A stretch of 35,613 nt of DNA from a virus. Within the stretch, counting starts at the first letter, position 1. Each line of letters opens with the position of its first letter. Shown here in pieces: positions 1 through 35,613 of the stretch. Where the stretch lies: positions 1 to 35,613 of IMG/VR virus record IMGVR_UViG_3300025115_000035. One strand, given 5' to 3'. The translations under genes and the position numbers were made by a program. The notes below the pieces were generated by a model. It had not been told where the DNA came from, searched no databases, and saw nothing but the letters and a program-made list of their open reading frames with translations.

Positions 1-25
1 GTCAAAATTCAAAGGAGGGGTATTA

Positions 26-499
26 ATGGGTAGTACTGGTCGGCCATCTGTTCCTGCTCGGATAAAAGAGCTTTCAGGTACAATAAGAAAAGATCGTACC
101 CGGGAAGGCGTTCAGTTTGAACAGATAACAATTGTACCTAAACCGGAATCATGGCTTGACTATAAAGCAAAAAAATATTTCAATAATATCTGTGAGCTGC
201 TGATCAGCATAAAGCTTCTCGACTCCGGGAATGTGCAACTGGTTACACTGATGGCGCAGGAGTTCGCGCGCTATGAGAAAGCACAGCGCGAGATAAAAAA
301 AAGCGGAGAGGTTATCGAAGTGGGAGACAAGGGTTATCAGCAGCCATCGCCCTGGGTCGCTATAAGTAATCAAGCGCAAAAGAACTATCGCGATATAGCA
401 ACACTATTCGGGATGGATCCTATGAGCCGCCAGAAGATTGGCCCCGTGAAGAAAGAAGATAAGGATCCCTTTGATGAACTAAATAAGAAATACGAATGA
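26..499 (+). CDS. terS: Phage terminase small subunit (P27-like)
   Basis: Predicted DNA-recognition subunit of the packaging motor, which brings the concatemer or cos end to the large subunit. The 157-residue length and the N-terminal GRPSVPARIKELSGT segment fit the P27/Terminase_4 family, which typically opens with GRP-x-P followed by a short basic helix; the C-terminus is charged. The start is supported by a strong AAAGGAGGGG site six bases upstream. The frame is also open from base 2, so a longer form entering from outside the window cannot be excluded. The stop overlaps the next start (ATGA). It is unusual that the large subunit follows only 4.7 kb later, after six sugar-related genes. 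Confidence 0.85.
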   Translation: MGSTGRPSVPARIKELSGTIRKDRTREGVQFEQITIVPKPESWLDYKAKKYFNNICELLISIKLLDSGNVQLVTLMAQEFARYEKAQREIKKSGEVIEVGDKGYQQPSPWVAISNQAQKNYRDIATLFGMDPMSRQKIGPVKKEDKDPFDELNKKYE

Positions 500-1149
500 A
501 AACCAAGGTACTGATAATTAATTACAATCGCCTGCTGTTGCCTAAAGCAATGGCTGAATTTGTTGCTTCCCGTGGATGTGAGCCCGTATTCATTGATAAT
601 GCCAGCAACTACAAGCCGTTACTCGATTATTATAAGCACTCTCCTTTTGTCACAATGAAGATGCCTGCAAACTATGGTCATACGGTGTTGTGGAATAACC
701 GGCATTTGTTTAGGACTCTTGGTATCTGTGAGCCATTTATAATGACAGATCCCGACCTCGATCTTTCGGGTGTGCCATCAGACTTTTTGAACAAACTTAA
801 TGAAGGGCTTGAGCTTTATCCGGGGATAAGCAAGTGTGCCCTTTCTCTCGAGATTGAAGATCTGCCGGACACACGCGAAGGTAACTTTATTCGCTTCCAT
901 GAAGCAAAGTACTGGCAGTTTCCTCTTAATGAGAGGTTTTTTTCTGCTGACACAGATACAACCTTTGCTCTTTACCGGTGGCCGCTTGGCGATTACGATC
1001 ACAAAGCCGTTCGTACAAACAGACCGTATACTGCCCGCCATGTTCCATGGTATTACCCTAACCTCCGGGACATCCCGGAAGATGAACAATATTATTACGC
1101 AACCTGCAATGCAAGCAGCAGTGGAAAAGAAAGACTTATGCAGCTATGA
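496..1149 (+). CDS. Glycosyltransferase-like protein (GT-A type)
   Basis: Probable sugar transferase of 217 residues. It begins with a beta strand typical of GT-A folds (KVLIINYNR), has an FIDNAS segment near residues 32-37, and a TDPDLD motif at residues 84-89 that looks like the metal/nucleotide-sugar DxD site. The C-terminal third is Tyr-rich with no further motif I recognise. It starts inside the terS stop codon and its stop overlaps the next gene, so it is translationally coupled in the packaging operon. The acceptor (virion protein, host surface glycan or DNA) cannot be told from sequence. Confidence 0.7.
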   Translation: MKTKVLIINYNRLLLPKAMAEFVASRGCEPVFIDNASNYKPLLDYYKHSPFVTMKMPANYGHTVLWNNRHLFRTLGICEPFIMTDPDLDLSGVPSDFLNKLNEGLELYPGISKCALSLEIEDLPDTREGNFIRFHEAKYWQFPLNERFFSADTDTTFALYRWPLGDYDHKAVRTNRPYTARHVPWYYPNLRDIPEDEQYYYATCNASSSGKERLMQL

Positions 1150-1925
1150 AAAAGATAGTTATTGTAATGACATATTTTGAGCGTCAGGAGCAGCTCAATA
1201 AGACACTCCGCTCGATAGTGAAATCGGGTTACGCCAATTATGAGATCGTTGTGGTGGATGACGGCAGTCAGTATTTCCCTTACATATACGAGATGAACAA
1301 AAAAATTACGGTTCTTCATACCGAACGTAAGGTTTGGACAAACCCGGAGCCGGCTTACAACATCGGCATATATTATGCCATGCTTCAATCGCCCGATATA
1401 ATAATACTCCAGAATGCAGAGTGCTATCATGTGAACGATATTCTTTTTTACGCAAACCAGCATTTGAGAGACGATAATTATATTTCGTTTTCCTGCTTCT
1501 CAATAGACAAACAGAACACTTTTGCAAATCACGATATCACTGCCTTGTTACAGGCCCATGAATATGGAGCCAGTATGGACGGGCAGGTTGCCTGGTATAA
1601 TCACCCTCGCTATAGACCTGTTGGTTATGACTTTTGCTCTGCAATATCAGCTGAGAATATGAGAAAGCTGAATGGTTATGATGAGCGGCTGTCAGATGGA
1701 TGCGGTTATGGCGACGATTATTTGCTTCAGAGAATAAAGATGCTTGGTTTAAAAGTTCAGATACCAGAACCTCCTGCTCCCTTTGTAGTTCATCAATGGC
1801 ACTACAATACTAAAACACCAGATAATAAATCTCAGTTAGTTGAAAAAAACAGGATTCTTTATCATGAACTGCTGAAGGAAAATAATTATAAGGCTGTTCA
1901 TAAATACACAACCGATCTGTTATGA
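1146..1925 (+). CDS. Family 2 glycosyltransferase
   Basis: Inverting GT2-type glycosyltransferase, 259 residues. The nucleotide-binding strand VVVDDGS lies at residues 35-41, and the conserved acceptor-side segment GYDERLSDGCGYGDDYLLQRI-like (about 178-198) carries the likely catalytic Asp. A late VHQWH matches the C-terminal His often seen in GT2 enzymes. The usual DxD is replaced by QNAEC (89-93), as in some GT2 subfamilies, so metal binding may differ. The gene overlaps both neighbours by four bases. It probably acts in the cytoplasm on a nucleotide sugar; donor and acceptor are unknown. Confidence 0.85.
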   Translation: MKKIVIVMTYFERQEQLNKTLRSIVKSGYANYEIVVVDDGSQYFPYIYEMNKKITVLHTERKVWTNPEPAYNIGIYYAMLQSPDIIILQNAECYHVNDILFYANQHLRDDNYISFSCFSIDKQNTFANHDITALLQAHEYGASMDGQVAWYNHPRYRPVGYDFCSAISAENMRKLNGYDERLSDGCGYGDDYLLQRIKMLGLKVQIPEPPAPFVVHQWHYNTKTPDNKSQLVEKNRILYHELLKENNYKAVHKYTTDLL

Positions 1926-3037
1926 GGATACTTTTCATAAACCCCTGGGCCGGAGAAATTTTTCCCCCTCCTTCTCTTGGATACTTGCAGGCAATTGCCA
2001 GGATAAATGGGATTGTCACAAGTGCAATGGATCTGAATGAGAAGAACCTGGCATGGGCCCAGGGCGAGAAGTGGGATCTGATTGCGGTCAGCTTTCACTC
2101 TTTCTCTGTTCAGTACGCACAGAAACTGCGCTCCTATTTTAAGGATGTAAAGATGATTTGCGGAGGTCATCACCCGACCGCTATGCCGGAACAGATGCTC
2201 AGTATGGGTTACGATCAGGTTGTTATAGGGGAGGGAGAAAGGGCTTTAATGGAGATATGCCAGGGTAATTGCGAGCCTGTAGTCAGGTGTGATACATATA
2301 AGGATCTCGACGAGTTGCCCTTTCCCGACTACTCCGGCTTTTACGGTAACTGGTCTATGGGAATACCTGTGATTAGTTCGCGCGGATGTCCTTTCACTTG
2401 TTCGTTTTGCGCTTCAGCAGATTTCTGGGGAAGAAAGTACCGGATGAGAAGCGCGGAGAATGTAGTTAAAGAGATACTCCTGTCAGGGTGGAAACAATTT
2501 ATGTTTGAAGATGACAATTTCACCCTTAATAGAAAAAGGGCAATCGATGTCTGCTCTCTTCTCCGCGAGAAAGGAGGCTTCTCATGGCAGTGTGCCAGCC
2601 GTGCTGAGACTTTGGCTGATGATGAACTCTGCTGGAATCTTAAATCTGCCGGATGCCATACCGTATGGCTGGGCGTGGAAAGCTTCAGCCAGATGTCTCT
2701 TGACCGGTGCGGCAAAAGAACTACAGTTGGGAAAATGGTTGCAGGGATTAAAACGGCACACAGGTATCAGCTCGACACAATGAGTCAGTTCATTGCCGGC
2801 CTGCCCGATGATACTGAGAAAGATATTGATGAGACATGTCGTGTTATCAGAACTGAAAATATTGGTCGCCGGGGCGCAAATGTTCTATGGCTGTTACCTA
2901 ATACGGAGGCTTACAGGAGGGCAAAAGAAAAAGGATTTGATGATAACACATACCTGTATGCCGGAGCTCCCTTCTATACACTTGAGTATGACTATACGAC
3001 ATTAAGAAATTGGGAAACTAAAATCAATAAAGCATGA
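1922..3037 (+). CDS. B12-binding radical SAM protein
   Basis: 371 residues in two recognisable parts. Residues 1-112 look like a cobalamin-binding Rossmann domain (ILFINPW start, GGHHPTAMPE, then VIGEGE). The radical SAM domain follows with the cluster motif C156-x3-C160-x2-C163 and an FEDDNFT segment. Family members perform B12-dependent methylation or other radical chemistry on unactivated carbons and are frequent in sugar, lipid and natural-product pathways. Set between glycosyltransferases and an epimerase, it may modify a sugar or a glycan carrier, but the substrate is inference. The B12-binding DxHxxG motif is not evident, as in many relatives, so cobalamin use is uncertain. Confidence 0.88.
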   Translation: MRILFINPWAGEIFPPPSLGYLQAIARINGIVTSAMDLNEKNLAWAQGEKWDLIAVSFHSFSVQYAQKLRSYFKDVKMICGGHHPTAMPEQMLSMGYDQVVIGEGERALMEICQGNCEPVVRCDTYKDLDELPFPDYSGFYGNWSMGIPVISSRGCPFTCSFCASADFWGRKYRMRSAENVVKEILLSGWKQFMFEDDNFTLNRKRAIDVCSLLREKGGFSWQCASRAETLADDELCWNLKSAGCHTVWLGVESFSQMSLDRCGKRTTVGKMVAGIKTAHRYQLDTMSQFIAGLPDDTEKDIDETCRVIRTENIGRRGANVLWLLPNTEAYRRAKEKGFDDNTYLYAGAPFYTLEYDYTTLRNWETKINKA

Positions 3038-3927
3038 AAATTCTTATTACAGGAGTAAGGGGAAACATAGGCAGCCAGCTGGTGCCTTTCCTGGAGAAAA
3101 ATGGGCATGAGGTTTTTGGTGTGGACATTGTGCAGGGTACTGGTGTAAATTACAAGGTTGCGGATATCAATTACCCGGGAGATCTATTCGATGTGTTCAG
3201 GACTTTTAAACCTGAAGTGTGTTACCACATGGCTGCAATGGTAAGCAGGGTTACGTGTGAGTACTCGCCGAACATAACCATACAAACAAATATTTCAGGA
3301 ACCAGGAACATAGTTAATTTATGTATGATGTATAACACACGGCTGATCTTCTTTTCAACCTCTGAGGTATATGGAAATACTGGTGGCTTGTTGAGTGAAG
3401 TAAGAGATCCTGAACCCAATAATCTTTACGGGTTCTCAAAAATGGTTGGTGAAATGTATGTGAGATATGAATGGGGGCTTGGGCTGGATGCTGTAATTGT
3501 AAGGCCTTTTATGTTTTACCACGAGGATGAAACAAGGGGCGATCACAGAAGTGCTATGATAAGGTTTGTCACAAATTTGCATGAGGGCAAGAAAATTGAG
3601 GTTCATCGAAACAGCGGAAGATCTTGGATGCACATGGATGATGCTTGTGATGTACTCGCCAGGATACTTAACATCAAAGGCAACTTTGTGATGAACATAG
3701 GGAGCTCTGATTATATCTATACCGAGAACCTGGCGAAGATAATCTGCCAGAAGATGAATAAGGATTATGACAGTTTCTGCAATATAACAACCCTGCCGGG
3801 ACAGATGACGCTGACCAAAATACCGGATATCTCCAGAATGATGCAACTCACCGGAAAGACTGAGATGACGGTTTCTCTTGAAGAAGGTATTGATAGGGTT
3901 ATTAACAGGGTTATATCCGGGAGATGA
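3034..3927 (+). CDS. NAD-dependent epimerase/dehydratase (extended SDR)
   Basis: 297-residue extended short-chain dehydrogenase/reductase, the family that interconverts nucleotide sugars (epimerases, 4,6-dehydratases, reductases). The NAD-binding glycine motif GVRGNIGS is at residues 7-14, an HMAA segment near 65, Ser/Thr at FFSTSEVYG (106-114) and the catalytic YGFSK at 132-136. RSWMHMDDACD near 201-211 fits the C-terminal substrate-binding part. It probably supplies a modified sugar nucleotide for the flanking transferases. It overlaps both neighbours by four bases, so the cassette is one transcript. The exact sugar cannot be predicted. Confidence 0.88.
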   Translation: MKILITGVRGNIGSQLVPFLEKNGHEVFGVDIVQGTGVNYKVADINYPGDLFDVFRTFKPEVCYHMAAMVSRVTCEYSPNITIQTNISGTRNIVNLCMMYNTRLIFFSTSEVYGNTGGLLSEVRDPEPNNLYGFSKMVGEMYVRYEWGLGLDAVIVRPFMFYHEDETRGDHRSAMIRFVTNLHEGKKIEVHRNSGRSWMHMDDACDVLARILNIKGNFVMNIGSSDYIYTENLAKIICQKMNKDYDSFCNITTLPGQMTLTKIPDISRMMQLTGKTEMTVSLEEGIDRVINRVISGR

Positions 3928-4616
3928 AGAACGTAACTGCTATAACGGTTGTGTACAACACAAAAGAGCTCTTCAGGAAAGCCTACGATAGCGTCCGCTC
4001 CTTTCATCCTGATATGCCCATGGTTATCGTCGATGGCAGCGACAGAAAAGATCCCTGTTACTCCTATGTGGCAGGCCTTGCCTCAAACCCGCTCAACAAT
4101 ATTCACCAGGTGAGTCACAATATCGGGCACGGCAAAGGGATGCACTACGGCATAGGTAAATGCACAACCCCTTATGCACTGGTATTCGATAGCGATATTG
4201 TTATGCTTAAAAGCCCTGTGCGCGAAATGCTTAACCTTATGTTCCCTTCCACTTATGGGGTGGGATGGGTAACCGAGATCGGATTCGATGGGTACGATTT
4301 TGGCACACCGGGTAAGAAGCATATTAGCGCGGTGCCATATCTGCATCCGTATTTCATGCTTCTGAATGTTGATCAGTACAAATGTTTCTTTCGCTTTGTG
4401 CACCATGGGGCTCCATGTTATAAGGCAATGACAGATCTGTATAATAAGAATCAGTCGTGGAGGCTCAGATACTTCCCTGGCCTTACCGGTCATACGAAAG
4501 GATCGGGCATTAACTGGCAGGGAAAACCGAGCGAGTTCATTCAGCACGATTTTGGAGGTACGCGGCTGAACAACCGGAAGATGGGAAAAAAAGAGATAGA
4601 AGGGTTTTGGGAATAA
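3924..4616 (+). CDS. Glycosyltransferase (GT2-like)
   Basis: 230-residue GT-A fold protein. It opens with a strand-helix pair (AITVVYNTKELFRKAYDSV), has IVDGSD at residues 35-40 and a clear DSD metal/sugar-nucleotide motif at 89-91, inside a LVFDSDIV strand. A Gly/His-rich segment (GLTGHTKGSG) lies near 191-200. The length is short for a full GT2 but normal for phage versions. It follows the epimerase by overlap and precedes the next transferase by 12 bases. Catalytic activity is likely; the acceptor is unknown. Confidence 0.8.
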   Translation: MKNVTAITVVYNTKELFRKAYDSVRSFHPDMPMVIVDGSDRKDPCYSYVAGLASNPLNNIHQVSHNIGHGKGMHYGIGKCTTPYALVFDSDIVMLKSPVREMLNLMFPSTYGVGWVTEIGFDGYDFGTPGKKHISAVPYLHPYFMLLNVDQYKCFFRFVHHGAPCYKAMTDLYNKNQSWRLRYFPGLTGHTKGSGINWQGKPSEFIQHDFGGTRLNNRKMGKKEIEGFWE

Positions 4617-4628
4617 TAAAAATACATT

Positions 4629-5213
4629 ATGAAACTTCACATTATAGTAACAGCATTTCACAGGCCTGTACATCTCAACAGGCTTATACTCGATTTCATT
4701 CTGCAGTCGAATAAGAACTGGCAGATGTATATTGTTCACGACGGACCTGCTCTCAAAGAGATAAAGGAGATTGTCGATTCATTCGGCGACAAGCGGATCG
4801 GCCTTCATATCACGCCCCGCGTTAACGGATTCTGGGGCCATCCCAACCGCGCCATGATGCTCGACCGCATACAGGGAGAACAGGGCGATTATGTTCTCAT
4901 TACTAACGACGACAACCAGTACACTCAGAACCTGGTTGCCACACTTCATTCCTGTTTTCACCCTGCCGTAGGGTTTATTTACTACGACTGCCTTCATAAT
5001 TACTTTGGCTACGACCTTTTCCGGTCCGATATTAAAGTCGGCGGCATCGACATGGGAAGCTTTGTGGTAAGGCTCGATATCGCCAAAAAGGTGGGATTCA
5101 CCACCTATGTCGAAACCGCCGATGGCGTTTATGCTGTTGAATGCGCCGCGGAATGCCGCAAGCAGAACCTTCAGGTTAAGAAAGTCAGCAAAGTAATGTT
5201 TATTCATAACTGA
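4629..5213 (+). CDS. Glycosyltransferase-like protein (GT2-related)
   Basis: 194-residue protein with the start of a GT2 fold (LHIIVTAFHRP), the strand YIVHDGP at 34-40, and ITNDDNQYT at 91-99 in the place of the DxD motif. It is the fourth transferase-like protein of the cassette and the last gene before the large terminase, whose ATG overlaps its stop. Sequence composition becomes more like that of the structural genes from here on. Function as a sugar transferase is likely; donor and acceptor are not predictable. Confidence 0.75.
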   Translation: MKLHIIVTAFHRPVHLNRLILDFILQSNKNWQMYIVHDGPALKEIKEIVDSFGDKRIGLHITPRVNGFWGHPNRAMMLDRIQGEQGDYVLITNDDNQYTQNLVATLHSCFHPAVGFIYYDCLHNYFGYDLFRSDIKVGGIDMGSFVVRLDIAKKVGFTTYVETADGVYAVECAAECRKQNLQVKKVSKVMFIHN

Positions 5214-6892
5214 TGATCCGCGAAGCAGAAAAATATATTAAAGACGTTCTCTCCGGTGTCGTTGCCGTAAGCAAGACAACCAGGCTTACCTTTGAAAGGC
5301 ATAAGGCCGATTTACAGGTAGCCCCCGAAAATGGCTGGTACTTCGATAAAAAGGCTGCCGAGCGGGTGTTCGATTTCTGTTCACTTCTTAAACACTGCCC
5401 CGATAAAAAGCAGTGGGTAACCTTTACACCTGAGCCCTGGCAGGCGGCAATCATATATATCGTTTTCGGATGGAAGAAGAAAGACGGCATGCGCCGTTTC
5501 AGCTATGCTTATATCGAGATCCCGAAAAAGAACGGCAAAACAACATTCGCCGCTCTCTTTGCTAACTACCTTCTGTTCTTCGATGGCGAGGAAGAAGCCG
5601 AGGTCTACTGTGCTGCTACTGTTGAGAAACAGGCTCATATCTGTTTCGACAAGGCAAAACGTATGATCGAGAAAAGCCCTGCGCTGGCAAAGCGTGCCCG
5701 CTGTCTTACCAATAACGTCAGCGTGCTGAGTACTGCCAGTAAAATGGAACCGCTCGGGCGCGACTCTGAAAGAATGGAGGGAGTGAACCCGCACGGTGCA
5801 ATCTTCGACGAGTTCCATGTTTTTACCTGGAAAAACTACCTGGTATTCGAGAACATCCAGTCGGCAACCGTCAACCGCCGCCAGCCCCTGGTTACTATTA
5901 TAACAACATCAGGCCGTGATAAGGATCTGCCATGCTTCGAGTACCGCGCCCTGTGCATCGACATCCTTAACGGCATAAAAGTTCAGGACGACACTTTCGC
6001 AATAATCTACACACTCGACGACGACGACGACTGGAAAGATACTGATGTGTGGCGCAAGGCAAATCCCAACTGGGGAATATCCGTTCTGCCCGAACGGTTT
6101 GAAGATGAGTTTAAGGGTGCCGTTAACAGCACCACAAAAGAGGTGGCATTCAAAACAAAGAACCTGAACATATGGGTTGATGCGCCTACCGTATGGATGA
6201 CCGACGAAAAATGGATGCAGTGCCATCATGGGCTTCAGTATAAGGATCTGCCTGGCAAGGATGCTTATGCAGGGCTCGACCTGGCAAGCCATATCGACCT
6301 TATCTCGCTGGCTCTTTTCTTCCCCGATATCAAAGGGCACCCTGCAATAAGGTGGTGGCACTGGATACCCGAAGAGAAAGCAAGAGAGAAAGCCGATAAG
6401 GTTGATTATATGCTCTGGATAAAACAGGGCCATATGAAAATGTTCCCAGGATCCATTATCGATACCGATCAGCTTGTACACGATGTGCTCGAGATAGTAA
6501 AGCAGTATAATGTTATCGGGCTCGGTTACGATCCGCATATGGCGCATCACGGAACCATACAGGGAATAATGAAGGGAGGCTTCCCCATTCAGCGCCTCGA
6601 TCCCTATTCCCAGGCACATATTAACATGAGCCCTCCCACTAAAGAGTTCGAGAAGATGGTTATGTCGGGCGAGCTCGAACATTTCAATAACCCCCTTCTC
6701 CGCTGGCAGTTGAAGAACGTGGTTATTTATGTCGATAAGAACGGCAACATCTCTCCGCATAAAGGTAAAAGCAAGGAAAAAATCGACGGTATTGTGGCAG
6801 GCATCACTGCCATAGGTGAGTACCTTACCATTACCAACGGCGATCCCGAACATGCCGAAATTTATAAAGATCATAACCTTCGCTTTTTATGA
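5213..6892 (+). CDS. terL: Phage terminase large subunit
   Basis: ATPase/nuclease of the DNA-packaging motor, docking on the portal. 559 residues, the usual size of Terminase_1 (HK97-like) enzymes. The ATPase half shows a Walker A-like IPKKNGKTT at 103-111 and Walker B AIFDE at 196-200, followed by TIITTSG (coupling motif region). The nuclease half starts near YAGLDLAS with the first conserved Asp, has LGYDPH in the middle and the late DGIVAGITAIGE with the last Asp. The start overlaps the stop of the last sugar gene. This packaging type goes with the HK97-type portal, protease and capsid genes downstream. Confidence 0.97.
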   Translation: MIREAEKYIKDVLSGVVAVSKTTRLTFERHKADLQVAPENGWYFDKKAAERVFDFCSLLKHCPDKKQWVTFTPEPWQAAIIYIVFGWKKKDGMRRFSYAYIEIPKKNGKTTFAALFANYLLFFDGEEEAEVYCAATVEKQAHICFDKAKRMIEKSPALAKRARCLTNNVSVLSTASKMEPLGRDSERMEGVNPHGAIFDEFHVFTWKNYLVFENIQSATVNRRQPLVTIITTSGRDKDLPCFEYRALCIDILNGIKVQDDTFAIIYTLDDDDDWKDTDVWRKANPNWGISVLPERFEDEFKGAVNSTTKEVAFKTKNLNIWVDAPTVWMTDEKWMQCHHGLQYKDLPGKDAYAGLDLASHIDLISLALFFPDIKGHPAIRWWHWIPEEKAREKADKVDYMLWIKQGHMKMFPGSIIDTDQLVHDVLEIVKQYNVIGLGYDPHMAHHGTIQGIMKGGFPIQRLDPYSQAHINMSPPTKEFEKMVMSGELEHFNNPLLRWQLKNVVIYVDKNGNISPHKGKSKEKIDGIVAGITAIGEYLTITNGDPEHAEIYKDHNLRFL

Positions 6893-7146
6893 AGAAGAAA
6901 TACAGAAAGCCGGTAATAAACAAAGGCGGAACAGTTGAGCTTGATGCCGACATCCTTCGCATGTGGCGGAGCGACGAGTTTATCGATCTCTTCTGGGAGA
7001 AGCTCCGCGATGCACGCAAAGACGACTCTTCCATCTCGTACGAAACAATATTCACCGCTATGAATGAGAAATGGTTTAATGCTTTTGGTATGTTGCGGTT
7101 CTCAAGTTACGATAGTTTTAAAATATTGTTATTCAGAAAGAAATGA
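6889..7146 (+). CDS. Small hypothetical protein
   Basis: 85 residues, start overlapping the terL stop. N-terminus is strongly basic (MKKKYRKPVINKGG), the middle is amphipathic and acidic-basic mixed, the C-terminus basic. No domain recognised. The position directly behind terL suggests co-translation with the packaging genes. Confidence 0.6.
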   Translation: MKKKYRKPVINKGGTVELDADILRMWRSDEFIDLFWEKLRDARKDDSSISYETIFTAMNEKWFNAFGMLRFSSYDSFKILLFRKK

Positions 7147-7235
7147 AAGATAAACTCTGGTATAATATAGCAATGCTCATTGGCATGCTTTTGTTTATTG
7201 GTTATCTTATTGTGTTATCATGCCGATTAAGTTAG
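7143..7235 (+). CDS. Possible 30-residue membrane peptide
   Basis: A 30-codon frame beginning in the stop codon of the preceding gene (ATGA). Its product has one hydrophobic stretch (about residues 9-27, IAMLIGMLLFIGYLIVLSC-like) after a short charged start, so it would be a single-pass membrane peptide. No family is recognised. The coupling and the clean hydrophobic profile are the only evidence. Confidence 0.4.
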   Translation: MKDKLWYNIAMLIGMLLFIGYLIVLSCRLS

Positions 7236-7324
7236 AGAACAGAAAGCGATATCCTGTGAATAGGGATGATTCTGTTAATATTTGTTTTGGCTACAATGTA
7301 ATATTAGTATTGAGTAAACATTAA
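7220..7324 (+). pseudogene. Possible truncated HNH endonuclease start
   Basis: A 34-codon frame whose first residues, MPIKLENRKRYPVN, resemble the N-terminus of a common phage HNH endonuclease family (typically MPI+PEN+xRYPxxW before the Cys/His domain). Here the Cys pair and HNH core are absent and the frame ends after an unrelated-looking AT-rich stretch. It may be the stump of a deleted nuclease gene, which often sits near terminase and portal genes. This is based on a remembered family pattern only. Confidence 0.35.
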
Positions 7325-7336
7325 AGACAAGTAACT

Positions 7337-7573
7337 ATGCAAGAAAAGGAATTTAATAATCTTATGGACGGAAAGCCTGCTAAATGGTTTGAAATGATTG
7401 AACCGACTAAACCTACTTTAAAAGAGGTTAAGGAGAAAGAACAACCTATCCCTGTGGATAAACTGACAAGGATAAAAATGTTTATTGCTCAGAAACGGGC
7501 AAATGGTATGTCTGAAAAGAATATCCGTAAAGCCGTTAAGAGAAAGTTTAAAATTTCTGTAATAAACAAGTAA
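7337..7573 (+). CDS. Small basic hypothetical protein
   Basis: 78 residues, Lys-rich. The C-terminal 35 residues (KLTRIKMFIAQKRANGMSEKNIRKAVKRKFKISV) form a basic helical region that could bind nucleic acid; the N-terminus is acidic/mixed. The leader ACAAGTAACT directly precedes the ATG, and the same ten bases precede the next gene. No family recognised. Confidence 0.55.
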   Translation: MQEKEFNNLMDGKPAKWFEMIEPTKPTLKEVKEKEQPIPVDKLTRIKMFIAQKRANGMSEKNIRKAVKRKFKISVINK

Positions 7574-7575
7574 CT

Positions 7576-7974
7576 ATGAAAGCACTAACAGAACAGAAAA
7601 TAAGAGATTTATGTAAAAGGCAACCGATAGGATGGATAGAGGAACTCCTTGCCTTACAGAGAGAGGAGAAAGGAAAACTTTCTATTGCCCAAATGAGAGA
7701 TTGGTATGAAACATATTGGCAAGATAAGTTAAGACTTGTACCTAATACAATTACTGCCCCTGAAGCATATCAAATGTTAATTGATTTTGCATCAAGGGTT
7801 GAGCAGTCAGAGCCGACAAAAGAACTGCCGACAGAAAGTGAAGTAGTGGAATGGGCAGAAAAAGAAGCTAATAGATTTTACTTTCCTGAAAGATCGGCAA
7901 ATGAAAGGGTAAGAATTGCAGATTTTATATTTGCTATGAAACATTTTTACAATACGTGGCTACGTTCAAAATGA
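7576..7974 (+). CDS. Hypothetical protein
   Basis: 132 residues, no recognised domain. The N-terminal MKALTEQKIRDLC segment looks helical; the C-terminal half (TESEVVEWAEKEANRFYF...MKHFYNTWLRSK) resembles small accessory proteins of Bacteroidales phages and is rich in aromatics. It is AT-rich compared with the capsid genes. A 19-codon frame starting in its stop codon repeats its first seven residues. Confidence 0.6.
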   Translation: MKALTEQKIRDLCKRQPIGWIEELLALQREEKGKLSIAQMRDWYETYWQDKLRLVPNTITAPEAYQMLIDFASRVEQSEPTKELPTESEVVEWAEKEANRFYFPERSANERVRIADFIFAMKHFYNTWLRSK

Positions 7975-8030
7975 AAGCATTAACAGAGCAGCAGATAATT
8001 GAGGCTATAGTAAAAGACAATGATATTTAA
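7971..8030 (+). pseudogene. 19-codon remnant duplicating the preceding gene's start
   Basis: The frame begins in the stop of the 7576 gene and starts MKALTEQQIIEAIVKDNDI. The first seven residues are identical to the start of the 7576 product and the DNA of the first codons is nearly so. It overlaps the start of the next gene. It looks like the stump left by a duplication and deletion, or a short leader peptide coupling two genes. Confidence 0.35.
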
Positions 8031-8391
8031 TCATAGAACAGTACGCTATCTCAATGAGATGGGGGCTAAGTTAGTTAAGTCTGAGTATAAAATTACAGCT
8101 ACAGACTTTAAGGGACTTGTGGCTTTTGTAAACAAGGTTGACACATACCAGAAAAGGAACGGGAAACTTTGTATAGTTGAACATCATTTTGGTAAATGGA
8201 TTCCTTTTACAAAAGATGACGTGCAACATGGACGTGGAAATCATACAACTTTTGATAGTAGTGTGTATGGTATTGAGGAGATACACGGGACACATACCAC
8301 TAAATATCTTACAAAGGAAACAAAGGCAATGATTGTTCAGAAATATATTACACTGACCCAACCATCACGGCTTGAAAAGCCGAGTGCGTAG
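8020..8391 (+). CDS. Hypothetical protein
   Basis: 123 residues, mildly basic, no recognised domain. It contains a His-rich middle (VEHHFGKW ... HGRGNHTTF ... HGTHTTKY) that might bind metal. The 3' end of the gene carries a CGGCTT/AAGCCG hairpin (8368-8382) followed within 30 bases by a T-rich run, a possible weak terminator. AT-rich codon use fits the accessory stretch rather than the capsid module. Confidence 0.55.
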   Translation: MIFNHRTVRYLNEMGAKLVKSEYKITATDFKGLVAFVNKVDTYQKRNGKLCIVEHHFGKWIPFTKDDVQHGRGNHTTFDSSVYGIEEIHGTHTTKYLTKETKAMIVQKYITLTQPSRLEKPSA

Positions 8392-8477
8392 GGGTGTTTT
8401 ATTTTTTATAACGGAAGCCGTGTATGGTTTTGTGTTTTTAATGTGCGAAAGAAATTGTCTAACTAAATTATACGAAA

Positions 8478-8672
8478 ATGAAGAGAACTTATTTATTTAC
8501 TGTAAGCACCCGATATGTAGGGTCGGAAGTTAAAGATGAAATTGAACTTAATTTTGAAGATGATGCCACTGAGGAAGAAATTGAAAAAGAACTTTCTGAG
8601 ACGTGGTGTGATTGGAGAAACGAACAGTGCGATGGCGGATGGGAATTAATCGAGAGCGCAGGCAAAGATTAA
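8478..8672 (+). CDS. Small acidic hypothetical protein
   Basis: 64 residues, very acidic, with Trp and Cys (ETWCDWRNEQCDGGW) at the C-terminus. Predicted strand-helix layout: an N-terminal beta strand (TYLFTVSTRYVG), an acidic middle (DDATEEEIEKEL) and a short Cys/Trp-rich end. I recognise no family. It stands alone with more than 80 bases on each side. Confidence 0.55.
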   Translation: MKRTYLFTVSTRYVGSEVKDEIELNFEDDATEEEIEKELSETWCDWRNEQCDGGWELIESAGKD

Positions 8673-8693
8673 AAACATAAACTATACACGGCA

Positions 8694-8780
8694 GTTATGG
8701 TTAGTGCCATTAGTTCTTCAAGCATTAACCATAACGGACAGGTGTATGTGTAGGCCGGTTCTTCCGGCTTACATATACAC
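8694..8780 (+). other. Tandem RNA hairpins between small genes
   Basis: Two strong inverted repeats lie back to back. Arms 8694-8707 and 8722-8735 pair over 14 bases with one G-U and a 14-base loop. Arms 8742-8758 and 8764-8780 pair over 17 bases with two G-U pairs and a 5-base TTCTT loop. Because the only departures are wobble pairs, the structure fits RNA better than a DNA operator. The second hairpin is not followed by a T-run, so it is a poor terminator. Could be a structured leader for the 8873 gene or a small RNA. Confidence 0.55.
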
Positions 8781-8872
8781 GTAGTTAGGTTGCGTACTTG
8801 GTTAAAAAGGCATTTTGAAAAAGGATTTAACAGGCGTTGCGAACGCAAAAGTTTAATTAAAAATAGATAAAA

Positions 8873-9202
8873 ATGGAAGCAGAAAAATTTGAATCATGGG
8901 CAATCGTAGAATTGTTCGGTCACAACAGAATCGCTGGCAAATGTTCAGAACAGAATATTGCCGGAAGTAATATGCTAAGGGTTGATGTTCCCGAAACGAC
9001 TAAGAATCCAGCATTTACCAGACTACTTGGTAATGCTGCAATATATGCAATTAATCCAGTTACAGAGGAAGTTGCCAACCATTGGGCTAAACAACTGAAT
9101 GCAGCCCCTATAAACGCATGGGATGTGAGAGAATTTATGGAGAAAAATAATCTCGCCCTAAATGCACCGGAGAGTTATCACGTTGATCCAGAAGACGACT
9201 GA
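8873..9202 (+). CDS. Conserved phage hypothetical protein
   Basis: 109 residues with FESWAIVELFGHNRIAGKCSEQ at the N-terminus, then a conserved-looking core (NMLRVDVPET...NPAFTRLLGNAAIYAINPVTEE) and an acidic end. Proteins of this kind are common in Bacteroidales phages and mobile elements and, from memory, sometimes carry an unsupported 'acetyltransferase' label. No catalytic motif is visible. A 200-base leader with hairpins precedes it. Confidence 0.65.
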   Translation: MEAEKFESWAIVELFGHNRIAGKCSEQNIAGSNMLRVDVPETTKNPAFTRLLGNAAIYAINPVTEEVANHWAKQLNAAPINAWDVREFMEKNNLALNAPESYHVDPEDD

Positions 9203-9217
9203 ATTTGTCAAGTATCA

Positions 9218-9239
9218 CGGATGGGCGATAGCCCTTCCG
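9218..9239 (+). other. Hairpin downstream of 8873 gene
   Basis: CGGATGGGC and GCCCTTCCG pair over nine positions with one T-T mismatch and a GATA loop. No strong T-run follows, so it is either a weak terminator or one more structured element of this region. The rest of 9203-9365 holds no gene I can support. Confidence 0.35.
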
Positions 9240-9365
9240 TTGTTCTGGATTTCGCCTGTTAATTCCTTTTTTAAAATAGCGGGCGGGAGAGTATGCAACC
9301 TAACGGACACTGGTAGGATTTGAAAATTTACAGAAGCGAAAGAATAACACTAACTCATAGCAACT

Positions 9366-9611
9366 ATGAATCACACATGGAAACCGAACATCGACAAAGG
9401 GTATAAAATTATCCAGACGTGTGCAAGGTGCGGGATAATGAGGCAGAAGAGGACCGTTAGGCACTGTATGGCTATCGTTAATCACCCGCCGTGGAACGTA
9501 TATAAGTACGAATATGTCTGGCATTATACGGATGGCGAACACCCTGAAACGAGAGTGCGTCCTGATTGCAGCGATAAGCCGACATGGAGAACAGGGGGAG
9601 CGTCGGGGTAA
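9366..9611 (+). CDS. Small zinc-ribbon-like protein
   Basis: 81 residues with CARCG near residues 19-23, a second Cys in the middle (RHCMAI) and a late PDC, plus Trp/His/Tyr-rich filler (WNVYKYEYVWHYTDG). The Cys pattern suggests a small zinc-binding fold of a type frequent in Bacteroidales phages. The leader ends CAACT next to the ATG, much like the leaders of the 7337 and 7576 genes. Function unknown. Confidence 0.6.
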   Translation: MNHTWKPNIDKGYKIIQTCARCGIMRQKRTVRHCMAIVNHPPWNVYKYEYVWHYTDGEHPETRVRPDCSDKPTWRTGGASG

Positions 9612-9908
9612 ATTTTTTAAGCCTACCTGTAGTTAGTACAAGTTTGACGGCTTTGTGGGATTGGCAGTCTTGCGTAATTTGTACTAACTATGTTATAACG
9701 GTATAAAAATTACCGTTATAAAGTGTTAAGCCAGATAAAGTGTATGTTAATTAAAAAATAATCAGATGTGAGATCCGGGATGTGGCAGATGAGATTAACC
9801 GCACGAGATTTTTCTGCGTGATCCCGGCGACATCTGTTAATAACCATACCTTAAAACCGCTTTGCAACCCCTTTAATAGTAGCTGTTCATCGTGTTAATA
9901 TCTTGCAA
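9612..9908 (+). other. Structured intergenic region, no gene seen
   Basis: About 390 bases lie between the 9366 gene and portal, with no credible frame. Three structures stand out. First, a perfect 12-base inverted repeat pairs 9630-9641 with 9679-9690. Second, a perfect 11-base hairpin pairs 9693-9703 with 9711-9721 around a 7-base loop. Third, a larger fold pairs 9763-9769 with 9830-9836 and 9775-9780 with 9822-9827 around a smaller hairpin. The density of structure suggests a non-coding RNA or a long portal-operon leader, but I match it to no known family. Confidence 0.45.
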
Positions 9909-9945
9909 AAAGCTGGTAAACAATGTTTACCGGCTTTCTTATTTC
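9909..9945 (+). terminator. Rho-independent terminator upstream of portal
   Basis: Arms 9909-9922 and 9924-9937 form a 14-base stem with one G-U pair around a very short loop (AAAGCTGGTAAAC / GTTTACCGGCTTT), followed by CTTATTTC. It would end the accessory transcript and separate it from the head operon that begins at 10006. Confidence 0.7.
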
Positions 9946-10005
9946 ATGCACCGAACTTTGTACAAGACAAACTGATCAACTCAATTTCATTGTATGAAGA
10001 GGTAA

Positions 10006-11247
10006 ATGGGTAAAAAACTCTCACTGCTCGACAGGTTCTCGGCAGCTGCCGATATCTTAACCCGCGGCACCTTCACAATGCCGGTTTCTGAATGGAAATC
10101 AAATTACTATTTCGGCGCATCCACCAACTCAGGCATAGCTGTTAACGAGGTTACCGCACAGCGGTACTCTGCAGTGTTTGCCTGTGTTCGTCTTTACGAG
10201 TGGGTTACGGCATCGCTGCCTATGAAGATTACTCGCACCGAGGGTAACACACTCGTCGAGATCAAAGAAGGTGAGATCTTCGATCTGCTCAACTACCCCA
10301 ACCGGTTCCAGAATATTTACCAGTTCAACGCACTTATGAATGCCAGGCTCCAGCTGCACGGCAATGCCCTGGCAATAATCAAGACCGACAAGTCCGGCAG
10401 GGCTGTTGAGCTTGTGCCGGTCGAATGGTCGAGTGTTAATGTTCGCCTGGTTAACGGCGAACCTGTTTATGTTGTCGACGATAAGGAAACAGGAATAAAA
10501 GGCACTTTTCTTTACTGGGAAGTTATTCATTATAAGATCAACAGCCGTAACGGGTGGGTGGGACTCTCGCCCCTTACCGTTGCGCGCGAGTCAATCGGCC
10601 ACGGACTGGCTATTGAACAGTTCGGTTCGGGATTCTTTAAAAAAGGAGGCAACCTTAAAGGCGCACTCGAAACCGACGGCCACCTGAGCGATAAGGAGTT
10701 TTCTGCATGGAAAAACCGCTGGGAGAAATATTACGGCGGGGCCGTGGGCGATCATACCACCCCGGTTCTCGAGTACGGAATGAAATACAAACAGATAGGT
10801 GTGGCTCCCAACGATGCACAATTTATCGAATCGGGTATCTTCCGTATTACCGATGTGGCCCGGTTCTTCGGGGTAACGCCTTCAATAATAGGCGAGAACA
10901 CAAAGAACGCATTCACCTCTGCCGAGCAGCAGGCTATTGACTTTGTTCGCTACAGCCTCTCGCCCCTTTGTAAGAACCAGGTTGCCGAGCTCGAGTTCAA
11001 GCTAATGAACCGCGACGAACGCGGTAAGAACGATATTGTATTTGATCTCGATTACCTGCTTAAAGGCGACATGGTAACCCGGGCCAGATACCTGCAGGTA
11101 ATGGTTACCACCGGAATATTTACACGTAATGAGGCAAGGGCCGTGGAAGGCAAGTCGCCGCTCGAAGGGCTGGATGAGCCGCTCGATCCGGCATTCATTA
11201 CGGGGAAACAGGGTTTAACAAACGATAAAGAGAAAGACAATGAGTAA
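10006..11247 (+). CDS. HK97-family portal protein
   Basis: 413 residues, the usual length of the HK97 portal family. It forms the dodecameric ring at the capsid vertex through which DNA enters and to which terminase and connector attach. Typical segments are YSAVFACVRLYEWVTASLP near residue 48, NARLQLHGNALAII (about 110-124), PLTVARESIGHGLAIEQFG, and RITDVARFFGVTPSIIGE followed by SAEQQAIDFVRYSLSPL. An AAGAGG site precedes the ATG. The stop overlaps the protease start by eight bases, the normal order portal-protease-capsid. Confidence 0.96.
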   Translation: MGKKLSLLDRFSAAADILTRGTFTMPVSEWKSNYYFGASTNSGIAVNEVTAQRYSAVFACVRLYEWVTASLPMKITRTEGNTLVEIKEGEIFDLLNYPNRFQNIYQFNALMNARLQLHGNALAIIKTDKSGRAVELVPVEWSSVNVRLVNGEPVYVVDDKETGIKGTFLYWEVIHYKINSRNGWVGLSPLTVARESIGHGLAIEQFGSGFFKKGGNLKGALETDGHLSDKEFSAWKNRWEKYYGGAVGDHTTPVLEYGMKYKQIGVAPNDAQFIESGIFRITDVARFFGVTPSIIGENTKNAFTSAEQQAIDFVRYSLSPLCKNQVAELEFKLMNRDERGKNDIVFDLDYLLKGDMVTRARYLQVMVTTGIFTRNEARAVEGKSPLEGLDEPLDPAFITGKQGLTNDKEKDNE

Positions 11248-12004
11248 GAAAATAACTTTCGGTCATGTGCGCGCTATCCCTGAAGATGCGGGCGAAACAA
11301 GGATCATACCGTTCATTCTTTCAACACCCGAGCGCGACCGTCATCATACAAAGCTCAACCAGGACAACTGGCTCCTCGATAATTACCGCAAAAATCCCGT
11401 GGTGGGATACATGCACAACCTGTATGGCGACCTGTGCAACGTGCCCGATCCCGACGATGTTATCGGCCAGGATAAAGGAGTAGGCACGATTATCGACAAC
11501 GGTATAAAAGTGCTATCCGGTTCCACACTTTTCGATCCGCCCGAGCTTAACATAAAAGCAGAAAAGATATTCCGCAAGCTTCTTCTCGGCAGCCTTCGTG
11601 CCGTATCAGTAGGTTTCAAAGATATCGGCAAGGGGTACTGGGGCCAGGGCGACGAAGCCGAAGGGCGCGACAACGAAACATACTATTTCGAGGGGCAGGA
11701 GCTGTACGAGTATTCAGTGGTTAATATCCCGGGCAATGCCGGTGCAGGCAAGCGCGACATGCGTTTCATGCGCGAGAACACATATGCCGCACTCATGTAT
11801 GCATTTCGCGAACTGGGTAAAAACTACCGGCTCAGCCAGATCGAAACGATGCGTGTACGCGATATTCTCGACCTGCTCGACGGCAAGGATATAGAGATCC
11901 GTGAAACAGATCCCGATAAGGTGCGCCTTATGCTTCAGGAAGAAGAGGCAGTTAAGGCACAGCGCGAGCTGGTTAATAGCCAGATGAGAAAATTCATTAA
12001 GTAA
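11240..12004 (+). CDS. HK97-family prohead protease
   Basis: 254-residue assembly protease that trims the capsid scaffold during head maturation. It has the family opening (IPFILSTPERDRHHTKLNQDNW), a likely catalytic His in VVGYMHN (residue 59) and the likely nucleophile Ser in LRAVSVGF (residue 123), followed by YEYSVVNIPGNAGA. It overlaps portal and lies 44 bases ahead of the capsid gene. The C-terminal 70 residues are charged helix, probably removed or used as scaffold. Confidence 0.93.
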   Translation: MSKKITFGHVRAIPEDAGETRIIPFILSTPERDRHHTKLNQDNWLLDNYRKNPVVGYMHNLYGDLCNVPDPDDVIGQDKGVGTIIDNGIKVLSGSTLFDPPELNIKAEKIFRKLLLGSLRAVSVGFKDIGKGYWGQGDEAEGRDNETYYFEGQELYEYSVVNIPGNAGAGKRDMRFMRENTYAALMYAFRELGKNYRLSQIETMRVRDILDLLDGKDIEIRETDPDKVRLMLQEEEAVKAQRELVNSQMRKFIK

Positions 12005-12048
12005 AACGGCCTTCTTAGGCAAATAAATAACAATTAATAATTAAACAG

Positions 12049-13332
12049 ATGAACAGCAAAGAACTAAGAATGAAGCTGGAGGCCCTCAGAAAGGAGCTTG
12101 AAACAATAGCTAAGAAGGCCTCTGATCAGGTCACCGACGAGGATCGCGCAGCCTGGGTGACAAAACGGACAGAGTATGAAGACCTGGCCGAAAAACTGCG
12201 CATTGAACTCGACCGGGAATTATTCACCCGGGCCAATGCAGGATCAGGCCTCAGTGTTAAAGATCTGAGGGATATGGGAAGGTATTCATTCCGCAAGGCT
12301 ATCCTGGCACAGCTCAAAGGACAGGAGCTCGACGGCATCGAACTCGAGATGCACCAGGAAGCTCAGCGCGAAGCCCGCGAACTCGGCTTTGCCGCTCCCA
12401 TGAAAGGGTTTGGCGTTCCGTATGCGCTGCTGAGCAATAAGCCGCTCTCGCGTGCCAGCACCGGCCAGAATGTAACTACGGTTGCCGACGGCGGATACCT
12501 GGTACAGGAAGAACCTCTCCTGTATTACAACGCTCTTGCCAATAAGCTTCTGCTTCCGGGTATGGGTGCCAAGTTCCTCACGGGCCTTGTAGGCGATCTT
12601 CCTCTGATTGAGGGTGGATCCTTCACAGCAAGCTGGCTCGATGAAGATGCTACCGATACCGCAACAAAAATGGCATTCGATGAGCTTGTAATGAAACCCA
12701 ACAGGCTCCAGGTTACCGGTGCCCTCTCAATACAGCTGTTAAGGCAGGCCAGTGTCGATGTTGAACGCTACATAGAGGAAGCTCTTGTAACTGCTCACGC
12801 ACAGGGATTGCAGACAGCTGCTATCAATGGAAGCGGTACCCCTCCCGAGCCTCGCGGCATCCTTAACAAGGTTGGTATCGGCGCAGTAACCGGAGGCGAC
12901 AATGGTGCTGTTCCAACCTGGGCAAATATTGTAGATCTCGAAACTGAGGTTGCTACCGATAACGCCGAAGGCCCTTCAATGGCTTACTTAACCAATGCCA
13001 AGGTAAGAGGCAAGCTCAAGCAGACCGAGAAAGCTTCCGGCACGGCTCAGTTTATTTGGGATCTCGACGAAATGAACGGGTATCCTGCAATGGTAACGAA
13101 TGCCGTTCCGTCAACCCTTTCAAAGGGCAACCAGTCGAGCGCGCTGTCAGCAATAATCTTCGGCGATTTCAGCAAGCTGCATATCGGCCAGTGGGGTAAC
13201 CTCGAGATAATCGTCGACCCTTACTCGCTCAAGAAGAAGGCAGAGGTTGAGATAACCGTTATCAGCTACGGCGATATCGGAATCGTTCAGCCCGAAGCTT
13301 TCGCTGCAATGAAAGATGTCATTACGGTTTAG
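12049..13332 (+). CDS. HK97-fold major capsid protein
   Basis: 427 residues. Residues 1 to about 65 are a charged coiled-coil (delta/scaffold domain), followed by the HK97 core starting around VADGGYLVQEEPLL. Family features include the ALSIQLLRQASVDVERYIEEALV helix, the INGSGTPPEPRGILN loop and IIFGDFSKLHIGQWGNLEIIVDPYS near the end. The protease just upstream would remove the N-terminal domain. The leader is AT-rich (ATTAATAATTAAACAG) with no Shine-Dalgarno, typical for highly expressed Bacteroidota genes. Confidence 0.96.
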   Translation: MNSKELRMKLEALRKELETIAKKASDQVTDEDRAAWVTKRTEYEDLAEKLRIELDRELFTRANAGSGLSVKDLRDMGRYSFRKAILAQLKGQELDGIELEMHQEAQREARELGFAAPMKGFGVPYALLSNKPLSRASTGQNVTTVADGGYLVQEEPLLYYNALANKLLLPGMGAKFLTGLVGDLPLIEGGSFTASWLDEDATDTATKMAFDELVMKPNRLQVTGALSIQLLRQASVDVERYIEEALVTAHAQGLQTAAINGSGTPPEPRGILNKVGIGAVTGGDNGAVPTWANIVDLETEVATDNAEGPSMAYLTNAKVRGKLKQTEKASGTAQFIWDLDEMNGYPAMVTNAVPSTLSKGNQSSALSAIIFGDFSKLHIGQWGNLEIIVDPYSLKKKAEVEITVISYGDIGIVQPEAFAAMKDVITV

Positions 13333-13371
13333 TCCGGTTTCTTTTCATATCGATCAGGTTAGTTAGGTTAG

Positions 13372-13400
13372 AGGGCCGGTCGTTCCGGCCGGCCCTTTTT
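13372..13400 (+). terminator. Terminator after the capsid gene
   Basis: AGGGCCGG (13372-13379) and CCGGCCCT (13389-13396) form a GC-rich stem followed by a run of T. An alternative stem within the loop (GGCCGG/CCGGCC) is also possible. It probably lowers transcription beyond the capsid gene. Confidence 0.75.
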
Positions 13401-13407
13401 CAAAAAA

Positions 13408-13749
13408 ATGAATGTTATGATCAAAGGTAAATTCCTGAAATCGCACCCGGCCTTCTCATACTTCGAGGGCGAGATTGGTTTTGTCCCTGCCGACAAGGCC
13501 GACCGTCTGGTGAGGGAAGGCTTTTTTCTTCCGATACCCGATACTATTGTAAGCGAGGTTGAAAAAAACCAGCCTTCATCGAATCCGCTCCCGGCAGATC
13601 TTCCCGCCCGCGAAAAGCTATTTGAATCCGGTTATAAAACACTGGCAGAGATTAAGGCGGCAGACGATGCCTTGCTCGAAGTTCCCGGCATAAGCAATGC
13701 CGTTCTGAAGAAGATTAAGAAGTACCTCGAGAAATTCGTATTTGAATAG
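13408..13749 (+). CDS. Helix-hairpin-helix protein of the head operon
   Basis: 113 residues. The N-terminal part (IKGKFLKSHPAFSYFEGEIGFVPADKADRLVREGFF) looks like a small beta domain found in short phage head proteins. The C-terminal part (LPAREKLFESGYKTLAEIKAADDALLEVPGISNAVLKKIKKYL) is a helix-hairpin-helix-like fold with the VPGI turn. It lies between capsid and connector, where small head-completion or decoration proteins are found. An alternative ATG at 13417 would remove three residues. Confidence 0.65.
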   Translation: MNVMIKGKFLKSHPAFSYFEGEIGFVPADKADRLVREGFFLPIPDTIVSEVEKNQPSSNPLPADLPAREKLFESGYKTLAEIKAADDALLEVPGISNAVLKKIKKYLEKFVFE

Positions 13750-13750
13750 T

Positions 13751-14359
13751 ATGGCACTCGAAAAGAGATACAGGTTAGATACGGCTGCTACGGCATACCC
13801 CTGCACGGTCGACGATCTGAAGAGAAACCTTCACATCCGAACCGACGACGATGATATTGATCGCGATCAGCTGCTGCAGGATCTTATCTATTCAGCCGTT
13901 GAGCAGAGCCAGAACAACACCGGAAGGCAATACTGCCAGGCTACCTTTACTCTTTTTCTTAACGAGTACCCCGATGGCGGCGTGGTTGAGATCGAGAAGG
14001 GCCCGGTAATAGAGATACTCTCTGTTAAGTATTATGCTTCGGGCGCAACATCTCTTACTACTGTCGACCCCGCCGATTATGAGCTCGATAACTACGAAGA
14101 CACAGCAAGGTTGCGCTTTAAGGAAGAGTTTACACCAGATGGTGATATGCTTAACCCTATTCAGATACAGTACACCGCGGGCTATTCTGCCCTTGGCGCA
14201 CAGGTGTCGGCGGTGCCTAAACAGCTGAAAGACGCTGTTGTGCTCCGCGCTTCATCTTCCTATCTCAATCCGGGAAACGATCCGGAGAATTACCAGGGTA
14301 GTGTCAAGATCCGCCGTGCAGAGATACTCGAGAAAGACTTTAAACCCCAGCGATTCTGA
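13751..14359 (+). CDS. Head-tail connector protein (gp6-like)
   Basis: 202 residues from the ATG at 13751, one base after the previous stop; an in-frame TTG nine bases earlier is a less likely start. It matches the connector family that forms the ring under the portal: N-terminal TVDDLKRNLHI helix, a DRDQLLQDLIYSAVEQSQNNTGRQY helix, a beta region (PVIEILSVKYY), QIQYTAGYSALGAQVSAVPKQLKDAVVLRASSSY-like helix, and a basic C-terminus. The stop overlaps the next ATG. Confidence 0.85.
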   Translation: MALEKRYRLDTAATAYPCTVDDLKRNLHIRTDDDDIDRDQLLQDLIYSAVEQSQNNTGRQYCQATFTLFLNEYPDGGVVEIEKGPVIEILSVKYYASGATSLTTVDPADYELDNYEDTARLRFKEEFTPDGDMLNPIQIQYTAGYSALGAQVSAVPKQLKDAVVLRASSSYLNPGNDPENYQGSVKIRRAEILEKDFKPQRF

Positions 14360-14691
14360 TGAGCTCTGACTTTAACCCCGGCAGCTTCGACAGGAACGTT
14401 TCCTGGCAAACGGTTACCACCACGCGTACCGGCATGGGATCGCCGTCGAAAACATATACTCACAGCTTCTATGCTTATATGAGCCGCCGTCCGGTTTCGG
14501 GAAACCAGGAGCAGTATGTTACAGGTAGGGGGGTGCTTCCGTTCAGGTTTATTTACAGGGGGCATTACAAGTCTGACATGAACGAAACAATGATCATTGT
14601 CGACGGATCTGTCAAGTACAATGTTCTGAGTGTCGATCCGGTTCAGAACAATATGTTCGTTGAAATTCTGGCAGAAAGGGTAACGGAATGA
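14359..14691 (+). CDS. Head-tail adaptor / head closure protein
   Basis: 110 residues, the size of the Phage_H_T_join (SPP1 gp16-like) family. It starts with a short turn (PGSFDRNVSWQ) and is mostly beta strands (TVTTTRTGMGSPSKTYTHSFYAYMSRR; RFIYRGHY; NETMIIVDGSVKYNVLSVDPV), ending FVEILAERVTE, which is the usual layout. It closes the head and joins the tail. Overlaps with both neighbours show one translational unit. Confidence 0.8.
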   Translation: MSSDFNPGSFDRNVSWQTVTTTRTGMGSPSKTYTHSFYAYMSRRPVSGNQEQYVTGRGVLPFRFIYRGHYKSDMNETMIIVDGSVKYNVLSVDPVQNNMFVEILAERVTE

Positions 14692-15191
14692 GCGCGTTCG
14701 TTCTCGACGGCTACGATAATGTGATAAACATACTTCGCAAAATGCCCGAAGATGGTTACCGCAAACCCGTTATGGCTGCCTTTAAAGCAGCTGCCGAACC
14801 GGTTAAGGAGGCAATGATCAATAGCCTCCCTCCCGAGCTGCGCAAGCTGAAGAAAGCCATTAAGATAAAGCCAGGCAAAAGCAAGCGGCCTTCGCTTGCC
14901 GTGGGTGTTTACGGCAGGCAGATGCTGTACCGTAACCGCAGGGGTGTAGACTGGGATCCGTACATGCTTATTTACTGGCACAACTACGGAACCATTGCCG
15001 GAAGGTCGCCGCTGCACCAGTTCAAAAACAAGGTGCGCCCTGCTTCGCTCAGGCGGGGCGGCGGAATCAGGGCCAGGCTGTTTATTGAGAATGCTGTGGC
15101 TGCATCGCTGCCGAAAGCAGAAAGACGGTTCGAGACGGCATACGCATTCGAGCATCACAGGTTTTTAGAAAAGGAGGCTGCAAAATGGTAA
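14688..15191 (+). CDS. Tail completion / neck protein (HK97 gp10-like)
   Basis: 167 residues. The N-terminal amphipathic helix region (LDGYDNVINILRKMPEDGYRKPVMAAFKAAAEPVKEAMI) and the central YMLIYWHNYGTIAGRSPLHQF are typical of HK97 gp10-like proteins, where a W-x-N/E-x-GT motif is conserved. The middle is strongly basic (KKAIKIKPGKSKRPS). It lies between the adaptor and tail terminator, the standard position. Confidence 0.82.
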   Translation: MSAFVLDGYDNVINILRKMPEDGYRKPVMAAFKAAAEPVKEAMINSLPPELRKLKKAIKIKPGKSKRPSLAVGVYGRQMLYRNRRGVDWDPYMLIYWHNYGTIAGRSPLHQFKNKVRPASLRRGGGIRARLFIENAVAASLPKAERRFETAYAFEHHRFLEKEAAKW

Positions 15192-15550
15192 GCGATGTTA
15201 TTCAGTCAACACTGGCAGCCATCATCTCCAATACAAATTTTGCAATGGGAGATGAGCAGATTGAAACACCATACTGTGTTCACAAGGAGTATGGCGAGCC
15301 CGAATATGTTAAGGCAGGCATATGCGGGTATAATTACGACTGCGAAATACTTATTGTAGACGATACTGCCGACAAGGTAGAAGCTCTTTTTCAGCTGGTA
15401 AAAACAGCAATGGAGGCACTTACGGGGCAAACGGTTTCGGGCACACAGATAGACCTGGTGGTGCTCGAAAGCGACGATCCCGATTTTGACACGGAAAGCA
15501 AGATGTATTACACCATATTGAAATTCACAGTATTAACATTAACACGATAA
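15185..15550 (+). CDS. Tail terminator protein
   Basis: 121 residues, starting seven bases inside the previous gene behind a good AAGGAGG site. N-terminal helix (VSDVIQSTLAAIISNTNFAMGDEQ), then IETPYCVHKEYGEPEYVKAGICGYNYDCEILIVDD strands, DKVEALFQLVKTAME helix and a final ILKFTVLTLTR strand. This is the layout of DUF3168-type tail terminators that cap the tail tube. Assignment rests on fold pattern and position. Confidence 0.75.
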   Translation: MVSDVIQSTLAAIISNTNFAMGDEQIETPYCVHKEYGEPEYVKAGICGYNYDCEILIVDDTADKVEALFQLVKTAMEALTGQTVSGTQIDLVVLESDDPDFDTESKMYYTILKFTVLTLTR

Positions 15551-15554
15551 AAGC

Positions 15555-15989
15555 ATGGCACAGACTAAGATTTACGGTTACCTGCTCTCTTTAAAATGGG
15601 GTACCAAGCTCATTGTGGGGCTCGAAACCACAGGCCTCAAGCTGAAGGCAAACTTCGAGGAGATTCTGCTTAAAGCACAGAACGGTGTTCCGGCAGACGA
15701 TTTTATCGATTACGATATCGACCTAACCTTCTCCGGCAAAGCCATGGAAATGGATTCGGGCGACAGCGGAACACACGAAGATTTTGAGACACTCCGTGCA
15801 GCTGCAGCTGCAGGGGCAGAGGTGGCATTTGTTTACGGCAGGTTCGTTGTAGGCGAAAAGATCGTTACCGGTACCTGCACCCTCCGCGACTGGAGCGAAG
15901 ATGCCGGAAGCAAAAAGGAGCTGGCATCGTGGAGCGGATCGGCTAAGGCAGTGAAGGGCACGGTTCAGTTTACCACTTACTCGGCGTAA
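15555..15989 (+). CDS. Major tail (tube) protein
   Basis: 144 residues, almost all beta strand with a TTGLKLKANFEEILLKAQNGVPADDFIDYDIDL segment near the N-terminus and a C-terminal GTCTLRDWSEDAGSKKELASWSGSAKAVKGTVQF, in keeping with siphovirus tail tube proteins. It stacks as hexameric rings around the tape measure. It directly precedes the tail chaperone pair, which is the conserved order. Confidence 0.85.
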   Translation: MAQTKIYGYLLSLKWGTKLIVGLETTGLKLKANFEEILLKAQNGVPADDFIDYDIDLTFSGKAMEMDSGDSGTHEDFETLRAAAAAGAEVAFVYGRFVVGEKIVTGTCTLRDWSEDAGSKKELASWSGSAKAVKGTVQFTTYSA

Positions 15990-15993
15990 AGCT

Positions 15994-16359
15994 ATGAAGC
16001 CCGATTACCTCGTGCTCAAAAACGGCACCCGCGTTCGTATTGAATGGAACGCCAATTCGCTTGCCATGTTCGTAATGCTTACAGGTATCGACCTGAGCCA
16101 GCTTATTAACATGAAGCCCGGCATAAAGATGCTTATTACCCTGGCATGGTGCGCTGCCGTTGAAGGCGAAGCTGCCGACGGGAATGACCTTGCTGTAAGT
16201 GAACTTGAGTTTGGCCGCCTTATGAGCATGGATAATATCGTGCAGTTCTCTGAAATATTCGCCCGCCAGGGGCAGGGTTCGGAATATCAAAAAAAAAGCC
16301 CGCCCCCGGACAACCCGCTGAAAGTCCTTCTCAGGTCGATCCGGTCGACGATGAGCTGA
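15994..16359 (+). CDS. Tail assembly chaperone, short form (G-like)
   Basis: 121 residues read in the zero frame. The core is helical (SLAMFVMLTGIDLSQLI, GIKMLITLAWCAAV, ELEFGRLMSMDNIVQFSEIF). After residue 98 it passes over a run of nine A (16289-16297) and ends in a short Pro/Ser/Arg tail. It is expected to coat the tape measure protein during tail assembly. The long form described separately is made by frameshifting in this run. Confidence 0.85.
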   Translation: MKPDYLVLKNGTRVRIEWNANSLAMFVMLTGIDLSQLINMKPGIKMLITLAWCAAVEGEAADGNDLAVSELEFGRLMSMDNIVQFSEIFARQGQGSEYQKKSPPPDNPLKVLLRSIRSTMS

Positions 16360-16703
16360 GTAAGTTCGACTATGCACCCATGCGCAGGTTCTTCCTGGGT
16401 GCCATGGGTTATTCGCCCCGGAGGTTCGGCCGTTCACGTATAGGCGATCTGCTCGATGCCATGCAGGGTTATAACGAGGCAGAGGCCGAAAGGGTGAAGA
16501 TGCTCATAGGGGTTATACGGAGAGCGACAACGCTGCTCTGGAACACCCAGGTGGGCTCCGACGACAGGCGGACAGCCGAGGAGCTCTGGCCGCTTCCCTG
16601 GGATAAGGATACGGGCCGCCTGCTGGTGATTGACGATAACGAGATGCACAGGGTTATCGAGGCACAGAAGAAATTTTTAACAGACACATACCCGGTTAAC
16701 TGA
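15994..16703 (+). CDS. Tail assembly chaperone, long form by -1 frameshift (GT-like)
   Basis: The zero frame reads CAA AAA AAA AGC across the nine-A run. Slipping back one base there enters a frame with no stop from 16296 to 16703, passing through KPAPGQPAESPSQVDPVDDELSKFDYAP into MRRFFLGAMGYSPRRFG. The product would be about 236 residues, 101 from the first frame. The downstream part (helical, DLLDAMQGYNEAEAERVKMLIGVIRRATTL) has its own ATG at 16380 but no evident ribosome site. This is the classic G/GT arrangement directly before the tape measure gene. Confidence 0.82.
16289..16297 (+). promoter_or_regulatory. Slippery run for programmed -1 frameshift
   Basis: Nine consecutive A give the heptamer A AAA AAA in the zero frame of the chaperone gene, with a GC-rich stretch (GCCCGCCCCCGG) immediately after it that may add a pause. 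Lys-tRNAs can re-pair after a one-base slip. The position, 60 bases before the zero-frame stop, is as expected. Confidence 0.8.
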
Positions 16704-16704
16704 C

Positions 16705-18264
16705 ATGGGAACCATAATCAGCAATCTGAAAGCCCGTTTCGGGGTTGACACTGCCGACTTTCGGAAAGGACTGAAAGACGGCGAGAAAGCTCTTACCGAC
16801 TTTAAAGAAGCCGGAAGCAGCCAGATTGCCGATTTTGCCAGCCTGTTCGGAATAAACATGTCTGCCGTAAGCGGTGCTCTCAGTACTGTTGGCAAGGCTC
16901 TCAATTATGTAGGGCAGAGCTTTAAAGCAGCTAAAACCGGCGGCGATGCTTTTGCAATAAGCATGAAAGGAGTGCGCGCGGCAATGATGGCTACCGGCAT
17001 AGGTGCCCTTATTGTTGCGCTGGGATCTCTTATTGCATATTTCAGGGAAACAGAGATAGGAGCAAAGCAGCTGGCCAGCGGAATGAGCCAGGTGAAAGCC
17101 GTATGGGAATCGGTTAAGGACAGGTTTGCATCGTTCGGTTCGAGTATCGTTAATGCCTTCACTGGCAACTGGGCAATGGCATGGGAGGATCTGAAAAGAG
17201 TATTTGATGATCTTGGTAAGCGGGAGAAGGAAGCCGGCTTCAGGGCAAAAGAAACAGCACAGCTCATTTACGATCTTACCAGGCAGGAAAGGCAGCTCAG
17301 TGTTACCAAATCGGAACAGCTTGTTCTTATAGACCAGCTTAGGCTTAAAAGCCGCGACCTGGAGCTTACCGCTCAGGAACGACTCGATGCCCTTACCCGT
17401 GCAGCAGAGATTGAGAAGAGATTTAACAAAGAAGCTATTGACATTGCCTCGCAGCGTATCCTTATTGCTCAGGCTAATCTTCAGAACGACCAGGACGACG
17501 AGGAACTGAAGAACGCACTTGCCCAGGCATATGTTGAATATAACCAGACGCTCAGTGAATCGATTCAGTTCGAGTACAGCCTTACCAGCCAGAAGAATGC
17601 ACTTATAAAGGAGATCCGCGCACAGCTCGAAGCGCAGAAGGAACTTAACCAGGCATCTAAGATATCGGGTACTGAGGATTTGCCGGGAGTAGCAATTGAT
17701 GCTGCCAGCCTTGTAAACATGTCATCATGGCAGGGTCCAATAGCAGGCATGAGAGAAATAAGCCAGGCTGCCATCGATATGGGTGAGACGGTTAACGACT
17801 CCCTCCGCAGCATGGTTGCCGGCATGGGCGAGTGGTTCGGGGCATTTGCTTCGGGTATGGCCACGGTGCGCGATGGCAGGCAGATGGTTGGCAATGCCCT
17901 TGGCGACATGCTTATTACCCTGGGGCGCGTGGCAATAAACACGGGCATAGGAATAGAGGCAATTAAGAAAGCTTTCGCCAGCCTGGGAGGCATAGGGGCC
18001 ATAGCTGCCGGAACGGCCCTCATAGCTTTCGGATCGTCGATTAAAGGATCCATAGCATCCATTAACCAGAGCCGTACATCGGCAATGGAAGGCACATCGA
18101 TCCCCGGAAGCGCGGGAAGCATACGATATGCAGCTCCCACAACACTGGCATCGGCCGGTAACGGAACACTGAAGATCGAAGGAACAGCAAGGCTGGTGCT
18201 TTCGGGTGCCGACCTGCTGGCATTGCTCAATAACGAAAATACAAGGATAAGCATAGTTACCTGA
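16705..18264 (+). CDS. Tape measure protein
   Basis: 519 residues, helical with long coiled-coil regions (about 160-320) and hydrophobic Gly/Ala-rich segments at about 95-115 (VRAAMMATGIGALIVALGSLIAYF) and near 415-445 (LGGIGAIAAGTALIAFGS), typical for tape measure proteins that span the tail lumen. The N-terminal LKARFGVDTADFRKGLKDGEKALTDFKE is the usual start. By the common rule of about 0.15 nm per residue, a tail of roughly 75-80 nm is expected, short for a siphovirus. It follows the chaperone pair by one base. Confidence 0.9.
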   Translation: MGTIISNLKARFGVDTADFRKGLKDGEKALTDFKEAGSSQIADFASLFGINMSAVSGALSTVGKALNYVGQSFKAAKTGGDAFAISMKGVRAAMMATGIGALIVALGSLIAYFRETEIGAKQLASGMSQVKAVWESVKDRFASFGSSIVNAFTGNWAMAWEDLKRVFDDLGKREKEAGFRAKETAQLIYDLTRQERQLSVTKSEQLVLIDQLRLKSRDLELTAQERLDALTRAAEIEKRFNKEAIDIASQRILIAQANLQNDQDDEELKNALAQAYVEYNQTLSESIQFEYSLTSQKNALIKEIRAQLEAQKELNQASKISGTEDLPGVAIDAASLVNMSSWQGPIAGMREISQAAIDMGETVNDSLRSMVAGMGEWFGAFASGMATVRDGRQMVGNALGDMLITLGRVAINTGIGIEAIKKAFASLGGIGAIAAGTALIAFGSSIKGSIASINQSRTSAMEGTSIPGSAGSIRYAAPTTLASAGNGTLKIEGTARLVLSGADLLALLNNENTRISIVT

Positions 18265-20399
18265 TGGCATACGGCACCAAATACACTCTTTATATGACAT
18301 CGTCGCAATCTGCCGATGTGTATAAGGTATTGCTTAAAAAGAACGGGTACGAAGGGGAAGAGGTCAGCCGTAACGTTCCGTTCTCGCCGTTCATTCCTAA
18401 GAAAGACAAGGCGGCATATGTTCGCGGAACATCTCTGCTTATGCGTATAAGAGAAGAGGTCGACTTCGAGTTTCTCGAGTTCTATACCAACGATCCGCGC
18501 GAATGGCTTGTTGAGTATTACAAAAACGACGTGCTGATATGGACCGGTTACATAGTGCCCCAGCAGTACCAGGCACCGTACAAGACTGCACCGAACAACA
18601 TAACCATACTGGCAACCGACGGGCTCGGCCTGCTGAAAAACGAATCGTTTACCCTTACTGGGCGTAACAGCGAGCTTACAACAGTAAGGCACTGTATCGA
18701 CAAGATAGCCCTTAACCTGGGCTATGCCATAGCAATAAGCATGAGGCCAAAGGGGCAGGCGACAGACAGGGCTGTTCTCGCGCAGGTTTATTCCGATGCA
18801 GAGATATATGAGAATAAGAACTGTTACGAGGTTCTCGAAGACATACTGAAAAAGTACGATGCCGATATTACCCAGGTTAACGGACTCTGGCATATAATAA
18901 GAAGCCTCGACCGAAAAACCGACCGCATGCTCTATACTTACGACGGTACTTACGAAGATACTGAATCGGGTCCTGTAACATATTACCTGATGACATCGCT
19001 TGCGCAGGCAACATCGTGCAGGCCCGTGGGTATGCTGAACCATACACTGGTTCCCGGGGGCAAACAGGTAACAATAAAACACGACTTCGGCAGAAAAGAT
19101 ACTTTGCTGAGTAACGGCAACTTTGTCGATTACTCTTCGTCTATGTTCGTCGACTGGACCAAGACTGGTGCTTCGTTCAATGTTTACCAGCGCGATCTCG
19201 ACGGCAAAAAATATGCTTTTCTCGACAGCAACCATGCCTCCGACAAGTATATTGAGCAGAGCGTGCCGATAGAAAATGTTGCCGATCAGTACTTTGTGGT
19301 ATCCATTCTTGTAGCTGCCTTTGGTTACGAGATATACGGAGGCCTGTGGAAAAGCCTGCCGGTCAATATACGCATGGACATATGGGTTGAAGACGGTTCG
19401 CATACCTATTACCTGAAGAAAGAGAATGTGTGGGGTGCCGACGGGGTAACTAATACCCTTACTTACTCAACCACATCGTCGATAGGTGCACCGAACTTTA
19501 ATGAGGTAAAGATAATTACCGACGAAATTCCCATAAGCTCGGGTAACCTGCACGTAAGGCTGTATGCCACAAAAATGACCATCTTCGGCGACAGGTATTA
19601 CCTGGGCTGTGCCTTTGCCGACTGCTTCCTCTATTTCCTTAACAACGGGCAGAAGTATCCTTCGAGCGTATCTACGGCGTGCGCGTTCGACAACTCAAAG
19701 GAACCGAATATACTTCCCGATATAACCCTGCTTGCAGGCAACGCACCCGACCTGGCGAACGCAGGCTACCTTTACCGCAATATACTGAGAATATCGGACG
19801 GCACACCGATAACAGACTGGAACATCGACGGCGACGGAACCGATTACACCCTTACCCAGCTTATGGCAAAAACACTGGCAAGCAATAACCGTGTTGCCAG
19901 GCAGAAGCTTACAGGTACAGTGAGGGGCGCATCGCTGGCTTTCGACTCGATAATTAAGCATGAATATAACTCCGACCGCGAGTTTGAGATAACGGAATGC
20001 GAGCACGATCCTTTTCTCGAAACATATAATGTTGTTTTTGAGGAACTGCTTGCATGGAGCAGCGAAACGGTAACGTATACCGAAACAAGCTCGCTCGGAT
20101 CTTCAGCATCTACCCGCGGCGACGATGAAGGATCCTCTACGGTTATAATAATGACCGGCGACGACATACTCAACAAGCTGCTCGAGGTCGATGGCGACGG
20201 ATCGGGCCTCGATGCCGACCTGCTCGACGGCGAACATGGTAGTTATTATGCTCCCATTGAAGATCCTGTTTTTCAGGGGGTGGTTAAGGCCGACCACATT
20301 GGAGAAGCAACCGAGGATCACAATGTTGAGTTTGATAACCCGGTAAAAGTTAATGGCAATATTGAATCAACAGGCGATATAATAGCATATGTAAGCTGA
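18264..20399 (+). CDS. Large tail-tip protein with fibre-type end
   Basis: 711 residues, the first large gene after the tape measure, where distal tail or baseplate-hub proteins are encoded. The N-terminal 200 residues (beta-rich, with DPREWLVEYYKNDVLIWTGYIVPQQYQAPYK) look like a baseplate/tail-tip domain; the middle is beta-rich. The last 70 residues carry SGLDADLLDGEHGSYYAP, a motif common at the junction of tail proteins and fibres. The ATG overlaps the tape measure stop. Exact role (hub, adsorption or both) is inferred from position. Confidence 0.72.
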   Translation: MAYGTKYTLYMTSSQSADVYKVLLKKNGYEGEEVSRNVPFSPFIPKKDKAAYVRGTSLLMRIREEVDFEFLEFYTNDPREWLVEYYKNDVLIWTGYIVPQQYQAPYKTAPNNITILATDGLGLLKNESFTLTGRNSELTTVRHCIDKIALNLGYAIAISMRPKGQATDRAVLAQVYSDAEIYENKNCYEVLEDILKKYDADITQVNGLWHIIRSLDRKTDRMLYTYDGTYEDTESGPVTYYLMTSLAQATSCRPVGMLNHTLVPGGKQVTIKHDFGRKDTLLSNGNFVDYSSSMFVDWTKTGASFNVYQRDLDGKKYAFLDSNHASDKYIEQSVPIENVADQYFVVSILVAAFGYEIYGGLWKSLPVNIRMDIWVEDGSHTYYLKKENVWGADGVTNTLTYSTTSSIGAPNFNEVKIITDEIPISSGNLHVRLYATKMTIFGDRYYLGCAFADCFLYFLNNGQKYPSSVSTACAFDNSKEPNILPDITLLAGNAPDLANAGYLYRNILRISDGTPITDWNIDGDGTDYTLTQLMAKTLASNNRVARQKLTGTVRGASLAFDSIIKHEYNSDREFEITECEHDPFLETYNVVFEELLAWSSETVTYTETSSLGSSASTRGDDEGSSTVIIMTGDDILNKLLEVDGDGSGLDADLLDGEHGSYYAPIEDPVFQGVVKADHIGEATEDHNVEFDNPVKVNGNIESTGDIIAYVS

Positions 20400-21409
20400 T
20401 GGCAAAACCTATTCCGAAATACAGGGCTTACACAACAGGCGAAATGAAATCGAGATCCTATATTCCCGATGCCGGGGATATTGCTGAAAGCGGTAACCAG
20501 ATGCTTTGCTCCAATATAAAGCTCAGCGATGTTAAGAGTGTGCTCGGCCTGCCCGATAACAAGCTTTCGGTTCTGTGCGCAGCCGGCAACCAGATGAACC
20601 TTTGGAGCTGCTTCTCTCCGGTTGTAAGAAGCATAAACAGCCAGGAGATAGTTAACAGCATGCCTGTTAATAATTTCAGCCTGGGAAGCTGGGCAGGGTA
20701 TAATCACGAGGCCGTAACACCCAGCCGCGATTATGTTCAGACATCGGCAACGGCAACAGAGGGGAACAGCTTTGAGATTGCAGCAAATATAACAATAGGC
20801 GAAGTAAATTTCGAACCGCTTAATATATACGGACTCGCACTTGCAATATATGACGGAGTAAGCTTTGTGGCTGCCGATGTTGTTGATATGAGCACCCTTA
20901 AAGACGGGGCGGAGCTTACTGTTACATGCCCCGGGGTATCGTCGGACAAGTCGTACACAGGTAAGTTCTATTTTATAAACGATGCGGAATCGTTCAGTGA
21001 AGGATCTATTATTGCAAAGGTGCCCAACTGTGCCGACTTTACTATAGCCGTTACCGTTCTGCAGGCAAACTATATAACGGTGTCTGCCGAGGGGTTCCTG
21101 AAAGATTCCGACGATCAGCCCCTTACTGCCGACGACTGTTCGTTCAGCTCGGTTAACGGCACCTTCGGCTTCCCGACTATATACAGGGGAACGGGCGATG
21201 CGGATATATCGATTTACGTAAGGCTTGTTCACCAGGTCGACGGAGAGCAGGATGTTGTTTACATACTGGGCCCGGGAGGATCGTATACCGCCAACGACAG
21301 GATACCGGGCGATACGCTTGAGTTTTCGAGTGAGGGGGGCAGCGATCCCGGTCCGCCTTATTCAAGCTACGGGTGGAGATGGGAATTTTTGGTTGAAACA
21401 TCGAGTTAA
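20399..21409 (+). CDS. Putative minor tail / fibre protein
   Basis: 336 residues, beta-rich, Ser/Asp/Gly/Tyr-rich, without signal peptide. It starts in the stop codon of the large tail-tip gene, so the two are coupled. The N-terminus (IPKYRAYTTGEMKSRSYIPDAGD) seems structural; the C-terminus ends in a GSDPGPPYSSYGWRWEFLVETSS tail. No family recognised. Its position suggests a virion protein of the tail tip. Confidence 0.6.
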   Translation: MAKPIPKYRAYTTGEMKSRSYIPDAGDIAESGNQMLCSNIKLSDVKSVLGLPDNKLSVLCAAGNQMNLWSCFSPVVRSINSQEIVNSMPVNNFSLGSWAGYNHEAVTPSRDYVQTSATATEGNSFEIAANITIGEVNFEPLNIYGLALAIYDGVSFVAADVVDMSTLKDGAELTVTCPGVSSDKSYTGKFYFINDAESFSEGSIIAKVPNCADFTIAVTVLQANYITVSAEGFLKDSDDQPLTADDCSFSSVNGTFGFPTIYRGTGDADISIYVRLVHQVDGEQDVVYILGPGGSYTANDRIPGDTLEFSSEGGSDPGPPYSSYGWRWEFLVETSS

Positions 21410-21427
21410 TAATTTAAATATAAAGCT

Positions 21428-21589
21428 ATGTTACCAGATCTGTTAGTACTCGCGTTCCTGCTGGCCATGTTTGGCGCAGCATTGTATTTCTACCGCCGCT
21501 GCCGGAAAAGCAATAAGCCCGGAACAGGAGGCGGAACTATACCACAGGTGCCTGATTCGGACGATAACATTAACAACAAAGACCAGTAA
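21428..21589 (+). CDS. Small membrane protein (53 residues)
   Basis: One transmembrane segment at about residues 4-21 (DLLVLAFLLAMFGAALYFY-like), then a basic stop-transfer (RRCRKSNK) and a polar, Gly/Asp/Asn-rich tail. The ATG follows an AT-rich leader typical of this genome. No family recognised; a membrane-anchored accessory or lysis-related peptide is possible. Confidence 0.6.
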   Translation: MLPDLLVLAFLLAMFGAALYFYRRCRKSNKPGTGGGTIPQVPDSDDNINNKDQ

Positions 21590-21611
21590 TGCCAATCAGG
21601 GTAGTTATAGG

Positions 21612-22691
21612 ATGAAGATAAGCATAATAACCCCAACCAATAACCCGGTTTACCTTAAACAGCTCGAGGAAACCGTGCTTGCCCAGACCTACCAGGACTG
21701 GGAGTGGGTTATCCTTTTAAATAACGGGGCGCATTACCAGGGATCTGACGATCCGCGTATCAGGGTAAAGCATTACCCCGGCACATGCCGCGCGGTAGGC
21801 AGGCTTAAAAAAGCTGCAAGCGACATATGTACCGGAGAAGTTATTGCAGAGGTCGATCACGACGATATGATTACTCCCGACTGCCTTCAGAAACTTGCCG
21901 AAGCTTTCGCGGATCCCGAAGTGGGGTTTGCCTATTCCGATAATGCAAAGCTGCTCGAGAACGCTGTGTTTACCCCGTACCTGCGCGAAGCAGGGTGGGA
22001 ATACAAGTTCTTTGAATGGAAGGGGCAGAAGCTCTATTCAATGATATGCCAGCCCCTGTATCCCGGCAGGCTGGGTTATATATGGTTTGCACCTGACCAT
22101 ATACGTGCATGGAGCAAAAGTGTTTACGACAGCATAGGAGGGCATAACGAAGAGATGGAGATATGCGACGACCAGGAGCTGATGCACCGCCTTTATATGG
22201 CAACCAGGTTCAGATACATACCCGAAGTTCTTTACATATACAGAATAAGCGGGCATAACACCTGGATGAAACGCGACACGGAGATACAGGAGCTGAACAT
22301 GCGCCTTTACGACAGGCATATAAACAACCTGGCAGAAAGGTTCGCGGAGATAAACGGCCTCGAAATAATAGATCTCGAAGACTATGTTACCGCAGATCCG
22401 TGTATCGACTGCAATGATGATAAAGCCGGAGTAGTGTATGCCTATGGTATAATAGACAAGGCTTTTAACCGCGATGCCCTGATGAAGGAGATCCACAGGG
22501 TGCTGGCCCCGGGAGGCCTGTTGATAAGCGAAAGCAAAGGGGGCGAGCATATGAACGAAGGCTGGTTCCGCAAATATACCGATCCGGCATCGGCCAGGAG
22601 GGCAGGCAATAATAACCTGTTCCGCAGGTGCCGTATCGGAACACGGATGAATATAATAACAGCACACCTCGAAAAACTACCAAACATATAA
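21612..22691 (+). CDS. Glycosyltransferase with methyltransferase-like C-terminus
   Basis: 359 residues from the ATG at 21612; a longer frame back to a TTG at 21471 overlaps the small membrane gene and is unlikely. The first 240 residues are a GT2-type glycosyltransferase: KISIITPTNNP start, a DHDD motif at 82-85, and GGHNEEMEICDDQELMHRL as acceptor/catalytic segment. The last 80 residues include MKEIHRVLAPGGLLISES, typical for the second half of class I SAM methyltransferases, but the glycine-rich SAM site is missing. Set among tail genes, it may glycosylate a virion or host surface component. Confidence 0.8.
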   Translation: MKISIITPTNNPVYLKQLEETVLAQTYQDWEWVILLNNGAHYQGSDDPRIRVKHYPGTCRAVGRLKKAASDICTGEVIAEVDHDDMITPDCLQKLAEAFADPEVGFAYSDNAKLLENAVFTPYLREAGWEYKFFEWKGQKLYSMICQPLYPGRLGYIWFAPDHIRAWSKSVYDSIGGHNEEMEICDDQELMHRLYMATRFRYIPEVLYIYRISGHNTWMKRDTEIQELNMRLYDRHINNLAERFAEINGLEIIDLEDYVTADPCIDCNDDKAGVVYAYGIIDKAFNRDALMKEIHRVLAPGGLLISESKGGEHMNEGWFRKYTDPASARRAGNNNLFRRCRIGTRMNIITAHLEKLPNI

Positions 22692-22694
22692 GCC

Positions 22695-24320
22695 ATGATA
22701 ACACACAGGGAAACAGGTTATTTCACTCAGCTGCCAGGTGGCGGCAGGGCTGTAATTAAAAAAGGTCCGCGGATAATGCGGCTGAAGAAACGCCGCCGCA
22801 GAACCGGAGGCTTCTCGGATATCGTAATATCAGCAACGGTTGAAAATGCAGCTCCGGCAAATGTGGTATTGACGTTTCCTACGGGCAAGCCTGCTCTGGT
22901 AGCTTCTGATTTTAGTATAGCAGGCAAGACAATCACTAATGCCAGTTGGACGGGAGGAGTACTAACATTAACCGTATCAGTTGCTTTTGAATATGGCGAT
23001 ACTCCGGTAGTTACTTTTACAAGAACTGGTCAGACGGCTAATGTTACAAACAATGTATTGTACACTATGCAACTGGATTCAACAGGTACAGGTGCGGGTG
23101 TGAGTACATTAAGAATGACCGTATCTTCTAATATAGTCGTTACAATGGTTTCAGGCAGTGCTAAATTTTATACTAACTCAGGAGGCACTGATAATGAATC
23201 ATCAACATGGAATCTAAATAGTGGTGCAGAAAGGACTATTTATTTAAAAGCACCTTCGGGTAGTTCGGTGATGCAATTTTCAAATGCGAGTAAGTTAACC
23301 AAGTTAGGATCATCTGCTAATGATGGTTGGACATCATCAACGAATGCTGCTAAGTTAACAGCTAAGTTTACGTCTCTCGGACTTACTGAATTAAGTATAA
23401 CAGGGACTTCTGTTATCACAGGTGCATTACCAACAGGGTTGACTTATCTGCGTTTGTATGGATCTTTAATAGAATGGACATATACAGGCGCTTTGCCTGC
23501 AGGGTTGACTTGGCTGCGTTTAGATGGGGCTTCAATATCATGGACATATAATGGTGCATTGCCTACAGTGTTGACTTCTTTGTATTTGAATGGAAATTCA
23601 ATAGCATGGACATACACAGGTGCTTTGCCTGCAGGGTTGACTTGGCTGCGTTTAGATGGGGCTTCAATATCATGGACATATAATGGTGCTTTGCCTACAG
23701 GGTTGACTCTTCTGTATATGGGTGGAAATTCAATAGCATGGACATATACAGGTGCATTACCTGTCGGTCTGACTTATGTGTTTATGTCTGGAGCTTCAAT
23801 ATCATGGACATATAATGGTGCATTGCCTACAGTGTTGATTACTTTGTTGCTGTCTGGAGCTTCGATAGCATGGACATATAATGGTGCTTTGCCTACAGGG
23901 TTGACTTATCTGTGGCTGTATGGAGCTTCAATATCATGGACATATAATGGTGCATTGCCTACAGTGTTGACTTCTTTGTATTTGAATGGAAATTCAATAG
24001 CATGGACATATAATGGTGCTTTGCCTACCGGGTTGACTTATTTGCTTTTGAGTGGGGCTTCAATAGCATGGACAGGGTTGGATATAGGTAATAACGGAAA
24101 TATTGGTACATTTAATTTAGCAAATTACCGAATCGCTAAGATGTCATCAGCAGACATGGTTACTTTATTAACGCAGATGACAGGTAGAACAGGCACGCTT
24201 CCTGCAACGGTGACAATTAATGATTATGCTGATTATGCTTCACCGCCATCAGAGGTGACGGATGCTGTTGATGCTTTAAAGGCCGCTAAATCGATTACAA
24301 CAGTAAATTTGGGTAGCTAA
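22695..24320 (+). CDS. Fibre-like protein with ten LRR-type repeats
   Basis: 541 residues. Residues 1-40 are basic (LKKRRRRTGG) and may be the attachment part; residues 45-120 form an Ig-like beta region (VENAAPANVVLTF ... DFSIAG). A middle beta domain follows (residues about 120-240). Residues 242-459 are ten repeats of 22 residues with the pattern LPxGLTxLxLxGxSIxW, resembling leucine-rich repeats. The C-terminal 80 residues cap it. It has no signal peptide. The AT-rich codon use differs from the flanking tail genes, which suggests acquisition from elsewhere. A receptor-binding role is an inference from context. Confidence 0.7.
   Translation: MITHRETGYFTQLPGGGRAVIKKGPRIMRLKKRRRRTGGFSDIVISATVENAAPANVVLTFPTGKPALVASDFSIAGKTITNASWTGGVLTLTVSVAFEYGDTPVVTFTRTGQTANVTNNVLYTMQLDSTGTGAGVSTLRMTVSSNIVVTMVSGSAKFYTNSGGTDNESSTWNLNSGAERTIYLKAPSGSSVMQFSNASKLTKLGSSANDGWTSSTNAAKLTAKFTSLGLTELSITGTSVITGALPTGLTYLRLYGSLIEWTYTGALPAGLTWLRLDGASISWTYNGALPTVLTSLYLNGNSIAWTYTGALPAGLTWLRLDGASISWTYNGALPTGLTLLYMGGNSIAWTYTGALPVGLTYVFMSGASISWTYNGALPTVLITLLLSGASIAWTYNGALPTGLTYLWLYGASISWTYNGALPTVLTSLYLNGNSIAWTYNGALPTGLTYLLLSGASIAWTGLDIGNNGNIGTFNLANYRIAKMSSADMVTLLTQMTGRTGTLPATVTINDYADYASPPSEVTDAVDALKAAKSITTVNLGS
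23418..24071 (+). repeat. Tandem 66-bp coding repeats (10 units)
   Basis: One 60-bp unit followed by nine 66-bp units, all in frame. Units 3 (23544-23609) and 9 (23940-24005) are identical, and the identity extends to about 86 bp with flanks. Units 2 (23478) and 4 (23610) differ at only a few bases near their start. Such near-identity implies recent duplication or recombination within the gene and gives a way for repeat number to change. Confidence 0.9.
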
Positions 24321-24345
24321 GAGGACTTAAAAAGAAAAAAGTAAT

Positions 24346-24660
24346 ATGAAACAGATATTTTGTAAAGACACCGCAATACTTATTACTGACAAAGAGGTAA
24401 TGGAAATTAATCATCCTACAACTATATATACCAATGATGATGTGATTGTAAGTGTAGGTAAAGATCGGGAAGAAGTACAAGCAACATTAACTGACGCTCA
24501 AATAAAAATAGCATTAACAAAAGCAAATGTAAGCTATGCAAAGGAAAGCAAAGATGATCTTGTTAAAAAACTCGATACATATTTAGATGAAAAAATTGAC
24601 AGCTCTGGTATTACTGCTGATGAGAAGATTGTCAGCGATATGCCAATCAAAAAGAAGTAA
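24346..24660 (+). CDS. Small protein with HeH-like C-terminal helix region
   Basis: 104 residues. The N-terminal 45 are beta-rich (QIFCKDTAILITDKEVMEINHPTTIYTNDDVIVSVG). The middle segment LTDAQIKIALTKANVSYAKESKDDLVKKLDTYLDE resembles the HeH/SAP-like helix-extended-helix motif found in small phage proteins. AT-rich like the repeat gene upstream. No further function can be given. Confidence 0.55.
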   Translation: MKQIFCKDTAILITDKEVMEINHPTTIYTNDDVIVSVGKDREEVQATLTDAQIKIALTKANVSYAKESKDDLVKKLDTYLDEKIDSSGITADEKIVSDMPIKKK

Positions 24661-24721
24661 TATATTATATATTTTACTACTGGTTTTGCCAAATGTAGTT
24701 GAGATAGATGGGGTTCAGTAT

Positions 24722-25189
24722 ATGGTATTTGAGTGCTTTAGAATAGATTGGAATATATACATGGCTAAATCAGTTAACTGGGTAGACTGGGAGGTCGTGG
24801 GGCTGATATATACGAGTTCTCTTGGATATTTTGATTATTTAACACAAGCAAATCCGAGTTTATATAAGGCTGATGATGATTATTATATAATAATCTTCAA
24901 TGGTCAGCCAGCGCAGGATCAGTTTGATTTGGGTATTCTTCATAGTAATAACGTAGAAAGTGGATGGAAAAGATTACAGGATGTACCTGTTTTATCAAGG
25001 GGAGTAACAGATCAATGGGATGATACAAGGATTGAAGGAGGGACAACGTATTATGTCCGATCATACGCAACAAACGAGACAGGGACTTCATATGGTGCTA
25101 ATGTCAGCTTCACAACGCCCGACAACAGCAAGCTGAGAAGCGCAGGGAAGGTAATAAGGTACAACGGCAAAACAGTTATATATAAATGA
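24722..25189 (+). CDS. Chimeric GH43-like fragment with FnIII-like end
   Basis: About 155 residues from the ATG at 24722. In-frame residues before it (back to about 24690, reading PNVVEIDGVQY) also look like protein of the same domain, so the true 5' end may be lost or a non-ATG start used. The first 100 residues resemble one blade pair of a five-bladed hydrolase propeller (MAKSVNWVDWEVVG, QANPSLYKADDDYYIIIFNGQ, HSNNVESGWKRL). The last 50 match the end of a fibronectin III-like domain (GTTYYVRSYATNETGTSYG) plus a basic tail. It looks like a recombined fibre remnant. Confidence 0.5.
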   Translation: MVFECFRIDWNIYMAKSVNWVDWEVVGLIYTSSLGYFDYLTQANPSLYKADDDYYIIIFNGQPAQDQFDLGILHSNNVESGWKRLQDVPVLSRGVTDQWDDTRIEGGTTYYVRSYATNETGTSYGANVSFTTPDNSKLRSAGKVIRYNGKTVIYK

Positions 25190-25608
25190 CGGATAAAGAA
25201 ATCTTCGATATTGTCGATAAGGCAATTCAGAGGTACGCTGACAGCACGAACACCTTCCTGTCAGCCGAACTGGACAGCGTGAGACACGAGGTCAAGGGAG
25301 TAAAGGAAGAATTTATTGCAATGAACGGACGGCTCCGTGAGGTCTGCGAGTGGAAAGCAAAGCGTGAGGGGGAGCTGAGTGCAAGACACGCCGGACAGAC
25401 AAAGACCATTCAGTGGGCCGGGGTGGTGATAGCATTCATCAGTGTAGCAGTGTTTACTTACTTTAACACCAGGAATCTTTCAGGCAAGGTCAAAAGCGAT
25501 ATCGAAGAGATAAAGCGGGGGGTGCTGCTTCAGAACGAGATGACACTTGAGGAAAGGGGATTCAAAGGGATAGGCCCGGTGAGGGGATTAACCGATACTA
25601 TAAAATGA
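25186..25608 (+). CDS. Membrane protein with coiled coil, lysis module
   Basis: 140 residues: an N-terminal helical part (about 1-70, including a heptad-like stretch around LDSVRHEVKGVKEEFIAMNGRLREV), one transmembrane segment (76-93, IQWAGVVIAFISVAVFTYF-like) and a charged C-terminal tail. It overlaps the amidase by four bases. Similar small anchored proteins lie in lysis cassettes and may act with holins, but the specific role is unknown. Confidence 0.6.
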   Translation: MTDKEIFDIVDKAIQRYADSTNTFLSAELDSVRHEVKGVKEEFIAMNGRLREVCEWKAKREGELSARHAGQTKTIQWAGVVIAFISVAVFTYFNTRNLSGKVKSDIEEIKRGVLLQNEMTLEERGFKGIGPVRGLTDTIK

Positions 25609-26048
25609 TAAACGTAATAATACACATATCGGATTCAGGCTGGGGCAATGCCGTAACAATAGACTCCTGGCACCGCCAGAGGGGAATGAAGATGATAGGC
25701 TATCACTTTGTTATTCTTAACGGACAGGTATCGCCCAAAAGGCATATAAGCTGGCTCGACGGTAAGGTTGAAACAGGACGGCCGCTTGATCTCGATAATG
25801 TAATATCGCCCGATGAAGTAGGGGCTCATGCGCTCGGCTATAACCAGAACTCGATAGGCATTTGCCTGATAGGTCTTCCGGGCAACGCAACCCACTCGCA
25901 AATGTCTTCGCTGCAAACGCTTATTAAACTGATAAAGGACCGGATACCGGATATTGATATCCTTCAGCATTCAGATGTTGATCCGGTTAACAGACCCTAT
26001 TGTGCCAGCCTTACTAAAATACAAATGCAAACCTTAAAATCCTTATAA
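25605..26048 (+). CDS. N-acetylmuramoyl-L-alanine amidase (endolysin)
   Basis: 147-residue amidase_2-type endolysin, the length of T7-lysozyme-like enzymes. Probable zinc ligands are H7 (VIIHISDSGWG), H122 (LQHSDVDP) and C133. GYHFVILNG at 32-40 and NSIGICLIG at 82-90 are family segments. It would cleave the amide bond between muramic acid and L-Ala in peptidoglycan at the end of infection. It lacks a signal peptide and so needs the holin-like protein next to it to reach its substrate. Confidence 0.93.
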   Translation: MINVIIHISDSGWGNAVTIDSWHRQRGMKMIGYHFVILNGQVSPKRHISWLDGKVETGRPLDLDNVISPDEVGAHALGYNQNSIGICLIGLPGNATHSQMSSLQTLIKLIKDRIPDIDILQHSDVDPVNRPYCASLTKIQMQTLKSL

Positions 26049-26049
26049 C

Positions 26050-26367
26050 ATGAAAATCTTTCTTAACTTTTTAGGCATAGTGCTTTACTTCCTGATCAGG
26101 TACAAGAACAGGAAAGATAAAGATGTAAAGTTTTCAGGCACCTTCTGGTTTAACGATAACTGGGTAGAAACTATCGGTACCCTGGTCGTTAACCTTATAC
26201 TTACCCTTCTTATGTTCTATGGAGGCATAACCATCGACCTGAGTAAGTGGGTAACATGGCTGCCCGAAGGTATTGGATTTGTCGGAGATCTCTCCATTTA
26301 TGTACTCATTGGCGCAGTGCTTTCACACGCCGTTTATGAGTTCGTGGCGAAAGAAAAGAAGGGTTAA
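26050..26367 (+). CDS. Putative holin
   Basis: 105 residues with three probable membrane segments (about 3-17, 40-60 and 78-98: FLNFLGIVLYFLI, TLVVNLILTLLMFYGGI, LSIYVLIGAVLSHAVYEF) and a positively charged end (AKEKKG). It starts one base after the amidase stop and ends directly before the spanin-like gene. Size, topology and place fit a holin; the family itself is not recognised. Confidence 0.65.
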   Translation: MKIFLNFLGIVLYFLIRYKNRKDKDVKFSGTFWFNDNWVETIGTLVVNLILTLLMFYGGITIDLSKWVTWLPEGIGFVGDLSIYVLIGAVLSHAVYEFVAKEKKG

Positions 26368-26928
26368 ATGAACAGGCTTAAAGGCTATCTGGTTGCCGGG
26401 GCGGCGATACTGATCCTCTCCGGGTGCCTGTATTTTATGCAGGAGAAGGTGAAAAAGCAGAAGGCGGAGATCCGCAGGCTCGAAAGCAACAACAGCCAGC
26501 TGATGCAGGACAGCGCGGAGATGGTCAAACTCATAATTAAAGAGCGTGAGATTACCGGCAGAACGAGGCGCGAACGCGACAGCCTGGCAAAGCTTCTGAG
26601 CATTAAGCCAAAGGTGATTACCGAATACCGCGAGAAGATAGTTACCCAGGAGATCCGCGTTCCGGTTCCGGTGCCTGTATACCGCCTTAAAGATTCATCA
26701 TACATCGTTAAGGATTATGGTCCGTGCTTTAAATACGAAGGGCTGGCAGTGATAGAGCAGGATAGCATGAGCTTTACCCGGCTGCTGTTTGATTACCGTA
26801 ACAAGGTTTTTGATATCTTCTATTTTAAGCGTAAATTTCCGCTTGTCGGGCGCAAGGTTTTCTACCACGAAAGCCGTGCCGAATGTGGAGGTGTTACAAC
26901 CCGGGAGGTAAAGATTGAGCGGAGGTGA
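26368..26928 (+). CDS. Spanin-like membrane-anchored protein
   Basis: 186 residues. The N-terminus has one hydrophobic segment (5-24) ending in LSGC, so it is either a lipoprotein or a simple anchor. A long charged coiled coil follows (about 25-80), then Val/Pro-rich IRVPVPVPVY and a C-terminal beta region. In this position such proteins are usually spanins, bridging inner and outer membrane to finish lysis of a Gram-negative host. No second spanin gene is visible, so a single-protein spanin is possible. The stop overlaps the first arm-type repeat of the attachment region. Confidence 0.65.
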   Translation: MNRLKGYLVAGAAILILSGCLYFMQEKVKKQKAEIRRLESNNSQLMQDSAEMVKLIIKEREITGRTRRERDSLAKLLSIKPKVITEYREKIVTQEIRVPVPVPVYRLKDSSYIVKDYGPCFKYEGLAVIEQDSMSFTRLLFDYRNKVFDIFYFKRKFPLVGRKVFYHESRAECGGVTTREVKIERR

Positions 26929-26947
26929 CACGCTAAATACACGCTAT
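26928..26947 (+). repeat. Arm-type direct repeat, left copy
   Basis: acacgctaaatacacgctat, 20 bases, identical to 27161-27180. Each copy itself holds two ACACGCT boxes 11 bases apart, one helical turn. The copies lie either side of the tRNA-Pro-like core and next to the integrase, as expected for integrase arm-binding sites. Confidence 0.75.
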
Positions 26948-27007
26948 TGATTTCTCTGTTGTGCCGGATATTGTCATTTCATGGTTAGCGTAGTTGTTTG
27001 ATTGTGG

Positions 27008-27052
27008 TGCATGGGGTGCAAGGGGTCGACCGTTCAAGTCGGTTCACCCCGA
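27008..27052 (+). other. attP: attP core: 3' half of tRNA-Pro(GGG)
   Basis: Read as tRNA, 27011-27017 is a seven-base anticodon loop ATGGGGT with T33, GGG anticodon and G37. Next come the 3' anticodon stem GCAAG, variable loop GGGTC, T-stem GACCG/CGGTT around TTCAAGT, then CACCCCG and A73 at 27052. CACCCCGA is the usual 3' end of bacterial tRNA-Pro. The 5' half (acceptor, D-arm, part of the anticodon stem) is absent. This is what a phage attachment core that re-creates the host tRNA after integration looks like; the tRNA assignment is inference from structure. Confidence 0.75.
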
Positions 27053-27063
27053 CGAGGGTAAGG

Positions 27064-27095
27064 AGCCTGTAAGTTAACAGCTTACGGGCTTTTTT
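27064..27095 (+). terminator. Terminator after the attP core
   Basis: AGCCTGTAAG (27064-27073) and CTTACGGGCT (27081-27090) form a ten-base stem with one G-U pair and seven-base loop, followed by a run of T. It lies 12 bases after the tRNA-like core, so it would serve as terminator for the reconstituted tRNA gene after integration and insulate the integrase from lysis-gene transcription. Confidence 0.85.
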
Positions 27096-27124
27096 ATTTC
27101 ATGTCCTTATTGTCTGGTACAAAT

Positions 27125-27132
27125 TATATTTG
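27125..27132 (+). promoter_or_regulatory. Promoter -7 box for the integrase gene
   Basis: TATATTTG fits the Bacteroidetes -7 consensus TAnnTTTG, 47 bases before the integrase ATG. No good TTG box is seen at the usual -33 spacing. The same 11 bases TATATTTGCTT recur at 29227 before the early genes. The second arm repeat lies between this box and the start codon, so bound integrase may repress its own gene. Confidence 0.5.
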
Positions 27133-27160
27133 CTTGTTTTTGTTCGTTTTTGTACCTTTC

Positions 27161-27180
27161 ACACGCTAAATACACGCTAT
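27161..27180 (+). repeat. Arm-type direct repeat, right copy
   Basis: Second exact copy of the 20-base repeat of 26928-26947, with two ACACGCT boxes 11 bases apart. Its last two bases are the first two of the integrase start codon, so protein binding here could block translation start or transcription. Confidence 0.75.
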
Positions 27181-28384
27181 GCCAGGTATTAAAGCTGTGG
27201 TTAGAAAGGATGAAGTTAATTCTGCCGGCCAGGCAAACATTAAGATCCGTGTATCGCACCGGGGTAAAGTAAGGTACATAGGCACGGCTCATTATATCGA
27301 TCCCAGGTATATGGGACCAGACGGGATTGTTAAGCCTTTGTGCCCCAGCCAGGGTACGTATAACAAAGCCATACTGGCACTGCTTAAAGAATACCAGGAT
27401 ATAATTAACGACATTGAGCAGGTATCTGACATAAGCATGGAGGCACTGATGGTGAAACTAAGGGCAGGCGGATCCGGCGCAAGCTTTACTGATTATATGC
27501 AGCAGAGAATTGCCTCGCTGGCTTCGGAAAGAAGGCACAGTTTAAGAGATCTGTATGCGGTGACACTGAAACACGCCACAGAGTATTCGGGGCAGGAGAG
27601 CATCAGATTTAAAGAAATAACGGTATCGTGGCTGGCAGGGTTTGAAAAGCACCTGAAGATTAACGGCGCATCGGTTAATACCATCCGCAATTATATGTGC
27701 AACATAAGGGCTGTATTCAACCATGCCATCGACAACGGTGTTATTAAACAGGATATGTACCCCTTCAGGAAGTATAGGCCCAGGCAGGAGAAGAAACGGC
27801 CACGGGTGCTGACAATAACAGATCTGAAGGCATTGCTTGCCTACAGGGATAAAACACCCGGGGGACAGAGAAAAGCCATTGACGTATTCTTTTTGATTCT
27901 CTACCTGGGGGGCATAAATTTGAAGGACCTTCTTTATCTGCAACATACGGATCTTGTTAACGGAAGGATAATGTACCGAAGGTTTAAAACAGGCAGGCAA
28001 TACTCGGTGCTGGTTACGCCCCAGGCACGGAAGCTGTTAACCAGGTACAGGGGGAAAAAGTACCTTATTGACCTGATTGAGGTAAAAGAGAAACACACTG
28101 CATCGCACAGGCGAAGCGAGATGGTAAGCGATATACGAAGCAATATAAATGCAAGGCTGAAGATGGTGGGCATAAAGCTGGCACTGCCGGAGAAGCCTAC
28201 CACATACGTGGCCCGATACTCGTTTGCCACAATTGCCTTCTCGGCTGGCGTTGAGCGCGATGTTATAAGAATGATACTCGGCCACGGCATGAACTCGATG
28301 ACCGACCTGTATATCGATTACGGCGAGGCACAGAACAGGTGCGACAAAGCCATGCGGCTTGTTGCCGGTTTACTTAAAAGTTAA
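27179..28384 (+). CDS. int: Tyrosine recombinase, phage integrase
   Basis: 401 residues. N-terminal arm-binding domain (about 1-90, IKIRVSHRGKVRYIGT), core-binding helical domain (about 100-195) and catalytic domain. KTG with a likely catalytic Lys is at 270-272, R346 lies in YVARYSFAT, H369 in LGHGMN, and Y378 in DLYID is the likely nucleophile. In place of the first catalytic Arg the sequence reads YLGGINLKDL, with no Arg. This resembles the Bacteroidetes integrase group that includes IntDOT, which also lacks that Arg. The start sits on the right arm repeat. It would catalyse integration at the tRNA-Pro-like core just upstream. Confidence 0.9.
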   Translation: MPGIKAVVRKDEVNSAGQANIKIRVSHRGKVRYIGTAHYIDPRYMGPDGIVKPLCPSQGTYNKAILALLKEYQDIINDIEQVSDISMEALMVKLRAGGSGASFTDYMQQRIASLASERRHSLRDLYAVTLKHATEYSGQESIRFKEITVSWLAGFEKHLKINGASVNTIRNYMCNIRAVFNHAIDNGVIKQDMYPFRKYRPRQEKKRPRVLTITDLKALLAYRDKTPGGQRKAIDVFFLILYLGGINLKDLLYLQHTDLVNGRIMYRRFKTGRQYSVLVTPQARKLLTRYRGKKYLIDLIEVKEKHTASHRRSEMVSDIRSNINARLKMVGIKLALPEKPTTYVARYSFATIAFSAGVERDVIRMILGHGMNSMTDLYIDYGEAQNRCDKAMRLVAGLLKS

Positions 28385-28721
28385 GTGTAAGCTTTCCGGG
28401 AGAGATCCCGAGCGATGCACTACGGATCCACTTGTCGGCATCGATTGTTATACATACTCCGGCTATTCCGGTAAGGCATCCGGCAATAACTATACCTTTC
28501 TTTACTTTGGGGCTGTTCACTATTGCCAGGTGAGAAACAAGGGCAACGGCTCCTCCTCCCAGAGCAAGAGATATTCCTGTCTGCCGCTGGCTGTAATACT
28601 TTTCAAGATTTTCGCTAACAGCCTTAATATCAGACGAGAGGCTGTCGTTGCCGGCTCTTAACTGTGCCATAACCGATACCGACACGAATACGAAAAGGAA
28701 AACAAGAAGAACCTTTTTCAT
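28374..28721 (-). CDS. Small secreted/membrane protein
   Basis: 115 residues on the - strand, overlapping the end of the integrase gene by 11 bases. A clear signal peptide (MKKVLLVFLFVFVSVSVMA-Q) has a typical Bacteroidota cleavage site. The mature part is helical, with one or two hydrophobic segments (SLALGGGAVALVSHLAIV and GIVIAGCLTGIAGVCITI). It is in the same orientation as the repressor and next to it, so it may be expressed in the lysogen, as an exclusion or surface-changing protein. This role is inferred from position only. Confidence 0.6.
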   Translation of the reverse strand: MKKVLLVFLFVFVSVSVMAQLRAGNDSLSSDIKAVSENLEKYYSQRQTGISLALGGGAVALVSHLAIVNSPKVKKGIVIAGCLTGIAGVCITIDADKWIRSASLGISPGKLTLNF

Positions 28722-28760
28722 GTGTTTGGGTCTAATTACCTGTGTTTCTGTATACTACCT

Positions 28761-29159
28761 TTAACCTGCAAGCGCGTTTACTTTTTTTAGGCACTCGATA
28801 TAAAGCTCCTGCAGTTCGATAACTTTTAAGCGCAGGTCTTTATTCTCATCGTCCTTTTTTTTGCACTCTGCACATACCAAGTTATACTTTTCGCTCTTCT
28901 CATTCAAAATCTCAGGTGGCTCCTTCTCCTTTTTGCCTGTTAATAACTTTGGTAATCTACCTTCAACGAGCCAGTCGGGATTTACATGCGGGTAAGTCTC
29001 AACAATTCGTTTCAGTACATATCTGCTTATCGCCCGTTTGTCTTTTAATATATCGTAAATGGTTGCTGCCGTGGGCAATCCGATACCTATGGCAAATGAG
29101 TGAGGCGATTCGAGCAGCTCGTTAATAAGCTCCTGTAATCTGCTCCCCTGGGTTGACAT
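28761..29159 (-). CDS. CI-like phage repressor (HTH)
   Basis: 132 residues. The N-terminal 65 (SRLQELINELLESPHSFAIGIGLPTAATIYDILKDKRAISRYVLKRIVETYPHVNPDWLVEG-like) form the helix-turn-helix region common in Bacteroidota phage repressors, with the YPxVNPDWL ending. The C-terminus has a C-x2-C pair (VCAECKKK) and a coiled coil (about 99-128) that could dimerise. It has no LexA-type protease domain, so induction must work otherwise. It is divergent from the early operon across a 122-base region with repeats. Confidence 0.8.
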   Translation of the reverse strand: MSTQGSRLQELINELLESPHSFAIGIGLPTAATIYDILKDKRAISRYVLKRIVETYPHVNPDWLVEGRLPKLLTGKKEKEPPEILNEKSEKYNLVCAECKKKDDENKDLRLKVIELQELYIECLKKVNALAG

Positions 29160-29281
29160 TTCATTCAGTGATTAATTGTTAATAACTTTTATTGCTTATT
29201 ATTGCTTATAATTAACAACGAGTATATATATTTGCTTTAGCGAAGTAAAGATATAACTATAATTATTAAAAGTCAATTAAA
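29160..29281. promoter_or_regulatory. Divergent promoter/operator region
   Basis: The 122 bases between repressor and early genes are very AT-rich. On the + strand TATATTTG at 29227-29234 is a good -7 box for the early operon. On the - strand TATCTTTA (complement of 29247-29254) may serve the repressor. A ten-base unit TTATTGCTTA is repeated twice head to tail at 29189-29208. An eight-base inverted repeat TTGTTAAT/ATTAACAA (29176-29183, 29211-29218) flanks it symmetrically. These are the best operator candidates for the CI-like protein. Confidence 0.6.
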
Positions 29282-29536
29282 ATGAGCGGTAAAGTTCAGG
29301 GTGTAAGAACAGGGGGCTTCAGGGATGCTTATCTGAGCCTTCCGGCTAACAAACTGAAAGCATTCAGGGCTTTGGTGTGTGAAAGCTGCGGGTGGACAGA
29401 GTTTACCTGGGGTAATAAACTGAATGGCCGTTCGAGTATACGCAAGCTCGAGGCGGCAGTGCTCGAAGCCGAGTTTGCAAAGTTCGATATCGATCCGTGG
29501 ACAGGAGCAAGGCTAACCGAAAAACTATCTGCATAA
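29282..29536 (+). CDS. First early gene, small hypothetical protein
   Basis: 84 residues, directly behind the divergent promoter region, the position of cro-like or antirepressor genes. It has an ACESCGWTEF-like Cys pair (VCESCGWTEFTW) in the middle and a helical basic region (NGRSSIRKLEAAVLEAEF). I cannot assign a DNA-binding family. Its stop overlaps the next ATG. Confidence 0.6.
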   Translation: MSGKVQGVRTGGFRDAYLSLPANKLKAFRALVCESCGWTEFTWGNKLNGRSSIRKLEAAVLEAEFAKFDIDPWTGARLTEKLSA

Positions 29537-29769
29537 TGGAAGGACTAAATCAGTTACAGTTAAGGCTTCAGCGCAAATGTATAAGGCTGAAGTCAGAGAA
29601 CCAGGATCTGAAAACAATAAATCATTCGCTGGCTTTTCAGAACCTGAAGATGCGGCAGGAGCTGCAGGTGCTTGCTATGCACCCCGGATCGGCAGCCGCC
29701 GAAAAGATACTGCACCGCTACCGCGTTAAGCAGTCGATTATTGAAGAAGTTAAGCAACAGATTAACTGA
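29536..29769 (+). CDS. Small coiled-coil protein, early region
   Basis: 77 residues from the ATG in the previous stop codon; a longer frame from a GTG at 29497 is less likely. Nearly all helix with heptad-like spacing (LNQLQLRLQRKCIRLKSENQDLKTINHSLAFQNLKMRQELQVL), and basic overall. Could be a small regulatory or accessory protein. The tRNA gene follows six bases after its stop. Confidence 0.55.
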   Translation: MEGLNQLQLRLQRKCIRLKSENQDLKTINHSLAFQNLKMRQELQVLAMHPGSAAAEKILHRYRVKQSIIEEVKQQIN

Positions 29770-29775
29770 TTAAAC

Positions 29776-29847
29776 CGCGCGGTGGAGCAGAGGCAGCTCG
29801 TCAGGTTCATGGCCTGAAGGTCGGAGGTTCGATCCCTCCCTGCGCAA
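29776..29847 (+). tRNA. Initiator-like tRNA-Met (CAT)
   Basis: Full cloverleaf: acceptor CGCGCGG/CTGCGCA, D-stem GAGC/GCTC, anticodon stem TCAGG/CCTGA around TTCATGG (anticodon CAT, 29808-29810), variable loop AGGTC, T-stem GGAGG/CCTCC around TTCGATC. Two initiator hallmarks are present: an unpaired C1-A72 at the acceptor end and A11-T24 in the D-stem. The third hallmark, three G-C pairs in the anticodon stem, is only partly kept (A-T at 29-41), and positions 37-38 are GG instead of AA. CCA is not encoded. It lies inside the early operon between two genes. Confidence 0.85.
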
Positions 29848-29871
29848 CAAGGTATAACCAATACTAACGAG

Positions 29872-30279
29872 GTGAAAAAAGCAATTATGTCAATCTTTTT
29901 TCTCGTAATAACAACCCTCCTTTTCTCACCCGGTGCAAGATACATCGATGTGGCAGCACCGGAAAAGACAGATCCGTGGCAGAATCTTATTAATGCCATA
30001 GGAAAGGTGGAATGCAATTACGATACCACAGCTGTTAACCAGAAGGAACAGGCCTACGGCTTCTTCCAGGTGAGACAGGTAAGGCTCGACGATTACCGTA
30101 AGAGAACAGGAATACACTACTCGCTTGCCGATATGCTCGATTACAGCAAGGCAAAGCGGGTTTTTATGTTTTATGCCTGGCAGTACGGCCCTTACGATTA
30201 CGAGGGTATAGCAAAGCGATGGAACGGATCGGGGCCCATGACAGAGATTTACTGGCAGAAAGTTAAGCGATACCTATGA
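29872..30279 (+). CDS. Secreted lytic-transglycosylase-like protein
   Basis: 135 residues from a GTG after an ACGAGG site; the ATG at 29887 would still give a signal peptide. Signal peptide about 1-23 (IFFLVITTLLFSPGA). The mature part resembles the SLT/lysozyme-like fold: KVECNYD with a candidate catalytic Glu at 47, AYGFFQV (61-67) and a late RWNGSG (116-121). It would cut peptidoglycan in the periplasm. It is not with the lysis genes but in the early region, so it may aid lysogen or early-infection processes. Confidence 0.7.
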   Translation: MKKAIMSIFFLVITTLLFSPGARYIDVAAPEKTDPWQNLINAIGKVECNYDTTAVNQKEQAYGFFQVRQVRLDDYRKRTGIHYSLADMLDYSKAKRVFMFYAWQYGPYDYEGIAKRWNGSGPMTEIYWQKVKRYL

Positions 30280-30533
30280 GCGAGGCGGAGCTGGAAGCGA
30301 TAATCAAAAGGACCGTTGCAGAAACCCTGCGCGAAATGGGGATAAGACCGGCAGATGTTAAGCCGTGGTTATCGCAGAACAAAGCATCGAAGCTGGTGGG
30401 AAGGAAAAGGCTCGAGAGGGCAATGAGGGAAGGAAGGGTTGAGTTTCGCAAGCTGAATCCCGGAATGAGGAACAGCAGGGTGAACGTGTCGGTGCGTGAT
30501 GTGATGAAACTGATTAAACAACCTGAGATATGA
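30276..30533 (+). CDS. Small putative DNA-binding protein
   Basis: 85 residues, coupled to the previous gene by ATGA. It has an N-terminal helix (SEAELEAIIKRTVAETLREMGI) and a basic helix-turn-helix-like part (LSQNKASKLVGRKRLERAMREGRVEFRKLN) similar to excisionase/MerR-type short regulators in layout. It ends with a second helix. Role as excisionase or early regulator is possible but unproven. Confidence 0.55.
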   Translation: MSEAELEAIIKRTVAETLREMGIRPADVKPWLSQNKASKLVGRKRLERAMREGRVEFRKLNPGMRNSRVNVSVRDVMKLIKQPEI

Positions 30534-30826
30534 AGATCTACATTGCCGGGCAGGTTACCGGCCTCGAGCGAGACAAAGTTGAGAAAGGCTTTAAACGCGG
30601 AGAAACACTGCTGCGAAGCATGAACCACGAACCGGTTAACCCGCTCGACTATATTCCGCCAACCTACTCGCAGAAAGATGCCATGAAGTTCCTCGTTCCG
30701 CTTATGCTTACCTGCGACGGGGTGCTGATGCTTATGAACTGGGAACTGAGCGAAGGAGCAAAGATTGAATTTGCCCTGGCATACTATACAGGGCTTGCTG
30801 TTATGCTTGAAGAGGATTTTGAATAA
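30530..30826 (+). CDS. DUF4406-like nucleoside-deoxyribosyltransferase-type protein
   Basis: 98 residues: MKIYIAGQVTG at the start, FKRGETLLRSMNHEPVNPLDYIPP, then LTCDGVLMLMNWELSEGAKIEFALAYYTGLAVMLE. This is the pattern of DUF4406, a Rossmann-like family related to nucleoside 2-deoxyribosyltransferases, frequent in phages. The conserved Glu/Asp in SEGAKIEF and CDGV fit. It may act on nucleotides, but activity for this family is not established. Confidence 0.8.
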   Translation: MKIYIAGQVTGLERDKVEKGFKRGETLLRSMNHEPVNPLDYIPPTYSQKDAMKFLVPLMLTCDGVLMLMNWELSEGAKIEFALAYYTGLAVMLEEDFE

Positions 30827-30841
30827 CTAATCTTAGATTAT

Positions 30842-31408
30842 ATGACAACCGACAAAAAGGCCATACAGCAGCACGTGCTGGAAGCCATTAACCGCGAAGA
30901 GGTGGCAAACAGAGAAGCTGCCCGATTACTGAACATCCATCCGTGCTATATTAGCATGCTGAAAAGCGAAAAACAGTGGGACGGAATAACGCCGAAAATA
31001 TGGGCCCGTTTTGAGGAGTTCCACCAGTCGAGAGGCACCCTCCGGGAGTTCCACAAACCCGACGACGAGCCCGTTAACGCTTTCTTTAACTGCATACCCA
31101 AAGATAAGGATGCCCCGCCACAGAAAGAGAAGCCGCGTATGGGGCCGGAAGCTTACAAGGAATACAAAAAGAAGGCGAAGGCACTGAAGAAGCTAATTGA
31201 CAGCACTCCCAATAACCCTATACCGGCACTGCCCGATGATGAGATTCAGAGGCTCAATAAAAAGTTCGAGGAGGTTTATCTTCTCCTGGATAAGGCCATG
31301 AACGACATAGCCTTTCTGAAGGGACAGCATGAGGCAGAAAAGGTGCTTCCGGTTCAGCTAAAAGAGGGATTGCAGGGAACACAGCTTGTAATAAACGTTT
31401 ACCGATGA
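30842..31408 (+). CDS. HTH protein with charged tail
   Basis: 188 residues. The N-terminal 45 (HVLEAINREEVANREAARLLNIHPCYISMLKSEKQWDGI) form a helix-turn-helix, with helix 3 around HPCYISMLKSEK. A Lys/Pro/Asp-rich linker follows and then helices (PALPDDEIQRLNKKFEEVYLLLDKAMNDIAFLKGQ) that could oligomerise. Likely an early DNA-binding regulator or replication accessory. The stop overlaps the next start. Confidence 0.65.
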   Translation: MTTDKKAIQQHVLEAINREEVANREAARLLNIHPCYISMLKSEKQWDGITPKIWARFEEFHQSRGTLREFHKPDDEPVNAFFNCIPKDKDAPPQKEKPRMGPEAYKEYKKKAKALKKLIDSTPNNPIPALPDDEIQRLNKKFEEVYLLLDKAMNDIAFLKGQHEAEKVLPVQLKEGLQGTQLVINVYR

Positions 31409-31722
31409 GCACAGGGAGCCATACAGCCGGGTTGCAGCTCGATATTTTTCACAACACCATTCACCTTAACGGCAAGGAGCTGCGCCAGGCAAAGCTGACG
31501 GCCGCCGGCCAGTGCAGGGTTATTTACGACTTCTTCAGGGGTAACCCCGCACAGTCGTTCACGCCATTCGATGTACAGCAGCATGCAAACATGCACCGCA
31601 CACCCATTACCAGCATACGCAGGGCAATAAACACACTAACGGTTAACGGCCTGCTCATAAAAACCGAGGTTATGCGCGAAGGACAGTACGGAGTAAAGAA
31701 CCACACCTGGAGGCTGGCATGA
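31405..31722 (+). CDS. Winged-helix-like early protein
   Basis: 105 residues. The segment AGQCRVIYDFFRGNPAQSFTPFDVQQHANMHRTPITSIRRAINTLTVNGLLIKTE has the alternating helix pattern of a winged helix with a recognition helix in PITSIRRAINTL and a wing around VMREGQYGVKNHTW. It is overlapped by both neighbours. Similar small proteins in phage early regions help replication or regulation. Confidence 0.6.
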   Translation: MSTGSHTAGLQLDIFHNTIHLNGKELRQAKLTAAGQCRVIYDFFRGNPAQSFTPFDVQQHANMHRTPITSIRRAINTLTVNGLLIKTEVMREGQYGVKNHTWRLA

Positions 31723-32408
31723 GCAGGGATAAGGTAAAGGAGTATTTCCCTCACGACGAGGATGCCACGGACGATCCGAAGATGATGATAATGATCAGCC
31801 AGCTGGGGCTCGAAGGCTATGGCATTTACTGGGTACTGATTGAATATCTCAGAAAGCAGCCCGGGTATACGGCACCCCTTATGATAGTTGACTCGCTGGC
31901 AAGGAGGTTTGGATCGAGCAGGGAGAAGTTTGAGGTTGTTATTACCAAATATAACGACTCCTTCCCCACCCCGTTGTTCGTAATTAATAAAAATACTTTT
32001 TACTCGCCCAGCTTACAGAACCGCATGCTGAGATTAGACGAAAAGAGGGAGAAAATGAAAACCAATGCCCTTAAAAGATGGGCTGGTGATGCAAATGTTA
32101 TGCAATTGCATAGCGAAAGCATTCCAATTGCAATGCAGAGTAAAGTAAAGGATAGTAAAGTAAAGGATAGTAAAGTAGAGAAAAGTAAAGAAGAGAAGGA
32201 AAAAGATTTGCTTAACCGCAAACGCGCTTTTTTTTCTGAAGTTGAAAAATTTACTCAATACCCGGGAGAGATGTTACAATCTTTTTTCGATTACTGGACT
32301 GAAACCAATAAAAGCGGTACCAGGATGAAGTTCGAGCTCGAAAGAACATTTGAGGTTAGTAAAAGGCTTTCGACCTGGGCGCAGAGAGAAAAAACATTCA
32401 AAAAGTAG
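31719..32408 (+). CDS. Replisome organiser (DUF4373-like)
   Basis: 229 residues. The N-terminal 110 (KEYFPHDEDATDDPKMMIMISQLGLEGYGIYWVLIEYLRKQPG...) match the DUF4373/Lin1244-like domain, a winged-helix replication initiator part common in Bacteroidota and Firmicutes phages. A Lys/Ser/Asp repeat (SKVKDSKVKDSKVEKS) links to a C-terminal part (FSEVEKFTQYPGEMLQSFFDYWTETN...). The DNA of the linker forms tandem repeats that may be the origin, as in lambda O. It overlaps the gene before it by four bases. Confidence 0.8.
   Translation: MSRDKVKEYFPHDEDATDDPKMMIMISQLGLEGYGIYWVLIEYLRKQPGYTAPLMIVDSLARRFGSSREKFEVVITKYNDSFPTPLFVINKNTFYSPSLQNRMLRLDEKREKMKTNALKRWAGDANVMQLHSESIPIAMQSKVKDSKVKDSKVEKSKEEKEKDLLNRKRAFFSEVEKFTQYPGEMLQSFFDYWTETNKSGTRMKFELERTFEVSKRLSTWAQREKTFKK
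32099..32183. other. Candidate replication origin inside the initiator gene
   Basis: A perfect 14-base palindrome (TATGCAATTGCATA, 32099-32112) is followed by CCAATTGCAATG. Then come two exact tandem copies of AGTAAAGTAAAGGAT (32139-32153 and 32154-32168) and a partial third copy. Iteron-like repeats in the linker of the initiator gene match the layout of lambda-type origins. The repeats also encode the protein's SKVKD units, so coding constraints alone could explain them. Confidence 0.45.
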
Positions 32409-32410
32409 CC

Positions 32411-33001
32411 ATGGAAGATTTTGAGTTCAAGAAAACGCCCATTGCAAAGGTAGACGAGAACCGCACCTACCAGATGTATGCCACACACACGGTTAAGGAT
32501 GTGCCCAACTCGGAGATGGAGATTATGATGAAGGTTTTTATGCAGGGTGCATCGGTAAATATGGGCACAGAGGTAACTGACAACATGATACGAACCATGC
32601 TCGACTTCATTTACAGGGAGTTCTTTTACTTCCCGGTATATGAAATCGGATCGGCTATCGTTAAGGGATCGCTGGGTAAGTACGGCCCGGGCAAACTTGT
32701 ACCGCGTACAGTATACGGGTGGCTTACCGAGGCTGCACAGGAGTTTTACCGCAAGCAGGATCATGAGAAAGCTATTGCCAGGGATTCGTCGGTTCCGCTC
32801 GATCTTAACAAGTACCCTGCCGGAAGGGCTGTTATACTGAAAGCCGGATGGCTCGAAGCGGGGATAATAACAGACGAAGAGTATGAGAAAATCCCTCTGA
32901 AGGGTGTATATGAGAGGCTCGCTCAGGGGCTCGACTGTGTACCCGAGCTGTGGGGAATAAAATCGCGCAAACCTAAAAACCAACTATATGCAGGAAGATA
33001 A
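32411..33001 (+). CDS. Hypothetical replication-region protein
   Basis: 196 residues, starting two bases after the initiator stop. Helical and charged (NRTYQMYATHTVKDVPNSEMEIMMKVFMQ ... LGKYGPGKLVPRTVYGWLTEAAQEFYRKQ) without a nucleotide-binding motif. The position after a DUF4373 protein is where helicase-loading proteins occur, but I see nothing specific. The end overlaps the small membrane gene by 14 bases. Confidence 0.6.
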   Translation: MEDFEFKKTPIAKVDENRTYQMYATHTVKDVPNSEMEIMMKVFMQGASVNMGTEVTDNMIRTMLDFIYREFFYFPVYEIGSAIVKGSLGKYGPGKLVPRTVYGWLTEAAQEFYRKQDHEKAIARDSSVPLDLNKYPAGRAVILKAGWLEAGIITDEEYEKIPLKGVYERLAQGLDCVPELWGIKSRKPKNQLYAGR

Positions 33002-33140
33002 CAACTATGAGTTCCGTGCCGGATGTCTGTCGATTTTCTCGGTATGGGCACTGGCAATGCTGGTAATAAGCGTTGCACTGAATATTGTGTTGTTCATAAA
33101 GCTGGCACAGATGTCGAAACTTATAACGGAGGCACTATGA
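32988..33140 (+). CDS. Small membrane protein (50 residues)
   Basis: One strong hydrophobic segment (residues 13-38, CLSIFSVWALAMLVISVALN and on) between short polar ends. It begins inside the preceding gene and its stop overlaps the ATG at 33137. No family recognised. The coding is supported by coupling on both sides. Confidence 0.5.
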   Translation: MQEDNNYEFRAGCLSIFSVWALAMLVISVALNIVLFIKLAQMSKLITEAL

Positions 33141-33898
33141 AGAACGCGCTTCTGCTTATACCGTCGAACCTGAATGACAAGGTTGACCGTACTGATTACC
33201 TTAATCACTGCATTCGCAACGCGATGAGGGCCGGGTATATGCCTTATACTCCTGATTTGTATGAGATGTTTAACGATGTGTCGCGGAAGGAGTATGTAGA
33301 CAGGTTGTTGCTTGCCAAGGGGGTGATAAGCACTGTACTTTTCTTTATTGATTATTCGGTCGACTCGCTTATGTTCGACCTTCTTTACAGGGTAAAGGAC
33401 GACGATATTGAGATAGTGAATGTGAGGTTGCCGGAGAAGGAGCTGCGGCAGTGTTCCCCTACTGCACTGAGCATACTTGCCGATGTATCGAAGAAGACGG
33501 CCATTCCCCTGGAGATATTGGTAACAAGGACCAGGAGAAGAGAGGTGGTTGATGCCAGGTATGTTTATTTCCGCCGGGCAAAGGAGAAAACAAAGGCGAG
33601 CTTGAGGGAGATAGGGATACCTGTTGGCAAGGATCATGCCTCGGTGCTTGCCGGCATACGGGTAGCGAATAATGTGAAAGCAGTGATGAACTTATATAAC
33701 AGGCTATATGGACAAACCGAAATCGAAACACCGCCCCTGGTCCCCTGCCAGGTCACCCTTACCGATGGCGGACCGCAAAAGGGATCCGTTTTACCACACC
33801 AGCCGGTGGAGGCGAGAGAGTTCTGCATTTCTGAAAAGAAATCCATTGTGCCTGAGATGCGAAAAGCTGGGGTTTACCTCTCCGTCGGAAGTTACTGA
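33137..33898 (+). CDS. DUF4406-like protein with DnaA domain IV-type end
   Basis: 253 residues from the ATG that overlaps the small membrane gene; an upstream in-frame ATG at 33023 lies inside that gene and is less likely. Residues 1-100 look like a Rossmann-type small domain (ALLLIPSNLNDKVDRTDYLNHCIRNAMRAGYMPYTPDLYE), weakly similar to DUF4406. Residues 108-183 resemble DnaA domain IV: ALSILADVSKKTAIPLEIL, RRREVVDARYVYFRRAKEKTKASLREIG and GKDHASVLAG, the last like the DnaA signature. The final 62 residues are read over the start of the HNH gene in another frame and may be meaningless. Confidence 0.65.
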   Translation: MKNALLLIPSNLNDKVDRTDYLNHCIRNAMRAGYMPYTPDLYEMFNDVSRKEYVDRLLLAKGVISTVLFFIDYSVDSLMFDLLYRVKDDDIEIVNVRLPEKELRQCSPTALSILADVSKKTAIPLEILVTRTRRREVVDARYVYFRRAKEKTKASLREIGIPVGKDHASVLAGIRVANNVKAVMNLYNRLYGQTEIETPPLVPCQVTLTDGGPQKGSVLPHQPVEAREFCISEKKSIVPEMRKAGVYLSVGSY

Positions 33899-34025
33899 CC
33901 ATATTGTGCCGAAAGCAATATGTAGGGATCCGTGGGATCATAATAACTGGCAGCCATTGTGTAAGAAGTGTAACAGGGATAAGGGAACAGAAGATAAGAT
34001 ACTGATTAACAAAGCAAAAAAATGA
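33708..34025 (+). CDS. HNH endonuclease
   Basis: 105 residues. After a basic start (HRPWSPARSPLPMADRKRDPFYHTSRWRR) comes the HNH domain: C-x2-C in LCLRCEK (residues 48-51), TDHIVPKA with the catalytic His, DHNNWQPLCKKCNRDKG with second Cys pair. Small HNH proteins near packaging genes assist terminase cutting in cos-type phages. It overlaps the previous gene by 191 bases in a different frame and the next gene by four. Confidence 0.88.
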   Translation: MDKPKSKHRPWSPARSPLPMADRKRDPFYHTSRWRRESSAFLKRNPLCLRCEKLGFTSPSEVTDHIVPKAICRDPWDHNNWQPLCKKCNRDKGTEDKILINKAKK

Positions 34026-34306
34026 ACTGGTTTAAGAAAGTTAAGATAGAGATCGAAAGATGGAAGTTCAGAAGGGACTTCAATAAGGGGCAGAAAAGGG
34101 ATGCCGAGCAGCAGCTGCGGGTAATAGAGAAAGCAGAACGGCTGTCGAAGGAAAGGAAATGCCGTCTCTGGGTTGTGAGGGTTGAGCCAGGGAAATATGT
34201 GATAAGAACAAAGGCAGATGTGAAAGCCATACTGAGAAGGATTGGCATAAAGGGATATGTCGATGTGTTTACCCCCAGTGATACGATTGTTCACATAACA
34301 AAATGA
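34022..34306 (+). CDS. Small basic hypothetical protein
   Basis: 94 residues, coupled to the HNH gene by ATGA. Basic helical N-terminus (WFKKVKIEIERWKFRRDFNKGQKRDAEQQLRVIEKAERLSKERK), then strands (CRLWVVRVEPGKYVIRTKADVKAILRRIGIKGYVDVF). It might bind nucleic acid. No family recognised. Confidence 0.55.
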   Translation: MNWFKKVKIEIERWKFRRDFNKGQKRDAEQQLRVIEKAERLSKERKCRLWVVRVEPGKYVIRTKADVKAILRRIGIKGYVDVFTPSDTIVHITK

Positions 34307-34536
34307 CCATGAAAAAAATCAGACATTTAGGTTACTGGACTGTGATTTTCCTCATTGTTGCGGCCATCTCTACAGTCCTGGTGCTTGTAGTTCAGGGATT
34401 ATGGAACTTGATAATGCCTAAAATAATGCTTTGCGATAAGATAACTTTTCTTCAGTCGGCAGGGCTCATTATCCTGGCATCGTTATTAACAGTCGATAAA
34501 AGCAAGCTTTTTTCCTGGCTTAATGAAGAGCGATAA
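34303..34536 (+). CDS. Two-pass membrane protein
   Basis: 77 residues (or 75 from the second ATG at 34309). Two hydrophobic segments: about 12-35 (WTVIFLIVAAISTVLVLVVQ-like) and 50-63 (SAGLIILASLLTV). The end overlaps the recombinase start by 14 bases. No family recognised. Confidence 0.55.
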   Translation: MTMKKIRHLGYWTVIFLIVAAISTVLVLVVQGLWNLIMPKIMLCDKITFLQSAGLIILASLLTVDKSKLFSWLNEER

Positions 34537-35503
34537 ACCCATACTTGCCCTGCTCGATGAGTTCCTTTCTCAGCATGATGTGCATGAGATCTCGCGCCGT
34601 AAGTATCGCGATAATCTTCATCACTTTATTCACTGGCTTACATGTAACGGTGATGTGAAGGATCCGTCACGCAAAGACATCATTGCTTACAGGGATTACC
34701 TTAATGAACAAGGCAGGTCTGCAATGACAGTGGATAATTACATGGTGCCCGTAAGACAGTTCTTTCGCTACCTGGCAGACATGGGAATACACAGCAATCC
34801 AGCCAAAGGGATAAAGTCGCCCAAGAAATCCAAAACATTCAGGAAGGATTATTTGAGGCCTGAGCAGATACGCGATGTAATGGGAAGGATTGACAGGTCT
34901 ACACTAATAGGCGCACGGGATTATGCTATTATCAACACAATGATACGCACAGGCATGCGGTGTGTGGAAATAAGCAGGGCTGATGTGGGTGATCTCAGGC
35001 AGGTTAACGGCAGGTGGGTTATGGATCTGCAGAGCAAGGGACATCACGACAAGGACCGTACTGTAGGAGTCAGTGAGAAGGTTGTTGCTCCCATAGCTGA
35101 TTACCTGGGCTATTCAGGACCCGCCAATAACAGTGAGCCAATGTTTAAGAATCATGCGATTGTAAGTAATGATACCAGGATCAGGCCAATAACGATAAGC
35201 AAGATAGTAAAGCGCAGGCTAAGGAATGCAGGACTGGATAGCAGTAAGCTTACAGCCCATTCGCTCAGGCATACGTTTGCCATTATAGCCCTGACTAATG
35301 GAGTTGAGTTGATTGAGGTTTATTATGCCCTTGGTCATTCTGATATCAGAACAACAATGCTTTATCAGAAAGCGATGGAGGCAGAGCGTATGCTGGAAGG
35401 TACTGCTGGCCGTAAGGTAGATGAAGCTCTCGAATTTGGGCAAAAGAATACGAAAAACAACAATATCCACGCTGATTTACTTGAACGTGGTAAAGAAAGA
35501 TAA
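34523..35503 (+). CDS. Second tyrosine recombinase (XerC/D-like)
   Basis: 326 residues with an N-terminal SAM-like core-binding domain (about 8-95) and a complete catalytic set: R146 in IRTGMRCVEI, K172 in LQSKGHHDKD, H246 and R249 in HSLRHTF, H272 in LGHSDIRTTM and Y281. It lacks the N-terminal arm domain of the integrase at 27179. It could resolve genome multimers, invert or move DNA segments, or use another attachment site. It lies before the right edge, with an 11-base direct repeat 18 bases downstream. Confidence 0.92.
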   Translation: MKSDKPILALLDEFLSQHDVHEISRRKYRDNLHHFIHWLTCNGDVKDPSRKDIIAYRDYLNEQGRSAMTVDNYMVPVRQFFRYLADMGIHSNPAKGIKSPKKSKTFRKDYLRPEQIRDVMGRIDRSTLIGARDYAIINTMIRTGMRCVEISRADVGDLRQVNGRWVMDLQSKGHHDKDRTVGVSEKVVAPIADYLGYSGPANNSEPMFKNHAIVSNDTRIRPITISKIVKRRLRNAGLDSSKLTAHSLRHTFAIIALTNGVELIEVYYALGHSDIRTTMLYQKAMEAERMLEGTAGRKVDEALEFGQKNTKNNNIHADLLERGKER

Positions 35504-35520
35504 CATTTGTTAACTACGGT

Positions 35521-35548
35521 AATACATAGTACCATGCAATACATAGTA
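35521..35548. repeat. 11-base direct repeat after the second recombinase
   Basis: AATACATAGTA occurs at 35521-35531 and 35538-35548, 17 bases apart. A closely spaced pair just behind a recombinase gene may be its binding site or part of a promoter/operator for the gene at the edge. Confidence 0.4.
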
Positions 35549-35613
35549 GATAGATTGAATATCATGTCAAAAGTGCATGGAGATGCCATCCTGTCAGCGG
35601 ATCAGGCAGGGGG
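35534..35613 (+). CDS. Partial frame running off the right edge
   Basis: ATG at 35534 opens a frame (MQYIVDRLNIMSKVHGDAIL and on) that has no stop before the window ends; a second ATG at 35564 gives MSKVHGDAIL. If the molecule is circular, this frame joins in phase to base 2 and continues into the terS frame without a stop. That would either extend terS at its N-terminus or be a chance phase match (one in three). Too short to recognise. Confidence 0.35.
   Translation, partial: MQYIVDRLNIMSKVHGDAILSADQAG

Follow-up and report, generated by a model that had tools for sequence, protein, structure and literature searches.

The window analyzed here is a stretch of viral DNA of 35,613 bases, with the gene for the terminase small subunit (terS, positions 26–499, + strand; PF05119 E 9.5e-20, PHROG 83 E 9.9e-33) at one end and an integrase gene just before the other. 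Downstream of the gene for the terminase large subunit (terL, 5213–6892, + strand; PF20441 E 7.7e-44, PF03354 E 2.2e-27, PHROG 9) lie the genes for the portal (10006), the major head protein (12049), an adaptor, head closure, tail completion and a tail protein, a gene order of ordinary siphovirus type. Since the integrase type found at the end of the window sits upstream of terS in one relative (L019), the window is probably close to a whole genome, and its two integrase genes suggest a temperate phage. The preliminary description had assigned the host to the order Bacteroidales; MAG contigs carrying relatives of the TerL protein place it in the phylum Bacteroidota, the level at which this evidence stops.

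Between terS and terL we found six genes, all intact ORFs on the + strand (496–1149 to 4629–5213), at the positions and of the types originally described: four GT-A-type glycosyltransferases (GT), a B12-domain radical SAM enzyme and an NAD-dependent sugar epimerase/dehydratase. The first, GT1 (496–1149; 217 aa), is an orphan GT-A-type glycosyltransferase with a DPD motif. It had no match in Pfam, PHROG or NCBIfam, and its assignment comes from homologues (48–71% identical) in the terS–terL interval of other phages and in Mu-like phages, and from an AlphaFold2 model (pLDDT 84.9) with a GT-A-type fold, to which GnT-I, POMGnT1 and sugar nucleotidyltransferases are nearest. The remaining genes were identified by Pfam matches. 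GT2 (1146–1925; 259 aa) is a family-2 glycosyltransferase (PF00535 E 2.6e-10) with a galactosyltransferase-like C-terminus (PF02709 E 7e-5, just below the cut-off). It is followed by the radical SAM gene (1922–3037; 371 aa; PF04055 E 1.4e-21, PF02310 E 1e-11), whose product is AprD4-like and carries the motif CPFTCSFC, and by the epimerase/dehydratase gene, an extended SDR (3034–3927; 297 aa; PF01370 E 2.3e-37, PHROG 540). Two further family-2 glycosyltransferases complete the block: GT3 (3924–4616; 230 aa; PF00535 E 4.1e-10), with a DSD motif, and GT4 (4629–5213; 194 aa; PF00535 E 9.5e-7), a recurring neighbour of terL, whose family profile matched the SpsA structure 1h7l at E 9.7e-8.

The genes are tightly joined. 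The reported ATGA overlaps (five) and the single 12-base gap (4617–4628) are present, but the GT4/terL junction is a one-base TGATG overlap, not ATGA. Catalytic signatures are intact (DPD in GT1, DSD in GT3, CPFTCSFC in the radical SAM enzyme, GxxGxxG and YxxxK in the epimerase), and non-synonymous divergence was 0.19–0.33 per site against saturated synonymous divergence; the cassette genes are under purifying selection. None of the cassette proteins has a membrane segment (maximum 19-residue Kyte-Doolittle values of 0.91–1.01), and Pfam and PHROG searches revealed no flippase, polymerase or lipid-carrier gene among the cassette families. An assembly artefact was ruled out, as two independent contigs (L002 and L072) repeat parts of the gene order.

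For the radical SAM protein, the best solved relative by sequence profile was AprD4 (6fd2, E 1.5e-22), and its structural model (mean pLDDT 73, built from a shallow alignment) had a TM score of 0.74 to AprD4. By both profile and model AprD4 is thus the nearest, or among the nearest, of the solved structures; the methylase relatives MgmA and TsrM came close to it in fold score. The CX3CX2C motif and the N-terminal B12-like domain of AprD4-type enzymes are both present; the score against the AprD4 family itself (NF033070) was 62.5 bits, far under the 500-bit cut-off, so that the protein is related to the family but not a member. In the apramycin pathway, the diol dehydratase AprD4, together with the reductase AprD3, takes a hydroxyl off a sugar ring (PMC5461906). 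Since an SDR gene, for an NAD(P)-type enzyme, adjoins the AprD4-like gene in the window and in contigs L031, L033, L046 and L048, a two-enzyme deoxygenation is plausible by analogy. The low family score and the proximity of MgmA and TsrM in fold make methylation or epimerisation also possible. The SDR may likewise be an ordinary epimerase unrelated to AprD3, and one contig (L049) has a radical SAM gene with no detected epimerase.

Relatives of the TerL protein, 60–76% identical, were gathered from viral contigs and Bacteroidota MAGs. The statement that terS and terL are normally adjacent holds here: in L019 the slot between them is empty and the two genes overlap, and in L003 it contains a single 64-aa ORF. 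Other slots carry glycosyltransferases in varied company: two GTs with GT4 (L008); a methyltransferase-like ORF, two GTs, GT4 and an HNH-like ORF (L009); a PAPS-reductase-like gene, a methyltransferase–GT fusion, a GT and GT4 (L052); a methyltransferase–GT fusion, a GT and GT4, then a retroelement (L004); and a retroelement followed by GT1, another GT-like ORF, a C-methyltransferase, GT3 and GT4 (L002). Retroelements without GTs were found in L005, L006 and L036, a retroelement with a PAPS-reductase-like gene in L007 (a contig truncated upstream), and DNA-methyltransferase-like ORFs in L035, L036 and L079. The arrangement GT1 ... GT3-GT4 is kept while the middle is replaced in L002, by a glycosyltransferase and the C-methyltransferase, and in L072. 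On the TerL tree, the distribution of GTs over the 15 scored genomes requires six changes, of which strongly supported branches force four or more; shuffled labels need no more than this. GTs occur with both capsid-protein groups, and by eye their presence shows no link to capsid type.

The varied cargo of the slot and the number of changes on the TerL tree show the cassette to be a fast-turnover accessory module. We therefore reject the earlier view that the cassette is unique: its cargo slot is a hypervariable hotspot, in which the block is one occupant among others, and similar islands lie at terL in four terminase lineages. The preliminary description had proposed looking for the block in close relatives, taking its absence as evidence against the interpretation given there. 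The block is indeed absent from L003, L005, L006, L019 and L036; we read this as the mark of a replaceable module, dispensable at least in some hosts, rather than of a missing function.

In five of the slots (L002, L004, L005, L006 and L036), two small proteins contain variable repeats that match a short template repeat, and a reverse transcriptase gene then follows (PF00078 in L002). Across ten template/variable-repeat alignments, 142 of 142 mismatches fall on a template adenine; the five are genuine diversity-generating retroelements. Such retroelement genes are absent from the window.

The association of GT4 with terL extends across terminase types. A search of viral contigs with the GT4 profile alone identified 29 contigs, which reduce to 22 non-redundant copies at 90% identity. 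Of these copies, 19 are followed on the same strand, within 2.7 kb, by terL, which in 11 starts within 10 bp of the GT4 stop codon, a count that is biased for the window's own lineage, as the profile was built from slot copies, and unbiased for the other three. The four types are the PF03354/PF20441 terminase of the window; a Pachyviridae-like type (PHROG 6681), followed by a PHROG 6547 portal, whose named relatives are in Cellulophaga phage phi19:3 and Elemovirus; a PF03237 type (L060–L063), with three tandem GT4 copies upstream of terL; and that of L072, in which GT1-GT2-GT-GT3-GT4 precedes a terS-like ORF and terL. In the GT4 tree, L053, of the PHROG 6681 type, grouped with the window's type (support 100/100), and L059 with L060a (88/85); GT4 has passed between terminase lineages. 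The named phages with a Pachyviridae-like terL (phi19:3, Elemovirus and ctfjg026) have no annotated GT just upstream of it, so the Pachyviridae-like islands are accessory too. Among 395 Bacteroidota genomes GT4 had no match at E 1e-15; the control search, run on phage records, was positive.

The other end of the cassette recurs elsewhere. GT1-GT2-radical SAM-epimerase, in identical order and with touching frames, was found in three Mu-like contigs (L031, L033 and L046), between the major head protein gene and the following head gene, with a sialyltransferase-like gene upstream and a GT and a sulfotransferase downstream. The label "Mu-like" is read from the gene order of L033, in which profiles identified portal, head morphogenesis, head maturation protease-like, major head, virion structural and major tail proteins. 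The flanks are shared by L030, but its middle differs, with a 244-aa protein that by our reading is a radical SAM enzyme of another type and with one more GT-like ORF; L034 has the epimerase and no radical SAM gene. Across these phages, the modules move and yet stay within virion operons.

The preliminary description knew of no system of this composition in this place, and our literature search found no description of such a sugar island either; phage GTs and virion glycosylation are already known in principle, and it is this type of island for which we found no account. Among 50,697 named phages, the window had no relatives at the DNA level and the GT1 and GT3 proteins had no match, GT4 had one distant match, in a 595-kb metagenomic phage, and the radical SAM protein had four, all distant.

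We propose that the block is an exchangeable glycan-assembly island in the cargo slot of a late packaging operon. Late in infection, its six genes would be translated along with terS and terL; such co-expression with virion genes, suggested earlier, gains support from the coupling of the genes and from the repeated placement of such islands in packaging and head operons of unrelated phages. From host nucleotide sugars, the soluble GT-A enzymes would assemble a short oligosaccharide (at most some four or five linkages) directly on virion proteins of the phage, the likeliest being those of the tail or fibre or others that are exposed. The radical SAM enzyme and the adjacent dehydrogenase, acting like AprD4 and AprD3, would produce a deoxy sugar by radical dehydration followed by NAD(P)H reduction; alternatively, the tailoring by the radical SAM enzyme may be a radical epimerisation or a C-methylation. 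Relatives that keep the flanking GTs (GT1 ... GT3-GT4) and swap the middle tailoring genes would carry different coats, which may change adsorption, competition or the recognition of particles.

A short oligosaccharide, rather than a single glucosylation, is suggested by the presence of several small GTs and sugar-tailoring enzymes in most sampled versions, and since the common feature of the islands is their placement in virion operons, the simplest reading is that the sugars go onto the phage's own proteins. A virion glycan was also the earlier first choice; made by a late, swappable pathway that sugar-coats virion proteins, with one sugar tailored by an AprD4-like enzyme and a dehydrogenase, it is still the best of the readings considered, and we give it about an even chance of being right. 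Mycobacteriophages glycosylate their capsid and tail tube with their own GTs, and phage-encoded GTs are proposed to sugar-coat capsid or tail proteins in Che8, Corndog and Myrna (PMC12363180, citing Freeman et al. 2023). Unlike these phages as described there, the window has a multi-gene island with sugar-tailoring enzymes, located in the terminase operon of a Bacteroidota phage.

The main rival to a virion glycan is a late change of the host surface, in which the sugars would be added to capsule, lipopolysaccharide or lipid-linked precursors, blocking superinfection or preventing particles from sticking to debris; we consider it possible, though rather doubtful. A GT adjoining head genes was interpreted in this way in Gratiaviridae, where, as here, it belongs to a late morphogenesis cluster in phages of Bacteroidetes, although theirs is a single GT with a HipA-type kinase and an ATPase, located with portal and capsid genes and not in a terL island (PMC8008677). 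In a few Bacteroidota genomes, relatives of the radical SAM enzyme and GT1 adjoin ORFs read by eye as GTs and, once, as an EpsG-like polymerase. Moreover, with virion proteins that differ among the four lineages sharing GT4, no acceptor shared by all the particles suggests itself, and a shared host acceptor would suit the distribution; the substrate of GT4 might be a sugar that the lineages have in common, or a host molecule. Even with no membrane segment, a family-2 GT can act on lipid-linked host glycans as a peripheral enzyme. Against this, the cassette has no membrane GT, flippase, polymerase or GtrA/GtrB-like gene, its GTs are minimal soluble GT-A domains (194–259 aa), and a modification made shortly before lysis would affect only a dying cell. 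The gtrABC serotype-converting cassettes of temperate phages are likewise phage accessory cassettes with glycosyltransferases, but the one in the window lacks the GtrA flippase and the membrane GtrB (the only GtrB matches, in PHROG, were weak ones at the GT2 N-terminus, E 0.014 and 0.065) and sits in the packaging operon.

That the terS–terL boundary does no more than tolerate insertions, with the cassette serving a lysogenic or unrelated role, is unlikely. The presence of retroelements, methylases, HNH-like and PAPS-reductase-like genes in the same slot, and the integrase pair, would fit such passive cargo, but GT4 and GT1 modules also occur in virion operons that lack this site (Pachyviridae-like and Mu-like contigs), and the overlapping frames leave no room for a promoter of their own between the genes, favouring expression with the operon. 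Least probable is DNA hypermodification, in which sugars would be placed on modified bases of phage DNA before packaging, hence the tie to terminase: DNA would be an acceptor available in every lineage, T4-like phages add sugars to theirs, and three slots hold DNA-methyltransferase-like cargo, but no thymidylate-synthase-type hydroxymethylase (PF00303) was found in 19 phage records (the window and 18 related ones, several of them fragments; controls positive), C5-methylases are absent from the window and from most GT-bearing relatives, and the sulfotransferase, sialyltransferase-like and sugar C-methyltransferase partners are typical of oligosaccharides, so that the likeness to T4-type DNA glucosylation ends at the possession of phage glycosyltransferases; its earlier ranking as less likely is borne out. 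A search for TET/JBP dioxygenases (PF12851) gave zero matches, as did its controls.

That unrelated viruses carry reshuffled sugar islands beside packaging or head genes suggests particles coated with changeable sugars. As a tentative generalization, in several Bacteroidota phage lineages the packaging locus may be dedicated to diversifying the particle surface, with two kinds of module that are interchangeable or combined: diversity-generating retroelements, which vary proteins, and swappable sets of glycosyltransferases, radical SAM enzymes, methyltransferases and sulfotransferases, which vary glycans and have the terL-coupled GT4 as an anchor, the glycan including a deoxy or rearranged sugar produced by a phage radical SAM enzyme. 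To our knowledge, few phages have been shown to glycosylate their virions with enzymes of their own. If the islands are a guide, such glycosylation may be widespread in uncultured Bacteroidota phages, where it would be modular and evolve fast; packaging and head operons would be the place to look for the genes involved, and GT4 could serve as a terL-adjacent marker for finding further islands. The islands also open a way to test how glycan variation, retroelement variation and phage competition are linked, and they supply a candidate for a radical SAM enzyme that tailors sugars and is carried by a phage.

In addition to the four intact GTs of the cassette, the window encodes an intact fifth one in the tail/fibre region (21471–22691, + strand), which combines a GT2 domain (PF00535 E 2.3e-9) with a methyltransferase-like domain (PF08241 E 0.0012) and whose real start is probably an internal ATG, the one preceding MKISIITP. 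The gene is flanked by an ORF (20399–21409) and by a repeat protein gene (22695–24320), adjoining likely fibre genes, and this location among tail genes hints at tail or fibre proteins as acceptors.

The terS-terL interval of five related contigs was occupied by diversity-generating retroelements (L002:550-2894, L004:7388-9742, L005:285-2625, L006:290-2644 and L036:7405-9785). Each had two small variable proteins, and all template/variable mismatches (142/142) fell at template adenines. In relatives without glycosyltransferases in this interval, we found DNA-methyltransferase-like ORFs there (L035:1416-3092, L036:6469-7206 and L079:438-1181). PAPS-reductase-domain genes were carried as cargo near terL in two terminase lineages: that of the window (L007:2064-3281 and L052:520-1713) and the PHROG 6681 type (L053:10575-11420, a putative copy judged by eye only).

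Upstream of a third terL type, L060 carried three tandem genes (1548-3298) resembling GT4, the glycosyltransferase gene adjoining terL in the window, and L061-L063 had the same arrangement. A glycan island including sialyltransferase-like and sulfotransferase genes lay between the major head protein and connector genes of a phage read as Mu-like (L033:9270-14777).

Within the window, the GT-methyltransferase gene is followed downstream by a gene with low GC3 (22695-24320), encoding a 541-aa protein with many nearly identical LRR/FNIP-like repeats (SISWTYNGALPTGLTYL), probably a fibre or adhesin. The window also contains two different tyrosine recombinase genes (27179-28384 and 34523-35503) and a tRNA-Met (29776-29848).
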